Positions 1-64,000 of a DNA stretch of 64,000 nucleotides are shown piece after piece. Location: the NCBI RefSeq assembly GCF_019375475.1, contig NZ_JAHXGQ010000003.1, positions 372,001-436,000 on the forward strand, in the 5' to 3' direction. The DNA is from Saccharothrix obliqua. GTDB lineage: Bacteria; Actinomycetota; Actinomycetes; Mycobacteriales; Pseudonocardiaceae. Positions within the stretch are counted from its first letter, which is position 1, and every line of letters starts with the position of its first letter. The notes under the pieces are model-generated. The model searched no databases. It saw only the letters and a list, made by a program, of their open reading frames with translations, and was not told the origin of the DNA. The position numbers and the translations under genes were made by a program.

Positions 1-738
1 GCTGCCGCCCTGCCACAGGCGTGCGGTCTGCTCCACGAAGAACGGGTTGCCGCCGGTCCGCCGGTGCACCTCGGCGACCAGCTCGGCCGCCGGCGCGCGA
101 CCCGCCGTGCCCGCCATCAGCTCGCCCACCTCGGTCTCGGTCAGCCCGGTGAGGGTGACCGACGTGGCCCGGCTGACCAGCGGCGTCATCAGTGGGGCCA
201 GCGGGTGCCCGTCCGCCTCGACCTCGGCGTCCCGGTAGGTGCCGACCAGCAGCACCCGCTCGAACCACGTGTGCTGCGCGGCGAACTCCAGCAGCCGCAA
301 CGACGCGGCGTCCGACCAGTGCAGGTCCTCCAGCACCACCACGACCGGCCGCCGCTGCGACGCCGCGACCAGCGCCGAGGTGACCGCGTCGTAGAGCGGG
401 AACGCCTCCGGCCCCTGGTTGGCGGGCGCCTCGCCGAGCAGCACCGCCAGCCACTCGTGGTCGACCCGCGCCCACTCCTCGGGGTGCGCGGTGCGGCGCA
501 GCGCCCGCACCACCTGCACCCACGGCCAGTAGCCGGGCGCGGAACCGGAGTCCCAGCAGGAGCCCCCGAGCACCAGGGCGCCCAGTCGCCGCGCGCGGTC
601 CGCCGCGCCGGTCACCAGTGCGGTCTTGCCGATGCCCGCCTCGCCCGCCACCAGCACCAGACCGCCGTGGCTGCGCGTCGCGCGCTCGACCTCGGCATCC
701 AGCACCGCACCGGGGTGGTCCCGTCCGATGAGTCGCAT
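1..738 (-). CDS. ATP-binding transcriptional regulator (AAA/LAL-type), N-terminal part, cut by window edge
   Basis: The gene reads leftward from an ATG at 738 and leaves the window without a stop, so only about the first 246 residues are visible. They form a STAND/AAA-type ATPase: a Walker A stretch (AGEAGIGKTAL) about 30 residues in, a Walker B-like VVVVLEDLHWSD, and a later TGGNPFFVEQ motif typical of LuxR-family LAL (MalT-like) regulators and related AfsR-type ATPases. Such proteins are large cytoplasmic regulators with a C-terminal DNA-binding or TPR region, which would lie outside the window. The next gene to the right on the same strand ends 72 bp upstream, so co-transcription is possible. 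The target is unknown. Confidence 0.8.
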   Translation of the reverse strand, partial: MRLIGRDHPGAVLDAEVERATRSHGGLVLVAGEAGIGKTALVTGAADRARRLGALVLGGSCWDSGSAPGYWPWVQVVRALRRTAHPEEWARVDHEWLAVLLGEAPANQGPEAFPLYDAVTSALVAASQRRPVVVVLEDLHWSDAASLRLLEFAAQHTWFERVLLVGTYRDAEVEADGHPLAPLMTPLVSRATSVTLTGLTETEVGELMAGTAGRAPAAELVAEVHRRTGGNPFFVEQTARLWQGGS

Positions 739-810
739 GACGGTCCCGAACCTACTCCATCCGGGTGTCCGAAACGGGCGGATGACGTGAATTCGGCACC
801 GGAAATTCGG

Positions 811-2892
811 TCACGTGTTCGAACGCGGGCCCAGGTCCTCCGGCGGACCGGCCGGCCCGTACAGCGGGCCGCACGCGGTGTCCGCGCCCGCGTCCCGCCA
901 CCACCGGGCCTGGGCCGGTGTCGCCACACCGGTCACCGACACCCCGACGCCCGCCTCCCGGACCACCGCCGTCAGGTCCGCCAGCACGCGTGCCACCAGC
1001 GGCTCGGGCCGGTCGGTCAGCGGGCGGGACATGCGCACCGCCCGCGCCGGCGAACCCGCCACCCGCGTCAGGTCCGCGGGGGCGGCGGTGAACCCGTCGG
1101 CCTCGACGCCGACACCGGCGTCCGCCAGCGCACGCAGGCCGTCGGCCGCCTCGCCGTCGCCGAGCACCACGTCCGCGGGCACGCCCAGCCACAGCGATCC
1201 CGGCGGCAGCCCGTCGTCCGCCAACGCGGACCGCACCACGGCCACCAGGTCCGGGTCGGTCGCCTGCGCGTGGGCCAGCGACACCCGCACCGGCAGGTCC
1301 CGGCCCAACTCGCGCCACGACCGCGCCTGCGCGCACGCCGCGCGCAACGCCCACGTACCCAGCGGCACCACCAGCCCGATGTCCTCGGCCAGCGCGAAGC
1401 ACCGCTCGTGCGGCACCTCGCCCAGCTCCGGGTGGTCCCAGCGCAGCCGCGGCTCGGCCGCCACCAGCCGCTCGTCTTCGAGCGCCACCAGCGGTTGGTA
1501 CCGGACGACGACCTCACCGCCCTCCCACGCGCCGGGCAGCGTCGCGGCCAGGCCGAGCACCCGCCGGTCCAGGCGGTCCCGGACCGGGTCGGCGAGTTCC
1601 CACCGCCGCCCGCCGCCCTTGGCGCGGCGCAACGCCAGGTGGGCCGAGTCGAGCAGGTCCTCCGGCGACGCGTGACGCGGTGGTCGGTGCACCACGCCGA
1701 TCCGGGCCGTGCACGCGATCCGCCCGCCCCGCACGTCCACCGGCTCGGCCAGCCGGTCGTTGATCCGCCGCGCGGTCGTCACCACGTCCGGTGTGGACGG
1801 TGAGTTCTCCACCAGGATCGCGAACTCGTCGAAGCCGAACCGCGCGACCATCGCGGACTCCTCCGCCACCACCTCCTCCAGGCGGGCGGCGGCGACCTTC
1901 AGCAGGTGGTCGCCCACCTCGCGGCCGAGGCCGCCGGTGACCGCGGAGAAACCGTCCAGGTCGAGGTGGAACACGGTGACGCCGGTATCCGGGTCCGCGG
2001 TGCGCAGCGCCTGCTCCAGCCGGCTGGTGAAGAACTGGCGGTTGGGCAGGCGGGTCAGCACGTCGTGCAGCGCCTGGTGGTTGAGCTGCCCCTGGAGCAG
2101 GTTGACGTCGGTGGCGTCCTCGGCGAGCACCACCACCCGGTCGCCGCCCTCGTGGCGGCGCAGCGGCGACAGGGTCAGCGTCACCCAGGCCGTCTCGCCG
2201 TCCGCGCGCAGCAGCTTGCGCGGCTGGGTGATCGACGTCGTGCCGCCCCGCGTCAGCTGCGCGTAGTCGGCCCGGATGCCGTCGCGCTCGGCGGGGTGCG
2301 CCAGGTCGAACAGCGACGTCCCGGCCAGTGCTCCGGGCGCGCGGTCGACGATCCGGCCGAGGGCGGCGTTGACGCGCACCACCCGCGCCCGCGGGTCCGT
2401 GGTCGCGATGCCGGTGGACGTGTGGCCCTCCACGACGTCGTGGTGCGCCCGGACGACCTCCAGCTCCACCTGCGCCTGACGCATCGCCCGGTGCAGCGAG
2501 CGCCCGAGCTGCTCCTGCTGCGCCAGGGTGACCGCGCGGACCCGCTCCACGAAGCCCGCCGCCAGCGCGGCGACCGCGGTGGCCACGCGCTCGCGCGACC
2601 CGCCCATGGCGAGCAGGCCCCGGCCCACGACCTCGACGGTGCACTGGAGGCAGTCCGGCGTGGCGCAGTCCAGGTCGACCAGCGCCACGCCGACCTCGCG
2701 GCCGACCCGGTGCGCCGGCGCCTCGCCGCCGACGCCCGCGCACAGCCGTTCCACGAAACCGAGCAGGTGGCGTTCCAGGTCGCGGTTGGTCAGCGGCACG
2801 AAGGCCCGCGAGCTGAGCAGGTAGGTCCACTTCTTCGCGAGCTTCGCGCGGGCACGCGGCGCGTCCCCGTCCCGGGGCAGCGCGGCGGTCAT
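811..2892 (-). CDS. PAS-GGDEF-EAL protein with degenerate catalytic motifs
   Basis: About 693 residues. The start at 2892 overlaps the stop of the upstream methyltransferase gene by 4 bp (ATGA), which decides it. Order: an N-terminal helical region of about 150 residues, a PAS-like region (around 165-290), a GGDEF-type domain (around 300-450) and an EAL-type domain (around 465-690). The family makes and breaks cyclic di-GMP. Here the GGDEF signature reads RFGFDEF, the EAL motif reads AAEPRLRW, and the usual DDFGTG loop is replaced by ADGFTA. I infer that at least the phosphodiesterase half is inactive and the protein may act as a c-di-GMP sensor or scaffold. Family identity is clear; activity is unproven. 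Confidence 0.88.
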   Translation of the reverse strand: MTAALPRDGDAPRARAKLAKKWTYLLSSRAFVPLTNRDLERHLLGFVERLCAGVGGEAPAHRVGREVGVALVDLDCATPDCLQCTVEVVGRGLLAMGGSRERVATAVAALAAGFVERVRAVTLAQQEQLGRSLHRAMRQAQVELEVVRAHHDVVEGHTSTGIATTDPRARVVRVNAALGRIVDRAPGALAGTSLFDLAHPAERDGIRADYAQLTRGGTTSITQPRKLLRADGETAWVTLTLSPLRRHEGGDRVVVLAEDATDVNLLQGQLNHQALHDVLTRLPNRQFFTSRLEQALRTADPDTGVTVFHLDLDGFSAVTGGLGREVGDHLLKVAAARLEEVVAEESAMVARFGFDEFAILVENSPSTPDVVTTARRINDRLAEPVDVRGGRIACTARIGVVHRPPRHASPEDLLDSAHLALRRAKGGGRRWELADPVRDRLDRRVLGLAATLPGAWEGGEVVVRYQPLVALEDERLVAAEPRLRWDHPELGEVPHERCFALAEDIGLVVPLGTWALRAACAQARSWRELGRDLPVRVSLAHAQATDPDLVAVVRSALADDGLPPGSLWLGVPADVVLGDGEAADGLRALADAGVGVEADGFTAAPADLTRVAGSPARAVRMSRPLTDRPEPLVARVLADLTAVVREAGVGVSVTGVATPAQARWWRDAGADTACGPLYGPAGPPEDLGPRSNT

Positions 2893-3764
2893 GTCAGCGT
2901 CCCCCGTGCCCGGTGATCCGGTGTCGGGTGCGCGGTCGGCTTCACGCCGACCCCCGCGTACGCCACCGCGTTGTCGTCCGCGTCCGCGGAGATGTCGCCC
3001 GCGCCCTCCGGCCGCCACAGCGCGAACCCGGTGACGCCCGGCTCCAACAGGTCGAAACCCGCGAACAGCCGCGTCACCTCGGCCCGCGTGCGGTAGTGCA
3101 GGCGTTCCCGGGTGCGCGCGGTGGAGTCGGCGACGTCGCGCATGGCGCGGGTGCGGCGGTCGGCGGTCGCGTGCGTCACCACGAGGTGGCTGCCCGGCGC
3201 GAGCCGGTCGCGGTAGCGGGCCACGACGCCCCACGGGTCGTCGGAGTCGGGCACGAAGTGCAGCGCCAGCAGCAACAGCAGGCCGATCGGCCGGTCGAAG
3301 TCGAGCAGGTCGGCGACCTCGGGGCGGGACAGCACGTCGTCCGGGTCGCGCAGGTCCGCCTGGACGGCCGTGGCGCGGTCGACGTCCGCGAGCAGCAGCC
3401 GGGCGTGCGCCACGGCGACCGGTTCGGAGTCGACGTAGGCGACCCGCGCGCGGGTCGCGACCTCGTGCACGTTGCCCGCGGTGGGTATGCCGGAACCGAG
3501 GTCGAGGAACTGGTCCACGCCGGAGGCGACCAGGTGGGTCACGGCGCGGCGCAGGAAGGAGCGGTTGATGCGCGCCATCCGCCGGGCGCCGGGCAGCGCG
3601 TCGAGCACCCGGTCGCCCAGCTCCCGGTCGACGGCCAGGTTGTGCGCGCCGCCCAGGAGGTAGTCGTAGGTCCTGGCCACGTTGGGGACGTTGGTGTCGA
3701 TGCCGTCGGGCACCCAGCCGAGGTCGGTCACGGCCTGCTCCGCTCCAGTAGTGAACCCGGACAT
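2889..3764 (-). CDS. SAM-dependent methyltransferase, DUF574 family
   Basis: About 291 residues from the ATG at 3764 (MSGFTTGAEQ). The open frame continues upstream, but conserved DUF574 sequence starts right here (DTNVPNVARTYDYLLGGAHN). The Rossmann glycine motif FLDLGSGIPT and the acidic VAYVDSEPVAV strand are both present. This actinobacterial family (PF04672) is very abundant and its substrates are mostly unknown. The stop overlaps the start of the PAS-GGDEF-EAL gene by 4 bp, so the two are translationally coupled, which hints at a shared signalling role. That link is inference from gene order. Confidence 0.88.
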   Translation of the reverse strand: MSGFTTGAEQAVTDLGWVPDGIDTNVPNVARTYDYLLGGAHNLAVDRELGDRVLDALPGARRMARINRSFLRRAVTHLVASGVDQFLDLGSGIPTAGNVHEVATRARVAYVDSEPVAVAHARLLLADVDRATAVQADLRDPDDVLSRPEVADLLDFDRPIGLLLLLALHFVPDSDDPWGVVARYRDRLAPGSHLVVTHATADRRTRAMRDVADSTARTRERLHYRTRAEVTRLFAGFDLLEPGVTGFALWRPEGAGDISADADDNAVAYAGVGVKPTAHPTPDHRARGTLT

Positions 3765-4129
3765 CCAACCGCTTCGCGTGGTCGTGCACCAGCCGGTGTG
3801 AGAACTTAACTCGATTGCGCGATCCCATTGCGTCCGAACGGCGCATAGAGTGCTCGCGGTCAATCCCGGCCGTGTGCCTGGTGGTGGTGAATATGAACCT
3901 TTCTATGTGTCATGCCACCGCGCTGAGCTGGGAAAACACATCGCGTTCCGACGGTTCGCCGTGGTGGGGCGCCTGACTTCGCGTGACCCGTGAATTGCGA
4001 TGCCGGTTGTTTTCCACAAAGACCCGCAAGGTGTTGGTCAGTGGCCGGTCACGCCGTTGATTCCGGGTGGAGTGGGTTGCACATCCGGTCGTCGGACGTG
4101 ATTTCGCAACGAAGGAGGCCGTACTCGCC
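3765..4129. other. Intergenic region between divergent genes
   Basis: A 365-bp gap between the leftward methyltransferase gene and the rightward secreted hydrolase gene. It is less GC-rich than the flanking genes and must hold both promoters. The only clear signal is the ribosome-binding site GAAGGAGG at 4111-4118 before the hydrolase. I see no conserved small gene. Confidence 0.5.
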
Positions 4130-5128
4130 TTGCGCCACTCATTCGCCGCGGCGGCACTGCTCGCCGCCGCCACCACCCTCACCGCGCCGCCCGCCGCCGC
4201 CGCGACCACGTGCCGCGACGTGCACGCGCCGGTCACCGTGCTCGGGTCGCCGGAGACCGTGCACGGCCGGCTCTGCACCCCGGGTCGGGGCGCGACCACC
4301 GTCGAGGTCCTGGTGCCCGGCGCGACCTACAACAGCGCCTACTGGGACTACCCGGACGGCGCGCACTCGTTCCGCGCCGCCCAGAACGCGGCGGGTTTCG
4401 CGACGTTCGCCCTCGACCGCCTCGGCACCGGGGGCAGCTCGCGCCCGGTGGCCGCGACGCTCACCGCCACCGCGCAGGCCGCCGCCGTGCACCAGGTCGT
4501 CCAGGGGCTGCGGTCCGGCGCGTACGGCCCGGCGTTCACCAGGGTCGTCATCGGCGGTCACTCGCTCGGCGCGGCGATCGGCGTCCTCGTGGCGGGCGCG
4601 CACCACGACGTGGACGGCGTCCTGCTCACCGGTATCGCGCACCGCGTCAACCCGGGCGGCGTGGTGGGCGCGTTCGCGAACTTCGTGCCGGCCAACCTGG
4701 ACCCGAAGTTCGGCGTCCTGCACCCGCTCGGCTACCTCACCACGGCCGCCGGGAAGCGGTACGAGAGCTTCCACGCGCCGGGACCGCTGCCGGCACCGCT
4801 GCGGGAGTTGGAGGAGGCGACCAAGGACGTGTTCTCGCCGACCGAAGCGGTCGACGGCCTGGCCGCGACGGTGCTGCCGCCGTACAGCCTGCTGATCAAC
4901 GTGCCCGTGCTGTCCGTGGTGGGCAGCGAGGACACCGCCGTCTGCGGTCCGCTGGCCACGAACTGCTCGACCGCCGAAACCCTGCGGGAGGCCGAGGCGC
5001 CGTACTTCACCGCGCCGCTGCGGACCCACGTGGTGACCGGCTACGGCCACTCGATCAACCTCGCCCCCGACGCGGCCCGGTACTACGCGGTGGTCGCCGC
5101 CTGGGTGGCGGAGGAGGTCGAGCGCTGA
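4130..5128 (+). CDS. Secreted alpha/beta hydrolase
   Basis: About 332 residues. I prefer the TTG at 4130 because GAAGGAGG (4111-4118) lies 11 nt upstream and the product then begins with a short basic start and a hydrophobic Ala/Leu signal peptide ending near APPAAAATTC. An alternative start at 4067 would bury the signal. The catalytic triad of the lipase/esterase fold is visible: the nucleophile in GGHSLGAA (around residue 145), an acid in VGSEDTAVC and a histidine in GYGHSINL. It probably acts outside the cell on an ester or amide; the substrate is unknown. It stands alone on its strand, 100 bp before a small reading frame. Confidence 0.82.
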   Translation: MRHSFAAAALLAAATTLTAPPAAAATTCRDVHAPVTVLGSPETVHGRLCTPGRGATTVEVLVPGATYNSAYWDYPDGAHSFRAAQNAAGFATFALDRLGTGGSSRPVAATLTATAQAAAVHQVVQGLRSGAYGPAFTRVVIGGHSLGAAIGVLVAGAHHDVDGVLLTGIAHRVNPGGVVGAFANFVPANLDPKFGVLHPLGYLTTAAGKRYESFHAPGPLPAPLRELEEATKDVFSPTEAVDGLAATVLPPYSLLINVPVLSVVGSEDTAVCGPLATNCSTAETLREAEAPYFTAPLRTHVVTGYGHSINLAPDAARYYAVVAAWVAEEVER

Positions 5129-5228
5129 CGGCCGGTTCCTCCGGACGCACCTGTTCGCGCCCCCGGCCGCGGCGGATGATGGGACGTGGCGCGCTTCCCC
5201 CGACGCCGAGCGGCGGAGGGGGCTTGCC

Positions 5229-5297
5229 ATGTCGTGGACGGGGTCGAGGGGCGCGGGTGGTGCCGCGGGTGACGCGGTCCGGCGGGTGCGGTCATGA
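5229..5297 (+). CDS. Short 22-residue upstream reading frame coupled to the prim-pol gene
   Basis: ATG at 5229 follows a strong purine tract (GGAGGGGG, about 6 nt upstream) and encodes MSWTGSRGAGG... ending RVRS. Its TGA at 5295-5297 overlaps the ATG of the prim-pol gene (ATGA). The downstream gene itself has a weak ribosome-binding site, so the arrangement fits a leader peptide that delivers ribosomes by translational coupling. I do not recognise the peptide. It could also be non-functional. Confidence 0.4.
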   Translation: MSWTGSRGAGGAAGDAVRRVRS

Positions 5298-6166
5298 CGC
5301 CCGTGGACGCGGCCCTGGCCGCCGCCGCACGCGGGTGGCACGTCTTCCCGCTCGTGCCGGGCGGCAAGACACCGGTGATCCGGGCGTGGGAGGAGCGGGC
5401 CACCACCGATCCCCGCCTGATCCGCCGGTGGTGGGCCGACCGCCGCCGCAACGTCGGCATCGCCGTCGGCCGGTCCGGCCTGCTGGTGGTCGACCTGGAC
5501 GACGGCCGCGGCGAGCACCCGCCCGAGCGGTTCGCCGGCGCGCGGCACGGTGCGGACGTGCTGGCGCTGCTCGCGGCCGAGGCCGGCGCGCCGGTGCCGC
5601 TCGACACCCACACCGTGGCCACGCCGCGTGGCCGCCACCTCTACTTCCGCGCCCCGGCGGGGGTCGAGCTGCGGAACACGGCGGGCCGGGTGGGGTGGCG
5701 CGTCGACTCCCGCGGCCGCGGCGGCTACGTCGTCGGCGCGGGTTCCCGGCGGCCCGAGGGTGACTACCGGGTGGTCCACCGCGCCCCGGTCGCGGACCTG
5801 CCCGCTTGGCTCGCCGCGGCGTTGGCACCGCCACCGGTCGAACCGGCGCCGCCGATGCGGCTCTCCCGGCGTCGGGCGACGGCGTACCTCCGGGCGATCG
5901 TGGAGGGCGAGGCGCATGCGGTGGCGTCGGCGCGCACCGGGTCGCGGCACGACGCGTTGTTCCGGGCGGCGTGGACGCTCGGTCGGCTGGTCGGCGCGGG
6001 TGAACTGGCCGAGGGCGAGGCGTGGCACGTGTTGCTGGACGCCTCGGCCCGTCACGTCGGCGTGGACGGGTGCACGGCGCGCGAGGTGGAGCGGACCATC
6101 CGGGACGGCATCGCCTACGGCAGGCGGCGACCCCGGTGGATCTCCGCCGACCGCCGCGCTGGCTGA
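5294..6166 (+). CDS. Bifunctional DNA primase/polymerase (prim-pol) N-terminal domain protein
   Basis: 290 residues. The first ~190 match the archaeo-eukaryotic prim-pol fold as found in plasmid and phage replication proteins: ARGWHVFPLVPGGKTP at the N-terminus, the acidic metal-binding strand LLVVDLDDG (around residues 64-72), then HTVATPRGRHLYF and a GGYVVGAGS loop. The C-terminal ~80 residues are helical. There is no helicase domain, so it is a short stand-alone form of the kind often found on actinobacterial chromosomes in relics of mobile elements. Its role in replication or repair is unknown. It sits just left of an IS200/IS605-type element. Confidence 0.85.
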   Translation: MTPVDAALAAAARGWHVFPLVPGGKTPVIRAWEERATTDPRLIRRWWADRRRNVGIAVGRSGLLVVDLDDGRGEHPPERFAGARHGADVLALLAAEAGAPVPLDTHTVATPRGRHLYFRAPAGVELRNTAGRVGWRVDSRGRGGYVVGAGSRRPEGDYRVVHRAPVADLPAWLAAALAPPPVEPAPPMRLSRRRATAYLRAIVEGEAHAVASARTGSRHDALFRAAWTLGRLVGAGELAEGEAWHVLLDASARHVGVDGCTAREVERTIRDGIAYGRRRPRWISADRRAG

Positions 6167-6234
6167 GCCCTGATCGTCCAGCGCAGCCCGGTGTTCCGGA
6201 GCAGCATCGGACCCATCAGTTTTCGGCGAGGGGA

Positions 6235-6254
6235 CCCGCTGCTTCAGCTGCGGG
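6235..6254 (+). repeat. Left-end hairpin of the IS element
   Basis: CCCGC and GCGGG arms enclose an inner GC/GC pair and a TTCA loop. It has the same loop as the right-end hairpin, as expected for the imperfect palindromes recognised by Y1 transposases. It might instead be the right-end relic of another copy, because the true left cleavage site is not visible. Confidence 0.5.
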
Positions 6255-6324
6255 GTTAATCGCCGCTACGGAGCCGCCGGTCGTCTTCGCCACCTCTTCC
6301 CGACTATTAGTTGTATAGTGCGTG

Positions 6325-6330
6325 TATAAT
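6325..6330 (+). promoter_or_regulatory. Consensus -10 box (TATAAT) before tnpA
   Basis: A perfect TATAAT in an AT-rich patch. It ends 6 nt before the GTG at 6337, so transcription would begin at or very near the start codon, implying a leaderless tnpA message. I see no good -35 box at normal spacing. Confidence 0.5.
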
Positions 6331-6336
6331 TTTTGG

Positions 6337-6765
6337 GTGGTCACGACCAGGAAGGTGCGTCGGTTCTCCGGTGGCGTGTACGACCTCGGGCTGCACGTGG
6401 TGTGGTGCCCGAAGTACCGCCGTGCGGTGCTGGTCGACCGGGTCGCGGCACGCCTGGACGAGCTGGTCCGCGCCAAGGCGGCCGAGCACGGGTGGGAGGT
6501 CGTCGCGCTGGAGGTGATGCCCGACCACGTGCACCTGTTCGTCAAGCACGACCCGAAGTCGTCGGCGTCGTACGTCGCGAACCAGTTCAAGGGGTTCACC
6601 TCGCGGGCCCTGCGGGAGGAGTTCCCGCACCTGCGGTCCCGGCTGCCGACGCTGTGGTCCTCGTCGTACTTCGCCGCCAGCGTCGGTGCGGTCAGCGCCC
6701 AGACGGTGCAGCAGTACATCGACACCCAGCGGGAACGCCCCTGGCGCAAGGAGCCGGGGTCGTGA
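6337..6765 (+). CDS. tnpA: IS200/IS605-family transposase TnpA (Y1, HUH)
   Basis: About 142 residues from the GTG at 6337 (VVTTRKVRRFSGGVYDLG); an in-frame GTG at 6322 is also possible. The family start, LHVVWCPKYRR, is typical. The metal-binding HUH motif is in MPDHVHLFV and the nucleophilic tyrosine in VQQYIDTQ near the C-terminus. The enzyme cuts and rejoins single-stranded DNA at the element ends through a covalent 5'-phosphotyrosine link. Its stop overlaps the tnpB start by 4 bp (GTGA). There is no sign of decay. Confidence 0.93.
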   Translation: MVTTRKVRRFSGGVYDLGLHVVWCPKYRRAVLVDRVAARLDELVRAKAAEHGWEVVALEVMPDHVHLFVKHDPKSSASYVANQFKGFTSRALREEFPHLRSRLPTLWSSSYFAASVGAVSAQTVQQYIDTQRERPWRKEPGS

Positions 6766-7946
6766 GGCGGACCTACAAGTTCCGGGCTTACCCGACCGGA
6801 CCGCAGGAGGTGCGGGCGGTGCGGCTGTTGCGCGACCACTGCGACCTCTACAACGCAGCGTTGCAGGAGCGCCGCGACGCCTGGCGGCACGTCTCGAAGA
6901 CCACTGTGCGCTACGGCGACCAATCCGCGCAGCTCAAGGAGATCCGCCGGGTCGACCCGACCGGGCAGGGACGGCACTCCTTCACCGCCCAGCAGCAGAC
7001 GCTGCGCCGGGTCGACACGGTGATGGGCTCGTTCTTCGCCAGGGTGAAGACAGGCAAGGCTGGCTACCCGCGGTTCAAGCCCCACAACCGGTTCGACCAG
7101 GTGGTGTTCGTCGACCGAGACGGTGCCAAGTGGAGCCCGGCCGAGCCGGGCGCCCGCTGGGCATTCGCGCGGTTCCAGGCCGTGGGCACGGTCAAGGTCC
7201 GTCAGCACCGTCCGGTGCGCGGCACCGTGAAGACGCTCCAGCTCAAGCGCGAGCACCGACGCTGGTACGTGATCGTCGTCGTGGACGTCGAGCCCGAACC
7301 GCTGCCCGCCGCCGGCCACACCGTCGGCGTGGACGTCGGCGTGGCGAGGTTCCTGACCACCTCCGACGGCCAGGTCGTGGACAACCCGCGGTTCCTGGCC
7401 GCCGCCGCGGGCGACATCGCCGAACTGCAACGCCGCAAGGCCCGCAGCCGACGCGGCTCCGGCAACACCCGGCGTCTGCGCCAAGCCCTGGCCAAACGGT
7501 GGCGCAAGGTCCGCCACCAGCGCCACGACTTCCACCACAAGACCGCCCGCGCCCTCGTCGACGCCTACGACGTGCTCGCGGTCGAAACCCTCAACGTCGC
7601 GGGCATGACCCGCGCCCCGCAACCCCGACCCGACGGCACCGGCGGGTACCTGCCCAACGGCGCCGCCGCCAAGGCCGGACTGAACAAGTCGATCCTCGAC
7701 GCGGGCTGGACCCGGTTCGCGAACACCCTCGTCGCCAAAGCGGAAGAAGCTGGACGACGTGTCGTGTTCGTGAACCCCGCCTACACCAGTATCGACTGCC
7801 ACCGGTGCGGCACCCGCTGCACCCGCCCCCGCCAGGACACCGTCATCTGCCCCCGCTGCGGGCCGATCGACGCCGACCTCAACGGGGCACACAACGTCCA
7901 CACCAGGGCCGGGCTGGGCTCTGGTCACACCGCACCAGCGGCGTGA
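6762..7946 (+). CDS. tnpB: RNA-guided nuclease TnpB
   Basis: 394 residues from the GTG at 6762, a full-length TnpB. It has an N-terminal helix-turn-helix region (RRTYKFRAYPTGPQ), the RuvC-like nuclease motifs GVDVGVARF (Asp), AVETLNVAGM (Glu) and DADLNGAHNV (Asp), and the zinc-binding pair CHRCG...CPRCG. TnpB proteins are the ancestors of Cas12. They use an omega RNA from the element's right end to cut the donor or target site and so help keep the element. All catalytic residues are present. The gene is translationally coupled to tnpA. Confidence 0.93.
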   Translation: MRRTYKFRAYPTGPQEVRAVRLLRDHCDLYNAALQERRDAWRHVSKTTVRYGDQSAQLKEIRRVDPTGQGRHSFTAQQQTLRRVDTVMGSFFARVKTGKAGYPRFKPHNRFDQVVFVDRDGAKWSPAEPGARWAFARFQAVGTVKVRQHRPVRGTVKTLQLKREHRRWYVIVVVDVEPEPLPAAGHTVGVDVGVARFLTTSDGQVVDNPRFLAAAAGDIAELQRRKARSRRGSGNTRRLRQALAKRWRKVRHQRHDFHHKTARALVDAYDVLAVETLNVAGMTRAPQPRPDGTGGYLPNGAAAKAGLNKSILDAGWTRFANTLVAKAEEAGRRVVFVNPAYTSIDCHRCGTRCTRPRQDTVICPRCGPIDADLNGAHNVHTRAGLGSGHTAPAA

Positions 7947-7950
7947 GAAG

Positions 7951-7979
7951 CACGCGCCTTCAGGCGTGTGAGCAGTCAC
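7951..7979 (+). ncRNA. Right-end hairpin and probable 3' end of the omega RNA scaffold
   Basis: An 8-bp stem (CACGCGCC / GGCGTGTG with one G-T pair) with loop TTCA is followed by AGCAGTCAC. This is close to the right-end hairpin seen in many IS605-type elements. In characterised TnpB systems the omega RNA covers the end of tnpB and this hairpin, and the guide is read from the flanking DNA, here beginning about 7980. The RNA itself is inferred. Confidence 0.55.
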
Positions 7980-8198
7980 GAAGAAACCGCACAAGGGCGA
8001 CAGGGCGACGACAAGGTCACCTGGTCCAGCCACGGGCAGACCGTGCACGGCGAGGTGGTCGAGGAGATCACCGAGGACGCGGAGGCCGCCGGCAGGCAGG
8101 TCCGCGCCTCGGCGGACGAGCCCCAGTACCGCGTCCGCAGCGCGAAGAGCGGCAAGGACGCGGTGCACAAGGCGACCGCGTTGCGAAAGGACACCTGA
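7968..8198 (+). pseudogene. DUF2945 (hypervirulence-associated TUDOR-like) gene, N-terminus disrupted
   Basis: From DDKVTW onward the frame encodes a full DUF2945 domain: VTWSSHGQTVHGEV, RASADEPQYRVRSAKSGKDAVHKATAL. The expected N-terminus, KKPHKGD, is present at 7981-8001 but in another frame. A tandem duplication of AGGGCGAC (two copies at about 7994-8009) explains this: removing one copy restores TKKPHKGDDKVTW. The native start codon is missing because the IS element lies directly upstream. The core could still be made from the GTG at 7968, inside the IS right-end hairpin. I call it a pseudogene or altered allele. Confidence 0.7.
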
Positions 8199-8535
8199 CC
8201 GGAACCGCGGTCAGCGCCCCGCGTCGCTCCCACGCCCGCTCCGGCGCACCGGGGGCGGCCTGCGCGCGCCGGTCCGCTCCGGGATCACCCGCGCGGAAAC
8301 TCCTCCGAGCAGGCTGAAACCACGCATCCCCCGCTCCGCCTGGCACAGGGATGTAGGTGTCGGCGGCTTCCGCATGGGCTTCCCGTTCACACCAATGGCG
8401 GTAGGCGTGGCAGGTGCGGCGTGACGCGGGCCCGCACATGTCGCGGAACGCCAAGAAGTCGGCGCGGATCGGCAAAGATTCACCTCGCCGGTCTGCCGCA
8501 GACTGGCCCCCGGACCGAGTTCTCCGGGGGGACTG
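8199..8535. other. Intergenic region with a possible coding remnant on the minus strand
   Basis: No clear gene. On the minus strand from about 8475 to 8330 a stretch with coding-like GC3 reads PIRADFLAFRDMCGP then SRRTCHAYRHWCEREA, preceded by GAGGTG and a TTG. I do not recognise it, and further left it runs antisense to DUF2945 sequence, so it may be a fragment. The plus strand holds the GGGGGG ribosome-binding site of the next gene at about 8526-8531. Confidence 0.3.
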
Positions 8536-9900
8536 ATGCGCAGTGTCGCGCTGGCCTTGGCGATCGTGCTCGCGGGCGGCCAACCCGCCACCGGCATGAC
8601 GGACACCTGGCTCGCCCGCACGTTGTCGGCGGCGGTGAGCACACCGGACGCCATGACGTCGGTCCGGGCGTTCGACGCCATCGCGCGGGCCAACGGTGGC
8701 AACCGCGAAGCGGGACGGCCCGGTTTCGAGCGCTCCCGCGAGCACGTCGAACGGGTACTGACCCGCGCCGGGTACCGCGTCCACACCGAACCCGTGCCGT
8801 ACGAGGGTTTCCGGGTGGACGCGGAGGAGTTGACCGCTCCGGGTGACGTGCGGGTGCTGATGGCGCAGTTCGTGCCGTCGGGCGTGGTCACCGGCCGGCT
8901 GGACCGCGCGGCGGGCGCCGGGTGCGCCGCCACCGACTACCCGGCGGGCGTCGCGATCGCCGTCGTCGCGTCCGGCACGTGCACCAGCGGTGACAAGGCG
9001 ACCGCCGCCCGGGACGCCGGCGCGCGGGCGCTGCTGCTCTACGACGTGTCCCCGGTGCCGGACACCGTCATCCGCCGTCGCGCCACCGGTTCGCCGCTGC
9101 CGGTCGGGTTCGTCAGCCAGCGCGCCGCCGAAGCCCTCACGCCCGGACCCGCGACGCTGGAGCTGCGCGGTCACGCCGTCCAGGACACCACGGTCACCGT
9201 GTTCGCCGAGACCGCCGGCGGCCGGCCGGACCACGTCGTGATGGCGGGCGCGCACCTGGACAGCGGTGCGGACGGGCCCGGTGTCAACGACAACGCCACC
9301 AGCGTGGCGGCGTTGCTGGAGACCGCCGTGCGGCTCGCGCCGCACCAGCGGCAGGTGACCAACAAGGTGCGGTTCGCGTTCTGGGGCGCGGAGGAGCTGG
9401 TGAACCTGGGCTCCACCCACTACGTCGCGACCCGCACGCCGCAGCAGCTCGCCGCGATCCGGCTGTACCTGAACTGGGAGCTGATCGCCTCGCCGAACTA
9501 CGTGCGGTTCGTCGTGGACGGCGACGACAGCGACCACGCGGGTACCGGTGCGCCGCCCGGACCGGCCGGCTCCGGGACCGTCGAGGAGGTGCTGTCCGAC
9601 GGCTACCGCGTGCAGCACCTGCCGTTCCGCACCGCCGACCAGAACGACATCCGGTCCGACCAGGAGCCGTTCGCGCGTGCGGGCGTCCCGGTCGGCGGCG
9701 CGTTCGGCGGGGTGCGCGGCATCAAGACCGCCGAGGAGGCCGCGGTGTTCGGCGGCACGGCCGGGCAGCCGTACGACCCTTGCTACCACCAGCCCTGCGA
9801 CGACCTGTCCAACGTGCACGTGGGCGCGTTGGGCGAGGCGATGCGGGCGATGGCGTGGGCGGTGGGACGTTTCGCCGTCAACGACGACCTGCGGACGTGA
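8536..9900 (+). CDS. Secreted M28-family zinc aminopeptidase
   Basis: 454 residues starting at an ATG with a G-rich ribosome-binding site 5 nt upstream. An N-terminal signal peptide (VALALAIVLAGG) is followed by a PA-like insert (about 100-210) and the M28 catalytic domain. Zinc ligands and catalytic acids are visible in MAGAHLDSGADGPGVNDN, FWGAEELVNLG and CYHQPCDD. The family removes N-terminal residues from peptides outside the cell, as in Streptomyces aminopeptidase S. Its stop lies directly against the ribosome-binding site of the MDYPH pentapeptide gene, so it may share a transcript with that gene and the P450. A role in trimming the peptide is speculation. Confidence 0.9.
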   Translation: MRSVALALAIVLAGGQPATGMTDTWLARTLSAAVSTPDAMTSVRAFDAIARANGGNREAGRPGFERSREHVERVLTRAGYRVHTEPVPYEGFRVDAEELTAPGDVRVLMAQFVPSGVVTGRLDRAAGAGCAATDYPAGVAIAVVASGTCTSGDKATAARDAGARALLLYDVSPVPDTVIRRRATGSPLPVGFVSQRAAEALTPGPATLELRGHAVQDTTVTVFAETAGGRPDHVVMAGAHLDSGADGPGVNDNATSVAALLETAVRLAPHQRQVTNKVRFAFWGAEELVNLGSTHYVATRTPQQLAAIRLYLNWELIASPNYVRFVVDGDDSDHAGTGAPPGPAGSGTVEEVLSDGYRVQHLPFRTADQNDIRSDQEPFARAGVPVGGAFGGVRGIKTAEEAAVFGGTAGQPYDPCYHQPCDDLSNVHVGALGEAMRAMAWAVGRFAVNDDLRT

Positions 9901-9914
9901 AGGGAGGTGCCGTC

Positions 9915-9932
9915 ATGGACTACCCCCACTAG
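9915..9932 (+). CDS. Pentapeptide MDYPH, candidate biarylitide-type RiPP precursor
   Basis: ATG GAC TAC CCC CAC TAG is an 18-bp gene. A near-perfect ribosome-binding site (AGGGAGGTG, 9901-9909) lies 5 nt upstream, far better than chance filler between genes. The peptide fits the M-x-Y-x-H pattern of biarylitide precursors such as MRYYH, which are known as 5-codon genes directly upstream of a cytochrome P450 that cross-links the Tyr side chain to the residue at position 5. A P450 gene starts 63 bp downstream, after a strong hairpin. Asp at position 2 and Pro at position 4 differ from the best-known cores. Family assignment is inference from motif and context. Confidence 0.75.
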   Translation: MDYPH

Positions 9933-9945
9933 TTAGCCGCTGAGG

Positions 9946-9975
9946 GGTGGGGCGCGCGGCTCGGCGCGCCCCACC
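9946..9975 (+). terminator. Perfect hairpin between the pentapeptide and P450 genes
   Basis: GGTGGGGCGCGC (9946-9957) pairs perfectly with 9964-9975 around a 6-nt loop. It lies 13 bp after the pentapeptide stop and 20 bp before the P450 start, with no T-tract. It probably acts as a partial terminator or mRNA-stabilising end that gives more precursor message than enzyme message, a common layout in RiPP operons. Confidence 0.7.
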
Positions 9976-9995
9976 ACGAATCCCTGGAGTCGCAG

Positions 9996-11150
9996 ATGAC
10001 GAGCATCTTCGCCCCGCTGTCGCCCACCATGCTGGCCGACCCGCACGCGGTGTACGCCCGACTGCGCGCGGAGGACCCCGTGCACTGGCACGACCAGCTC
10101 AACGCGTGGGTGGTCACCCGGCACGACGACTGCACGCGCATCCTCAAGGACACGGCGGCGTTCGGCTCCGACCCGCGTGCGCTGGGCAAGCCGATCCCGG
10201 AGACCGTGCTGAGCCTCCAGACCCTCGACCCGCCCGAGCACACCGCCGTGCGGCGGCGGTTCCTGCACCCGTTGCGGGCCCGCGAGGAAGGCGTGTGGGA
10301 CGCGGAGATCCGCCGTGCCGCGCGGGACGTGGTGGCCGGGCTGGGCGAGGTCTCGGACTTCGTGCGCGACGTGGCCGAACCGCTGGCCCTGCACGCCGTG
10401 TGCGTCCTGTACGGCATCCCGTTCCCGGCCGACCACGAGCGGTTCCGCACCGCGTCCCGGACCCTCGTCCTCGGCATGGACGCGGGACTGGACCCCGCTC
10501 GCCGGGAACCCGCCCTGGTCGCCCGCGACGAGATCAACGGCATGATCGCCCGGTGGCGTGCGGACGCCGCGCCCGGCGGCGTGCTGGCCGCCGTCGACCC
10601 CGGCGACGACCGCGTCCTGCGGAACTCGCTGCGCGCGGTGTTCGACGCGGGTTACTCCACGACCAGCAACCTGTTGAGCAACGCGGTGCACCGGCTCACC
10701 GCGCGACGCGCGTGGCGCGGCGCGGAACTGGCCGCGCTGGACGGCCGGGCGGCGGACGAGCTGGTCCGGCTCGCCGGTCCCGTGCAGGCGGTGAGCAGGC
10801 ACTGCAAGGAGGACGTGGAGCTGCGCGGCAGGCGGGTGCGGCGCGGTGACGTGCTGGTGGTCGTGCTCGCGGGCGCGAACCGCGATCCCGAGGTGTTCCC
10901 CGACCCGGACGTCGCGGACTTCGGCCGCAGCCCCAACCCGCACCTCGGGCTCGGCCGCGGCGCGCACGCGTGCTTCGGCGGCCACCTGGGCAAGCAGCTG
11001 CTGCTCGTGCTGCTCGGCGAGCTGTCCCGGCTGGACCTCGTGGAGGCCGCGGGCGAGGCCGTGCTCCGCCCCACCGCCACCCAACGCGGCCTGGACCGCC
11101 TGCCGATCCGGATCCGGCGGGGGAGTGCCGCCACGGCGACTTCTCCCTGA
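9996..11150 (+). CDS. Cytochrome P450, probable biarylitide-type peptide cross-linking enzyme
   Basis: 384 residues from an ATG with CTGGAG 7 nt upstream. The bacterial CYP fold is complete: the ExxR-containing region is weak, but the heme-binding loop LGLGRGAHACFGGH supplies the Cys ligand (around residue 326). The I-helix reads FDAGYSTTSN, so the usual acid of the (A/G)Gx(D/E)T proton relay is Ser. The N-terminus (PHAVYARLRAEDPVHWHD) is typical of small-molecule or peptide P450s. Given the upstream MDYPH gene, I infer that it forms a Tyr-His (or Tyr-other) ring cross-link on the pentapeptide. Redox partners are not encoded nearby. Confidence 0.82.
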   Translation: MTSIFAPLSPTMLADPHAVYARLRAEDPVHWHDQLNAWVVTRHDDCTRILKDTAAFGSDPRALGKPIPETVLSLQTLDPPEHTAVRRRFLHPLRAREEGVWDAEIRRAARDVVAGLGEVSDFVRDVAEPLALHAVCVLYGIPFPADHERFRTASRTLVLGMDAGLDPARREPALVARDEINGMIARWRADAAPGGVLAAVDPGDDRVLRNSLRAVFDAGYSTTSNLLSNAVHRLTARRAWRGAELAALDGRAADELVRLAGPVQAVSRHCKEDVELRGRRVRRGDVLVVVLAGANRDPEVFPDPDVADFGRSPNPHLGLGRGAHACFGGHLGKQLLLVLLGELSRLDLVEAAGEAVLRPTATQRGLDRLPIRIRRGSAATATSP

Positions 11151-11158
11151 GCCGTGGT

Positions 11159-11224
11159 CACGACGCCCCGCGCCGCGTCGTGGAGGCCGGGGAGGGCCGC
11201 CCGGCCCAGAGCGACCCTCCCCGG
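11159..11224. terminator. Two tandem hairpins between convergent genes
   Basis: CACGACGC (11159-11166) pairs with GCGTCGTG (11175-11182). CCGGGGAGGG (11187-11196) pairs with CCCTCCCCGG (11215-11224). They lie between the rightward P450 and the leftward SnoaL gene and could stop transcription from both sides. Confidence 0.7.
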
Positions 11225-11271
11225 GGTTGGGAGGAGCGGACCACCCCGCTGTGGTGGCCCGCTCCGGCTTG

Positions 11272-11658
11272 TCAGGACTCCGCGCCGCGGATGAGTGCGG
11301 TGTCGGCGACCTGTTCGAAACTCGTGACATGACCGTCCGCCACGCGCCAGATGTGCGTGAAACGAGCCGTCATGCTCTTGCCGGTGGCGCGGTGCACGCC
11401 GGTGTACGCGCCCAGCGCGATCACGGTGTCGCCCGCCTCGAACAGCTCCGCGACGGACGCCTCGAACGACGCCCACTCGGCGCCGATCCGCTGGAACACG
11501 TTGGCCACGATGGCTTCCCGGCCCACGTACGTGCCTGCGTAGGTGGAACCGGCGGCCTCGGTCCAGCTCGCGTCGGGCGCGAGCGGGGCGAGCATCCCGT
11601 CCAGGTCTCCCCGGTCGGAGGCGGCGTAGTGGGCGCGGACTACTTCCAGTGCGGTCAT
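11272..11658 (-). CDS. SnoaL/NTF2-like protein
   Basis: About 128 residues. I choose the ATG at 11658 (MTALEVVRAHYAAS) because TAAGGA lies 5 nt before it; the ATG at 11664 has none. The sequence has the cone-shaped SnoaL/NTF2 fold: ASDRGDLDGMLAPLAPDASW, VFQRIG, HIWRVADGHVTSFEQVAD. Members are small cyclases, isomerases or binding proteins. It is the last gene after MoaF and two SDR genes, 8 bp from MoaF, so it is likely co-transcribed and part of aromatic or amine catabolism. The exact reaction is unknown. Confidence 0.85.
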   Translation of the reverse strand: MTALEVVRAHYAASDRGDLDGMLAPLAPDASWTEAAGSTYAGTYVGREAIVANVFQRIGAEWASFEASVAELFEAGDTVIALGAYTGVHRATGKSMTARFTHIWRVADGHVTSFEQVADTALIRGAES

Positions 11659-11666
11659 GGTCATCC

Positions 11667-12443
11667 TTAGACGGGCTGGTCGTCGCCGGGGTACTCGACC
11701 CGGCCGAGGGGGATGATGTGCGCGCCACCCGGTGCGTTGCGGATCTGGCCTTCGCCGTTGAGGCCGAAGAACGTGCCCGTGGTGCGCATCGCGTCCATGT
11801 CGTAGAGCCACGTCGTGGCGACCGGGATGCGGAACTCCCGGAAGGTGAACACGTACCGGTTCTCGGCGATCTTGTACGCCGTCGCCAGGTCCACGTCGCC
11901 GTGCCCGCGCTGCTCGCCCACCAGGCACTGCCACGCGTAACGCTCGGAGCTGAGGTACACGTGCTCGTACAGGTGGTTCGGGCTGTACCGGTAGAGCGCG
12001 CGGAAGCCGATCAGCTCGCGGGTCGGCGCGGGCGCCTCGCCGGAGGGCTCCCGGCCGTCACCGGCGTCCAGCACGCCCGGCCGGAACACCTGCGAGACCT
12101 GCGGGACGCCGTCGACCTTCTCCTCGGCGATGGTGGTCTCGACGGTCAACGTGCGCAGCGTGTTGACGTCCGCGACGAGGACCTCCGACTGCCGCGGCGC
12201 GTCGCCGAAGGTGCGGGAGATGAAGAAGATCCCCGGCGCGCCCTCCACGGCCTGGTACCAGTCGGAACCCGAGCGGTCGCCGCTCGTCCAGTCCATCGTG
12301 GACTCGTCGCCGAACGAGAGGGCCGCTTCGCCGCCCTCGTCGTGGCGCACGGTCCACTTGCGACCCTTCAGCGCGGTGCTGCTCGGCAGCCGGTTGCCGT
12401 CGATGCCCGCGGCGAAATCGTCGACGGTCTTCCAGTCAGACAT
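11667..12443 (-). CDS. MoaF family protein (monoamine regulon type)
   Basis: 258 residues from ATG 12443, preceded by GAGAGGAC. It matches the MoaF family along its length (WKTVDDFAAGIDGNRLP, TLRTLTVETTIAEEKVDG, the calycin-like C-terminal half ending GRVEYPGDD). Database text often says molybdenum cofactor biosynthesis, but the name comes from the Klebsiella monoamine regulon, where moaE (an SDR) and moaF form an operon under MoaR. Here too an SDR gene lies 10 bp upstream and the neighbourhood encodes homoprotocatechuate catabolism, so I favour a catabolic or lipocalin-like ligand-binding role. Biochemical function remains unknown. Confidence 0.82.
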   Translation of the reverse strand: MSDWKTVDDFAAGIDGNRLPSSTALKGRKWTVRHDEGGEAALSFGDESTMDWTSGDRSGSDWYQAVEGAPGIFFISRTFGDAPRQSEVLVADVNTLRTLTVETTIAEEKVDGVPQVSQVFRPGVLDAGDGREPSGEAPAPTRELIGFRALYRYSPNHLYEHVYLSSERYAWQCLVGEQRGHGDVDLATAYKIAENRYVFTFREFRIPVATTWLYDMDAMRTTGTFFGLNGEGQIRNAPGGAHIIPLGRVEYPGDDQPV

Positions 12444-12453
12444 CGGTGTCCTC

Positions 12454-13248
12454 TCAGGCCAGTTCGATGGTGGGCAGGTCGACGGCGCTCGCGCCCGCGT
12501 CGGCGGTGACGACCGCGCCGCTCACGATCGAGGCGTCCGACGAGGCGAGGAACGCGATGACGGACGCGACCTCCTCCGCCTCGGCCGGTCGCCCGAGCGG
12601 GGTGTTCTCGGTGACCAGGGCGTACGCGTCGGCCCGGCTGATGCCGCGCGACTCGCCGAACCGGTCCATCTGCTCGTCGGCCATGGTGGTGCGCACCCAG
12701 CCGGGGCACACCACGTTCGCGCGCACGCCGTGGCGGCCGTAGTCGCGGGCGATGGAGCGGGTGAGGCCGATCAAAGCGTGCTTGGTGGAGGTGTAGCCCG
12801 CCACGCCCGGCCCGGCGAACAGGCCCGCGAGCGACGACACCAGCACCACCGAGCCACCGCCGTCCACCAGACCGGGCAGCGCCGCCCGGACGGTCACGAA
12901 CGCGCTGGTGAGGTTGGCGTCCAGGGAGAGCTGCCAGCCCTCGTCGGTGGTCTCGCCCGCCGCGCCGATACCGTGCCCGCCCGCGTTGGCCACGACCACG
13001 TCGACCCGGCCGAAGCGCTCGGTCGCGGTCGCCACCACCGCCGCCATGGCCGCGCCGTCCGCGGCGTCGGCGGGCAGCGCGAGGGCCGCGTCACCGAGCG
13101 GACCGGCGACCTCCTCCAGCGGCGCGGGCCTGCGGCCGGTCAGCACGACCCGGCCACCCTCGGCCACGACCTGCCGGGCGGTCGCGGCGCCGATGCCGGT
13201 GCCCGCGCCGGTGATCAGGGCGACCCGGCCGGTGAATCGAGAGCCCAT
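12454..13248 (-). CDS. Short-chain dehydrogenase/reductase (SDR)
   Basis: 264 residues from ATG 13248. It is a classical SDR with the TGAGTGIG cofactor loop, NAG motif (VVANAGGHG), catalytic Ser in VSSLAGLF and Tyr/Lys in GYTSTKHAL. The first residues overlap the end of the preceding SDR gene by 34 bp. The pair SDR-MoaF resembles the moaEF operon of the Klebsiella monoamine regulon, which suggests oxidation or reduction of a hydroxylated aromatic intermediate. The substrate is not readable from the sequence. Confidence 0.9.
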   Translation of the reverse strand: MGSRFTGRVALITGAGTGIGAATARQVVAEGGRVVLTGRRPAPLEEVAGPLGDAALALPADAADGAAMAAVVATATERFGRVDVVVANAGGHGIGAAGETTDEGWQLSLDANLTSAFVTVRAALPGLVDGGGSVVLVSSLAGLFAGPGVAGYTSTKHALIGLTRSIARDYGRHGVRANVVCPGWVRTTMADEQMDRFGESRGISRADAYALVTENTPLGRPAEAEEVASVIAFLASSDASIVSGAVVTADAGASAVDLPTIELA

Positions 13249-13940
13249 GTCGGTCCTCCAGTGGTGACGGCGAGGCCGGCGACGGTGTCGGCGACCTCGG
13301 CGGGATCGGGGGTGCAGCGGGCGGAGAGGGAGCGGACCTGCACGCCGAGCGGTTCGGCGTGCCGGGCCAGCGCCCGCACCAGGCCCCGGACGCCGCCCGC
13401 GGCGGCGGCCTGGTGGGGCAGGTCCGGGCAGGCGACGGAGACCGCGACGATCACGCCGCCCGCGGCGCGCATCGCCCGTAACGCGGCCCGGGTGGTGTAG
13501 AACGCCGCGTCGAGCCGCGTTCCGAGCACCAGGTGCCACGCCTCGTCGTCCAGGTCGAGCGGGGTGGGACCGTCCCCGGCCGCGGTGACAGCCGGGGACG
13601 GTTCCCCGTCGCGCCCGGACGTGGCGGTGACGGGCGCGGCGGAACCGGGGGTGGGTGCGTGGTGGGGGCACGGGAGCGCGGGCGAGGTGGTGACGAGGAG
13701 GTCCAGCCGGCCGTAGTGGTCGACCACCGCCGCCACCGCCGAATCCGCCTGGGCGGGGTCACCGGTCTCGGCGCGCACCGCCATCCCGCACCACAGGGTG
13801 CCGCCGACCAGCTCCACCGCCGTGGAGTCCGCGTCCAGCGCCGCCACCCGCGCACCGGCGGCGTCGAGCCTGCGCGCCACCGCCGCGCCGATGCCAGAGC
13901 CCGCTCCGGTGACCAGCGCGACCTTCCCCTCCATGCCCAT
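13215..13940 (-). CDS. SDR-like protein lacking the catalytic Tyr-Lys pair
   Basis: 241 residues from MGMEGKVALVTGAGSGIG. The N-terminal NAD(P)-binding half is normal, but the region that should hold Ser...YxxxK reads VSVACPDLPHQAAAAGG with no tyrosine or lysine, and the NAG motif is replaced by TTSPALP. A Pro/Ser/Thr-rich insert of about 30 residues follows. I infer that it does not catalyse SDR chemistry and may be a regulatory partner or a decaying gene. It heads the SDR-SDR-MoaF-SnoaL group and overlaps the active SDR gene by 34 bp. Confidence 0.75.
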   Translation of the reverse strand: MGMEGKVALVTGAGSGIGAAVARRLDAAGARVAALDADSTAVELVGGTLWCGMAVRAETGDPAQADSAVAAVVDHYGRLDLLVTTSPALPCPHHAPTPGSAAPVTATSGRDGEPSPAVTAAGDGPTPLDLDDEAWHLVLGTRLDAAFYTTRAALRAMRAAGGVIVAVSVACPDLPHQAAAAGGVRGLVRALARHAEPLGVQVRSLSARCTPDPAEVADTVAGLAVTTGGPTWALDSPAGSP

Positions 13941-13958
13941 GATCGGACGTTAACCGCG

Positions 13959-13999
13959 GTGCGCCCGCCCGCCCCAGGGTCCGGGACGGGCGGGTGCGC
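13959..13999 (-). terminator. Hairpin between the hpa operon and the SDR-MoaF genes
   Basis: CCCGCCCG (13964-13971) pairs with CGGGCGGG (13987-13994), and the stem extends outward with wobble pairs to about 13 bp. It lies between the stop of the HpaE gene (14017) and the start of the first SDR (13940). It may end or weaken transcription from the upstream operon. Confidence 0.6.
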
Positions 14000-14016
14000 C
14001 CGAGGTCAACGGGTGT

Positions 14017-15519
14017 TCACGGTCGGGCAACTCCGAACCGCGGCGGGGTCAGGTCGCCCACCGCCACGTGCACGGCACGCAGGTCGCTGTAGAAGTCGAT
14101 GCTGTGCGCACCGCCCTCCCGGCCGACGCCGCTGGCCTTGATGCCGCCGAACGGCGTGCGCAGGTCGCGGACGTTGTGCGAGTTGATCCACACCATGCCC
14201 GACTGCACGGCACGCGCCACGCGGTGACCGCGCTTGAGGTCCGACGTCCACACGTAGCCCGCCAGGCCGTACTTGGTGGCGTTGGCCAGCGAGACGGCCT
14301 CCTCCTCGGTGTCGAACGGCGTCACGCAGACCACCGGCCCGAAGATCTCCTCCTGGAACACCCGCGCGTCCGGAGCGACGTCCGCGAACACCGTGGGGGA
14401 CAGGAAGTTGCCGGTCGGCAGGTGCTCGGGACGGCTGCCGCCCGCGACGACCCGACCCTCCTGCTTGCCGATCTCGACGTACTCCAGCACCCGCGCGTAG
14501 TGCTCGGGGTGGATCAGCGCGCCGACCTCGGTCGACGGGTCGGACGGCAGGCCCACCCGGACGTTCTTGGCCCGCTCGGCCAGCGCCTCCACGAACCTGT
14601 CGTAGATGCCGCGCTGCACCAGCACCCGCGAGGACGCCGTGCACCGCTCGCCGTTGAGGGAGAACACGCCGAACACGGCGGCGTCCACGGCCTTGTCGAA
14701 GTCGGCGTCGTCGAAGACCACGCACGGCGACTTGCCGCCCAGCTCCATCGACACCTCCTTGAGGTGCTGCGCGGCCGTGCGCATGATGATCTGGCCGGTG
14801 CCGCTCTCACCGGTGAACGACAGGCGCGGCACGTCGGGGTGCGCCACCAGGGCCGCGCCCGCCGACTCGCCGATGCCGTGCACCAGGTTGAAGACGCCGT
14901 CCGGCACGCCCGCCTCGGCCATGATGCCCGGCAGCAGGCTCGCCGACAGCGGCGACCACTCGGCGGGCTTGAGCACGACCGTGCAGCCGGAGGCCAGCGA
15001 CGGCGCGAGCTTCCACGTCTCCAGCATGAACGGCGTGTTCCACGGGGTGATCAGGCCCGCGACGCCGGCCGGCTGCCGGATCGCGTAGTTGACCTGCTTC
15101 TCGCCCACCAGGTAGGCGTCCTCGTGCTGCGCCACGATCACGTCGGCGAAGTAGCGGAAGTTCTCCGCCGCGCGGTGCGCCTGGCCCTTGGCCTGGGTCA
15201 CCGGCAGACCGGTGTCGAACGTCTCCAGCTCGGCCAGCCGGTCGGCGCGCGACTCGATGGCGTCGGCGATCCGGTTGAGCACCTTGGCGCGCTCGCGGTC
15301 CGACATCCTCGGCCACGGGCCTTCCTCGAAGGCGCGCTTCGCGGCGGCGACCGCGTTGTCGATGTCGGCCGGACCACCCGCGGCGACGCGGCCGTACTCG
15401 GTGTCGGTCACCGGGTCGGCGACGGGGAACGTCGCGCCGTCCACCGAGGGGACGTCCTTGCCGTCGATGTGGTGCAGCAGCTCGGTGGGCAGGTCGGCGG
15501 GCTTCTTCACGGTGCTCAT
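14017..15519 (-). CDS. hpaE: 5-carboxymethyl-2-hydroxymuconate semialdehyde dehydrogenase
   Basis: 500 residues, the normal size for this aldehyde dehydrogenase subfamily. It has the NAD-binding segment PWNTPFMLETWKLAPSLASG, the glutamate in MELGGKSP and the nucleophile in SLNGERCTASSR. It resembles HpaE, which oxidises the ring-cleavage product of homoprotocatechuate to 5-carboxymethyl-2-hydroxymuconate in the cytoplasm. Its start overlaps the stop of the DapA-like gene by 4 bp. It is the last gene of the five-gene operon led by the extradiol dioxygenase. Assignment rests on family features plus the neighbouring pathway genes. Confidence 0.9.
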   Translation of the reverse strand: MSTVKKPADLPTELLHHIDGKDVPSVDGATFPVADPVTDTEYGRVAAGGPADIDNAVAAAKRAFEEGPWPRMSDRERAKVLNRIADAIESRADRLAELETFDTGLPVTQAKGQAHRAAENFRYFADVIVAQHEDAYLVGEKQVNYAIRQPAGVAGLITPWNTPFMLETWKLAPSLASGCTVVLKPAEWSPLSASLLPGIMAEAGVPDGVFNLVHGIGESAGAALVAHPDVPRLSFTGESGTGQIIMRTAAQHLKEVSMELGGKSPCVVFDDADFDKAVDAAVFGVFSLNGERCTASSRVLVQRGIYDRFVEALAERAKNVRVGLPSDPSTEVGALIHPEHYARVLEYVEIGKQEGRVVAGGSRPEHLPTGNFLSPTVFADVAPDARVFQEEIFGPVVCVTPFDTEEEAVSLANATKYGLAGYVWTSDLKRGHRVARAVQSGMVWINSHNVRDLRTPFGGIKASGVGREGGAHSIDFYSDLRAVHVAVGDLTPPRFGVARP

Positions 15520-16448
15520 GCGTTCACTCCAGACGGGACGAGCAGGTCGGCGGCTTCGGCGCGGAGCTTGTTGATCCGCTCCAGGCCCGCGGGGGTGGGC
15601 TCGACCAGCGGCGGCCGGACGTAGCCGCTGGAGATGTGGCCGAGGTCGGCCAGGACGTGCTTGGCCGGCGCCGGGTTCGTCTCCACGAACAGCAGCTCCA
15701 CCAGGGGGGACAGCCGGTAGTGCAGGTCGATCGCGCCCTGGTGGTCGCCCGCCACGTACAGCTCGTACATCTTCGCCACGGAGGCGGGCGCGAGGTTGGC
15801 CAGCGCGCTGACGAAGCCGATGCCGCCGATCGCGAGCAGCGGCAGGCACAGCAGCTCGATGCCCGACCACATCAGGAAGTCACGGCCGCACTTGTGCAGC
15901 ACGTGCGAGAAGTGCTCGAAGTCCTTGGTGGTCTCCTTGATGCCCACGATGTTGGTGTGGGCGCGGCGCAGCTTCGCCACGGTGTCCGGCGCGATGTCCA
16001 CGGCCGTGCGGGACGGCACGTTGTAGATCACGATCGGCATGTCCGGGAACTCGCGGGCCACCGCGTCGTACCAGGCGAACAGGCCCTCCTGGGTCGGCCG
16101 GCTGTAGTACGGGGTGATGACCAGCGCGAGGTCCGCGCCGAGCTTCTGCGCCTCGTCGGTCAGCTGGAGCGTGTGCTCCAGCGTGACCGCGCCCGTGCCG
16201 GGCAGGAACGGGATCTCGTCGCGGAGTTCGTCGGCGACGACCCGCATCGCGGTGATCCGCTCCTCCAGCGACTGGGCGCTGGGTTCACCGGTCGAGCCGC
16301 CGATGGACACACCGTGCGAGCCGGACGCCTTCTGCCAGCGCACCAGGGCGCGCAGGCTGTCGGTGTCCAGCGCGCCTTCGGCGGTGAACGGGGTGACGAC
16401 GGGCGCGATCGAGCCGCGGATCGACGCCGGGTCGGAACGGAACCTCAT
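15516..16448 (-). CDS. DapA-family aldolase/lyase
   Basis: 310 residues. A class I (Schiff-base) pyruvate lyase of the dihydrodipicolinate synthase/N-acetylneuraminate lyase superfamily: GGSTGEPSAQS (the GTTGE-like loop), YNVPSRTAVD with the catalytic tyrosine, and VGIKETTKD with the Schiff-base lysine. In the homoprotocatechuate meta pathway the last step is a retro-aldol cleavage of 4-hydroxy-2-oxoheptanedioate, usually by a class II HpcH/HpaI enzyme. I infer that this class I enzyme fills that or a nearby step. Both ends overlap neighbouring genes by 4 bp, so expression is tightly coupled. Confidence 0.88.
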   Translation of the reverse strand: MRFRSDPASIRGSIAPVVTPFTAEGALDTDSLRALVRWQKASGSHGVSIGGSTGEPSAQSLEERITAMRVVADELRDEIPFLPGTGAVTLEHTLQLTDEAQKLGADLALVITPYYSRPTQEGLFAWYDAVAREFPDMPIVIYNVPSRTAVDIAPDTVAKLRRAHTNIVGIKETTKDFEHFSHVLHKCGRDFLMWSGIELLCLPLLAIGGIGFVSALANLAPASVAKMYELYVAGDHQGAIDLHYRLSPLVELLFVETNPAPAKHVLADLGHISSGYVRPPLVEPTPAGLERINKLRAEAADLLVPSGVNA

Positions 16449-17116
16449 CTCGGGAACTCCCCTGGAAGCGGGGCCGGGGACCTCGTGTCCACGGCCCGGA
16501 GGGTGTTGAGCTTGTGCTCGCGGGCGAAGCGCTCCACGGCCTCGGCGGGTGCCTCGGCACGCAGCAGGCGCAGTAGTTCGGCGTGCTCGGCGACCGACTC
16601 GCGGGCCCGGCCGGGCACCAGGCTGAAGGTGGTGCGCCTGGTCATGTCCAGCCGCGCCCACTCCTTGTCGACCAGCTCGCGCAGCCTCGGGTTCGGCGTC
16701 GCGCCGCACAGCAGCAGGTGGAACTCGCGGTTGAGCCGGGTGAAGCCGAGCGGGTCGAACTCCACCAGGGACGCGGCCATCAGGTCGTTCAGGTGGGCGG
16801 CCCGGTCCAGCAGCGCCGCCGACAGCCGAGCGGTGGCCACGGCGTGGCCTTCCAGCAGCGCCAGCGTCTCCATGGTGTGCCGGTAACCGTCCGGGTCGAA
16901 CTCGGCGACCTGCGCGCCGACGTTCGGCTCGAACACCACCCAGCCCTCGGCCTGGAGCCTGCGCACGGCCTCGCGCACCGGCACCGGGCTGACGCCCAGC
17001 TCACGCGCGATGCGGTCGAACACCAGCCGCGCGCCGGGCCCGTACCGGCCCTCCGCGATGCGGTCGCGCAACGTCTCGTAGGCGTACTGGGTCTTGGACC
17101 GGGTGGGCGCGGTCAT
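16445..17116 (-). CDS. GntR-family transcriptional regulator (FCD type)
   Basis: 223 residues. The N-terminal winged helix (YETLRDRIAEGRYGPGARL, VSPVPVREAVRRLQAEGWV) and the helical FCD effector domain with metal-binding histidine positions (HTMETLALLEGHAV, FHLLLCGATPN, AEHAELLRLL) are clear. It lies inside the catabolic operon with 4-bp overlaps on both sides, so it is probably an autoregulated local repressor that senses a pathway acid. The palindromes upstream of the dioxygenase gene at 19399-19440 are candidate operators. Confidence 0.92.
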   Translation of the reverse strand: MTAPTRSKTQYAYETLRDRIAEGRYGPGARLVFDRIARELGVSPVPVREAVRRLQAEGWVVFEPNVGAQVAEFDPDGYRHTMETLALLEGHAVATARLSAALLDRAAHLNDLMAASLVEFDPLGFTRLNREFHLLLCGATPNPRLRELVDKEWARLDMTRRTTFSLVPGRARESVAEHAELLRLLRAEAPAEAVERFAREHKLNTLRAVDTRSPAPLPGEFPR

Positions 17117-18510
17117 CCCGACCACCGCTCGTACTCGGCGCGCTTGGCCTCGCCGAGCGGGTACAGGCCGTCGATGGACTCGCCGTCCGCGACGCGCTCC
17201 AGGATGAAGCGCTCCTCGTGCTCCATCTTGACCGCGTCGGCGGCGATCTCGTCCACCAGCGACGGCGGGATCAGGATGACGCCCTCGGCGTCGCCCACCA
17301 GCACGTCGCCCGGCCGCACGAGGACGCCCGCGCACGCCACGTCCACGCCGACCTCCCACGGCACGTGCCGACGGCCCAGGACGGCCGCGTGCGCGCCCGC
17401 GCTGTAGGACGGCAGGTCGATGTCGGCGAACGCCGGGCTGTCCCGCAGGCACCCGTCGGTGACGACGCCCGCCGCACCGCGCTTGAGGGCGCGCAACGCC
17501 AGGATGTCGCCGAGCGTGCCCGCACCGTGGTCCTCGCGGGCGTCGATCACCAGGATCTGGCCCGGCCCGATGGCCTCCACGGCGCGCTTCTGCGCGTTCA
17601 TCCCGCCGCCGCGCTCGGCGAACTGGTCTTCGCGCAGCGGCAGGAACCGCAGCGTGTGGGCCGTGCCGACCATGCGCAGGTCGGGCCGCGCGGGCTTGAG
17701 GCCGGTGAGGAACGTGTGGTGCAGCCCGCGCTTGCGCAGCTGGCTGGACAGCGTCGCGGTGGCCACCGACCGCAGCGCCGCCTCGGTCTCCGGCTTGATG
17801 GCGGGCACGCTGCCGCCGACCGCCGCCGCCCGGTCCTCGCGGGTGACCTTGGGCCGCGCGCCCGGTCGGGCCAGCGGCGCGGCCTCGCGGACCGCGTTGC
17901 GCAGCCGCTCGGTGTCGTTGATCGCCACCTCGACGACGTCGCCGGGCGAGACGACCGTGGCGCCGGTCGGGGTGCCGGTGAGGATGATGTCGCCCGGCTC
18001 CAGCGTGACGTTGCGGCTCAGGTCCGCGATCAGGTACGCGAAGTCGAACAGCAGGTCGCCCGTGTTGTCGTCCTGCACCAGCTCGCCGTTGACCCAGGTG
18101 CGCAACCGCAGGTCGTTCAGGTCGACCTCGTTCGGGTCGAGCAGCACGGGGCCGACCGGCGTGTAGCCGTCCGCGCCCTTGGAGCGCAGGTTCGAGCCGC
18201 GGTCGGCGTACCGGAGGTCGTGCACGCCGAAGTCGTTGGCCGCGGCGACGCCCGCGATGTAGCCGACGGCGTCCTCACGGGCCACCTGGCTCGCGCGCTT
18301 GCCGATGACCACGGCGATCTCGCCCTCGAACGCCGACAGCTCGGTGCCCTCGGGCCGCAGCAGGTCGCGGCCCGACCAGGACAGCGACGACGGCGGCTTG
18401 AGGAAGTACGACGGCTCCTCCGGGAACCGGCCGCGCTCGGCGGCCCGGCTGCGGAAGTTCAGGTGCACCGCGATGATCTTGGAAGGCGCCAGGCCCAGCG
18501 GGTGGCTCAT
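17113..18510 (-). CDS. Fused FAH-family decarboxylase/isomerase and RraA-like protein
   Basis: 465 residues carrying two enzymes that are usually separate. Residues 1 to about 245 are a fumarylacetoacetate hydrolase-fold protein like HpaG (FEGEIAVVIGKRA, ANDFGVHDL, GDIILTGTPTGA), which decarboxylates and isomerises homoprotocatechuate ring-cleavage acids. Residues about 255-465 are an RraA/HMG-aldolase-like domain (GTLGDILALRALKRGAAGVVTDGCLRD, VRPGDVLVGDAEGV), a fold that includes metal-dependent oxaloacetate decarboxylases and aldolases. The frame is continuous. The start overlaps the dioxygenase stop by 4 bp. The fusion implies two consecutive steps of the pathway in one protein. Confidence 0.88.
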   Translation of the reverse strand: MSHPLGLAPSKIIAVHLNFRSRAAERGRFPEEPSYFLKPPSSLSWSGRDLLRPEGTELSAFEGEIAVVIGKRASQVAREDAVGYIAGVAAANDFGVHDLRYADRGSNLRSKGADGYTPVGPVLLDPNEVDLNDLRLRTWVNGELVQDDNTGDLLFDFAYLIADLSRNVTLEPGDIILTGTPTGATVVSPGDVVEVAINDTERLRNAVREAAPLARPGARPKVTREDRAAAVGGSVPAIKPETEAALRSVATATLSSQLRKRGLHHTFLTGLKPARPDLRMVGTAHTLRFLPLREDQFAERGGGMNAQKRAVEAIGPGQILVIDAREDHGAGTLGDILALRALKRGAAGVVTDGCLRDSPAFADIDLPSYSAGAHAAVLGRRHVPWEVGVDVACAGVLVRPGDVLVGDAEGVILIPPSLVDEIAADAVKMEHEERFILERVADGESIDGLYPLGEAKRAEYERWSG

Positions 18511-19370
18511 GCCTTCAGCCCGTCCGGGATCGGGAAGTCCACGATGACCTGACCGGTGCCGCTGCTCGGGAAGTAGTCGCACAGCTGCTCACCGTGGCCG
18601 GTGTAGTTCGACCACCCGAGGATGCCGAACAGCATCGCCGTGTCGGCCATCGCGGCCTCGCCGGTGAACCGCTCGTTGTACGCGGGCAGCGCGTCCAGGA
18701 ACTCCGGGATGCGACCGCTGGTCCACTGGTCGAGGACCAGGCGGTCGGCCTGCTCGTTGATCGGGTTGCTGATCTTGTCCAGGTACTGCGACGAGGTCTC
18801 GTTCGGCGGGAACTGGTGCGACAGCGAACCGCTGGCGAGGAACGCCACCTTCCGGTCGCTGCGCAGCACGGCCCGCGCGATGGCCTCGCCGACCCGGCGG
18901 TTCTCGTCGATGGACGAGTAGATGTTGCAGCCCACCGGCACCACCGCGAGCGGGTCGCCGTCGCGGTTCATGAAGTGCATCGGCACCAGCGTCGCGTACT
19001 CCAGGCCGAGGTCCTTCACGTCGTGCACCATGGACTTCTGCCCGCCGGCGTTGATCTCCTCGCCGATCAGGGCCGCCAGCTCCTGGCACCCGGGGTAGTC
19101 GTACTCCAGGTCCTGGATGAAGTGCGGCAGTTCGTGGGACGCGTAGCTGCCCTGGTGCCGAGCTTTTCCGTTGATGTGGAAGCTCATGCTGTTCATCCAG
19201 TGCGAGTCGGCCACCACGAAGGTGTCCGCGCCCCGCTCGCGCGCCCGGCGGCCGACCTCGGCCAGACCGACCTCGGCGGGCCGGCGGATGCCGTGGTGCT
19301 TACCGGGGTGGATGGACAGCCAGATCGACGGCACATGCGTGATCTTCGCGGCGAGCACGACCTCACCCAT
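18507..19370 (-). CDS. hpaD: Extradiol ring-cleavage dioxygenase, homoprotocatechuate type (class III LigB)
   Basis: 287 residues. ATG 19370 is chosen because GGAGG lies 5 nt upstream inside an alternative GTG start. The protein is a LigB-superfamily class III extradiol dioxygenase like E. coli HpaD: AKITHVPSIWLSIHPG (iron-ligand His), VVADSHWMNSMSFHI, and FLASGSLSHQFPP with the catalytic histidine. It opens the ring of 3,4-dihydroxyphenylacetate with O2 in the cytoplasm. It is the first gene of a five-gene overlapping operon with FAH-RraA, GntR, DapA-like and HpaE, which supports the assignment. Confidence 0.9.
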   Translation of the reverse strand: MGEVVLAAKITHVPSIWLSIHPGKHHGIRRPAEVGLAEVGRRARERGADTFVVADSHWMNSMSFHINGKARHQGSYASHELPHFIQDLEYDYPGCQELAALIGEEINAGGQKSMVHDVKDLGLEYATLVPMHFMNRDGDPLAVVPVGCNIYSSIDENRRVGEAIARAVLRSDRKVAFLASGSLSHQFPPNETSSQYLDKISNPINEQADRLVLDQWTSGRIPEFLDALPAYNERFTGEAAMADTAMLFGILGWSNYTGHGEQLCDYFPSSGTGQVIVDFPIPDGLKA

Positions 19371-19398
19371 GGTCACCTCCACATCGGGGATCGTGTAG

Positions 19399-19416
19399 CG
19401 GATCGAATACGATCCG
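19399..19416. promoter_or_regulatory. Palindrome upstream of the dioxygenase operon (candidate operator)
   Basis: CGGATCG-AATA-CGATCCG is a perfect palindrome with 7-bp arms, 28 bp upstream of the dioxygenase start. It is well placed for control by the operon's GntR protein or by the divergent AraC protein. Binding is inferred only from position and symmetry. Confidence 0.5.
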
Positions 19417-19420
19417 TGCT

Positions 19421-19440
19421 CGGCACGGGCTGTCGTGCCG
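19421..19440. promoter_or_regulatory. Second palindrome in the divergent promoter region
   Basis: CGGCACG and CGTGCCG arms are separated by 6 nt, 4 bp from the first palindrome. It differs in sequence from the first, so a different regulator or an mRNA hairpin in the opposite transcript is possible. Confidence 0.4.
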
Positions 19441-19636
19441 GCTATCCAGGTCTAACAGTCGGGCGGCGCAGTGTCGTTGACCACGGACGCACGGTTCTTG
19501 ACTCCCCGTGCACACGGCCGTGGCGCCATTCACGACTCGGCAACGAACACTTGACGAACGGGCGAATGCAGACGACTGTCGCTGTCACCCAGTGTTACCC
19601 AAGCCACTATCCACCCCAGGTCCCAGGAGGGCAACG

Positions 19637-20602
19637 ATGTCCTACGTGCTGACCACCTCGGGCGTGCCGGCGACACAGCAGTTCGAACTCTGGCAGTCGG
19701 CTGTGTCGCAGACGTTCGTGCCCCTGGAGGCCACCGCTGGCGAGCACTCGGCGTTCCGCGGGCGGTTGCGCGGTCAGAACCTGGGCAACGTCGCCGTGTA
19801 CGAGGCGTCCGCGGACGCGCACACCGTGCGGCGAACGGCGCGGACCATCTCGCGCGCCGCCCCGGACTACTACAAGCTCTCGCTCCAGCTGCACGGCACG
19901 GCCAAGCTCAGCCAGGACGGCCGCCAGGCCGCCCTGCGGCCGGGTGACTTCGCCATCTACGACACCACGCGGCCGTACTCGCTGGCGTTCGACGACGTGT
20001 CGTCCACCCTGGTCCTGATGTTCCCGAGGTCCATGCTGTGCCTGCCGTCCGGCCAGGTCGAGCAGCTCACCGCGATCCGCTTCGCGGGCGGGCAGGGCGT
20101 CAGCGGCATCGTCAGCACGACCCTGGTGCAGCTCGCGCGCAACATCGACGACCCGCAGGTGCACGGCAGCGTCCGCCTCGCCCGCAACGTGGTGGACCTG
20201 CTCGGCACGGCCTTGGCGGACCAGGTCGACTACGTCGACGTGCCCGCCGAGACGTCCCGCGCGGCGATGCTCGTGAAGATCAAGTCCTACGTCGAGGCGC
20301 ACCTGGAGGACCCGGAGCTGTCGCCCGGCGGCATCGCGGCGGCACACCACATCTCCACCCGGTACCTGCACAAGCTGTTCAGCGAGGCGGGCACCACCGT
20401 CTCCGGCTGGATCCGGCACCGCCGGCTGGAGCGCTGCGGGCAGGACCTCGCCGACCCGGGCAAGCACCAGCTCGCGATCGGCGTCATCGGGGCGCGCTGG
20501 GGCCTGGTCGACGCCTCGTACCTGAGCCGGGCGTTCAAGACCGAGTACGGCGTCTCCCCGTCGGAGTACCGGCGGCGCAGCGTCGAGCACCGCGCCGGCT
20601 GA
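19637..20602 (+). CDS. AraC-family regulator, FeaR-like
   Basis: 321 residues from an ATG preceded by AGGAGG (19625-19630). The N-terminal AraC-binding-like domain (DYYKLSLQLHGTAKLSQDG, LRPGDFAIYDTTRPY) is of the type found in FeaR, the activator of tyramine oxidation. The C-terminal double helix-turn-helix spans about 220-315 (ISTRYLHKLFSEAGTT, LVDASYLSRAFKTEYG). It is divergent from the homoprotocatechuate operon and 111 bp upstream of an aldehyde dehydrogenase gene, as feaR is linked to feaB. The effector is likely an aromatic acid or aldehyde; this is inference. Confidence 0.9.
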   Translation: MSYVLTTSGVPATQQFELWQSAVSQTFVPLEATAGEHSAFRGRLRGQNLGNVAVYEASADAHTVRRTARTISRAAPDYYKLSLQLHGTAKLSQDGRQAALRPGDFAIYDTTRPYSLAFDDVSSTLVLMFPRSMLCLPSGQVEQLTAIRFAGGQGVSGIVSTTLVQLARNIDDPQVHGSVRLARNVVDLLGTALADQVDYVDVPAETSRAAMLVKIKSYVEAHLEDPELSPGGIAAAHHISTRYLHKLFSEAGTTVSGWIRHRRLERCGQDLADPGKHQLAIGVIGARWGLVDASYLSRAFKTEYGVSPSEYRRRSVEHRAG

Positions 20603-20713
20603 CACCCCCTACGGACGCGCTGACGGTCAAAGTCCGTGCGCCGGCGTGCAAGCGCGCCGCGCGCCCGGCGGCAGACACTGGCAACCGCTTTCAGCCAGTG
20701 GAGGGGAGTCGAC

Positions 20714-22138
20714 ATGCGCGCGACAGGTCTTTACATCGGCGGCCAGTGGACTGCCGGTGCCGGCGAGTTCACCACCACCGACCCGGCGACCGGTGAACCG
20801 TTGGCGGTGGTCGCCGACGCGAGCGCCGGCGACGTCGACAACGCCGTGGCCGCCGCGCGGGAGGCGTTGCCCGGCTGGACGGCGACCCCCGCCACCGAGC
20901 GCGCCGCGCTGCTGTGGCGGCTCGCCGACCTGATCGAGGCGGACGCGGAGAAGCTCGCCGAGCTGGAGACGCGTGACCAGGGGCAGCCCCTGGGCGTGTC
21001 CCGGGCGGTCAGCGTGACCGGCGCGGCCGAGCACTTCCGGTACTACGCGGGCTGGGCGACCAAGCTCGACGGCGCCGTGCGGTCGGTGTCGTTCCCCGAC
21101 ACCTGGCAGTTCGACCGCCGCGTGCCGGTCGGCGTGTGCGCCCTGATCGCGCCGTGGAACTTCCCGCTGATGATCATGGCGTGGAAGCTCGCCCCGGCCC
21201 TGGCGTGCGGCAACACCGCGGTCATCAAGCCCGCCGAGCAGACGCCGCTGACCACCGTCCGGCTGGTCGAGCTGTGCGTCGAGGCCGGTTTCCCGCCCGG
21301 CGTGGTGAACCTCGTGACCGGTGGCCCGGAGACCGGCAAGGCCCTGGTCCGCCACCCCGGCGTGGACAAGGTGTCGTTCACCGGCTCCACGTCCGTCGGC
21401 CGCGAGATCGTGACCGCGTCGGCGGCCGACCTCAAGCGGGTCACCCTGGAGCTGGGCGGCAAGACGCCCACCGTGATCGCGCGGGACGCCGACATCGACG
21501 CCGCCGTGGCGGGCACCATCGCGGGCGGCCTGCTCAACAGCGGCCAGGTGTGCGCCGCCTACGCCCGCATGTACGTCGACCAGTCGCGGCAGGACGAGTT
21601 CACCACGAAGCTGGCGGACGCCGCGGCCAAGCTGCGGCTCGGCGCGGGCCTCCACCCGGACACCGACCTCGGGCCGCTGGTCAGCGCCGAGCACCGGGAC
21701 CGCGTGGACTCCTACGTGCGCGGCGCCGTCGCCGAGGGCGCCGAACTGGTCACCGGCGGCTCGCGGGGCGACGGTCCCGGCAACTTCTACCAGCCGACCG
21801 TCTTCGGGTCCGTGCAGGACGCCATGGCCATCGCCCGCGAAGAGGTCTTCGGTCCGGTGCTGGCGGTCCTCGCCTACGACGACGAGGACGAGCTGCTGCA
21901 CCGCGTGAACGACTCGCCGTACGGCCTCGCGGCGGCCGTGTGGAGCAACGACCTGCGCACCGCCCACCGCCTGGCCGACGGCATCCGCGCCGGTGCCGTC
22001 TTCGTGAACATGCCCTGCGTCCCCGACGCAGCCGCCCCCTGGGGCGGCTTCCGCTCCAGCGGCTGGGGCCGCGAGATGGGCCCGTACGCGATCGACGCCT
22101 ACACGGAGATCAAGGGCATCTGGATGCACCACGGCTGA
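20714..22138 (+). CDS. Aldehyde dehydrogenase, phenylacetaldehyde dehydrogenase-like
   Basis: 474 residues from ATG 20714 with GAGGGGAG upstream. Typical ALDH signatures: APWNFPLMIMAWKLAPALACGN, the general base in LELGGKTP and the nucleophile Cys in NSGQVCAAYAR. The setting (FeaR-like regulator before it, homoprotocatechuate ring cleavage opposite) suggests that it oxidises (hydroxy)phenylacetaldehydes formed by amine oxidation to the acids that feed the dioxygenase. No amine oxidase gene lies in the window. A strong hairpin follows the stop. Confidence 0.88.
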   Translation: MRATGLYIGGQWTAGAGEFTTTDPATGEPLAVVADASAGDVDNAVAAAREALPGWTATPATERAALLWRLADLIEADAEKLAELETRDQGQPLGVSRAVSVTGAAEHFRYYAGWATKLDGAVRSVSFPDTWQFDRRVPVGVCALIAPWNFPLMIMAWKLAPALACGNTAVIKPAEQTPLTTVRLVELCVEAGFPPGVVNLVTGGPETGKALVRHPGVDKVSFTGSTSVGREIVTASAADLKRVTLELGGKTPTVIARDADIDAAVAGTIAGGLLNSGQVCAAYARMYVDQSRQDEFTTKLADAAAKLRLGAGLHPDTDLGPLVSAEHRDRVDSYVRGAVAEGAELVTGGSRGDGPGNFYQPTVFGSVQDAMAIAREEVFGPVLAVLAYDDEDELLHRVNDSPYGLAAAVWSNDLRTAHRLADGIRAGAVFVNMPCVPDAAAPWGGFRSSGWGREMGPYAIDAYTEIKGIWMHHG

Positions 22139-22146
22139 CAAGCCGA

Positions 22147-22184
22147 CGCGAACGGCCCGGGGCTCGCGCTCCGGGCCGTTCGCG
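22147..22184 (+). terminator. Strong hairpin terminator after the aldehyde dehydrogenase gene
   Basis: A 14-bp perfect stem (22147-22160 with 22171-22184, core AACGGCCCGG) around a 10-nt loop, 8 bp after the stop. There is no T-tract, which is usual for actinomycetes. Confidence 0.8.
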
Positions 22185-22397
22185 TACACCCGGTTCGTCC
22201 TCCTCCGCGGCGTGATCTCCCAGATGGTCGCCTGGCCCTTCGGTGCCGTCGCTATGTCGCCTTCGGGAGCTGTCCCTCGAAGGGGGCATTGCAGGGGAAG
22301 GCGGGGTGGGGTGTGTGGGACGGTGAGCGCAGCGCGCTCACACGGCCGTGCTGCGGGAACCGGTGCTTCGGGCCGCGCGACTGACGGGGAGGATGCG

Positions 22398-22883
22398 ATG
22401 TCGTTCACCACTACGGGCGCGCACCCGCCGAACGCCGCGGAGACGGCCGTGACGATCCGTCGTGCGGTGCCGTCGGACGCCGAGCGGTTGACCGCGCTGG
22501 CCGTGGGACTGGCGGCGTACCAGGGGAAGTACGCGCGAATCCTGCGCGGCTGGGAGGTCACCGGCGAGTACGTCGAGAACAACCTGGTGTACCTGGCGGA
22601 ATCGGGCGACCTGCTCGGCTACTACGCGTTGATCACCCCGCCGGAGCTGGACCTGCTGTTCGTCGCGGACAGCGCGCAGGGCCGGGGTGTCGGCCGGCTG
22701 CTGGTGGCGCACATGCTGTCCACGGCGCGAGCCCACGGTATGACGCGGGTCCGCGTGGTGTCGCACCCCGACGCGGAAGGCTTCTACCGGGCGATGGGCG
22801 CGCATTGGTTGGGGACCGTGCGACCCGATCACCGGGTCGGCTGGCCGCGCCCGGAGTTCGAGTTCCGGCCGGGACCCGCCTGA
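22398..22883 (+). CDS. GNAT-family N-acetyltransferase
   Basis: 161 residues. ATG 22398 follows GGGGAGG (22386-22392), so the longer open frame starting at 22212 is not used. It has the GNAT order: an N-terminal AVPSDAERLTALAVGLAAY helix, the central LDLLFVADSAQGRGVGRLL acetyl-CoA loop (Q/RxxGxG/A) and a C-terminal VSHPDAEGFYRAMGAHWLGTV strand. It transfers an acetyl group from acetyl-CoA to an unknown amine. It stands alone and is convergent with the next gene. Confidence 0.88.
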   Translation: MSFTTTGAHPPNAAETAVTIRRAVPSDAERLTALAVGLAAYQGKYARILRGWEVTGEYVENNLVYLAESGDLLGYYALITPPELDLLFVADSAQGRGVGRLLVAHMLSTARAHGMTRVRVVSHPDAEGFYRAMGAHWLGTVRPDHRVGWPRPEFEFRPGPA

Positions 22884-22957
22884 CCCCGCCCGCCGACGCG
22901 GTGCCGCCACGACCGACCCGCCAGTCGCGGTGACCGGATCGGTGAAGGACCGGTTCG

Positions 22958-23560
22958 TCAGACGCTCCGACGCCAAACCAGACGTCGGTCTTCAACGGCA
23001 GGCACGTATGGGACCGTGCGGATGCCGTAGGAGCGTACCCGTTCGCCGTAGGCACGTAGAGCGGGAGTCCCCGTGTGCAGTGCGTCGGCGACGTCGCCGA
23101 GCATGTCGGCCACGTTCTCCCAATACGGGGCGGGCCGGCTGCCGTCGTCCCGGCTCCAGTGCTGGACGCAGCCCTGCCACCGGCCGGGCCTCAGGTCCAC
23201 GAAGAGGTGGTCCCCGGTGCCCATCGCCGCGATCGGCACGAAGGCCGCCTGGAACACGCCGGACCGACCGCCGGCCTCGCCAACCGGTCCGGGAACCGGC
23301 CCCACGAGGTACCGCCGCTTCCGCAGTGCTTCCCCGGCCGAGCAAGGGTCGAAGAACGGCAGCAGCAGCTCGGTTCGCCCGTCCGATCCGCCGCACAGCC
23401 GCCACCACGCGACCAGGTCTTCGGGCAACGGTGTCGAGACGTCGATCTCCAGGGCCGTGAGGTCGCGGGCAGGAGGGGCGAGGCTGTCGAACGTCACGGG
23501 CGCGTGCACCCGCAGCCATGAGGTGATCCGATCCCACGATTCCGCCACTGATGGGCTCAT
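22958..23560 (-). CDS. SMI1/KNR4 (SUKH) family protein
   Basis: 200 residues from ATG 23560; an ATG at 23578 is equally possible because neither has a good ribosome-binding site. The SUKH core is clear: LPEDLVAWWRLCGGSDGR, LLPFFDPCSAGEALR, FVPIAAMGTGDHLFVDLRPG and QHWSRDDGSRP. Bacterial SUKH proteins are often immunity proteins of contact-dependent toxins or housekeeping proteins of unknown role. No toxin gene is visible next to it, so an immunity role is not supported here. Confidence 0.8.
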   Translation of the reverse strand: MSPSVAESWDRITSWLRVHAPVTFDSLAPPARDLTALEIDVSTPLPEDLVAWWRLCGGSDGRTELLLPFFDPCSAGEALRKRRYLVGPVPGPVGEAGGRSGVFQAAFVPIAAMGTGDHLFVDLRPGRWQGCVQHWSRDDGSRPAPYWENVADMLGDVADALHTGTPALRAYGERVRSYGIRTVPYVPAVEDRRLVWRRSV

Positions 23561-23673
23561 GGCGCGAGGATGCACCATGAGCCGAAGACCGCCGCGTTGT
23601 GCCGCGCGCGCAGGAAACCGTGTCCGGTGGGCGGCTGGCACATGCCGCGAGAAGCCGTGGGCGTGCGTCGGTC

Positions 23674-24129
23674 TCAGCGTGAGGCGGATGTGCGGAGGAA
23701 GTCGCGCCACATCGTGTAGTACGCCTCGCGGGTGATCCGGCCTGTCCGATCGGGATCGAGTGACGCGGTGAACGCCGCCGGGTCGGGGATGTCCAGGGGC
23801 GTCAGCAGGATGTGCAGGGCGTCGACCGCCATGTCCTCGCCGTCCGGTGCGGCGAGGTCGTACTCGAAGTCGACCACGGGGCCGAAGGTGCGGTCGAAGT
23901 CGGCCGTCGCGACGCCGGCGCGGAAGTCGGCTCGGGTCAGGACGTCGTCGGTGGTGGCGAAGGCGTTCCACAGGGTGCGGTAGTGGTGGTCGAGCGCATG
24001 GGCCCGCGGTGAGGCGGGTGGGTGGCCGAACGACGCGAGCACGGCACGCCCCATCGCCCGCAGGTCCTCGTAGTGCAGCAGGTCGTCGCCGTCGCGGTCG
24101 AGGAGGTCGAACAGGTCGTCGGCGGACAC
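23674..24129 (-). CDS. EF-hand calcium-binding protein
   Basis: 151 residues from a GTG with AGGAG 6 nt upstream. It has an N-terminal EF-hand loop (DRDGDDLLHYEDL), a degenerate middle part (TTDDVLTRADF) and a C-terminal loop DPDRTGRITREAY, similar in plan to calerythrin and sarcoplasmic calcium-binding proteins. It follows another EF-hand gene on the same strand but is separated from it by a strong hairpin. Likely a cytosolic Ca2+ buffer or sensor; partners are unknown. Confidence 0.82.
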   Translation of the reverse strand: MSADDLFDLLDRDGDDLLHYEDLRAMGRAVLASFGHPPASPRAHALDHHYRTLWNAFATTDDVLTRADFRAGVATADFDRTFGPVVDFEYDLAAPDGEDMAVDALHILLTPLDIPDPAAFTASLDPDRTGRITREAYYTMWRDFLRTSASR

Positions 24130-24147
24130 GGTGCTCCTGTCGGCAGG

Positions 24148-24176
24148 GCCGGGGAGGCGTCACGCGCCTCCCCGGC
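24148..24176 (-). terminator. Hairpin terminator between the two EF-hand genes
   Basis: A 12-bp perfect stem, GCCGGGGAGGCG (24148-24159) with 24165-24176, around a 5-nt loop, 9 bp beyond the stop of the upstream EF-hand gene. It probably ends the long NRPS-PKS operon transcript. Confidence 0.75.
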
Positions 24177-24185
24177 GGGTGCGGG

Positions 24186-24710
24186 TCAGATGCCGGCGAA
24201 CACCCTGGCGCCGATCGAGCCCGCGCCGCTGAGGTAACCGGCCGCGGCCTCGACGTACTCGTCACGCGAGACGACGCCGTCGTGGTCCCGGTCGAGGCGG
24301 TCGAACGCGTCATTCACGTTCCCGCCCTGACGGCTGAGCGCCCGGATCAGGCGGGTGAAGTCGTCCCGGTCGAGCGAGCCGTTCCCGCCGCTGTCGGCGG
24401 CGTCGAACTCGGCCGCGCTGGTCCGGGTCAGGTGGGACCTGAAGCGCGGGTCCTCGGCCAACTGGGATATCGCGCGGTTGAACTCCTCGCTGTTGATCCG
24501 GCCGTCCCGGTCGGTGTCGAGTTCGTCGCTGAGCAGTTGCCACGCCTCGCCGTAGCTCCGCGTGAGCGCCGAAGCCTTCCCGGAGTCCGGCTGGAGGCCG
24601 AACTCCCGGATGACGGCGTCCGCCACCGACTCGAAGTCGTGGCGGTCGATCGCGCCGTCGCCGTTGTGGTCGAGGTGTCGGAACGCGTCCTGGGGCTGTG
24701 CATTGGTCAT
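24186..24710 (-). CDS. Four-EF-hand calcium-binding protein (calerythrin-like)
   Basis: 174 residues from ATG 24710, preceded by AGGAAGG. Four loops are visible: DHNGDGAIDRHDF, DTDRDGRINSEEF, DSGGNGSLDRDDF and DRDHDGVVSRDEY, all with good calcium ligands. This is the calerythrin/SCP layout known from Saccharopolyspora and Streptomyces. The gene lies only 46 bp after the P450 gene that ends the thioesterase-P450 pair, with no hairpin between, so it may be carried on the biosynthetic transcript. A link between Ca2+ and the pathway is unproven. Confidence 0.88.
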   Translation of the reverse strand: MTNAQPQDAFRHLDHNGDGAIDRHDFESVADAVIREFGLQPDSGKASALTRSYGEAWQLLSDELDTDRDGRINSEEFNRAISQLAEDPRFRSHLTRTSAAEFDAADSGGNGSLDRDDFTRLIRALSRQGGNVNDAFDRLDRDHDGVVSRDEYVEAAAGYLSGAGSIGARVFAGI

Positions 24711-24756
24711 CGTGGTCGGACCTTCCTGATCGGGATCGAGGCGCGGATCGCGTCGA

Positions 24757-25965
24757 TCACCACTGGAGTGGCAGTGCGGCCAGGCCGTAGGTCGCCGACA
24801 GCGACTGGAACCGGACCTCTTCGAACGGGACCCCGAGCCGCAGCTCCGGGAACCGCCGCAGAACCTGGCCGAGCACGGTGCGCAACTGGAGCCGTGCCAG
24901 TGCCGCGCCGGCGCAGTAGTGGATGCCGTGGCCGAAGGCGAGGTGGGCGGTCGGCTCACGGGTGACGTCGAACCGGTCCGCGTCGGCCAGGTAGTCGGGA
25001 TCGCGGTTGCCGGAGGGGAAAGCACACATCAGCCACTCGCCGGCGCGGATGGGCACGCCCGCGACCTCGGTGTCCACCACGGCGCTCAGCACCACGCCGT
25101 AGTGGACGACGGTGAGGTAGCGCAGCAGCTCCTCCACGGCGCGCCTGGCCAGTGCCGGTCGCGCACGCACCAGCGCGGCCTGCTCGGGGTGGCGCAGCAA
25201 CAACAGCAGACCGAGGCCCAGCATGTTGGCGGTGGTCTCGTGCCCCGCCAGCAGCAGCAGGTTGGCCGTGCCGGCCAGCTCGGCGTCGGTGAAGTCCTCG
25301 CCGTGGTCGCGCACGAGCCTGCCGACGAGGCCCGGACCGGGGGCGTTCCGGTGGCCGCGGACCAGCTCGGCCATGTACTGGCCCATCTCGGTGAAGTTCG
25401 CGGCCTGCTGCTCGGGGGTGGTGGTGAGGTCGAACAGGCGCTCGGCCCGCCGGCGGAACGCGGGCCGGCCACCACGCGGGACGCCGAGCAGCTCGCAGAT
25501 CACCGACGAGGTCACCGGGTGGGCGACCGAGGCCATGAAGTCCGCACCCGGTCCCCGCGCGGCGAACGCGTCGAGGTGCTCGGCGCAGATCCGCTCGACG
25601 CGGTCCGCGAGCCGGTTCACCCGGCGCACCCCCAGTTCACGTGCTATCGCACGCCGGTAGCGACCGTGGTCAGGTGGGTCGTAGGCGACGAAGAAACCGG
25701 GCTGTGCGGCGGGTACGCGTCCCTCGGCGTCCCGCGGCGGCGGGATCGGGCCCGCACCCGCGACGGCGTTGCTGAAGCCGGCCGGGTCGCCCAGCACGCG
25801 GAGGATGTCGGCGTGCCTGGTCACCACCCACGCCTCGTCGCCGGTCGGCAGGGTGGTCCGGAACACGGGTTCCTCGGCGCGCAGGCGGGCGAACTCCTCG
25901 GCGGGGGAGAACGGGCACGTGCGCCCACGGCGCAGCGGCAGCATCGGTTCGGCGGTCGTCGTCAC
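24757..25965 (-). CDS. Cytochrome P450 in the hybrid NRPS-PKS operon
   Basis: 402 residues from the GTG at 25965, whose GTGA overlaps the thioesterase stop. Complete bacterial P450: I-helix LLLAGHETTANML with the normal acid-alcohol pair, the ExxR-type helix in AVEELLRYL, and the heme loop FGHGIHYCAGAALARLQL. It resembles Streptomyces CYP105/107-type hydroxylases of secondary metabolism. It likely oxidises the PKS product or a carrier-bound intermediate. It sits directly after the thioesterase gene in the same overlapping operon. Confidence 0.92.
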   Translation of the reverse strand: MTTTAEPMLPLRRGRTCPFSPAEEFARLRAEEPVFRTTLPTGDEAWVVTRHADILRVLGDPAGFSNAVAGAGPIPPPRDAEGRVPAAQPGFFVAYDPPDHGRYRRAIARELGVRRVNRLADRVERICAEHLDAFAARGPGADFMASVAHPVTSSVICELLGVPRGGRPAFRRRAERLFDLTTTPEQQAANFTEMGQYMAELVRGHRNAPGPGLVGRLVRDHGEDFTDAELAGTANLLLLAGHETTANMLGLGLLLLLRHPEQAALVRARPALARRAVEELLRYLTVVHYGVVLSAVVDTEVAGVPIRAGEWLMCAFPSGNRDPDYLADADRFDVTREPTAHLAFGHGIHYCAGAALARLQLRTVLGQVLRRFPELRLGVPFEEVRFQSLSATYGLAALPLQW

Positions 25966-26696
25966 GCGATCACCTCCTCGTCGGCGCGCAGCCGCGCGGT
26001 CATGTCGGCCAGCAGTCGTGCCGCCTGGGGAACGAGGTAGAAGTGGTCGCCCGGCCACACGCGCACGCACGCGCCCGCGGAGGTCAGGTCGGCCCACCCG
26101 GCGAGGTCGGCCGGGTCCACCAGCGGGTCGTCGGCTCCCGCGTAACCGACGACGGGCACGGGCAGCGGCCCCCGCCGCGTCGGCTGGTAACGCGTCATCA
26201 GGCGGTGGTCGGTGCGCAACGGGTCCAGCACGAGGTCGACCAGCTCCGGGTCGTCCAGCAACACGGGGTCGACACCACCGAGGTGGCGCAGCAGGGCCGC
26301 CAGCTCGGCGTCGGGGCGCTCGGTCCGCTCGCCGAGCCGGTGGGGCGGACGGTGCGCGGACACGAACAGCGCGACCGGTGTTCGGCCCGTTTCCACGAGT
26401 CGGTGCGCGACCTCGTAGGCGACGACCGCGCCCATGCTGTGCCCGAACAGCGCCACCGGCCCGACGTCGCGGAGTTCCGCCACCACCGGCTCGACCAACC
26501 GGTCCACCGTGGTGGCGGGCGGCTCGGCGAGGCGTTCCTGGCGGCCGGGGTAGGCGGCGACGGAGATCTCGACGTCGGGGGGCACGAGGTCGGCCCAGGT
26601 GCGGTAGAACGCCGGGCCCGAGCCGCCGTGGGGGAAGCAGATCAGCCGTGCCGACGGGGCACGCACCGGTCGGTAGCACCGCAACGCGTCACCCAT
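25962..26696 (-). CDS. Type II thioesterase
   Basis: 244 residues. An alpha/beta hydrolase of the type II (GrsT-like) class: LICFPHGGSGPAFY near the N-terminus, the nucleophile in LFGHSMGAVVAYE, an acid in YAGADDPLVDP and a histidine in WPGDHFYLVPQA. Such enzymes clear misloaded carrier proteins and in small systems can release the product. Because the PKS has no terminal TE domain, this protein may do the release itself. The start overlaps the PKS stop by 8 bp. Confidence 0.9.
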   Translation of the reverse strand: MGDALRCYRPVRAPSARLICFPHGGSGPAFYRTWADLVPPDVEISVAAYPGRQERLAEPPATTVDRLVEPVVAELRDVGPVALFGHSMGAVVAYEVAHRLVETGRTPVALFVSAHRPPHRLGERTERPDAELAALLRHLGGVDPVLLDDPELVDLVLDPLRTDHRLMTRYQPTRRGPLPVPVVGYAGADDPLVDPADLAGWADLTSAGACVRVWPGDHFYLVPQAARLLADMTARLRADEEVIA

Positions 26697-29600
26697 CGCG
26701 TGCCTCCAGCGCTCGGGCGAGCCGGGCGATCGTCGGCGCGCCGAGCAGCGTCCGCGGGCTCACCGGCGCGCCGAGGGCGTCGGCACAGCCGCGGGCCGTC
26801 CGGATGGCCACCAGCGAGTCGCCCCCGAGGTCGAAGAAGTTGTCGTGCAAGCCGATGCCGTCGATGCCGAGCGTGGCCTCCCACGCGCGCAGCAGGGCGC
26901 GTTCGACGGTCGTGGCGGTCTGTGGGCCGCCGTCGCCACGGGTCGGTGGGCGTGGTGGCGCGGCGGGCGGCGGCGTGTTCGGGTCGTCCGGTGTGACGAC
27001 GACCTGGCCGAGGTGCACGAGGCCGAGCGCGGCGTCGAAGGCGGCGACGGCGTCGGCCGGGTCCAGCCCGCCGGGGGCCTCCGCGCCGGTGAGGTCGCGG
27101 TGGCGCCGCTCGACGTCGACCGCCATGCCGGTGGCGCGCCAGCGGTCCCAGTCCAGCGAGAGCGCGGGCACACCGAGTTCGCGGGACGCGTGGACGGCGA
27201 ACGAGTCCAGGAACGCGTTGGCGGCGGCGTAGCAGGCCAGTCCGGGCGCACCGCGCAGAGCGGCGACGGAGGAGAACAGCAGCAGGAAGTCCGGCGGGTC
27301 CGGGCGCAGGGCGTCCACGAGCACCCGTGCGCCGTTCACCTTGGCGTGCAACGCGTCGGCGACGGTGGACGTGTCCAGGGCGTGCAGGACGCCACCGCCG
27401 GGCACGCCCGCGGCGTGCACGACGCCGTCGAGCCGGCCGAACCGGTCCCGCACCCGGTCCAGCAGCCGCCGGACCTCTGCGGCGTCCGCGACGTCACCGC
27501 GGTGCGCCGCCACCTGCGCGCCCAGCCCGCGCAGCCGCGCCACCAGGTCGGGATCGGCCGGGCGGCGGCCGAGCAGCGCCAGCCGGGCGCGGCGGGTCTT
27601 GGCGAGGTGTTCGGCGACCGCCACGCCGGCGCCCCCGAAGCCGCCTGTGATCAGGTAGACGCCCTGGTCGCGCAGGACCCCGGCGCCGCCGGTGACCGGT
27701 TCGAACGACCTGGTCCACCGGTAGCCGCCGCGGTAGGCGACCGGTGTCGCGCCCGCCCGGTCGAACTCGGCCGCCAGCAGTTCCGCCACGCCGTCGGCGG
27801 TCCGCCCCGCGGTGGTCCCGACGTCGGCGACGAGCACCCGCGTGCCGGGGTGCTCGACGGCCAGCACCGGGGCGGCCCCGATCGCCAGCGCCTGCGCCGG
27901 GTCCAGCCGCTCGTCGCCGGTCACGGCCAGCGCGTCACGCGTCACCACCAGCACCTCGACCGGCACGGTGACGTCCAGTCGTGCCCACTCGGCGAGCGCG
28001 AGAGGTCCACCCGCGCCGGCCTGGAAGTCGATCACCCGCAACGGTTTCCCGCGCACGGCCGGTGGCACGAGCGCGGCCACCCGGTCGGCGAGGGCGGAGC
28101 CGTCGGACCGGATCAGCCAGTCCCGCTCGGGCGGCGGTGGTGGGGCGAGGTCCACGGTGCGCCGCCAGGTCACGCCGTGCAGGACACCGCGTGGCCTGGT
28201 CACGACCGGCTTGGGCGACGGGAGCGGGGTGGCCGCGAACGGGTAGGGGGCGATCGGCGCTTTGAGCCGCCGTTGCCCCGCGTGCCAGGCGTGTGGATCG
28301 ACGTCGACCCCCGCTGTCCACAGCGCGACCGCGGCGTCCAGCACGGCCGCCTGGTCGGGGCGGGTGTCGCGGGTGTGCTTGCCGGCGGCGACGGCGACCA
28401 CGCCGGGGACGTGCGCACGGGCCAGGCCGGTCAGCGCGGTGCCGGGCCCCGCCTCGACGAACGCCGTGTCCGGCAGCACGTCGAGCGCGTCGGCGAACCG
28501 CACGGTGCCGCGCAGGTGCGCCACCCAGTACCGGGGATCGGTCACCTCGTCGGCGACCTCGCGGCCGAGCAGCGACGACACCAGCGGCAACGTCGGACGG
28601 CGCAGCGGGACGCCCTCCAGGAACCGGCGGAACCGGGGCAGTTCGGGGTCGATCAACGCCGAGTGCGCGGCCGTGCGCAACGGCAGCGGGCGCACGTCGA
28701 CACCACGCCGGCGCAGGTCGGCGGCGACCTCGCGCACGCGGCCGGCCGCTCCGGCGAGCACGCACTGGTCCCGGCCGTTGACCGCGGCCAGCGACACGCC
28801 CCGCCCCAGCAGTGGCCGCACGGTGTCGGGCGGTGCGGCGACGCCGAGCATCGCGCCGCGTGCCGCGCCGGCCAGGATGTCGGCGCGTTCGACCACCACG
28901 GCGAGCGCGTCGGGCAGCGTGAACACGCCGGCCACGTGCGCGGCGGCGTACTCGCCCAGGCTGTGCCCGAGCAGGACGTCCGGCCGCACGCCCAGCGCGC
29001 CGAGCAGCCGGGTGAACGCGACCTCCGCGACGAACAACGCGGGCAGCGCGTGCCGCGGGTCGCCCTCGTCGGCCTCGCCGGCGAGCAGCGCCCGGATGCG
29101 ATCGGCCGCGGTCGGCGCGGCCACCTCCAGGCACTCGGCCACGGCCGCGCGGAACACCGGTTCGGTGTCGCGGAGAGCCCGCATCGCCCCGGTGGGTGAA
29201 GCCCCGCCGCCGGGGAACAGGAACGCGAGCCGGGACGGCGCCCGCCCGGCGTCCCCCGTCGTGGGACCGGGGCCGCCCGCGGCGAACGCGGCGAGCCCGG
29301 CGGAGGCCGAGGCCGCGTCCGCGAACGCGCCGCCGACGCGGTGGTCGAACGCCGTGCGACCGGTGGCCAGGGTGTGCGCCACGTCGGCCAGGGCCACGTC
29401 GCCGGCTGCTGTTCCACCCCGCGCCAGGTCGGTCGCGCACCGGCCCGCCAGGTCGCGCAGTGCCCGCGGGTCGCGGGCGGACAGCACGATCGGCGTCCAC
29501 GGCCGCGCCGGATCACCCGGCTCGCGTGCCGGCGCCTGCTCCAGCACGAGGTGCGCGTTGGTGCCGCCGATGCCGAAGGCGCTCACCGCGGCCCGGCGCA

Positions 29601-30786
29601 GTCCGGGCCACGCCCCGTGCGCGGCCGGGTCGAAAGCGGCGAAGTCGATCTCCGGGTTGGGCGTGCGGAAGTGGACCAGCGGCGGTTTGACCCCGTGGTG
29701 CAGCGCGAGCGCGACCTTGATCAACCCGGCGACCCCGGCGGCTGCGTCGGTGTGCCCGATGTTGGCCTTGACCGAACCGAGCGCGCACCGCGCCGAGCCG
29801 GTGCCGCCCGCGTCGCGGTGCGCGGCGGTCAGCGCCGCCACCTCCACCGCGTCGCCCAGCGGCGTCGCGGTGCCGTGCGCCTCGACGTAGCCGATGGTGT
29901 CCGGGTGCACCCCCGCGGCCTCCAGCGCGTCCAAGATCACCCGGCGCTGCCCGTCCGCGCTCGGCGCGACCCAGCTCTGCTTGGCGTGGCCGTCGTTGTC
30001 GATCGCGCTGCCCTTGATCACCGCGTACACCCGGTCGCCGTCGGCGAGCGCGTCGGCGAGGCGGCGCAGCACCACGACGCCGAGCCCGTCGGCGGGCACG
30101 AAGCCGCTCGCGGCGGCGTCGAAGGGCCGCATGTGGCCGTCGGTGGACCAGACTCCGCCGTCCTGGCGGAGGTAGCCGTAGCGGCGCAACGGGGTCCACG
30201 ACACGCCACCGGCCAGCGCCGTGTCGCAGTCGTAGGTGAGCAGCGCCTGGCACGCCAGGTGCACGGCGACGAGCGACGTCGAGCACGCGGACTGCACCGC
30301 GACCCCCGGCCCGGTCAGCCCCAGCTTGTAGCAGACCCGGCTGGGCAGGAAGTCCTTGTCGTCGGTCGCCGCGAGCAGGTCGGCCGACGTGCCCAGGAAC
30401 GTCACCGGGTCCAGTACGCGGTGGGTGCCCAGCGTCTGCCCGGCGTAGACCCCGACCCGCCCTCCCGGACGATGCCCGCTGTCCTCCAGCGCGTGCCAGC
30501 ACGCTTGCAGGAACATCCGCTGCTGCGGGTCGATCCGGGCGGCGTCGGCCACCGGGTAGCCGAAGAACGCCGCGTCGAACGCGTCCGCGCCGGCCAGGAT
30601 GCCGGCGGCGGGCACCAGGTCCGGGTCGGCGGCACGGGCCGCGTCCACGCCCGCGGCCCGCAGGTCCTCCGCGTCGAGCCGGGTGATGCCCTCCCCGCCC
30701 TCGCTGATCAGCCGCCAGTAGCCGGCCGGGTCGTCGGCGCAGGGGAACCGGCAGCTCAGACCGACGATCGCCACGTCGAGGTTCAC
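26689..30786 (-). CDS. Type I polyketide synthase module, KS-AT-KR-ACP
   Basis: 1,365 residues from the GTG at 30786, which overlaps the NRPS stop by 4 bp. KS about 5-430 with nucleophile Cys168 in QSACSTSLVAVHLA and EAHGTATPLGD. AT about 545-835 with Ser609 in GHSLGEYAAAH; its specificity region reads AAHS, which I cannot assign firmly. KR about 1030-1220 with LITGGFGGAG, FSSVAAL and Tyr1186 in CYAAANAFLD, so it looks active. ACP about 1290-1360 with Ser1324 in DLGGDSLVAI. One extension plus ketoreduction is predicted: an aminoacyl group from the upstream A-PCP would become a beta-hydroxy-gamma-amino thioester. No DH, ER or TE is present. Confidence 0.92.
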   Translation of the reverse strand: MNLDVAIVGLSCRFPCADDPAGYWRLISEGGEGITRLDAEDLRAAGVDAARAADPDLVPAAGILAGADAFDAAFFGYPVADAARIDPQQRMFLQACWHALEDSGHRPGGRVGVYAGQTLGTHRVLDPVTFLGTSADLLAATDDKDFLPSRVCYKLGLTGPGVAVQSACSTSLVAVHLACQALLTYDCDTALAGGVSWTPLRRYGYLRQDGGVWSTDGHMRPFDAAASGFVPADGLGVVVLRRLADALADGDRVYAVIKGSAIDNDGHAKQSWVAPSADGQRRVILDALEAAGVHPDTIGYVEAHGTATPLGDAVEVAALTAAHRDAGGTGSARCALGSVKANIGHTDAAAGVAGLIKVALALHHGVKPPLVHFRTPNPEIDFAAFDPAAHGAWPGLRRAAVSAFGIGGTNAHLVLEQAPAREPGDPARPWTPIVLSARDPRALRDLAGRCATDLARGGTAAGDVALADVAHTLATGRTAFDHRVGGAFADAASASAGLAAFAAGGPGPTTGDAGRAPSRLAFLFPGGGASPTGAMRALRDTEPVFRAAVAECLEVAAPTAADRIRALLAGEADEGDPRHALPALFVAEVAFTRLLGALGVRPDVLLGHSLGEYAAAHVAGVFTLPDALAVVVERADILAGAARGAMLGVAAPPDTVRPLLGRGVSLAAVNGRDQCVLAGAAGRVREVAADLRRRGVDVRPLPLRTAAHSALIDPELPRFRRFLEGVPLRRPTLPLVSSLLGREVADEVTDPRYWVAHLRGTVRFADALDVLPDTAFVEAGPGTALTGLARAHVPGVVAVAAGKHTRDTRPDQAAVLDAAVALWTAGVDVDPHAWHAGQRRLKAPIAPYPFAATPLPSPKPVVTRPRGVLHGVTWRRTVDLAPPPPPERDWLIRSDGSALADRVAALVPPAVRGKPLRVIDFQAGAGGPLALAEWARLDVTVPVEVLVVTRDALAVTGDERLDPAQALAIGAAPVLAVEHPGTRVLVADVGTTAGRTADGVAELLAAEFDRAGATPVAYRGGYRWTRSFEPVTGGAGVLRDQGVYLITGGFGGAGVAVAEHLAKTRRARLALLGRRPADPDLVARLRGLGAQVAAHRGDVADAAEVRRLLDRVRDRFGRLDGVVHAAGVPGGGVLHALDTSTVADALHAKVNGARVLVDALRPDPPDFLLLFSSVAALRGAPGLACYAAANAFLDSFAVHASRELGVPALSLDWDRWRATGMAVDVERRHRDLTGAEAPGGLDPADAVAAFDAALGLVHLGQVVVTPDDPNTPPPAAPPRPPTRGDGGPQTATTVERALLRAWEATLGIDGIGLHDNFFDLGGDSLVAIRTARGCADALGAPVSPRTLLGAPTIARLARALEARDG

Positions 30787-32561
30787 CCGCGCACCTCCCG
30801 CGCCAGGGCTTCCAGGTGCGACCGCCTGCGTTCGGCTCGCGTGCCGGACGGGGCGTACCCGTCGCCGGAGGTCTCGGACGGGACGCGCCCGTCGATCCGG
30901 GCGGCGAGCAGGCGCACGGTGTGCGCGGCGAGCAGGTCGGCCACGGGCAGCCGGAGCGACCAGCGGCCCTCCACCTCGGTGCGCAGCCGGGCCAGGTCGA
31001 GCGAGGTGCCGCCGAGCGCGAAGAAGTCGTCGTCCGCCCCGACCTCGGCCACGCCGAGCACGTCCGCCCACATCCGGGCCACCGCCCGTTCGGTGTCGCC
31101 GCGGGGTGGTGCGTACCCGTGCCCGAGGTCCGGGCGGGGGCGCGCGGCCGGGAGCGCGTCGCGGTCGAGCTTGCCGTTCGGGGTCAGCGGCAGGGCGTCG
31201 ACGGTGGTGAACACCGACGGGACCAGGTGCTCGGGCAGCCTCGACCGCAGGAACGAGCGCAGCGGGCCCGCGGGCACCGGCGCGCCGGTGGGCCGGACGT
31301 GGGCGACGAGCCGCTGGTCCGCCGCGGACACGGCGGCGTCGGCCACGCCGGGGTGCGCCCGCAGCGCCTCTTCGACCTCCGCGGGCTCGACGCGGAACCC
31401 GCGCACCTTGAGCTGCCGGTCCACCCGGCCCGCGAACTCGTACGTGCCGCCGGCGGTCAGCCGGGCCAGGTCACCGGTCCGGTACAGCCGCGCGCCGGGG
31501 TCGGCGGCGAACGGGTCCGGCCGGAAGTGCCGCCGGGTCAGCTCGGGGCGGGCGAGGTAGCCCCGCCCGACACCGGGGCCGCCGACGTGCAGCTCACCGA
31601 CCTCGCCCGGCGGCACCGGGTGCCCGGCGGCGTCGAGCAGGTGCACCGCGACACCGGGCAGCGGCACGCCGATCGACGGTCTGCCGACGCCGGTGCAGCG
31701 ACCCGCGGTGACGCACACGGTGGCCTCGGTCGGGCCGTAGGCGTTGATGAAGTCGACCCGGCCGCGCCAGCGGCGCACCAGCGACTCGGGCAGCACCTCA
31801 CCGCCGGCCACCACGCAGCGCAGGTCCGGCAGCTCCTCGGGCGACAGCGTGCTCAGCAGGGAGGGCGCGGCGGAGAGGTGGGTGGCCCGGCCGGCACGCA
31901 GCCACCGGGTGAGTTCGGCGCCGGTCAGCGGCCCGTCGGGGTCGGGCAGGCAGAGCAGCCCGCCCGCGGGCAGGCTCATCGCCAGCTCCCACACCCACGC
32001 GTCGAACGACGGTCGAGCGAACTGGAACACCCGCGCCGCGGTCAGGTCGCCGAACAGGTCCGCCAGACCACGTGCCAGGTTCACCACCCCGCCGTGCTCG
32101 ATCGCCACGCCCTTGGGGGTGCCGGTCGAACCGGAGGTGTACAGCACGTAGGCGAGGTCCCGATCGCCCACCGCCACCGGGTGGCGGCGTGGCGGGGGAG
32201 CGGCGGCGCGGTCCAGCCGCAGTGCCGGTGCGGGCACGGTGTCGACGTCGGCGAGCACGACCCGCGCGCCGGTCTCGGCCAACGCGGCCAGGGTGCGCGG
32301 GAGCGGGTCGTCGACGGGCAGCGGGACGTACGCCGCGCCCGCCTTCCACACCCCGAGCACGGCGACCAGGTGTCGCAGCGGGTCGGCCAGCGCGAGGCCG
32401 ACCACCGCGCCCCCGGCGCCCGCGGCGGCGAGCCGGTCGGCCACCTCCTCGGCGCGGCGGTCGAGTTCGCCGAAGGTCACCACGCCCGCGGCCCGCCACA
32501 CCGCGACCCGGTCGGGCTCGCGGCGCGCGTGCTCGGCGACGAGTTCGTGCAGGCCGCTCAC
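30783..32561 (-). CDS. NRPS adenylation-PCP didomain protein
   Basis: 592 residues from the GTG at 32561 (4-bp overlap with the imine reductase stop). Adenylation core motifs: LYTSGSTGTPKG (A3), FDAWVWELAMSL (A4), NAYGPTEATVC (A5), YRTGDLARL (A7), GRVDRQLKVRGFRVEP (A8) and NGKLDRDAL (A10). PCP Ser520 is in ALGGTSLDLAR. There is no condensation domain, so it loads an amino acid for direct transfer to the following KS. A hand alignment gives the pocket code D-A-W-S-V-G-A-V-C-K, which points to a bulky, perhaps aromatic, residue; this is tentative. About 25 residues after the PCP may be a docking tail. Confidence 0.92.
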   Translation of the reverse strand: MSGLHELVAEHARREPDRVAVWRAAGVVTFGELDRRAEEVADRLAAAGAGGAVVGLALADPLRHLVAVLGVWKAGAAYVPLPVDDPLPRTLAALAETGARVVLADVDTVPAPALRLDRAAAPPPRRHPVAVGDRDLAYVLYTSGSTGTPKGVAIEHGGVVNLARGLADLFGDLTAARVFQFARPSFDAWVWELAMSLPAGGLLCLPDPDGPLTGAELTRWLRAGRATHLSAAPSLLSTLSPEELPDLRCVVAGGEVLPESLVRRWRGRVDFINAYGPTEATVCVTAGRCTGVGRPSIGVPLPGVAVHLLDAAGHPVPPGEVGELHVGGPGVGRGYLARPELTRRHFRPDPFAADPGARLYRTGDLARLTAGGTYEFAGRVDRQLKVRGFRVEPAEVEEALRAHPGVADAAVSAADQRLVAHVRPTGAPVPAGPLRSFLRSRLPEHLVPSVFTTVDALPLTPNGKLDRDALPAARPRPDLGHGYAPPRGDTERAVARMWADVLGVAEVGADDDFFALGGTSLDLARLRTEVEGRWSLRLPVADLLAAHTVRLLAARIDGRVPSETSGDGYAPSGTRAERRRSHLEALAREVRG

Positions 32562-33427
32562 CCGGCGGCCCGCCCGGCGCGGAACTGCTCCACGACCACG
32601 GCGATGTGCTCGCGGCTGCCGCCGAGGTCCACCGCGCGTTGCACCCGGTCCCGCACGGCGGGCAGGAACGAGTCGGTGACACCGGCCTGCGCGGCAAAAC
32701 CGGGCAGGTAGCGCAGGATGTCCAGGTGGGTGGTCAACGGCGCCTGCTCGAAGGTGTAGTCGCCACGCGCGATCAGTTCCACGCCGGTGTCCACCGTGGA
32801 CTGGAGGCCGGCCTGGTACATCGGCACGGACCGGGCGAACGCGGGCAGCGGGACGCCCTGGTCCAGCGCCATCGCCGCGCACTCCAGGAAGCCGTTGACG
32901 CAGGCGTAGTAGTAGGCCGCCGCCACGAGCAGGTACGCCTTCGCGGTGGTCAGCTCCGGCCCGAGGTGGATGCGCGTGCCGCTCACGGCGTCGGTGAGCG
33001 GCGAGACCGACTCGTAGGTGGCGACCGGACCGGCGTACACGGTGAACGCGCCGGCCGTGCCGATCGCCTGCGGGTAGTTGAGGATCGCGGCTTCCAGGTA
33101 GGACCCTCCCGCCCCGTGCACGGCGTCGGCGAGCGGGCCGACCTCGGCCGGCGCCCCGCTGGAGGTCTGCACCAGCGTGCGCCCGGCCAGCTCGCCCAGC
33201 ACCGGTCCCAGCACCTCGTGCGCCACGTCGTAGTTGAGCAGCGCCGACACCACGATCGGGGCGGCCCGCACCGCGTCGGCGACCTCGTCGTGCCGCGTGA
33301 CGCCGGCGTGCCGGGGCACTCGGGCCGGCGTGCGGTTCCACACCGCCACCGACAGCCCGGCGTCGGCGCACGCCCGCGTCACCGCCGACCCCATCACGCC
33401 CGACCCGATCACCGCGACCTGCGCCAT
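32558..33427 (-). CDS. Imine reductase-type NADPH-dependent oxidoreductase
   Basis: 289 residues from ATG 33427. It belongs to the 6PGDH/beta-hydroxyacid dehydrogenase superfamily, with details of the imine reductase branch: VAVIGSGVMGSAVTRAC and VWNRTPAR (NADPH binding), SALLNYDVAHEVLG, SGGSYLEAAILNYPQAIGT-like VHGAGGSYLEAAILNYP, and the all-helical C-terminal half YYYACVNGFLECAAMAL. Imine reductases reduce cyclic C=N bonds using NADPH. Placed next to an NRPS-PKS with an aminotransferase opposite, it probably reduces a cyclic imine formed from an amino-carbonyl intermediate. Both ends overlap or closely adjoin neighbours in one operon. Confidence 0.82.
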   Translation of the reverse strand: MAQVAVIGSGVMGSAVTRACADAGLSVAVWNRTPARVPRHAGVTRHDEVADAVRAAPIVVSALLNYDVAHEVLGPVLGELAGRTLVQTSSGAPAEVGPLADAVHGAGGSYLEAAILNYPQAIGTAGAFTVYAGPVATYESVSPLTDAVSGTRIHLGPELTTAKAYLLVAAAYYYACVNGFLECAAMALDQGVPLPAFARSVPMYQAGLQSTVDTGVELIARGDYTFEQAPLTTHLDILRYLPGFAAQAGVTDSFLPAVRDRVQRAVDLGGSREHIAVVVEQFRAGRAAG

Positions 33428-33455
33428 GGTCCACCCTTCCCTCGTGCGGGCGTGC

Positions 33456-34259
33456 TCATCGGCGATGCGCGGTCAGCACCGCGCCGCCCACTTCGGTGAC
33501 CGACGCCCAGTCGGTGAACAACGCGATCACGCGGTCCGCCTCGACCCGGCCGACCCGACGGGTCAGGTCGTCGCGACGGGCCGCCAGCACGCGGGCGAGG
33601 CGGCTGAACGACGGGCGCACGTTCGACGTGATGTCCTCCACCTCCGCCGGCTCGAAACCCGCGTCGCGCAGGGCGGTCAGGTGCTCGTCCACGCGGTGGA
33701 TCCGCGCGGCCCGCAAGAGGTCGAGGAACCCGGCGGCGCGCCGGCGCGCGGCGGCGTCCAGGGGGCGGCGCGTGCACGGCGTCTCCACGACCAGCCGCCC
33801 ACCCGGCCGCGACAGCCGCCACAGCACGGGGTACAGCGCGTCCAGGTCGAAGTGCGGCGTCGACTCGACGGCGACCACCGCGTCGAACGGCTCCGGCCAC
33901 GACGCTCGCAGCACGTCGTCCAGGACGAACTCGACGAGGTGTTCGACGCCCGCGTCGCGCGCCCGGTGTCGCGCCACCTCCAGCGCGCCGGGGTTCACGT
34001 CGACCCCGACCACCTCGGCGCCCGTCGTGGCGGCGATCTCCACCGCCGGACCCCCGCACCCGCAGCCGACGTCGAGCACCCGCTGCCCCGGACCCGTGCC
34101 CAACCGGGCGACCACCTCGCGCGTCAGGCGCGCGGTGGCGGCGCGGAAGTCGTCGTCCGGCTCGTCCCAGTAGCCGTAGTGCAGGTCGTCGCCCCAGTGC
34201 TCACCCACGAGGTCGCCGACGCGGTCGTAAGCCGTTGCGAGGGTTGAGGATTCCGTCAC
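33456..34259 (-). CDS. SAM-dependent methyltransferase
   Basis: 267 residues from the GTG at 34259, which has GGAGG 5 nt upstream. Class I methyltransferase fold with the SAM loop RVLDVGCGCGGPAVEIA, VVGVDVNPGALEVAR and ESTPHFDLDALYPVLWRLSRPGG. It resembles small-molecule methyltransferases of the sterol/sugar/sarcosine group, with GEHWGDDLHYGYWDEP near the N-terminus. It is the first gene of the leftward biosynthetic operon, 28 bp before the imine reductase, so it probably N-, O- or C-methylates the product. Confidence 0.88.
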   Translation of the reverse strand: MTESSTLATAYDRVGDLVGEHWGDDLHYGYWDEPDDDFRAATARLTREVVARLGTGPGQRVLDVGCGCGGPAVEIAATTGAEVVGVDVNPGALEVARHRARDAGVEHLVEFVLDDVLRASWPEPFDAVVAVESTPHFDLDALYPVLWRLSRPGGRLVVETPCTRRPLDAAARRRAAGFLDLLRAARIHRVDEHLTALRDAGFEPAEVEDITSNVRPSFSRLARVLAARRDDLTRRVGRVEADRVIALFTDWASVTEVGGAVLTAHRR

Positions 34260-34445
34260 CCGACCTCCAGGCGCTGGGCGGGATGCCGACGATTGTCCGC
34301 AGAGGACCGTCGCTTTGCCCTTCCTAGCAACCCCTTTCGCCCCGTGACAACCCGTGCTACCGGACCGGGTGACTTTGCCGGGGAAGCGCTGCCGGACGCG
34401 CGGTATCACGCTGCACTGGGGCGTGGACGTGGAGGGAGGCCCGCG
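34260..34445. promoter_or_regulatory. Divergent promoter region of the hybrid NRPS-PKS locus
   Basis: 186 bp between the leftward methyltransferase operon and the rightward P450 operon. It should hold both promoters. A strong ribosome-binding site GGAGGGAGG lies at 34432-34440 before the P450. I see no clear palindrome and no regulator gene inside the locus. Confidence 0.45.
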
Positions 34446-35642
34446 ATGGAGCCCGGTCCGAGAGCCGTGCGGTACCCGTTCGCCGACCCGGTGCGTTTGG
34501 AGGTCGACGACGGCTACCGGCAGTGCCGGGAACGCGGCGGGCTGACCCGCGTGGCCGCCCCGTTCGGGGACCAGGCGTGGCTGGCCACCACGCACGCCGA
34601 CATCCGCCTGGTGCTGGGCGACCCCCGGTTCAGCCGGGCCGCCGCCGCCCGGCACGACGAAGCCCGGCTGACCCCGCTGCCGCTCCAGGCCAGCCTGCTG
34701 GGCGCGGACCCGCCGGACCACACCAGGATGCGAGGTCTGCTCGCGAGCGCGTTGCGGTTCACCGGCCCCCGCGTGGCGGCGATGCGCCCCTCGCTGGAGC
34801 GCACGGCCGACGCGCTGCTGGCCGGGGGCGTCGACGCGGGCCCGCCGTTCGACCTGGCCGAGGGCTTCACCACCCCGCTCAGCGTCTCCGCCGCCTGCGA
34901 CCTGATGGGCGTGCCGCTCGGGGACCAGGAGGTCTTCCGGGAGTGGTTCGAGTCCTTCGCCAGTACCGAGCTGCCGGCGGCGGAGGTGGAGGAGCGGGTG
35001 GCGCGGATCTCCCGCTACACCCGCGACCTGCTCGCCGACCGCCGGGCCCGACCGCGTGACGACCTGGTCAGCGTGCTGGCCGGGTCCCGCTCGCTCACCG
35101 AGCGCGAGCTGGTCGAGGTGGTCGAGGACCTGTTCCTGGCCGGGGACAACGTCGCCACCCAGTTGACGAACGCGTTGTACGTGCTGCTGACCTCGCCGGA
35201 GCACTGGCAGGCCCTGCTGCGCGACCCCGGACTGCTGCCCGGCGCGGTGGAGGAGCTGCTGCGGTTCGTGCCGTTCCCGTCGCACGCGACGTTCGCCCGG
35301 TACGCGTTGGAGGACGTGCGGGTGGGCGGTTCGCTGGTGCGCGCGGGTGAGGCCGTGCTGCCCGCGCTGCCGTCCGGCAACCGGGACGAGTCGGTGTTCG
35401 CCGACCCCGACCGCCTGGACTTCCACCGCAGCCCGAACCCGCACCTGGCGTTCGGCCACGGCAGGCACCACTGCCTCGGCTCGAAGCTGGTGCGCGAACT
35501 GCTCGCCGTCGCCATCGGCCGCGTGCAGCACCGGCTGCCGGGCGCCCGGCTCGCCGTCCCGGTGGAGGACGTGCGGTGGCGTGCCGACATGCTCATCCGC
35601 CGGGTGGTCCGGCTGCCCGTCACCTGGTCGGTGGTCCGTTGA
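34446..35642 (+). CDS. Cytochrome P450 with an unusual I-helix
   Basis: 398 residues from ATG 34446. Heme loop FGHGRHHCLGSKLVREL and the helix AVEELLRFVPF are normal. The I-helix, however, reads LFLAGDNVATQLT, so the oxygen-activating acid-threonine pair (Gx(D/E)T) is replaced by Asn-Val. P450s lacking this pair often act on carrier-bound substrates or do non-standard chemistry such as C-C bond formation. The gene heads the rightward operon and overlaps the aminotransferase start by 4 bp (TTGA). Substrate is unknown. Confidence 0.9.
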   Translation: MEPGPRAVRYPFADPVRLEVDDGYRQCRERGGLTRVAAPFGDQAWLATTHADIRLVLGDPRFSRAAAARHDEARLTPLPLQASLLGADPPDHTRMRGLLASALRFTGPRVAAMRPSLERTADALLAGGVDAGPPFDLAEGFTTPLSVSAACDLMGVPLGDQEVFREWFESFASTELPAAEVEERVARISRYTRDLLADRRARPRDDLVSVLAGSRSLTERELVEVVEDLFLAGDNVATQLTNALYVLLTSPEHWQALLRDPGLLPGAVEELLRFVPFPSHATFARYALEDVRVGGSLVRAGEAVLPALPSGNRDESVFADPDRLDFHRSPNPHLAFGHGRHHCLGSKLVRELLAVAIGRVQHRLPGARLAVPVEDVRWRADMLIRRVVRLPVTWSVVR

Positions 35643-36922
35643 CCGCCGTCGCCGTCGACGCCGACCGCCTCGGCATCGTGGCGCGGGACCGCCTGCTGCG
35701 CGGCTACAGCAGGCACACGACGCGGGCCGTGCCGCTGATCACCCGCGGCGAGGGCTGCCACGTGTGGGACGGGCACGGCCGCCGTTACCTCGACGCGGTG
35801 TCCGGCGCGTTCCTGGTGCAGGTCGGGCACGGACGGGTGGACCTCGTCGAGCGCGCCGTGCGGCGCACCGCCGACCTCGGCTACTTCCCGGTGATGGAAC
35901 GCGCGCACCCGGTCGCCGCGGAACTGGCCGAACGGCTCACCGCCGACGGGGGCCGGGTCTTCCTCAGCTCCGGGGGCGCGGAAGCGGTTGAAAGCGCGTG
36001 GAAGTTCGCCAAGCAGTATTTCAAGGCGATCGGACAACCGGCGCGCCACAAGGTGATCCGCGCCGACTGGGCGTACCACGGCGGCACGCTGGGCGCGTTG
36101 GCCGCGGGTGGCCTGCCCGGCCTGGGTGAGGTGTTCGGCCCGCTGCCGCCCGGCGGGTCGGCGGTGCCGGTCGGCATGGCCGCCGAGGAGGTCGACGCCG
36201 CGATCGAGGCGGATGGACCCGACACGGTGGCGGCGGTCATCGTCGAGCCGCTGTCCCGCCCCTCGGGGTGCCGGCCGCCGGCGCCGGGCAACTTCGCGGA
36301 ACTGCGGCGCGTCTGCGACCGGCACGGCGTGCTGCTGATCGCCGACGAGGTGATCTGCGGCGCGGGTCGCCTCGGCGCGTTGCTCGGCGGCGCGCGATTC
36401 GGCCTCGAACCCGACATCACCTGCTTGGCCAAGGGGTTGACCAGCGGCTACGCCCCGCTGGGCGCGACGCTGGTGAGCGAGCCGATCGCCGCCGCCATGC
36501 TGGCGGAGATGCCCCTGCTGCACGGCTGCACCTACAGCGGGCACCCCCTCGCCGCCGCCGTGGCGCTGGAGAACCTGGCGGTGGTGGAGGCCCTGCACGA
36601 ACACGTGCTGGCGACCGAGGACGAGCTGCGGGCCACCCTGGAGGAGCTGACGTCCCTGCCGGTCGTGCGTGCTGTGCACGGAGCGGGCTACCTGTACGCC
36701 CTGGAACTCCAGCGCGGCCCCGGACGGCCCCTCACCGCTCAGGAGTGCGCACGACTGGGCACCGGGTGGCTGGCCGACGCGTTGTTCGACGCCGGGCTGC
36801 ACTGCCGCGCGGGCGATCACGGGCAGCCCTACGTGCACATCGCGCCACCGCTCATCGCCGGACCCGCCGAGTTCGCCGGTATCCACCGGATCCTCGCCGA
36901 GGTGCTGGGCGCGCTCGACTGA
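35639..36922 (+). CDS. Class III PLP-dependent aminotransferase
   Basis: 427 residues from the TTG at 35639, whose TTGA overlaps the P450 stop. Fold type I features: LSSGGAEAVESAWKFAKQYF, the acid that binds the pyridine nitrogen in LLIADEVICGAGR, and the Schiff-base lysine in ITCLAKGLTSGYAPLGA. The group includes omega-amino acid and diamine transaminases and BioA. In this locus it could install an amine on an aldehyde or ketone, giving the imine that the imine reductase reduces. That pairing is inferred. Confidence 0.92.
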   Translation: MTAVAVDADRLGIVARDRLLRGYSRHTTRAVPLITRGEGCHVWDGHGRRYLDAVSGAFLVQVGHGRVDLVERAVRRTADLGYFPVMERAHPVAAELAERLTADGGRVFLSSGGAEAVESAWKFAKQYFKAIGQPARHKVIRADWAYHGGTLGALAAGGLPGLGEVFGPLPPGGSAVPVGMAAEEVDAAIEADGPDTVAAVIVEPLSRPSGCRPPAPGNFAELRRVCDRHGVLLIADEVICGAGRLGALLGGARFGLEPDITCLAKGLTSGYAPLGATLVSEPIAAAMLAEMPLLHGCTYSGHPLAAAVALENLAVVEALHEHVLATEDELRATLEELTSLPVVRAVHGAGYLYALELQRGPGRPLTAQECARLGTGWLADALFDAGLHCRAGDHGQPYVHIAPPLIAGPAEFAGIHRILAEVLGALD

Positions 36923-36950
36923 CGGCCGCACGACAACTCACGGAGCACCG

Positions 36951-38915
36951 ATGGCCAGGCAAGTCCACCTCGTCGACCTCACCTCGGTCGCCGGCATGAC
37001 CTACAGCCCGAGCCTGGGCTACCTCCAGGCCGCCGCGCGGTCCGATCCGGACGTCGCCGCCGCCTGCACCTTCCACAAGCACGTCCGGGTGGCTCGCGGA
37101 ACCCTGTTCGAACGGGTGTGCGCGGACGTCCTGGCCGCGATGCACGACCCGCTCGTGGCCGCGTTCTCGGTCTACAACTGGAACCGCTCCTCGTCGCTGG
37201 AACTGGCCAGGCTGGTCAAGCGGCGTTGGCCGGAGTGCCGGATCGTGTTGGGCGGCAACGACGTGTCGCACCAGCAGGACGTCGTGTTCGCCGAGGCGCC
37301 GTGGGTCGACGTGCTGGTGCACGGCGAGGGCGAACTGAAGTTCCGCGACGTGCTCGTGACGTACCTGCGCGGCGGAAGCGACCTGTCGGGCGTGGCCGGG
37401 GTGTCGTTCCGACGTGACGGCGTGGTGGTGACCACCGAGCCCGCCCAGCGGATCGCGGACCTGGCGACCGTGCCGTCACCGCTGCTGGGTGACGCGTTCA
37501 CCGACGCCGAGCTGGCCGACACCAGCATGGTGATCTACGAGACGAACCGGGGTTGTCCCTACAGTTGCGCGTTCTGCTACTGGGGCGGCGCGGTCAACTC
37601 CAAGGTCCGGCAGTTCCCGTTCGACCGCGTCGTGGCCGAGCTGGACCGGGTCGTGCGGTGCGTGCGCGACGGCGCGCTGCTGTTCCTCGCCGACGCCAAC
37701 TTCGGGCTGCTGCCGCGTGATCCCGACATCGCCCGCGCGCTCGTGGCGCTGTGCCGGCGCCACGACCGGCGGTTGGGGTTCATCGCCGCGTGGGCCAAGA
37801 ACACCAACGACCGCGTGATCGAGACCGCGACCGTGTTGCACGAGGCGGGCCTGCTCAAGGCCGTGACGCTCTCGGCCCAGTCTTTCGAGCGGTCGGCACT
37901 GGCCACGGCCAACCGCTCGAACCTGCGGCCGGACCGGTTCCGCGAACTGCACGCGCGGTTCCGCGGCCTGGGCATCACCACCTACACCGAGCTGATCTGG
38001 GGCCTGCCCGGCGAGACGTACGACTCGTTCAAGAACGGCGTCGAGGAGGTGCTGGCGGTCGGCGGCAACGTCGTGGTCTACCCGTTGCAGTTGCTGAACA
38101 ACACCGAGTACGACACCGACCGGTTCCGGGCCGGGCACGCCCTCACCACGCGCCGCATCCCGGCCGACATCAGCAACCCCGAACTGCTCGGCGAGCTGGT
38201 CGTGGCGCACTCCACCATGACCGAAGAGGACTGGTTGCGCGGCCTCGAACTGCGGCTGTCGTTGTTCCTGTGCCAGAAGACGTTGCTGCGCGCCACGTTG
38301 CGCCTGCTGAGCGCCGGCACCGGCGTGCGGGTCGTCGACCTGTGCGAACGACTGGTCCGCCACCTGGTCGACTGCCCCGACCCGGTGGTGGCCGCGATCG
38401 CGCGCGGGTACCGCGAGGCGTGGCGCGACCCGGAGCACGCCGACCGGGGGCTCCTCGCCGACGAGTTGGGCGAGGAGTTCCTGGCCGACGATTCGCACTA
38501 CCCCACCGAGGTGCACCTGCAAGCCATCGTCCACCACCTGGTGCGCACACCCGGTGCGCTGGAGCGGTTCCTCCACGGTGCGGTCGACCACCTGCTCTCG
38601 ACCGTGCGGCCGGACCGGCGCTGCGACGTCTCCGAGGGGCTCGCCCTCGACCTGGCCGCCGCGAGCGTGTTCCGCGCGCACCTGTGGGGCACCCCGCAGT
38701 CCGCCGAGTTCTCGCTGTCCGCGGCCACCGCGCGGCTGTTGCGCGCGACCGGCGAACTGCCGCCCGGACCCGAGGACGACCTCCTGGTCGGGCGGTTCGA
38801 GACGGGCTCGCGGACCGTCGACCGCTTCTCGTTCAGCCGCTACACCGACCTGGTGTGGCGCAGCCTGGCCCACCCGCTGCACGACGCCGTGCTGACCGCG
38901 GCCGTGCCGAGCTGA
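36951..38915 (+). CDS. Radical SAM enzyme with cobalamin-binding-like N-terminal domain
   Basis: 654 residues from ATG 36951 with CGGAG upstream. N-terminal ~170 residues look like a B12-binding fold (VAAFSVYNWNRSSSLELARLV, RIVLGGNDVSHQ), though the usual DxHxxG motif is not evident. The radical SAM cluster ligands are Cys202, Cys206 and Cys209 in NRGCPYSCAFCYWGG. A TIM-barrel region (FLADANFGLLPRD, ELIWGLPGETYDSFK) and a long helical C-terminal domain of about 250 residues follow. Members methylate or rearrange unactivated carbons. It lies 28 bp after the aminotransferase and likely tailors the product or precursor. Confidence 0.9.
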   Translation: MARQVHLVDLTSVAGMTYSPSLGYLQAAARSDPDVAAACTFHKHVRVARGTLFERVCADVLAAMHDPLVAAFSVYNWNRSSSLELARLVKRRWPECRIVLGGNDVSHQQDVVFAEAPWVDVLVHGEGELKFRDVLVTYLRGGSDLSGVAGVSFRRDGVVVTTEPAQRIADLATVPSPLLGDAFTDAELADTSMVIYETNRGCPYSCAFCYWGGAVNSKVRQFPFDRVVAELDRVVRCVRDGALLFLADANFGLLPRDPDIARALVALCRRHDRRLGFIAAWAKNTNDRVIETATVLHEAGLLKAVTLSAQSFERSALATANRSNLRPDRFRELHARFRGLGITTYTELIWGLPGETYDSFKNGVEEVLAVGGNVVVYPLQLLNNTEYDTDRFRAGHALTTRRIPADISNPELLGELVVAHSTMTEEDWLRGLELRLSLFLCQKTLLRATLRLLSAGTGVRVVDLCERLVRHLVDCPDPVVAAIARGYREAWRDPEHADRGLLADELGEEFLADDSHYPTEVHLQAIVHHLVRTPGALERFLHGAVDHLLSTVRPDRRCDVSEGLALDLAAASVFRAHLWGTPQSAEFSLSAATARLLRATGELPPGPEDDLLVGRFETGSRTVDRFSFSRYTDLVWRSLAHPLHDAVLTAAVPS

Positions 38916-38921
38916 ACCGCC

Positions 38922-39506
38922 GTGACCACCGCCATCAGGACCGGCCCGGCCGACATCCCCGGTCTCAGCGCGCTGTTGGGCGCGGCACTGCACGACAACC
39001 CGCTGTCCGCGCACTACCAACCCGACCCCGAACGGCGTCGGACGGCGCTGCCCGCCCACTTCACCGCCCTGCTCACCGGCTGGGTGCGTGCCGACCCCGA
39101 ACTGGTACGGGTCTGGACCACCGCGGAACGCGACGCCATCACCGTCTGGACCCACGCGGACCACACCGAAGGATCGTCCGACGACGACTTGGCCGACCTG
39201 CTCGGCACGCACTCCGCCCGGCGTTTCGCCGAAGCCGTGGCCGTCGCCGACGCTCACGAACCACCCGAGCCGCACCACACGTTCCAGTTGGCGGCCACCG
39301 ACCCGAGCCGCCGCAAGCAAGGGCTGGGGACGACCGTCGTCGCACCGGGCCTGGCGTGGTGCGACACCGACCACATGCCGGCCTACTGCTGGACCGCCCA
39401 CGACATCGTCGTGCCCTGGCTGAAAACCTACGGCTTCCGCGTGATCTGGACCGACCGGGCACCGGGCGGGTTGACCATGTACGGCGCCTGGCGAGACCCC
39501 CGCTGA
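38922..39506 (+). CDS. GNAT-family acetyltransferase
   Basis: 194 residues from the GTG at 38922, 6 bp after the radical SAM stop, so clearly in the same operon. Acetyl-CoA-binding segment TFQLAATDPSRRKQGLGT and the C-terminal LKTYGFRVIWTDRAPGG fit GNAT. It may acetylate an amine of the product, as a finishing or self-protection step; this is inference from position. Confidence 0.85.
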   Translation: MTTAIRTGPADIPGLSALLGAALHDNPLSAHYQPDPERRRTALPAHFTALLTGWVRADPELVRVWTTAERDAITVWTHADHTEGSSDDDLADLLGTHSARRFAEAVAVADAHEPPEPHHTFQLAATDPSRRKQGLGTTVVAPGLAWCDTDHMPAYCWTAHDIVVPWLKTYGFRVIWTDRAPGGLTMYGAWRDPR

Positions 39507-39562
39507 CCGTCCGCTCTTACCGCGGGATCTCCCCGCACCGCGCTCGCGCGGCCGGTGACCGC

Positions 39563-40102
39563 TCAGGGCAGCACGCCGTCGAGGGCGAGGCGGAGCAGGC
39601 GGAGTGCCGTTGCCGAATCTCCTTCGGTGGCCACGGAAATGGCCGTCACGAGGGCGAGCAGGTCGTCCGGCGAGGTACCCGCTCGCACAGCGCCCACCGC
39701 GAGCGCCCGCTCCAGCAGGCGCACAGTCACCCCCCGCATCACGGCGTGGCAGCCGTCGGCCGATGACGGCCCCCCGGCTTTCAAGGCCGCGGTCAGGCCA
39801 CGGGTCTCCACCGCGCTCACCGTCAGTTCTTCCAGCCAGGTGAAGAATCCCGTACCGGGGTCACCGCCGGCCAACTCGTCACCCCGCCGGCGCAAGTGCT
39901 CGACCGCCTCGCGGAAGACCTCGTCGAGCAACGCGTGCCGGGACGAGAAGTGCCGGTGCAGGGTGGCCGAACCCACGCCGGCCTCGCGCGCGACCTCCTC
40001 CAGCGAAACCCGGGCACCGTCCCGGGCGACAAGGGGCCGGGCCGCCGCCAGCAGCCGCTCGTGGTTGCGCTGCCAGTCCGCCCTGGGTCCGCTGCGTGCC
40101 AT
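39563..40102 (-). CDS. TetR-family repressor
   Basis: 179 residues. ATG 40102 is chosen with AGAGG 7 nt upstream. Helix-turn-helix: VSLEEVAREAGVGSATLHRHFSSRHALLDEVF. The divergent reductase gene starts 93 bp away, and the space between carries two GGGGT...ACCCC palindromes that are probable operators. TetR proteins paired with NmrA-like or quinone reductases commonly sense electrophiles or redox-active small molecules. Confidence 0.9.
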   Translation of the reverse strand: MARSGPRADWQRNHERLLAAARPLVARDGARVSLEEVAREAGVGSATLHRHFSSRHALLDEVFREAVEHLRRRGDELAGGDPGTGFFTWLEELTVSAVETRGLTAALKAGGPSSADGCHAVMRGVTVRLLERALAVGAVRAGTSPDDLLALVTAISVATEGDSATALRLLRLALDGVLP

Positions 40103-40126
40103 GGGACGACCTCTCGCTAGACAAAC

Positions 40127-40173
40127 GGGGTGGCACCCCATATCTTAGGCCAAGAGAAACGGGGTTCCACCCC
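40127..40173. promoter_or_regulatory. Two repeated palindromes, candidate TetR operators
   Basis: GGGGTG-G-CACCCC at 40127-40139 and GGGGT-TCC-ACCCC at 40161-40173, each preceded by AAAC, with centres 34 bp apart. They lie between divergent tetR and reductase genes, as expected for an autoregulated repressor that controls both. Confidence 0.65.
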
Positions 40174-40195
40174 ACTTAACGCCCGGAGGACCGCT

Positions 40196-41077
40196 GTGCC
40201 CACATCACCGCCGTTCGTGCTGGTCACCGGGGCGACCGGCAAGCAGGGAGGCGCCGTCGTCCGCGCGCTGCTCGCCGCTCACATCCCGGTTCACGCCCTG
40301 GTGCGGGACGTCGAACGCGCCGCCGCCCTGCGTGAACGAGGAGCCGTTCTCGTGCAAGGCGACCTGGACGACGTCCCGTCGTTGGAAGCGGCCCTGGACA
40401 ACGCCTTCGCGGTGTTCTCGGTGCAGACGCCCGACTTCACCGACCTGCTGGGCGGCTCCGAAGTCCGCCACGGCCACAACCTGATCAAAGCCGCCCAGCA
40501 GGCCGGGGTGAAGCACGTGGTGCACACCTCGGTCTCGGGTGCAGGCACGATCGACGTCGTGCACTTCGACGAGCAGCGCTGGGGCTCCTTCGTGCGGCAC
40601 TACTACCACAGCAAGGCCGCGGTCGAGGACCTGGTGCGCACCGCCGGCTTTCCACAGTGGACGATCCTCAGGCCGGCCACGTTCATGGAGAACTTCGTCC
40701 GCCCCTCGCCCTACTTCGCCGACCTGACCTCGAACCGACTCGCCGTCGCCGTCGACCTCGACGTCGCACACCCCTTCGTCGCGGTGGACGACATCGGGGT
40801 GGCCGCCGCGACGGCGTTCGCGGAACCGGGGCGCTTCCACGGCGTCGAACTGGAACTGGCCGGAGACGTATTGACCTTCCGCGAAGCCGCGCGGATTCTC
40901 GGGGCCGTCGTCGAACCACCTCAACACGCGGAGGGCCTGCCCTCCGCGCTGTTCCAAGCACAGCGGCACATGAGTGCCCATCCCGCGCCGGCACGTCCGC
41001 GGTTCGCCGAAAACCTGGGTCTACCGACGACGACCTTCACGGACTGGGCGACGAACACCCGGGCCAGCCGGTCGTGA
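40196..41077 (+). CDS. NmrA-like NAD(P)-binding protein
   Basis: 293 residues from the GTG at 40196 with GGAGGA 5 nt upstream. An atypical SDR of the NmrA/HSCARG type: VLVTGATGKQGGAVVRALL (NADP loop), VQGDLDDVPSLEAAL, HVVHTSVSGAG and HYYHSKAAVEDLVR. These act as redox sensors or as NAD(P)H-quinone/azo reductases. It is divergent from and probably repressed by the TetR gene, so it is likely a stress or xenobiotic response gene. Confidence 0.88.
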   Translation: MPTSPPFVLVTGATGKQGGAVVRALLAAHIPVHALVRDVERAAALRERGAVLVQGDLDDVPSLEAALDNAFAVFSVQTPDFTDLLGGSEVRHGHNLIKAAQQAGVKHVVHTSVSGAGTIDVVHFDEQRWGSFVRHYYHSKAAVEDLVRTAGFPQWTILRPATFMENFVRPSPYFADLTSNRLAVAVDLDVAHPFVAVDDIGVAAATAFAEPGRFHGVELELAGDVLTFREAARILGAVVEPPQHAEGLPSALFQAQRHMSAHPAPARPRFAENLGLPTTTFTDWATNTRASRS

Positions 41078-41114
41078 AGGTGGAGGTCCCGATCCGTCGC
41101 CGCGGAACCACCCT

Positions 41115-41699
41115 TCACCGGGCTCGGAGACCGTCGAGGACCAGCGAGACGACCGCCGCGGACTCCGCTTCGGTTTCGGGGGAGTGCCATTCCGAAGCGT
41201 GTTTCGGGTCGTGGAAGCGGCTCGTGGCGTTCACGACGGCCCGTGCGATCACATCCGGCTCACCGGCGGCGAAGTCACCGCCGGCGACACCGTCGACGAT
41301 GATGTCCCGGACCTGGGCGACCAGGAAGCCGACATGGCCGGAGGACACGGTGCTGTGCTCGGCCGCCAGCACCCGGAAGGTGGCGAACAGCTCCGGGTCC
41401 TCCCTGGCCTTCGTCCACTTGGCGGCGAACATGGCCGTGAGCAGTGCCCGCAACCGCTCGGCGGGGGGCTGCCCGGGGTCGTGCGCCGCGGCGAGTTCGT
41501 CCCGCACCTGGTCGAGCCAGCGCCGGATCACGGCCTCGCGGAGCGCGGCCTTGGACGCGAAGTGCCGGTAAACACTGCCGTGGCTCACGCCTAGCTGCCG
41601 TGCGACGTCGAGCACCGTCGTCTTGTTCGGGCCATGACGGCGCAGCAGCTCCTCGGTGGCCGACACGATCGTCTCCGCGTCAAGCGGCTCCCCGCGCAT
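41115..41699 (-). CDS. TetR-family repressor
   Basis: 194 residues from ATG 41699 with GGAGG 5 nt upstream. Helix-turn-helix VLDVARQLGVSHGSVYRHFASKAAL; the C-terminal part matches the YbiH/TetR_C group (AAKWTKAREDPELFATFRVL). It is divergent from an aldo-keto reductase gene, and a TGACA/TGTCA inverted repeat lies between them. Likely local repressor of that gene. Confidence 0.9.
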   Translation of the reverse strand: MRGEPLDAETIVSATEELLRRHGPNKTTVLDVARQLGVSHGSVYRHFASKAALREAVIRRWLDQVRDELAAAHDPGQPPAERLRALLTAMFAAKWTKAREDPELFATFRVLAAEHSTVSSGHVGFLVAQVRDIIVDGVAGGDFAAGEPDVIARAVVNATSRFHDPKHASEWHSPETEAESAAVVSLVLDGLRAR

Positions 41700-41783
41700 C
41701 GGGCCTCCTCGCCGGCTGGTCACGTCGTCAGCCCCGGGAACCTATGTCGCCCTGGAGTCGGCGGTCAAACCCCGTCAACTGGA

Positions 41784-41805
41784 TGACAACTATTGAAATC
41801 TGTCA
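41784..41805. promoter_or_regulatory. Inverted repeat, candidate operator
   Basis: TGACA (41784-41788) and TGTCA (41801-41805) arms are separated by an AT-rich 12-bp centre. It sits just before the aldo-keto reductase start in a locally AT-rich patch. The divergent TetR protein is the obvious candidate binder. Confidence 0.45.
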
Positions 41806-41810
41806 GTAAG

Positions 41811-42725
41811 GTGGAGTCACCTGAACAACGACCGAGGGGACTCGTCATCAACACCACCACCGCTTCCTTCGCCGGCCGCTCCGTGTCCCGGACCGGCTAC
41901 GGCGCGCTCCAGTTAGGCCGGCTGCACGATCGCCGCGACGAGGCCGTCGCCCTGCTGCGGCGTGCTGTCGAGCTGGGCGTGAACCACGTCGACACCGCCG
42001 AGTTCTACGGCTTCGGCTTCGCCAACGCCGTGATCCGCGAAGCCCTGCGGCCCGGGGACGACGTCCTGGTCGTCACCAAGGTCGGCGCCGAACCCGACCC
42101 GAGCAGGCAGGTGCCGCTGCGGATCGCGCAGCGGCCCGAACAGCTGCGGGCCGCCGTCGAGGACAACCTGCGCGGCCTCGGCCTCGACCACCTGCCGGTG
42201 GTCAACCTCCGGCGCCTGGACACCGGCCCCGGACTGCGCCCCGAGGGTGACCAGGTGGTCGACCTGGACGACCAGCTCGCGACGATGACCGCCCTGCGCG
42301 ACGAGGGCAAGATCGGCGCGATCGGCCTGAGCGCCGTCACCCCGGACGTCCTGCGCCGCGCCCTGCCGGCCGGCATCGCCTGCGTGCAGAACGCCTACAG
42401 CCTCGTTTCCCGTGAGGACGAGGACATGCTGCGGCGGTGCGTCGAAGAGGGCATCGCATGGGTGCCGTTCTTCCCGCTCGGCGGGGGATTCCCGGGCCTG
42501 CCCAAGGCCACCGACGAGCCGGTGGTGCGCACCGTGGCCGAATCCCTGGGCGTGACGCCCTCCCAGGTCGCCCTCGCCTGGCTGCTGCACCACGCGCCGA
42601 ACACCCTGCTCATCCCCGGCACCGCAGACCCGGCCCACCTGGAGGCCAACACGGCGGTCGGCGAGATCACCCTCGACGCGGACGCCTTGGCCGCCCTCGA
42701 CTCCTGCTCCACCAACGTCCCGTGA
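41811..42725 (+). CDS. Aldo-keto reductase
   Basis: About 304 residues. The start is uncertain: GTG 41811 or TTG 41793 are in frame, and neither has a clear ribosome-binding site. The TIM barrel carries Asp and Tyr of the catalytic tetrad in VNHVDTAEFYGFG and Lys in VLVVTKVGAE. The position normally holding the catalytic His reads NLRRLD, so His is Arg, as in some IolS/YdhF-like branches. The NADPH pocket is in IPGTADPAHLEAN. It probably reduces aldehydes; regulated by the divergent TetR. Confidence 0.85.
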   Translation: MESPEQRPRGLVINTTTASFAGRSVSRTGYGALQLGRLHDRRDEAVALLRRAVELGVNHVDTAEFYGFGFANAVIREALRPGDDVLVVTKVGAEPDPSRQVPLRIAQRPEQLRAAVEDNLRGLGLDHLPVVNLRRLDTGPGLRPEGDQVVDLDDQLATMTALRDEGKIGAIGLSAVTPDVLRRALPAGIACVQNAYSLVSREDEDMLRRCVEEGIAWVPFFPLGGGFPGLPKATDEPVVRTVAESLGVTPSQVALAWLLHHAPNTLLIPGTADPAHLEANTAVGEITLDADALAALDSCSTNVP

Positions 42726-42777
42726 AGGCCACCGCGACAACGGCGGCGTGGTCGGCGAAGTCCTGGTCGACAGGGCT

Positions 42778-43449
42778 TCACTCGGCGACGACCAGTCCCA
42801 CCCGGTAGGCGAGGACCACGGCCTGCACGCGGTCGCGCAGGTCGAGTTTGGTCAGGATGCGGGAGACGTAGGTCTTCACGGTTTCCGTGGTGATGTGGAG
42901 CTTCTCGGCGATCTCCGCGTTGGACATGCCCGCGGCGAGCTGTTCGAGCACTTCGAGTTCCCGGCGGGCGAGGGTCTGCCGGACGCGGTCCCGGGCCGGG
43001 TTGGTGGTGTCGGGGCGCAGGCGCTCGGCGTAGTGGCCGATCAGGGTGCGGGTGACGGCCGGGGCCACCAGCGACTCCCCGGCGGCGACGGTGCGCACGC
43101 CGTTGACCAGTTCGCGCGGTGGCGCGTCCTTGAGCAGGAACCCGCTGGCACCGGCCTTGAGCGCCTCGTAGACGTACTCGTCGACGTTGAAAGTGGTCAC
43201 CACCAACACCTTCGCCGGGTTGTCCACGCCGGGCCCGGCCAGTCGGCGAGTGGCCTCGATGCCGTCGAGGATGGGCATGCGGATGTCCATCACCACGACG
43301 TCCGGGCGCAACCGCGACACCTCCTCGACGGCCTGCCTGCCGTCCGCGGCCTCGCCGACGACCTCCATGTCCGGTTGCGCCGAGAAGATCGTGGTGTACC
43401 CGGCGCGCACCAGTTCCTGATCCTCGCACACCAGAACCCGGATGGTCAT
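42778..43449 (-). CDS. NarL/LuxR-type response regulator
   Basis: 223 residues. Receiver domain with acidic pocket EDQELVRAGY, phosphoacceptor Asp in DVVVMDIRMPILDG, Thr in VVTTFN and Lys in LLKDAPP. C-terminal LuxR helix-turn-helix LARRELEVLEQLAAGMSNAEIAEKL. The start overlaps the stop of the histidine kinase gene by 4 bp, so the two form a co-translated two-component system. Target genes are unknown; the CPBP protease gene upstream is one possibility. Confidence 0.95.
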   Translation of the reverse strand: MTIRVLVCEDQELVRAGYTTIFSAQPDMEVVGEAADGRQAVEEVSRLRPDVVVMDIRMPILDGIEATRRLAGPGVDNPAKVLVVTTFNVDEYVYEALKAGASGFLLKDAPPRELVNGVRTVAAGESLVAPAVTRTLIGHYAERLRPDTTNPARDRVRQTLARRELEVLEQLAAGMSNAEIAEKLHITTETVKTYVSRILTKLDLRDRVQAVVLAYRVGLVVAE

Positions 43450-44594
43450 TCCTGCCTCCGTGACGGGATGAGGGCGTGCACCCGGAACCCTCCTCCGGGC
43501 CGTGCCGCGGCCACCAGTTCACCACCGAGCATCCGCACCCGCTCCCGCAGCCCGCTCAAACCGCGCCCGCCCGACCCGACCGCGGGCGTGCCCGCGGAGA
43601 CCCCGTCCGTCGTCACCTCGATCTCGATCCGGTCGTCGTGGTCGTCGATCCCGACCCGCGTCAGGTGTCCCGCCGCGTACTTCATCGCGTTGGTCAGCGC
43701 TTCCTGCACCACCCGGTACGCCGCCAACTCGACGTCGACGGCGTGCTCGCGCCGGTCGCCCCGCCTGTGCAGCTCGACCGGCTGACCGGACAGCCGGGCC
43801 TGCTCGACGAGGTCGCCGACCCGGCCCAGGGTCGGCGACCGGTCGGCCCGCGCCGAGTCACCCGTCGCCTCCAGCACACCGAGCAGGTGACGCAGTTCCG
43901 TCAACGCCCGGCGGCCCGTGACGCTGATGGCGTCGAGCCCTTCCCCGACGCGTTCCGGCGCCCCGTCGAGCAGGAACTGCGCCGCGTCCGCCTGGACGAC
44001 CATCGCGGTCACGTGGTGGGTCACCACGTCGTGCAGGTCCCGGGCGATGCGGGCCCGTTCCCCGGCGGTCGCCACCTCGACGCTGAGCCGGCGGTTCTCC
44101 GCCTCCTCGGCCCGCCACCGGCGCATCGCGGTCCCGGCCATCCACATCACCACCAGACTCAGGTAGAAGACGACGAACACCTGGAGCCGACTGGGCGAAC
44201 CCAGCACGTGCAACGTGATCGCCAGCCCGGCGAAGCCCGCGGTCGCCACCGCCGCGGTGACCCGGCGGTACCGGACCTGGTGCGCCCCGACCGTGAACAG
44301 CGCCAGGTAGAGGCCGATACCGGCGATGGTGTCCGGGTAGCCGAACGACTGGTGCAGCGCGAAGGCGGCACCGGTGACCGCCAGGCAGCCGGCCGGCCGG
44401 TGCCGCCTGACCGCCATCGGCACGGCCTGCGCGATGACCAGCACGAGCGCGAGCGCGTCGACCGGGCGTTTCGGCAGGTCCCCGAGCTGAGGACCCATGG
44501 TCGACACGGTCGGGACGAACGCCAGAGCCGTCAGGAGCAGCGCGAGCGCGATGTCCTTGGTGGACTGGGATAGTTTCTGCCACCACCGGAGCAC
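43446..44594 (-). CDS. Membrane sensor histidine kinase (HisKA_3 type)
   Basis: 382 residues from the GTG at 44594. Five or so membrane segments in the first ~160 residues (IALALLLTALAFVPTV, LVLVIAQAVPMAV, VFVVFYLSLVVMWMAG) are followed by the dimerisation helix with the phosphorylated His in RARIARDLHDVVTHHV and a C-terminal HATPase (EALTNAMKYAA, GGRGLSGLRERV). No large extracellular sensor is present, so it likely senses membrane state or cell-envelope stress. It is coupled to the response regulator by a 4-bp overlap. Confidence 0.93.
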   Translation of the reverse strand: MLRWWQKLSQSTKDIALALLLTALAFVPTVSTMGPQLGDLPKRPVDALALVLVIAQAVPMAVRRHRPAGCLAVTGAAFALHQSFGYPDTIAGIGLYLALFTVGAHQVRYRRVTAAVATAGFAGLAITLHVLGSPSRLQVFVVFYLSLVVMWMAGTAMRRWRAEEAENRRLSVEVATAGERARIARDLHDVVTHHVTAMVVQADAAQFLLDGAPERVGEGLDAISVTGRRALTELRHLLGVLEATGDSARADRSPTLGRVGDLVEQARLSGQPVELHRRGDRREHAVDVELAAYRVVQEALTNAMKYAAGHLTRVGIDDHDDRIEIEVTTDGVSAGTPAVGSGGRGLSGLRERVRMLGGELVAAARPGGGFRVHALIPSRRQE

Positions 44595-44610
44595 CGCGCG
44601 AGCGTACTGG

Positions 44611-45456
44611 TCAGGCCGCCTTGGCACGGCGCTGGATCCGGCCGGTGCGGGCGGCGCGGCGCAGCAGGACGGCGATGGGCACGACGCAGACCAGCAGCGC
44701 GAGCAGGCTCGCCTCGGGTCCGAACGCCCCACCGGTCAGCGCGGCGGGACCGGACAGCGTGGTCCGCAGCAGCCCCTGCGACGCATCGGCCGAGCCGGAC
44801 AGCGCGACGCCGAAGATGCCGGCGTGGGTGAAGTTCCAGGCGAAGTGCAGGCCGATCGACAGCCACAGCGAACGGGTCGCGACGTAGGCGGCGGTCGTCA
44901 GCAACCCGCCCGTCAGGGCGATCGACAGCACGCCCCAGAGCGTCGCGTCGGCGTTGATCGAGTGCGTCAGACCGAAGATCAGCGACGACAGGACCAGCGC
45001 GATCACCGTCCCGGTGCGCTCCTCCATGATCCGGAACAGCACGCCGCGGAACAACACCTCCTCGGCCACCGCGACGCTCGCCATCAGCCCGGCGGTGCCG
45101 AGGCAGCCCCAGATCGAGCCCCACGTCACGTCCTGCCAGCCGCCGAACATCCCGATCAGCAGGATCAGCAGGGCGGACAGTCCGAACCCGAGCACCACCC
45201 CGCGCCCCAGCTGGGACCACACCCGCGCCTCGGTCAGCTCGGGGATGTCCGCCCGCTGCTCCACGACCCGCGACAGCTTGCGATAACCGGCCACGACAAC
45301 GATGACGGAGCCGACACCCAACGGCAGGGCGAGCAGTGCGACGGGCGACACCAGCTGCATGATGACCGCGTTCACCAGCATCACGACGGTGAACGCGACC
45401 AGCAGCACGGGGAACCGATACCTGCGAAGCTGCCCGATTTCCTTCGTACGAACCAT
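44611..45456 (-). CDS. CPBP-family intramembrane metalloprotease
   Basis: 281 residues from ATG 45456. About eight membrane helices. The CAAX protease/bacteriocin-processing motifs are present: AVAEEVLFRGVLF (EExxxR), LIFGLTHS (FxxxH) and LHFAWNFTH. Members cleave membrane-embedded proteins; in bacteria some are linked to peptide processing or immunity. It is 16 bp upstream of the histidine kinase gene, so the three genes probably form one operon. Confidence 0.9.
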   Translation of the reverse strand: MVRTKEIGQLRRYRFPVLLVAFTVVMLVNAVIMQLVSPVALLALPLGVGSVIVVVAGYRKLSRVVEQRADIPELTEARVWSQLGRGVVLGFGLSALLILLIGMFGGWQDVTWGSIWGCLGTAGLMASVAVAEEVLFRGVLFRIMEERTGTVIALVLSSLIFGLTHSINADATLWGVLSIALTGGLLTTAAYVATRSLWLSIGLHFAWNFTHAGIFGVALSGSADASQGLLRTTLSGPAALTGGAFGPEASLLALLVCVVPIAVLLRRAARTGRIQRRAKAA

Positions 45457-45574
45457 TGCCCTCGTCCCCTCTGCGACGGTCTCCTTGCGTGACACAGAGA
45501 TTAGGAATCCAGGCCGGTCACGGAATCCCGCCGGGAACAACAACCTGTGTAGCTCGCAAGGGGGACAACGACCC

Positions 45575-47131
45575 TCAGCGCGGGGCGACGTCGGTGCAGT
45601 CGACCTTGCTGTCCGGCAACCGGCCGGTGGTCAGGAACGTCACCGTCGCCTCGTCCACGCACTTGGAGCCCTGGTTGTAGACGTAGTGCCCACCGTTGTC
45701 CGCGCCGACGAAAGCCGCTCGCTCGCCGAGGGCCTGGTAGAGCCCGAGGCCGTCTTCCCACGGTGTGGCGTTGTCCCGGCGGTTCTGCAGGATCAGCGTG
45801 TTGCGTGGTCCCTGGTCGGTCACGCGGACGGGCTCTTCGACCGGCTCCGGCCAGAACGCGCACGCCCGGATGTTGGCGGGCATCCCCGCGGTGAGCGGCC
45901 AGGCCGCGCGGTCCTCGGCGGTGCGGCGGGCGTACTCGTCGACATCATCGGACCACGGCGCGTCACCACAGGTCAGTGCCAGGAACATGGTGGCCTGGTT
46001 GTCGACCGGCACGCCCGGGGTCGGTGGCGGTGCGGCGAACACCTGGTGCAGCACCTGGCCGTCCGCCTCGGTGAGCGTGCCGTTGGCCAGGGCGACGGCG
46101 GCCTTCCAGAACCGCGCGAGCACCGGCAGAGTCTCGTTGTGCAGCAGGAGGCTGTAGGTGACGGTGCGCAGCACCGAACCCGTCAAAGCAAGGGAGGAGC
46201 CGGGAACGGGCGCGGGAACGCGGTCGAGGCGGTCGGCGAGTGCGAGGTACGTCCGGGTCACCTCTTCGGCGGTGCGGCCCAGCCCGAGCGCGGCGTGCTG
46301 TGCGGCGGCAACCCCTGCCGCGTCGGGGAAGCGTTCCGACATGGCCTTGCCCCAGTTGTCCGTCGCGTCGGCCCAGACCTTCGTGGGGTCGACGTTGCTC
46401 TCCAGGATCACCCGGTCGGCTCGATCCGGGAACAGCGACGCGTAGACGGTGCCGAGGTACGTGCCGTAGGACTGACCCCAGTAGGAGATCTTCTCCTCGC
46501 CGAGCGCCACGCGGATGCGGTCCATGTCGCGGGCGGTGTTGGCGGTCGTGAAGTGCCGGAGCTCCTCGTTCGCCGCGCACCGTTCGGCGTCGGCGCGGGC
46601 GTGGTCGACGTTCGCGGTGATCGAGCCGTCCGCGGCCGGGAACGGGAAGATCCCGGTGAGGGTCGGGTCGCCGAGACCACAGCTCTGCGGTGTGCTGTGC
46701 CGGACTCCACGCGGGTCGAAACCGATCAGGTCGTAGGCCGCCAACACCGGCGGCGGCAGGGTCGGCGCGACGGCACCCGGGGTGTCCAGGCCGGGCAACG
46801 CCGGGCCGCCCGGGTTCAGCAGCAGGACGCCGCGGCGGTCGGGCGACTTCGCCGCCGGCAGCTTCGAGACGGCCACCTCGATCATCCCGCCACCGGGGTT
46901 CCGGTAGTCGAGCGGGACCTCCACCGTTCCGCAGGTGAGCCGGGGGTCGCGACCGGCGCCCTCGGCCGACTCCGGGCACGTGCCCCACGTGATGTGCGGC
47001 GTGGCGGCGACCGGTGGCGCGGCCCCTCTTCCCGGGGCGGCGTCACAGGCCGCCACCGCGGTGAGCGCCACCGCGATCACCACCCCGGTGAACCTCCGGG
47101 GGACACCCGCTGACCGTTGCGTCGTCTTCAA
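45575..47131 (-). CDS. Secreted lipoprotein, tripeptidyl aminopeptidase-like alpha/beta hydrolase
   Basis: About 518 residues. I prefer the TTG at 47131 because GGAGG lies 7 nt upstream and the product then begins with a clean lipoprotein signal (FTGVVIAVALTAVAAC), giving Cys as the lipidated residue. The body matches SlpD/SlpE/Tap-type exopeptidases: LLLNPGGPALPGL (oxyanion), nucleophile in YWGQSYGTYLG, LILQNRRDNATPWEDG (acid) and GGHYVYNQGSKCV (His) in the TAP-like C-terminal domain. It probably trims peptides outside the cell. An ATG at 47179 would spoil the signal peptide. Confidence 0.9.
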   Translation of the reverse strand: MKTTQRSAGVPRRFTGVVIAVALTAVAACDAAPGRGAAPPVAATPHITWGTCPESAEGAGRDPRLTCGTVEVPLDYRNPGGGMIEVAVSKLPAAKSPDRRGVLLLNPGGPALPGLDTPGAVAPTLPPPVLAAYDLIGFDPRGVRHSTPQSCGLGDPTLTGIFPFPAADGSITANVDHARADAERCAANEELRHFTTANTARDMDRIRVALGEEKISYWGQSYGTYLGTVYASLFPDRADRVILESNVDPTKVWADATDNWGKAMSERFPDAAGVAAAQHAALGLGRTAEEVTRTYLALADRLDRVPAPVPGSSLALTGSVLRTVTYSLLLHNETLPVLARFWKAAVALANGTLTEADGQVLHQVFAAPPPTPGVPVDNQATMFLALTCGDAPWSDDVDEYARRTAEDRAAWPLTAGMPANIRACAFWPEPVEEPVRVTDQGPRNTLILQNRRDNATPWEDGLGLYQALGERAAFVGADNGGHYVYNQGSKCVDEATVTFLTTGRLPDSKVDCTDVAPR

Positions 47132-47257
47132 CGCCTTGCCTCCAGTTCTCGGCGTACCGCGACGGACTGACGCCGTCATCGGCGAAAACTACGAGAGGCT
47201 GTGGCGCGCCGAATCCCCTTGGTGTGGACACTTCTCTGTAGTCCTCACGGGGGAGCC

Positions 47258-47593
47258 CTACATCCGCACCCGCACCGTGACACGGCCCTTGTCGTCGCGG
47301 TGCGATGTCGCGTGCCCGGTCCGTTGGACGCCATCGAGTTCCAACGTCAGAGGACCGCCCTCGCCGCTGAAGTTGCGCCACCAGGTCTTGGCGTCCGGCA
47401 TCATCACCCTGATCTCGACGATGCCGCCCTTGCGTTGGTACCCAACGGGTGTGGAGAACGTGCGGCCCGACTTGCGCCCCGTGTAGGACGCCACGGTGAT
47501 CCCCTTGCGGACGAGCTTCCCGATGAGCGGCACGTCGCGCAGTCCGACGACCCACCTGTTGACGCGGCCGACGAGTGGAGCCTTGAAGTTCAT
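47258..47593 (-). CDS. Deazaflavin (F420)-dependent nitroreductase family protein
   Basis: 111 residues from ATG 47593. The split beta-barrel Ddn/F420H2-dependent family core is visible: ITVASYTGRKSGRTFSTPVGYQRKGGIVEI, MPDAKTWWRNFSGEGG and the C-terminal GRVTVRVRM. Such actinobacterial enzymes reduce quinones, nitro compounds or enones with reduced F420. It is monocistronic here. Substrate unknown. Confidence 0.85.
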   Translation of the reverse strand: MNFKAPLVGRVNRWVVGLRDVPLIGKLVRKGITVASYTGRKSGRTFSTPVGYQRKGGIVEIRVMMPDAKTWWRNFSGEGGPLTLELDGVQRTGHATSHRDDKGRVTVRVRM

Positions 47594-47688
47594 GTGCCCG
47601 ACCGTAGTCCGGGAAATGGAGAATCCCCTCCGCCGGGCGTGAAGTGAGGAAGTGACGGCGGAAACGTCTCGGATGCTCCGGCGCACCG

Positions 47689-48792
47689 TCAGTCGGCCGA
47701 CAGCAGGTCCTGCACGCCGTTTTCAAGCAGCTTCGCCATCTCCGTCGAACGGGGCAGCATCGTGTCCTCGTAGGCGCGGACGGCGTCGGCGACGGTGGGT
47801 GAGTGCGCGAGGGCGAGCGCGAGGTCGCGGGCGTCGAGCAGGGCCAGGTTGACGCCGACGCCGAGCGGCGGCATGAGGTGGGCGGCGTCGCCGAGCAGGG
47901 TCACCGCCGGGTCGTGGTCCCAGGTGTGCGGTACGGGGAGGGCGTGGATCGGCCGGTCGACGTAGGGGCCGTCGTTGTCGGTGATCATCCGGCGCAGGTC
48001 CGGCGACCAGTCGGCGAACTCGGCGAGCAGGTGGGCACGCAGGCCCGCGGTGTCCTCGACGGTCAGCCCGGCCGCGGCGATCCAGTCGACCGGCACCCGC
48101 TGGATGACGTAGACCCGGATGTGGCCGCCGCTGCCGCGCTGGGCGAACAGGGCGCGGGTGCCGTCCGCCGCGTGCGCGCTGCCCGGGCCGACCAACCGGG
48201 ACAGGTCGGCGTGCCGGTCCTCCACGTCGTTGAACCGGGCTTCCAGGAAGCTCACGCCGGTGTGCCGGGGCACGGCGCGCGAGACGGCCCGGCGGACCCG
48301 GGAGAACGCGCCGTCCGCGCCGACGACCAGGTCGGCCTCCGCGGTCGTGCCGTCGGCGAAGTGCAACGTCCGCGGCCCGCCGGGCGACCCGCCCACCCGG
48401 TCCAGGGCGTGCCCCCAGCGCACGGTGCCGGGCTGGAGCGAGTCGAGCAGCAGGGTGCGCAGCCGGCCGCGGTCGATCTCGGGTTTGACCCGCTCGTCCG
48501 GGTCCGGGACGTGGTGGGCGCGGAGTTCGCCGGACGGGTCCAGCCCGCGCATCTCCTGCCCCTCCGGGCGGGCGTGCGCGAAGAACTCGTCGAGGAGGCC
48601 GGCCTCGCGCAGGGCGAGTTGGCCGTCGTCGGCACGCAGGTCGAGCGAACCGCCCTGGTCGCGGGCGTCGGGGCCCAGGTCGCGGTCGTGGACGGTGACC
48701 GCGATGCCGTGCCGCTGGAGGATGCGGGCGCAGGTGAGCCCGCCGGGTCCGGCGCCGACGACGGCGATCCGGGCGGTGGTGGGTGACGTCAT
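47689..48792 (-). CDS. FAD-dependent monooxygenase (TetX/PHBH-like)
   Basis: 367 residues from ATG 48792 (a GTG two codons upstream is possible). N-terminal FAD-binding GxGxxG in AVVGAGPGGLTCARIL, the DG motif in VVGADGAFSRVRR and the GD motif in TLLGDAAHLMPPLGVGVN. It has the single-component flavin hydroxylase layout that includes TetX and several antibiotic-modifying enzymes. It is divergent from a TetR gene 81 bp away, which fits an inducible detoxification pair. Confidence 0.9.
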   Translation of the reverse strand: MTSPTTARIAVVGAGPGGLTCARILQRHGIAVTVHDRDLGPDARDQGGSLDLRADDGQLALREAGLLDEFFAHARPEGQEMRGLDPSGELRAHHVPDPDERVKPEIDRGRLRTLLLDSLQPGTVRWGHALDRVGGSPGGPRTLHFADGTTAEADLVVGADGAFSRVRRAVSRAVPRHTGVSFLEARFNDVEDRHADLSRLVGPGSAHAADGTRALFAQRGSGGHIRVYVIQRVPVDWIAAAGLTVEDTAGLRAHLLAEFADWSPDLRRMITDNDGPYVDRPIHALPVPHTWDHDPAVTLLGDAAHLMPPLGVGVNLALLDARDLALALAHSPTVADAVRAYEDTMLPRSTEMAKLLENGVQDLLSAD

Positions 48793-48873
48793 GGTCACCA
48801 GAAAAGCAAACTCAGTTCAAAAGTGCAACCGTTCAACTTTGTGCCCGATGCCACCTTCGGTTACGCTCCCGTC
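48793..48873. promoter_or_regulatory. Divergent promoter with imperfect repeat between monooxygenase and tetR
   Basis: An AT-rich 81-bp gap contains GTTCAAAAGT and GTTCAACTTT about 17 bp apart, making an imperfect inverted repeat (CAAAAGT...AACTTTG). TACGCT lies 6 nt before the tetR ATG and could be a -10 box for a leaderless message. Both readings are inference. Confidence 0.4.
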
Positions 48874-49464
48874 ATGACCGAAGCCCCGGTCGGCCGCCGC
48901 GAGCGCAAGAAGGCCGCCACCCGCCAGGCGATCGCCGATGCCGCCCTGCGGCTGTTCCTGGAGCGCGGCTACGCCGATGTGGGCATCCGGGACGTCGCCG
49001 ACGCGGCCGACGTGTCCACCACGACGGTGTTCAAGCACTTCACCGGCAAGGAAGCGCTGGTGTTCGACCAGGAGCGGGACCGGGAGGCGGAACTGGTCGC
49101 CGCCGTGCGCGACCGGCCGGCCGGGCAGGACGTCCTAGACGCGCTGCGGCACCACCTCCTGGACACGTGGCTGCCGATCGCGGCCCACCCGCAGGCCGCC
49201 GCCTTCACCGAGCTGGTGAACTCCACGCCCGAGCTGCGCGACTACGCGGAACGCATGTGGACCCGCCACACCGACCGCCTCGGCGCGGCCATCGCCGACG
49301 AGTTCGGCGTTGCCCACGACGACCTCGCCTGCGTGACCCTCGCCCGGTTCGTTCTCGAAATCCCCGCGCTCACCCGTGCCCGGCGCGATCGCCGGCAGGC
49401 CGTCGAGGCGATCTTCGACCTGCTGGCGCACGGCTGGCGACCGCCGAGCGCCGTGGTCAGCTGA
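48874..49464 (+). CDS. TetR-family repressor
   Basis: 196 residues from ATG 48874. Helix-turn-helix: GIRDVADAADVSTTTVFKHFTGKEALVF, the commonest actinobacterial TetR type. It is divergent from the FAD monooxygenase and probably represses it and itself. There is no visible ribosome-binding site, so the mRNA may be leaderless. Confidence 0.9.
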   Translation: MTEAPVGRRERKKAATRQAIADAALRLFLERGYADVGIRDVADAADVSTTTVFKHFTGKEALVFDQERDREAELVAAVRDRPAGQDVLDALRHHLLDTWLPIAAHPQAAAFTELVNSTPELRDYAERMWTRHTDRLGAAIADEFGVAHDDLACVTLARFVLEIPALTRARRDRRQAVEAIFDLLAHGWRPPSAVVS

Positions 49465-49754
49465 GCCGTAGCCGAGCAGTTAGTCCAACGAGCTTGCGAG
49501 ACTCCCTCACCGGGAGGTTCTCCTCGCGCAGGCGGAAATGGGTTCCCTGAATGGCGATCTGCCGCCGTTGTTCGGTGTGTCGGCACCCACGGCGTACCGG
49601 AGGTCCGCGCAGCGGACGCAGGCGGTACCCGTCGCGGCGGTTGCACCAGACAGTGCTCGACCGGCTCAGCGCCCAAGGGATGGTGGACTGGCAGAGGGAC
49701 CCTGGTCCGTGTCGCGAGCCCACCCTACCTGTGGTGAGTCGAAACGCCTGGTGG
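49465..49754. other. Intergenic region without recognisable gene
   Basis: 290 bp between convergent genes. Several short frames cross it on both strands, but codon use is unlike the flanking genes and I recognise no domain. It may hold decayed mobile-element sequence; I cannot support that. Confidence 0.3.
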
Positions 49755-50453
49755 TCACGCCAAGTGCGATCGTACGGCGGAGGTGGTTGATGACAGGTCC
49801 GTGCTGACAGGTGGAGCTTCCAGACGACCTGATTCGGGCTCAGGGTTGACCTGCGGACCAATCAGCGCGCCCAGCAGCGTCAGCAACAGGTCCAGTTCCT
49901 CTGGGCTGGTCGGAGCGGTAGTACCCGGTGGGAGGGAGCGCAAGACGAGACTGGACTCGTAACGACTGTGCGGGTTGTCGGGGGTGGGGCGGAACCCGCG
50001 GATGCCGATTGTCCCGCTGAGCGCCCCGCCGGTGCCGACCACGGGAAAGCGCTGGGCCACGCCCTTGATGATCTCGCTGGCGTCGATCCAACCAGCCGTT
50101 TGGGCCGTCCCGTCGGGGAATTCCAAGCGCTCACGGTAGTACATCATGACGTGGCCGTCCCGAGAGCGCTGGTAGAGGATTCGACCAGTGCCTGTCAGGG
50201 TGGCGACCAAATCGCCGTCCGGCGTGCGCAGCTCGCTGTCGTAGGTGTCCCAGTCGCCGATGCTGCGCCCAGGCGGATTGACGTGGCGGTAGTCCAGCTC
50301 GACCCGCTCCACCAGCTCCGCGTGATCGCGGTCACCGGGAGAGCAGCGCCCGCCTGGCGCCAACCCGCCGTTCTCGGCCAGCGCTGTGAACGCTGTGACG
50401 GCGGCGGCGAGGGACAGGTTGCGGCCGGGGATGCCGATGGTCGTGGGAAACAT
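49755..50453 (-). CDS. Allene oxide cyclase-barrel-like protein
   Basis: 232 residues from ATG 50453, which has GGAGGG 4 nt upstream, better than the ATG at 50483. The central region reads as a small beta-barrel of the allene oxide cyclase/dirigent type: GDWDTYDSELRTPDGDLVATLTG, HVMMYYRERLEFPDG, RFPVVGTGGALSGTIGIRGF. The C-terminal 60 residues are low-complexity. In actinomycetes barrel cyclases of related fold catalyse ring closures on polyketides (for example spirotetronate cyclases). Its place beside a LAL regulator and a modular PKS suggests a cyclase of that pathway; this is inference. Confidence 0.6.
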   Translation of the reverse strand: MFPTTIGIPGRNLSLAAAVTAFTALAENGGLAPGGRCSPGDRDHAELVERVELDYRHVNPPGRSIGDWDTYDSELRTPDGDLVATLTGTGRILYQRSRDGHVMMYYRERLEFPDGTAQTAGWIDASEIIKGVAQRFPVVGTGGALSGTIGIRGFRPTPDNPHSRYESSLVLRSLPPGTTAPTSPEELDLLLTLLGALIGPQVNPEPESGRLEAPPVSTDLSSTTSAVRSHLA

Positions 50454-50520
50454 GACCCTCCGATCGAAGTGTCGGTGACCCATCGTGTGATCGATGTCTA
50501 AAGCTATCCTTGCTTCCCGG

Positions 50521-53271
50521 TCAGGACGACGCCATCAACCGGATCAACTGGGCGCGCGAGGTGAGGTTCAACTTCTGGTAGATCCGGGTCAGGTGCACAT
50601 CGACCGTGCGCGGGCTCATGCGTAGTTGTTGGGCGATCTCCTTGGTGCGCTTGCCGGTCGCGGCGATGGCTGCCACTTCGGACTCCCGCTTGGTGAGGGT
50701 CGACAACGGCTCCTGCTTGCCCGCAGCCGGCTGTGGGCCGGAGTCGAGGTGTTCGCGGGCCAGGGTGGCTAGACTCACGGCACCGCAGCCGAGCGCCCGG
50801 CGCTCGGCGTCAACGAGGAGCGCGCGGCCCTCCCTGGCGTTTCCCGCTTCGATCTCACACAACCCTGCCAGCAGGATTGCCTGCGCGCGGGGCAACGCCA
50901 TGTCTGTCAGGGAGAACTGATCGGCGGCCTGCCGGTACAGCACCCGGCCGAGCCGAGGGTTGCCTTCAGCTCTGGCGACGTGCGCGCTCGCCAGCAGTGC
51001 CCACCCGTGCTGATGAGGGAGGTTCTGCCTGCGAGCCTCCCTGGTCGCCCGGGCGGCCCAATCGGCGGCCTCGCCCTCCTCGCCGAGAGTCGCCGAGGTG
51101 AGCAACTCGTAAATCCGGGGCCGTAGCGCCGCGGGAAACGCGGTGAGCGCGGCCCCGCCGTTGCCGTTGAGCACGACGCGGACGCAGCGCCGCACGTCGG
51201 CTCCCGCATCCAGAACGGCCTGCAGCCACATCGTCATGCTCTGGGCGAATGGTGTGCTCTGCCGAGGAAAATCGATGACCACCTGCTCGGTGGAAGCCAC
51301 CGCGATGCTCGGGTCGGTCAGCGCGCCGACCCGGGTCAGGGTGAGGTGTCCGGCAGCGGCGGCGAAGTCGTGGAGGCACCGAGCCCCGGCTTCCTGGGCG
51401 AGTTGTGCCGCGCGTCGGTAACGCTCGACCGCCTTCGGGAGATCACCGAGCAGGTCGGCGACGGCACCCAACGTCGAGACCACGGCGGCCTCGACGCCCA
51501 GCACACCCGCCTGCCTGCCTGCTTCCAGCGCTCGGTGCATGTGCCGCTCGGCGTTGTGCAGCCAACCCATCAACATCTCGCCATAGCCGAGTACGAGCGG
51601 GCTGTCGAAGTCGTGCCGGGTGCGCGATCCGGGTAGCCCGTCGAGGTCGCGCGCGCACGCGGTGAGCGTCTGAGCGGCCAGTGCGCAATTCCCGTCGAGC
51701 ACCTCTTGGAGGCCGCGTACGGCCAGCACTCCGACGCGGGTGTGGATGTCATTGGTCTCCGCGTGGGCACCAAGTTCCGCGATCCGGTCGACCGGCACGG
51801 GGGGACCGCCCAGCAGGGACAAGAAAGCCTGGCGCACCACGACTTGCGCCACCTCGGCTCGCGCAGTGCCGGGCAGGGTGGCAAGGTGCTCTTCGAGGAT
51901 CGTGTTCGCCTCTACGTAGTTGCCCGCCAGGCAGAGCACGGTCGCCTGGTGCCGGACGGCGTCGGTGGCCAGTCGGAGGTTGTCCTCGCTCGCGAGTCGA
52001 GCTGCTTTTGCGGCAATGCGCACGCTGTCGTCGAGTTCGCCTGTGGCGGCTGTGACCCGGGCCAGGCGCAGTGTCAGCTCCGCGCGTTCTCCGCCGTCGT
52101 CTGTGATGCCGATGGCCGTGCAAAGCCAGTGTGCGGCCTGCTCGGGTGCCTGCTGAGCGACCTCGTCGGCAGCAGCGGCCAAGATCTCGGGGTCCTGTGG
52201 CGTGGCATGGGCGATTGAGCGTTCGATGTGACGTGCGAGGATTCCCGTCGGAGTGGTGCGCTCGGCCAGCGCGAGCTTCGCACGGCGGTGCAGATCCGCC
52301 CGCGCACCCGCCGCGATGTCGGTGTAGGTGGCGCGGCGCAGCACCGGATGTCGGAAGCGGGGTATTCCCGGGCCGTCCTGGTGACGCAGGACGTCCGAAG
52401 CCACCAACGTGTCGAGTGCTCGGTTGGCGTCCTCGCGGTCGAGACCGGCGACCTCTGCCAGCAGGTCCAGGTCTGGCATGTCCTCGTCGAGGACCGCCAA
52501 CGCGTCAAGCACCAACCGGTCCTGGTCGCTGAGGGTCCTCAGCTCGTCCGTCAGTAGGGCGGTGATGTGAGCCGGCGACTTGTGCGTTCGAGGAGTGTCC
52601 GGGCACTTGGCGTAGGCGAGGGCGAGCAGGTAGAGCGGGTTTCCGCCTGACTCGGCGTGGAGGGCGCGCATCGCATCGTCCTCGGTGTCCCGACCCAGAA
52701 CGCGCATCGCCTGACCGATGGTCAAGGGTGGCAGCGCGACCCGGTGTACTGTGCCCAGCTCCACGCCATGCGCCAGTGCGCTGACCAGGGTGCGCGGCGA
52801 CCGCCTGCTCCGGCGCGCGATCACGATCACAAGCGGTCCGTTGATCGGGGCGTGGGCGAGGTTCTCCACCAGTTCCACCGACTCCTCGTCGGCGAGGTGG
52901 AAGTCGTCGAGCACCAGAACCACCCGGTGCGGGTTCAGGCGCGTCAGGGCGGTTCGCGCCGCCGCATGCCGCCGGAGCTGGTCGCCGCGCACCTCGACCT
53001 CCGTCAGATGGTCGCCCAGGGCGGTCGCCAGTGGCCCGAGTGGTTCACTGCGATTCCGCGCCGAGTAGCGCACGCGTAGAACGGTCCACCCCGCATTTTG
53101 GCAGTGTCGGGAAACTGTCGCCAATAATGCTGTCTTGCCCATTCCGGGTTCGCCGACGATATCGATAATCTGACCGTGCGCTGTTCCTGATCGGTTGAAG
53201 TGGGCTAAGACTGCGCAGAGTTCTTCGTTCCGAACAGCGTTATCAGGGTCAACAGGAGGTCGGTTGCGCAT
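50521..53271 (-). CDS. LAL-type LuxR-family transcriptional regulator with TTA codons
   Basis: 916 residues from ATG 53271 (GGAGG upstream in 53253-53258 region of the complementary strand), typical size for the LAL family. Walker A IVGEPGMGKTALL (about 38-50), Walker B VVLVLDDFHLAD, a long TPR-like middle part, and a C-terminal LuxR helix-turn-helix LTKRESEVAAIAATGKRTKEIAQQL. Leu22 and Leu49 are encoded by TTA (53206-53208 and 53125-53127), the rare codon read by bldA tRNA, so translation is probably tied to development. It is divergent from the giant PKS gene and is its likely pathway activator. Confidence 0.93.
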   Translation of the reverse strand: MRNRPPVDPDNAVRNEELCAVLAHFNRSGTAHGQIIDIVGEPGMGKTALLATVSRHCQNAGWTVLRVRYSARNRSEPLGPLATALGDHLTEVEVRGDQLRRHAAARTALTRLNPHRVVLVLDDFHLADEESVELVENLAHAPINGPLVIVIARRSRRSPRTLVSALAHGVELGTVHRVALPPLTIGQAMRVLGRDTEDDAMRALHAESGGNPLYLLALAYAKCPDTPRTHKSPAHITALLTDELRTLSDQDRLVLDALAVLDEDMPDLDLLAEVAGLDREDANRALDTLVASDVLRHQDGPGIPRFRHPVLRRATYTDIAAGARADLHRRAKLALAERTTPTGILARHIERSIAHATPQDPEILAAAADEVAQQAPEQAAHWLCTAIGITDDGGERAELTLRLARVTAATGELDDSVRIAAKAARLASEDNLRLATDAVRHQATVLCLAGNYVEANTILEEHLATLPGTARAEVAQVVVRQAFLSLLGGPPVPVDRIAELGAHAETNDIHTRVGVLAVRGLQEVLDGNCALAAQTLTACARDLDGLPGSRTRHDFDSPLVLGYGEMLMGWLHNAERHMHRALEAGRQAGVLGVEAAVVSTLGAVADLLGDLPKAVERYRRAAQLAQEAGARCLHDFAAAAGHLTLTRVGALTDPSIAVASTEQVVIDFPRQSTPFAQSMTMWLQAVLDAGADVRRCVRVVLNGNGGAALTAFPAALRPRIYELLTSATLGEEGEAADWAARATREARRQNLPHQHGWALLASAHVARAEGNPRLGRVLYRQAADQFSLTDMALPRAQAILLAGLCEIEAGNAREGRALLVDAERRALGCGAVSLATLAREHLDSGPQPAAGKQEPLSTLTKRESEVAAIAATGKRTKEIAQQLRMSPRTVDVHLTRIYQKLNLTSRAQLIRLMASS

Positions 53272-53595
53272 CAGCTTTGGCCTCCTGGAGTCCGCTCGGC
53301 CCACTTGGTCCACTCGGCCTACTGTGTCCGCGGAAGCGGAGAACGTAGCGGCTCGATGGACTGCTGACCCTGAGGAATCGCGCGTCTACGGGATCAGTCT
53401 AGCTGTGTGCGGATCATGTCGGCAAAGCCGCCGACCTGGTTCCACTTGGTGAACACGACCACGCCCAACCGGCGGGTCTAGTTGTCGGCCACCCTCGCCC
53501 CGTCCACCTCCGCCGACCGGCTTTAGGCGTGGGCTAGCTGCCGTCTGCACAGTAGTGGCTTGGCCGAGCCTGCCGATACGTTCAAGGGAGCGCCG
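53272..53595. promoter_or_regulatory. Divergent promoter region of regulator and giant PKS
   Basis: 324 bp between the LAL regulator and the PKS. It contains near-repeats CTCGGCCCACTTGGTC and CTCGGCCTACTGTGTC at about 53295-53330 that could be regulator sites. The PKS ribosome-binding site AAGGGAG lies at 53584-53590. I see no small gene. Confidence 0.45.
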
Positions 53596-56500
53596 ATGTT
53601 CGATGCGGGTGTACCAGCGATGCCATCCGACTCTGCTGGTGTTGCTGCGGATCGTGCGGTCGCTGTGGTGGGTGTCGCCTTCCGGCTACCTGGCGCGTCG
53701 TCGCCCGAGGAGTTCTGGGCCTTGCTGGAGTCCGGTCGCGACGCGATCACTGACGTGCCTGCGGACCGTCTCGGCGCAGATATCGACCCAGTGGGGCGGG
53801 GTGGGTTCATAGCGGGGGTGCGAGAGTTCGACGCCGGGCTGTTCGGCATCAGTCCGCGCGAGGCGGTCGCGATGGATCCACAGCAGCGGATCATGCTCGA
53901 ACTGGCGTGGCAGGCCTTCGAGGACGCCGGGATCCCGCCGCGGCGGCTGAACCGGGTCGGGGTGTTCATCGGGACGATGGGCAGTGACTACGCCACTCTG
54001 CTGGCCCGCGGGGGCGTTGATGCGATCGGCAGGCACACTCTCACTGGCCTCAGCCGAGGGCTCATTGCCAATCGCGTCTCGCACGCGCTCGGTCTCACCG
54101 GCCCCAGCCTTGCAGTCGATTCGGCGCAGTCCTCGGCTCTGACGGCTGTGCACCTGGCGTGCCAGAGCATCCGCCGAGGCGAGTCCTCCGCCGTGCTCGT
54201 CGGAGCGGTGAACCTGAACCTGGTGCCCGACAGCACGTTCGCCGCCGCGCGTTTCGGCGGCCTGTCCCCGGACGGTCACAGCCACACCTTCGACGCCCGG
54301 GCTAACGGGTACGTGCGCGGTGAAGGCGGCGTGGCTATCCTGCTCAAGCCACTGACCGCGGCCCTCGCCGACGGCGACGACGTTCAAGCGGTGATTCTCG
54401 GCAGCGCGCTCAACAACGACGGGCCAGCACCGGGGCTGACCGTACCCAGCGCTGCCGCACAGGCCGATGTGCTGCGTCGGGCATACGCCGACGCAGGGGT
54501 CGACCCGGCCGAGGTCGACTACGTCGAACTGCACGGGACCGGAACGGCCGTCGGTGACCCGGTCGAGGCAGCGGCGCTCGGCGAGGTGCTCGGCAGTGCC
54601 CGGCAGCCGAACCGGCCGTTGCGGGTCGGTTCGGCCAAGACCAACGTCGGTCACCTGGAGGGTGCGGCGGGTCTGGTCGGTCTGGTAAAGGCAGTGCTGG
54701 CTCTCCAACACCGAAAGCTGGTGCCCAGTCTCAACTTCGAGAACCCCAACCCGCGCATCCCACTGTCCGAGCTGAACCTGGCGGTGCAGCAGAGCACCGA
54801 CGACTGGCCCTCCGTTGGGCGGCCCGTGGCAGGCGTCAGCTCGTTCGGCATGGGAGGCACCAACTGCCACCTAGTGCTCACCGCCGCACCCGCGGATGCC
54901 GGAGCGGCTGTCGCCTCTGCAGGGGTGCGAGCGCCCGTGACGCTGTGGCCGGTGTCAGCTCGAGGGACGGACGGCCTGCGTGCCCAAGCTGCGGCTCTTC
55001 ACGCTGCTTTGGTCAACCGTGCGAACCTTGATATCGCCGATGTGGGACACGAACTCGCACTGCGCCGAACCCATCTTGACGACCGCGCCGCCGTGATCGG
55101 CACGGACCGCGCAGCTCTCCTGGAAGGTCTGGCCGCACTGGCCTCAAGCGTGCCGTCACCAGCCGTCGTGACGGGAGCCGTCCGCCAATCGGGGCGTGTG
55201 GCGTTTCTGTTCTCGGGCCAGGGGAGTCAGCGTCCCATGATGGGAGCGGGCCTCCACCGCGATCACCCGGTGTTCGCCGCCGCGCTCGATGAGGTCTCCA
55301 CAGCGCTGGATCCGCACCTCGACCGCCCGATCCGCGAAGTGCTGTTCGACGAGAACTCCGACGCGGCCGGTGTGCTGGAGCAGACCAAATACACCCAGCC
55401 CGCGCTCTTCGCCCTCCAAGTGGCCCTGTGCCGGCTCGCCGAGCACCACGGCCTGCTCCCGGACGCGGTGTCGGGCCACTCGGTCGGCGAGATCGCCGCC
55501 GCGCACGTCGCGGGGGTGCTGTCGCTGGCGGACGCCGCCGCGATTGTGACTGCACGTGGTCGACTCATGCAATCCCTGCCACAGGGCGGACGGATGATCG
55601 CGGTCGCGGCGACCGAGGAGGAGGTTCTCGACGTCGTCACCGGACGGTCCGATGTCGGGATCGCTGCGGTCAACACACCCGGCTCAGTAGTGGTGTCCGG
55701 CGCGGGAGAAGCGGTCGCCGAGGTGGTCGCGGTGCTCGCCGCTCGGGGCGTGATGGCGCGAGACCTCCGCGTCAGCCATGCGTTCCACTCGCCGCTGGTG
55801 GACCCGGTGCTACCCAGGTTCCGGGAGGTGGTGGCGGGCTGCACCTTCGCCGAACCAGGACCGGTCTTCGTCTCCGCCGTGTCCGGTACCGTGGTTGGGA
55901 CCCGTGAGCTCGCGGACCCCGACCACTGGGTGGATCACGCCCGCCGCGCCGTCCGCTTCGCCGATGCGGTTCGGGCTCTTCGTGACCAGGGCGTTACGAC
56001 GTTCGTCGAGATCGGTCCCGATGGCACGCTATCCGCGTTGGCCGCGGAGACACTCGCAGCCGACGGGTCTCCCACCGGTGAAGCACCGGCAGCCTTCCCG
56101 TTGTTGCGAAAGAACACCGACGAGTCGGTCGCGTTCGCCACCGGGCTCGGGCTGGCATTCGTTGCCGGCACAGAGCCGGACTGGTCAGCCCTCGGCGGTG
56201 GACGTCGCGTCCGTCTGCCGACGTACGCCTTCCAACGCAAAACCTATTGGCCGGAGGTCGTCCATGAGCAGGCGACTGACCTGCGCCTCGACTCATCCGC
56301 TGAAACGGCAGAGCCGACTCCTGCGCCAGATCCGCGGACGCTGCTCGACTTGGTTCGCGTCGCGACGGCCGCAGTCCTCGGACATGCAGACGCGGTCACG
56401 GTGGAGAGCACCCGGACGTTCCACGACCTCGGCCTCGACTCGCTGGGCGCCGTGGAGTTGCGGGACCGGCTCACCGAGGCGACCGGTCTGGTACTCGCCC

Positions 56501-59500
56501 GCACCGTTCTGTTCGACCACCCCACGCCCATACGGCTTGCCGCTCACATCGCGGCAATGCGGCCCGACGCGAGCGGGAGCGCGCCGATCCCGAACCCGTC
56601 CGGCACGAACGAACCGATCGCCATCGTCGGCATGGGTTGCCGCTATCCCGGGGACATTCGATCCCCGGGGCATCTGTGGCGATTCGTCCTGGACGGCCGC
56701 GACGCCATCGGGCCTTTTCCCGACGACCGCGGTTGGGACCTCGAAGCCTTGCTGGGCGGAGGATCGGCCGCGACCGGCGGTGGTTTCGTCGCGGATGCCG
56801 CGGGGTTCGATGCGGAGTTCTTCGGCATCAGCCCCCGCGAAGCGGTAGCAATGGACCCCCAGCAGCGCCAACTCCTAGAGGTGACGTGGGAAGCGCTGGA
56901 GCGGGCGCGGGTGCGCCCATCGCACCTCGCCGACACCGCGACCGGTGTGTTCATCGGTGCGATGGCCCAGGACTACGGTCCTCGCCTGCACGAACCGGGG
57001 GACGACGGGGGCCATCTGCTGACCGGTAACACTGCCGGCATGCTCTCCGGCCGAATCTCCTACCTGTTGGGACTGCGCGGTCCAACGCTGACCGTGGACA
57101 CGGCGTGTTCGTCGTCGTTGGTGGCTTTGCACTTGGCGGTGCGCTCGTTGCGGTCGGGGGAGTGCTCGCTCGCGCTCGCGGGCGGAGTCGCGGTGCTGGC
57201 CAATCCAGGCATGTTCGTCGAGTTCAGCAAGCAGGGTGGGTTGTCTGTTGACGGGCGTTGTAGGGCGTTTGGTGCGGGTGCGGATGGGACGGGGTGGGCT
57301 GAGGGTGTGGGTGTCGTTGTTCTGGAGCGATTGTCGGATGCGCGTCGGTTGGGTCATGAGGTGTTGGCGGTGGTGCGTGGTTCGGCGGTGAATTCCGATG
57401 GTGCGTCGAATGGGTTGACGGCGCCGAGTGGTGTGGCGCAGGAGCGGGTGATCCGGTCGGCGTTGGTGGATGCGGGTTTGTCGGTGTCGGACGTGGATGT
57501 GGTGGAGGCGCACGGTACGGGGACGAGGTTGGGTGATCCGATCGAGGCGGGTGCGTTGTTGGCGACCTATGGTCGGCGTGATGGTGTGCCGTTGTTGTTG
57601 GGTTCGTTGAAGTCGAATATCGGGCATGCGCAGGCGGCGGCCGGGGTCGGTGGTGTGATCAAGATGGTCGAGGCGCTGCGTCATGGTGTCGTCCCGCCTA
57701 CTTTGCACGCTGTTGAGCCTTCTCCGCATGTGGACTGGGCTTCGGGTGCGGTGGAGTTGGTGCGCACGGTCACGGACTGGCCGGTCACAGGGCGTCCGCG
57801 CCGTGCTGCCGTGTCGTCCTTCGGAATCAGCGGCACCAACGCACACCTGATCCTTGAGGCGGTCCCGGAGGAAGCGACTGCGGCCGTCGAACCGGTCACA
57901 CCCCCGGTTCCGCTGGTGTTGTCCGCGGCGACGCCTCCGGCGTTGCGCGCGGTCGCCGGTGGACTGCACGACCTGATTGATGACGACCGGCACCTCACCG
58001 CGGTCGCCGGCGCGCTCGTGCACGATCGGGATCTGCACGAGCACCGGGCCGTCGTGGTCGCGGACGATGCCGCGTCCGCCCGGGCCGGTCTATCCGCCTT
58101 GGTCGACGGCGTGGACTCTGCCCATGTGGTGGCAGGACGTGCTGCCGACCCAGGACGAGTGGTGTTCGTCTTTCCTGGGCAGGGCACTCAATGGGTGGGC
58201 ATGGGAGCCGATCTGCTGGACGTGCCCGGTGCGTTCGCGGAGCGCATGCGCGAATGTGACACAGCGCTCGCCCCGCACACCGGCTGGTCACTGTTGGACG
58301 TCGTGCGCGGTGCGGAGGGCGCGCCCTCTCTCGACCGGGTCGACGTGGTGCAACCTGTCTTGTTCGCTCTTATGGTGTCGCTGGCCGCGCACTGGCAGGC
58401 GGCCGGGGTCGAACCCGACGCCGTGGTGGGCCACTCCCAGGGCGAGATCGCCGCCGCGTGCGTAGCGGGCGCCTTGTCGCTCGACGACGCTGCACGGCTG
58501 GTCGTACTGCGCTCGTCCACCATCACGGTGCTATCTGGTGAGGGTGGGATGCTGTCAGTGGCGCTGTCCGAGGAACGAGTGCGCGAACTGCTCACCCAGT
58601 GGCCCGACCAGCTCGACATCGCTGTCCGCAACGCCGCCGGCGCCACGGTGGTCGCGGGCGCGCTCGACGCGCTGGCCGAACTGGCCGCGACCTGCGAGGC
58701 GGCAGGTCACCGCGCACGCTGGTTGCCCGTGGACTACGCATCCCACTCGCCCCAGGTCGAACGGCTGCGAGAGGAACTGGTCACAGCGCTGGACTGGCTG
58801 GAACCCGCCACAGGTGCGCTGCCGCTCTACTCCACCGTAGACAGCTCAGTCCTGGATGGCTCCGCCCTCGACGCTGAATACTGGTACCGCAACCTGCGCC
58901 GGACCGTGCACTTCGAGTCGGCCGTCCAGCTCTTGCTCGCCGACAGGTACCGGACATTCATCGAGGTCAGCCCTCACCCTGTGCTGACCTCTGCGGTCCA
59001 GGACACCGCCGAGGCTGCCGACGTTCGCGGTGTCGTTATCACTGGCTCGCTGCGTCGTGACGACGGCGGCCCGGGCCGGTTAGCGCTTTCCCTCGCCACC
59101 GCCCATGCCGCCGGTGTAGTGGTTGATTGGAAGCTTCCCGCGACCACCCGCGTCGACCTGCCGACTTATCCCTTCCAGCACCGCCACCACTGGCTGTCCG
59201 CCTCCGGGCCGCGAGCGGAGCCGGAGGCAGCGGGTTTGACCCGGCTCGAGCACCCCATGCTCGGCGCGCTCGTGTTCCGGGCCGACGAGGACGAGCTTCT
59301 CTGCACCGGTCGGATCTCGTTGCGCACGGACCAGTGGCTCGCTGACCATGCCGTGAACGGCACGATTTTGCTGCCTGGCACCGCCTTCGTCGAGTTGGCA
59401 CTGGTCGCCGCCGGTCGTGCGGGTGTCGGCGACTTGGCCGAGCTGACACTGGAGGTGCCGCTGATCCTCGACCCGGATACCGCCGTCGCGGTGCAGGTCG

Positions 59501-62500
59501 TCGTCGGCGTTCCGCGGGACGACGGAGCGCGCCCGGTGCGCGTGTACTCCCGCGACGAAGGGGAAGAGCCCGCCGTTTGGACCCGGCACGCGACCGGTCT
59601 GGCCTCGCTTCCGGCGCCGCCCCGCACCGCGATGCCGACCGAGTGGCCGCCACCCGGTGCCGTCGAGATCGACCTGACCACTCGTTACGCCGAGTTGGCG
59701 GACGAGGGCTACGAGTACGGGCCCGCCTTTCAGGGGCTCGCCCGCGCATGGCGGATAGGTGACGACGTCTACGCCGACCTGATCCTGGACGAGGGCCAGC
59801 AGGCGCAGGCGACGAATTTTGACCTCCATCCCGCTCTCCTGGACGCCGCGCTGCACGCGGTCGGCCTGATCTCGGGCGGTTCGCGAGCAAGCTTGGCGAA
59901 CCTCCCACTGCCGTTCCACTGGTCGGGGGTACGGCTGTATGCAACCGGCGCGACCGCCACCGGGGTCCGACTGAGGCGGATCTCGGCGGACACCGTTTCG
60001 CTGGTTCTGCAGGACCGGTCCGGCCTGCCCATCGCCGAGGTCGACTCGCTGGTCATGCGCCCGGTCGACGCCGCCTCCCTGCGCCCGGAGCCGCCGGTGC
60101 ACGAGGTGCACTGGGTCCCCGTGACGCTGCCCGAGAATCCGGACAGGGCCCTTGTGGAGGTCGTTCGCGTCGGGGCGCACCCCGTTGATGCTGACGTAGT
60201 CGGCGACGTGCACGAGACCACCGCCGCGCTCGTGGCGGATCTGAAGAAACGGGTCGTCGACGGCTCCGCGCGTGTAGCCGTCGTGACCTCCGGCGTGGGT
60301 CCCGGTGCCGAACCTGTCGATCTCGTTGCGTCGGCGGTGTGGGGCCTGGTGCGCACCATCCAGGCGGAACACCCGAACCGGGTCGTGCTCGTCGACGGTC
60401 CTCCCGGTATCGCCGACCAGGTCGTCGCCCGCGCGGCCGCGCTCGGCGAACCCCAGGTGGCACTGGACGCCGGAGGGGCGCGAGTGCCCCGATTGACCCG
60501 GGCCGGTGGGCACCCCGTCGCCGACGTCCACTTCGGTGGCACAGTTCTGGTGTCGGGCGGGTCCGGCGTCCTGGCCGGCTTGGTGGCGCGTCGACTGCTC
60601 GACGAGCACGGGGTTGAGCGGGTCGTACTGGTTTCACGTTCCGGCGCGGGCACGGGGCCGGGGATTGTCGGCGTCCCCTGTGACGTCACCGACCGCGATG
60701 GTTTAAGGGAAGTCTTCGAGGAGTTCGGCGTGACCGGCGTCGTGCACGCGGCGGGTGTGCTGGACGACGTGACGCTAACCGGCTTGGACCAGGAACGGCT
60801 CGCGCGCGTGCTGCTGCCCAAGGTCGACGGCGGTTGGGTTCTGCACGAACTGGCCCAGGAATTCGGGGTCACCGCGTTCGTGATGTTCTCCTCGATCACC
60901 GGAATCGTCGGTTCGGCCGGTCAGGCCGCCTACACCGCGGCGAACGGTTTCCTCGACGGGCTCGCCCGGTACCGCCGATCCCTCGGTCTGCCCGCCGTCT
61001 CGTTGGCCTGGGGGCTCTGGGGCGTTGGCACCGGGATGACCGGCAACCTGTCTCAGGCGGACCACGGAAGACTCCAGCGGATGGGCTTGATCCCGATGAG
61101 CACCTCGCACGCGTTGGCGCTGTTCGACGCCGCGTTGCGCGACGGCGGCGCAATCGTGGTGCCCGCCGCTTTCGATGTGCACGTGCTGCACGAACAGGCC
61201 TCCGCCGGTGTGCTGCCGTCGGTCTACGGCGGGCTGGTCCGGAAAACTGCCCGACGGGTTGTCGAGCACGACGAACCCGAGACCTGGACCGCATCCCTCG
61301 CGGCGCTGTCGCCTGCAGATCGCGACGCGCGCCTGCTGAACCTCGTGCGCGCCCAGGTCTCCGTTGTTCTCGGTCGCGACGCCGACGACGAGGTGGAGTT
61401 CCACCGCACCTTCAAGGAACTCGGCTTCGACTCGCTCACCGCCGTCGAGTTGCGCAACCGGCTCAACGCCGTGACCGGCCTGCGCCTGGCATCCACACTC
61501 GTGTTCGACCACCCTACCCCTGAGCAGCTGGTCGGCTTGCTCCGTGACCAAATCACAGGTACCGCGGCGGTACCCGCGCCTGCGGTCGCCTCTGCTGACG
61601 ACGACGACTCGGTGGTAATCGTCGGCATGGGCTGTCGCTTTCCCGGTGGGGTGCGTTCCGCCGCCGATCTATGGGACTTCGTTGTCTCAGGCAGGGAAGC
61701 GGTGTCCGACTTCCCGACCGACCGCGGCTGGGAAGTTGACCGCCGCTTCGACCCAGGCGGCCGGCGCGCCGACGGGATCTCCACCCGCCGCGGTGGATTC
61801 CTCTACGACGCTGCGGATTTCGACGCCCAGTTCTTCGGCATGAGCCCACGTGAGGCGTTGGCCACCGATCCGCAGCAGCGGCTGCTGCTGGAGGTCGTCT
61901 GGGAAGCTCTCGAGTCCGCAGGCATCGACCCGAAGGTGCTGCGTGGCACCGACACTGGCGTCTTCGCGGGGATCATGTACAACGACTACGCCGCCCGCTT
62001 CCGCACGCCACCGCCCGAACTGGCGGGCTACCTCCGCAACGGCAGCTACGGCAGCGTCGCCTCTGGGCGCATCGCCTACACCTTCGGCTTCGAGGGACCC
62101 GCTGTGTCGGTCGACACCGCCTGCTCGTCCTCGCTGGTGGCCATGCACCTCGCCGTGCAGTCCCTGCGGCGGGGCGAATCCTCGCTGGCGCTGGCGGGTG
62201 GCGTGACCGTGATGGCTACGCCGAACACCTTCGTGGAGTTCAGTAGGCAGAACGGCCTGTCGAGCGACGGCCGGTGCCGGGCGTTCGGCGCGGACGCGGA
62301 CGGCACCGGCTTCGCCGAAGGCGTAGGCGTCGTCGTCTTGGAGCGGCTGAGTGATGCACGGCGACTGGGACACCGGGTGCTGGCGGTGGTGCGCGGTTCT
62401 GCGGTGAATCAGGACGGGGCCTCGAACGGCTTGACGGTGCCGAACGGTCCCGCGCAGGAAAGGGTGATCCGGACGGCGCTCGCTGACGCCGGCCTGACCT

Positions 62501-64000
62501 TCGCGGACGTCGACGTGGTGGAAGCGCATGGCACGGGGACGAAGCTGGGTGATCCGATCGAGGCGGGGGCACTGCTGGCGACGTACGGACAGCGCGAGTC
62601 GGGCACCCCGCTACTGGTGGGGGCGTTGAAGTCGAACATCGGCCACACGCAGGCCGCTGCCGGTGTCGGTGGTGTGATCAAGTTGGTCGAAGCGCTACGT
62701 CGAGGGGTGGTGCCGAGGTCTCTCCACGTGGAGACGTTGTCCCAGCACGTGGACTGGGCTTCCGGTGCCGTGGATGTCGTCCGGCAGAACGTGACCTGGC
62801 CGGAGACCGGCCGGCCACGACGGGGCGCGGTGTCGTCGTTCGGCATCAGCGGCACGAACGCGCACCTCATCCTCGAACAACCCGACCTGGAGCCCCTGAA
62901 CGCGACCGAGCCGGCCGACGCGGCTGGATTGGTGATCAGCGGGCACAGCGAGGCCGCCCTACGCGGTCAGGCCGCTCGGCTGCGCGAGTTCCTAGACGCG
63001 GAGGATCTTCCTGCTCTTGGCGACCTCGCCCATACTCTCGCCTCCGCGCGAGCCGAACTGCCGCACCGGGCCGTCCTACTAGGCGATTCGGTCGAGGCTC
63101 TGCGCACCGCCGCGACCGCTGTGGCCGCAGGACGCCCGACCGAAGACACCGCAGTAGCACAGGCCACATCCCCGCGTCGGGTCGCCCTGGTGTTTCCTGG
63201 CCAAGGCGCGCAGCTGGCGGGCATGGGAAACGGGTTGGACGCCTTCCCTGCCTTCGCCAACGCACTGGACGAGGTGTGCCTGGTCGCCGACGAGTCGCTG
63301 GGCCGATCCCTGCGTGAGGTGATGGCATCCGGCGACGGCCTCGAACGAACCCGCTACGCCCAGGTGGCGCTCTTCGCGCATGGCTACGCCTTGGCCCGTT
63401 TGGTCGGGTCCTGGGGGATTGTCCCGGCCGCGCTGCTCGGGCACTCGGTCGGCGAGATCGTCGCGGCCTGTGTGTCCGGGGTGCTCACGGTCGTCGATGC
63501 GGTTCGACTGGTGGTGGCCCGTGCTGGCCTGATGGACGCCCTGCCCGACGGCGGTGCGATGGCCGCCGTAGCGGCCCCTGTCGACGCTGTAGTGCCGCTA
63601 CTCGTCGATGGTGTGGTGATCGCCGCGGTCAACTCGCCCGGTTCGGTGGTGCTCTCCGGCGTAGCGGCGGGAGTCGATCGCGTCGTCGACCGGCTCGCCG
63701 CGACCGGGGTCCGCGTGCGACAGCTGGCGGTGTCGCACGCCTTCCACTCGCCGCTGATGGAGCCGGCACTCGATGAACTCGTCCGGGCTGCGGCCGCCAT
63801 CCCGCTTGCGGACGCCCAGATCCCGGTGGTGTCAACCCTGACTGGTGAGCTCGCGGAAACTGGTTCCTTTGGCACCGCCGGTTACTGGCGTGCGCAGGCA
63901 CGGAGCGCGGTCCGCTTCGGCGACGCCGTCGCGGCACTGCGCAACCTGGGCGTCGACGCGGTCTTCGACATGAGCCCAGACGGCTCGCTCGCAGGGTTGA
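53596..64000 (+). CDS. Modular type I polyketide synthase: loading module, module 1 and start of module 2 (runs off window)
   Basis: 3,468 codons are visible with no stop. Loading module: KSQ (about 53650-54880) with Gln178 replacing Cys in VDSAQSSALTAVH; AT with GHSVGE and HAFH (malonyl type); ACP Ser at 56440. Module 1: KS from 56611 with Cys at 57106; AT with GHSQGE and YASH (methylmalonyl type); DH with HAVNGTILLPG and DLHPALLDAALH; KR with Tyr at 60931 and LDD (B-type) though its GGSGVLA loop is unusual; ACP Ser at 61432. Module 2: KS from about 61611 with Cys at 62122; AT with GHSVGE and HAFH (malonyl). Predicted start: acetyl starter, then an alpha-methyl alkene. TTA codons lie at 59080 and 60703. 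Confidence 0.95.
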   Translation, partial: MFDAGVPAMPSDSAGVAADRAVAVVGVAFRLPGASSPEEFWALLESGRDAITDVPADRLGADIDPVGRGGFIAGVREFDAGLFGISPREAVAMDPQQRIMLELAWQAFEDAGIPPRRLNRVGVFIGTMGSDYATLLARGGVDAIGRHTLTGLSRGLIANRVSHALGLTGPSLAVDSAQSSALTAVHLACQSIRRGESSAVLVGAVNLNLVPDSTFAAARFGGLSPDGHSHTFDARANGYVRGEGGVAILLKPLTAALADGDDVQAVILGSALNNDGPAPGLTVPSAAAQADVLRRAYADAGVDPAEVDYVELHGTGTAVGDPVEAAALGEVLGSARQPNRPLRVGSAKTNVGHLEGAAGLVGLVKAVLALQHRKLVPSLNFENPNPRIPLSELNLAVQQSTDDWPSVGRPVAGVSSFGMGGTNCHLVLTAAPADAGAAVASAGVRAPVTLWPVSARGTDGLRAQAAALHAALVNRANLDIADVGHELALRRTHLDDRAAVIGTDRAALLEGLAALASSVPSPAVVTGAVRQSGRVAFLFSGQGSQRPMMGAGLHRDHPVFAAALDEVSTALDPHLDRPIREVLFDENSDAAGVLEQTKYTQPALFALQVALCRLAEHHGLLPDAVSGHSVGEIAAAHVAGVLSLADAAAIVTARGRLMQSLPQGGRMIAVAATEEEVLDVVTGRSDVGIAAVNTPGSVVVSGAGEAVAEVVAVLAARGVMARDLRVSHAFHSPLVDPVLPRFREVVAGCTFAEPGPVFVSAVSGTVVGTRELADPDHWVDHARRAVRFADAVRALRDQGVTTFVEIGPDGTLSALAAETLAADGSPTGEAPAAFPLLRKNTDESVAFATGLGLAFVAGTEPDWSALGGGRRVRLPTYAFQRKTYWPEVVHEQATDLRLDSSAETAEPTPAPDPRTLLDLVRVATAAVLGHADAVTVESTRTFHDLGLDSLGAVELRDRLTEATGLVLARTVLFDHPTPIRLAAHIAAMRPDASGSAPIPNPSGTNEPIAIVGMGCRYPGDIRSPGHLWRFVLDGRDAIGPFPDDRGWDLEALLGGGSAATGGGFVADAAGFDAEFFGISPREAVAMDPQQRQLLEVTWEALERARVRPSHLADTATGVFIGAMAQDYGPRLHEPGDDGGHLLTGNTAGMLSGRISYLLGLRGPTLTVDTACSSSLVALHLAVRSLRSGECSLALAGGVAVLANPGMFVEFSKQGGLSVDGRCRAFGAGADGTGWAEGVGVVVLERLSDARRLGHEVLAVVRGSAVNSDGASNGLTAPSGVAQERVIRSALVDAGLSVSDVDVVEAHGTGTRLGDPIEAGALLATYGRRDGVPLLLGSLKSNIGHAQAAAGVGGVIKMVEALRHGVVPPTLHAVEPSPHVDWASGAVELVRTVTDWPVTGRPRRAAVSSFGISGTNAHLILEAVPEEATAAVEPVTPPVPLVLSAATPPALRAVAGGLHDLIDDDRHLTAVAGALVHDRDLHEHRAVVVADDAASARAGLSALVDGVDSAHVVAGRAADPGRVVFVFPGQGTQWVGMGADLLDVPGAFAERMRECDTALAPHTGWSLLDVVRGAEGAPSLDRVDVVQPVLFALMVSLAAHWQAAGVEPDAVVGHSQGEIAAACVAGALSLDDAARLVVLRSSTITVLSGEGGMLSVALSEERVRELLTQWPDQLDIAVRNAAGATVVAGALDALAELAATCEAAGHRARWLPVDYASHSPQVERLREELVTALDWLEPATGALPLYSTVDSSVLDGSALDAEYWYRNLRRTVHFESAVQLLLADRYRTFIEVSPHPVLTSAVQDTAEAADVRGVVITGSLRRDDGGPGRLALSLATAHAAGVVVDWKLPATTRVDLPTYPFQHRHHWLSASGPRAEPEAAGLTRLEHPMLGALVFRADEDELLCTGRISLRTDQWLADHAVNGTILLPGTAFVELALVAAGRAGVGDLAELTLEVPLILDPDTAVAVQVVVGVPRDDGARPVRVYSRDEGEEPAVWTRHATGLASLPAPPRTAMPTEWPPPGAVEIDLTTRYAELADEGYEYGPAFQGLARAWRIGDDVYADLILDEGQQAQATNFDLHPALLDAALHAVGLISGGSRASLANLPLPFHWSGVRLYATGATATGVRLRRISADTVSLVLQDRSGLPIAEVDSLVMRPVDAASLRPEPPVHEVHWVPVTLPENPDRALVEVVRVGAHPVDADVVGDVHETTAALVADLKKRVVDGSARVAVVTSGVGPGAEPVDLVASAVWGLVRTIQAEHPNRVVLVDGPPGIADQVVARAAALGEPQVALDAGGARVPRLTRAGGHPVADVHFGGTVLVSGGSGVLAGLVARRLLDEHGVERVVLVSRSGAGTGPGIVGVPCDVTDRDGLREVFEEFGVTGVVHAAGVLDDVTLTGLDQERLARVLLPKVDGGWVLHELAQEFGVTAFVMFSSITGIVGSAGQAAYTAANGFLDGLARYRRSLGLPAVSLAWGLWGVGTGMTGNLSQADHGRLQRMGLIPMSTSHALALFDAALRDGGAIVVPAAFDVHVLHEQASAGVLPSVYGGLVRKTARRVVEHDEPETWTASLAALSPADRDARLLNLVRAQVSVVLGRDADDEVEFHRTFKELGFDSLTAVELRNRLNAVTGLRLASTLVFDHPTPEQLVGLLRDQITGTAAVPAPAVASADDDDSVVIVGMGCRFPGGVRSAADLWDFVVSGREAVSDFPTDRGWEVDRRFDPGGRRADGISTRRGGFLYDAADFDAQFFGMSPREALATDPQQRLLLEVVWEALESAGIDPKVLRGTDTGVFAGIMYNDYAARFRTPPPELAGYLRNGSYGSVASGRIAYTFGFEGPAVSVDTACSSSLVAMHLAVQSLRRGESSLALAGGVTVMATPNTFVEFSRQNGLSSDGRCRAFGADADGTGFAEGVGVVVLERLSDARRLGHRVLAVVRGSAVNQDGASNGLTVPNGPAQERVIRTALADAGLTFADVDVVEAHGTGTKLGDPIEAGALLATYGQRESGTPLLVGALKSNIGHTQAAAGVGGVIKLVEALRRGVVPRSLHVETLSQHVDWASGAVDVVRQNVTWPETGRPRRGAVSSFGISGTNAHLILEQPDLEPLNATEPADAAGLVISGHSEAALRGQAARLREFLDAEDLPALGDLAHTLASARAELPHRAVLLGDSVEALRTAATAVAAGRPTEDTAVAQATSPRRVALVFPGQGAQLAGMGNGLDAFPAFANALDEVCLVADESLGRSLREVMASGDGLERTRYAQVALFAHGYALARLVGSWGIVPAALLGHSVGEIVAACVSGVLTVVDAVRLVVARAGLMDALPDGGAMAAVAAPVDAVVPLLVDGVVIAAVNSPGSVVLSGVAAGVDRVVDRLAATGVRVRQLAVSHAFHSPLMEPALDELVRAAAAIPLADAQIPVVSTLTGELAETGSFGTAGYWRAQARSAVRFGDAVAALRNLGVDAVFDMSPDGSLAGL

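Follow-up and report, generated by a model that had tools for sequence, protein, structure and literature searches.

Biarylitides are known from 18-bp genes and from 277 published clusters (PMC13417212), and the characterised clusters carry, according to PMC12951456, no dedicated protease for the leader. There is some precedent for a clustered peptidase: ProTM32, a clustered prolyl oligopeptidase, removes the leader in vitro (PMC12951456), and the rufomycin pathway includes an aminopeptidase, RufB (PMC12186263). Leader removal is a step without an assigned enzyme in most biarylitide pathways, and a subfamily of M28 peptidases with an LNxE motif now supplies a candidate.

We report the analysis of a locus of Saccharothrix obliqua in which an M28 aminopeptidase gene, an 18-bp gene for the pentapeptide MDYPH and a cytochrome P450 gene follow one another on the same strand (Table 1). 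The window referred to throughout is the whole 64-kb stretch of DNA that was analysed. Judged by the genes, their conservation, their linkage and their motifs, all of which are read from the sequence, the trio is probably a three-gene biarylitide-type RiPP cassette, in which MDYPH would be cross-linked by the P450 and its leader trimmed by the exported M28 enzyme. It has the appearance of a minimal natural-product pathway for a peptide, complete with a candidate leader-removing enzyme of its own, and it recurs in several actinobacteria. The main interest of the locus shifts from its Pro4 core to the peptidase.

Table 1. Positions of the cassette features within the window
Feature	Position	Strand	Remarks
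M28 (Zn) aminopeptidase, PA domain, signal-peptide-like N-terminus	8536..9900	+	454 aa; Glu315 where paralogues have Asp; stop 14 bp 5' of the pentapeptide ATG
RBS of pentapeptide gene, GGGAGGTG	9902-9909	+	inside the 14 bp that separate the M28 stop from the ATG; similar site in orthologues
Precursor gene MDYPH, ATGGACTACCCCCACTAG	9915..9932	+	18 bp; leader MD and core YPH by biarylitide analogy
GC-rich hairpin	9947..9974	+	11-bp perfect stem, 6-nt loop, no T-run
Biarylitide-type cytochrome P450	9996..11150 (stop included)	+	384 aa; I-helix FDAGYST; haem Cys326

The precursor gene and its conservation

A sequence-only reading of the window had proposed a five-codon MDYPH gene with a good ribosome-binding site (RBS) and a P450 63 bp later. 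The sequence is as it claimed: the codons are ATG GAC TAC CCC CAC TAG and the TAG lies 63 bp before the P450 ATG at 9996. Gene content and coordinates were correct, but the interval given (9901-11150) omitted the upstream M28 gene of the same unit. The product agrees with the definition of a biarylitide precursor in having five residues, aromatic residues at positions 3 and 5, and an RBS of its own, RBS calls here being motif-based judgements rather than the output of a dedicated predictor. The pattern RTG-N3-TAY-N3-CAY-TAG matches once in the window against 0.01 matches expected from 100 shuffles, and a scan for GGAGG 3-10 bases 5' of the pentapeptide pattern, restricted to ATG starts and TAG stops, finds this site only in the 8.04-Mb assembly, the reversed-pattern control giving no match.

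Conservation across genomes is stronger evidence for a real gene than the rarity of the pattern. The P450 occurs at 68% identity or more in nine of 25 Saccharothrix genomes, our own included (68-83% in the other eight), and a pentapeptide precedes it in all nine: MDYPH in five, DYPH with a GTG start in one, and MYYVH, MYYLH and MFYVH in one each. The sequence-only reading had staked its case on near homologues of the P450 keeping such a gene, and all eight of the other genus orthologues do, 59-70 bp 5' of the P450. Two other genera also have MDYPH in front of a P450 of 56% identity, in Nocardia panacis (L043) and G261 (L118), and a further locus outside Saccharothrix (L120, in G386) has MSYIH. 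Altogether DYPH is found in eight of the 12 loci of the P450 clade described below, with synonymous as well as start- and stop-codon differences among them. It is therefore extremely improbable that the MDYPH frame is an accident of spacer sequence: an 18-bp frame is short, but this is the single such site in the genome and it is kept across genera with synonymous changes; conservation in orthologues and the unique pattern match led us to rule this explanation out. Position 4 is Val or Leu in three orthologues whose P450 shares the I-helix signature and, with the Ile of MSYIH, this means that Pro4, which the sequence-only reading had suggested could give a new ring geometry, is not obligatory for the clade.

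The precursors of remoter relatives include MRYVH, MRYIH, MNYLH and MFYDH, amongst others. A census was made of 42 loci with relatives of the P450, leaving out L039-L042, whose contigs had already been counted among the genus genomes. A peptide lies within 500 bp upstream in 28 of these; in three a pentapeptide (MSYDH, MTYVH or MKYWH) lies on the downstream side, within about 1.2 kb of the P450 start, a heptapeptide (MTYNHIV, MLYDHIA or MSYDHIS) takes its place in another three, and no precursor was found in eight. The RBS test used for these loci was broad and admitted GGGG; the site of the Nocardia panacis locus fails a stricter one. The heptapeptides, from Cellulomonas, Arthrobacter and Actinokineospora (L053-L055), lie 95-154 bp 5' of the P450 and possibly represent MxYxH cores extended by two residues at the C-terminus. 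Beside the biarylitide-like P450s of L044, L045, L046, L048, L056, L124 and L134 no precursor of 5-9 residues was found in the stretches searched, the contig of L048 beginning only 370 bp before the P450 match.

Amongst 19 control P450 loci of the genus, 16 have no pentapeptide in their 1.5-kb flanks. The other three (L020-L022) have one downstream and are therefore biarylitide-type too. In L021 and L022, from two Saccharothrix genomes, the peptides are MRHVH and MRHLH, with His-x-His cores and an RBS, about +1190 from the P450 start, and L020 has MRYLH at the matching position.

The cytochrome P450

The ten best PDB sequences for the P450 have E values from 1e-88 to 3e-76, the next match falling to 1.8e-35, and RufO (8SPP, 9DUJ, 9EBY) and P450Blt (8U2M), named as in PMC12186263, are among those ten. 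Because these nearest solved structures stand far apart from other P450s, the enzyme is classed as biarylitide-type. The PDB matches thus bear out the earlier proposal of a biarylitide-type RiPP with a precursor and a putative cross-linking P450; its description as a two-gene system has to be widened, the M28 gene also belonging to the conserved cassette. A small-molecule hydroxylase was rejected, as no NCBIfam model reaches its cut-off (the best, TIGR04515, scores 134 of 343 bits) and the nearest structures are biarylitide-type. A second cytochrome P450 gene lies elsewhere in the window (24760-25965, minus strand).

In a P450 tree rooted at the midpoint only, and in which L126 is a long branch, the enzymes of 12 loci (the nine of Saccharothrix, L043, L118 and L120) form one clade with support of 100/100. 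The sister clade holds MRYVH and MRYYH loci with the I-helix residues V, S, S. As SavB and BytO, which act on MRYVH and MRYYH, form C-C links (PMC13417212), our guess is that the link made here is likewise C-C.

The active-site residues were compared by alignment, that to RufO assuming an inferred chain-number offset of two. Val158 aligns with Val169 of P450Blt and Asp169 of RufO, Asp217 with His234 and His235, Ser221 with Glu238 and Glu239, and Thr222 with Ser239 and Val240, respectively, the hydroxyl of the last being kept as in P450Blt. The I-helix residues His234, Glu238 and Ser239 of P450Blt are thus absent, as are Asp169 and Val240 of RufO. All 12 members of the clade have Asp217 and Ser221, and all except L120, which has Ser instead, have Thr222; this active site with Asp217 is unlike both of the published types compared. 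Since Asp217 and Ser221 replace His234 and Glu238, the reaction could differ, which counts against cross-linking; the loci of the C-C type also depart from P450Blt (V, S, S), however, so that the I-helix trio separates subtypes rather than deciding membership.

The altered I helix also bears on a different reading, in which the P450 makes some other change to MDYPH, nitrating or hydroxylating Tyr3 for instance, and the altered residue is then freed by the M28 enzyme to serve as a building block. RufO and RufB of the rufomycin pathway provide a precedent (PMC12186263), but Val158 and Thr222 are not RufO-like, a RufO-type signature (FHAGFEV, with an Asp aligned to Val158) being seen instead in L133, and Pfam finds no NO synthase or NRPS match among the neighbours (12 window proteins). 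We regard this reading as improbable and reject RufO-like nitration, which the two residues do not fit. L133, from G432, has no pentapeptide within 500 bp upstream.

The hairpin between precursor and P450

A perfect stem of 11-18 bp begins 8-29 nt after the stop codon in every one of the 28 loci whose peptide lies upstream, while a stem of at least 11 bp is found in only two of 38 control windows. These controls precede other P450s without following a stop codon, which makes the match imperfect, and three of the 19 control loci (L020-L022) are the biarylitide-type ones with a downstream pentapeptide. The hairpin has z < -3 in 21 of the 28 loci (z = -2.1 in the window itself), and its stem sequences vary widely among distant loci. 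A classical terminator was rejected, the hairpin having no T-run; we infer a partial terminator or a 3' stabiliser that would raise the precursor over the enzyme. A hairpin after the pentapeptide also offers a second handle for searches.

The M28 aminopeptidase and its linkage to the P450

The upstream protein matches PF04389 (2.7e-38; 132 bits, cut-off 21.3) and PF02225 (2.7e-10) and keeps the M28 metal-site motifs (His, Asp, Glu-Glu, Cys-Tyr-His), with one Asp replaced by Glu. Keratinase KP1 also has the Asp that is replaced here, which we take to be the zinc-binding Asp160 of the S. griseus enzyme. Orthologues of at least 71% identity occur in ten of the 25 genus genomes, namely the nine with the cassette and G021, the next-closest M28 of the genus being 43% identical, and in all nine Saccharothrix cassette loci the gene lies directly upstream of the pentapeptide. 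In G021 (L087) it abuts a decayed C-terminal P450 fragment (6486-6701, 42% over residues 305-377), no peptide pattern is left beside the intact-looking M28 gene, and the pathway seems to have been lost.

In 20 of the 42 loci an M28 gene lies no more than about 2.9 kb from the start of the P450, and all 20 have a pentapeptide. It is upstream on the same strand in nine (all Saccharothrix), downstream on the same strand in nine and downstream on the opposite strand in two; the P450 and M28 genes share 4 bp in Nocardia panacis and have MTYVH between them in L126. These 20 M28 proteins and the G021 relic form one clade (100/100) in a tree of 51 rows. All 21 have a hydrophobic, signal-peptide-like N-terminus and Glu (LNxE) in place of the Asp (LNFD) of 30 of 30 paralogues, the latter hand-picked from the search matches and both judgements being motif-based, with no dedicated predictors. 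The linked P450s, on the other hand, fall in three parts of their tree, with at least four changes forced by well-supported branches, which implies repeated gain or loss of the pairing.

A profile search for M28 proteins in two genome samples (397 and 394) shows a step in score, from at least 557 bits in the clade to at most 442 in the rest, the exception being a divergent copy in G064 (428 bits). The motif was checked in 58 loci fetched from among the M28 matches (L145 included), of which nine have Glu, 46 have Asp and three were not parsed; all nine Glu-type proteins adjoin a biarylitide-type P450. Conversely, in two sets of 11 and nine genomes with a P450 match at 1e-90, our own genome being counted in both, seven and three have an adjoining M28, which is thus a common though not a universal companion.

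The surroundings of the cassette are less constant. In six of the eight other genus loci the M28 and P450 are shared and no other window protein matches at 1e-10; G007 shares many of the window neighbours and G014 some. Genes for SnoaL, MoaF-like and aldehyde dehydrogenase proteins downstream of the cassette are common to G007 and G021 but missing from most other cassette loci, and a wider gene cluster that includes them was therefore rejected. Just upstream of the cassette is an IS200/IS605-type element (6322-7943) with a Y1 transposase and a TnpB (OrfB_IS605, Cas12f1-like TNB), and a Prim-Pol domain protein is encoded at 5294-6163.

We read the M28 enzyme as the dedicated leader peptidase of the cassette, a candidate role. 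It might instead be a bystander hydrolase, the precursor being matured by a housekeeping peptidase as is assumed for other biarylitides, for which a generic protease has been proposed (PMC8708641). No M28 was found within the fetched flanks of 22 of the 42 loci, so it is not universal, which counts against the three-gene reading, and ProTM32 and RufB indicate that other kinds of peptidase can serve. Three gene orders, one dedicated M28 clade, the constant company of a P450 beside the Glu-type enzymes and the variation of the other neighbours from locus to locus nevertheless make a bystander hard to credit.

A third possibility is that the M28 is a putative target or self-resistance copy, the cyclic tripeptide inhibiting the secreted metallo-aminopeptidases of neighbours and the Glu-type enzyme being resistant. 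OF4949 and K-13, both biaryl tripeptides, are inhibitors of aminopeptidase B and ACE (PMC13192836), the linked enzymes differ from every sampled paralogue at a metal-site position, and no biological role is known for biarylitides (PMC13417212). A resistance copy need not stand directly before the precursor, however, and in G021 the M28 persists without a peptide; we consider this explanation unlikely. It is a speculative extension, to which we give little weight, that this branch makes inhibitors or signals around secreted metallo-aminopeptidases, combining a cyclic YxH with an altered, product-insensitive M28 that trims outside the cell. Were it true, it would give biarylitides a first biological role together with a maturation step outside the cell.

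Proposed pathway

For the three-gene cassette we propose the following course, in which the chemical steps, the export, the shared transcript and the role of the hairpin are all deduced from gene arrangement and precedent. MDYPH would be translated from a transcript shared with its neighbours, on which the hairpin may keep the precursor mRNA above that of the P450. The cytosolic P450 would join the side chains of Tyr3 and His5, with a C-C link as our guess, and the cross-linked pentapeptide would leave the cell. There the exported M28 enzyme would remove Met1 and Asp2 and halt at Tyr3, where the ring, together in this case with the Tyr-Pro bond, would stand in the way of further trimming. Pro4 would contribute a bond of a kind that aminopeptidases in general leave uncut. 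The mature product would be cyclic YPH with a calculated [M+H]+ of 414.177, in agreement with the value of about 414.18 put forward earlier. An exported peptidase requires export of the pentapeptide, and no transporter gene is common to the loci compared, which counts against the three-gene reading.

The M28 reading predicts maturation outside the cell, and the LNxE enzyme provides a search handle that is independent of the 18-bp gene; it led to the downstream MTYVH of L126. The clade also offers a P450 active site unlike the published types compared, and Pro-containing cores.

Comparison with known systems

In the literature searched, no paper pairs 'biarylitide' with M28, YPH or MDYPH, and no exported M28 clade tied to a precursor gene was found. 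The strings MDY, YPH, peptidase and M28 do not occur in the main text of PMC13417212; MDYPH may be listed in a published table.

The closest described systems are the biarylitides BytA/BytO and SavAB, the latter from Saccharothrix variisporea with the precursor MRYVH, which have in common with our locus an 18-bp gene, the MxYxH pattern and an adjacent P450 of the same group (PMC13417212). They differ from it in that here the core is YPH with Asp2, the P450 belongs to a separate clade (FDAGYST) and an M28 gene is part of the cassette. Myxarylin of Pyxidicoccus (MNYLH; BytO, BytZ) has the same layout of peptide then P450, the latter 40-41% identical (L051, L052), and the same kind of hairpin after the peptide, but a methyltransferase where the cassette has the M28, its leader removal being ascribed to a prolyl oligopeptidase in vitro (PMC12951456). 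RufO and RufB of rufomycin share with it an 18-bp gene, a related P450 and a pathway aminopeptidase, but there the Tyr is nitrated and the peptide destroyed to give 3-nitro-Tyr (PMC12186263), and the key P450 residues differ. The Streptomyces griseus aminopeptidase (1cp7, 4.8e-46) and Keratinase KP1 (8ac9, 3.3e-71) belong to the same M28 family, from which the cassette enzyme is set apart by LNxE in place of LNFD and by its place in a distinct clade tied to biarylitide loci.
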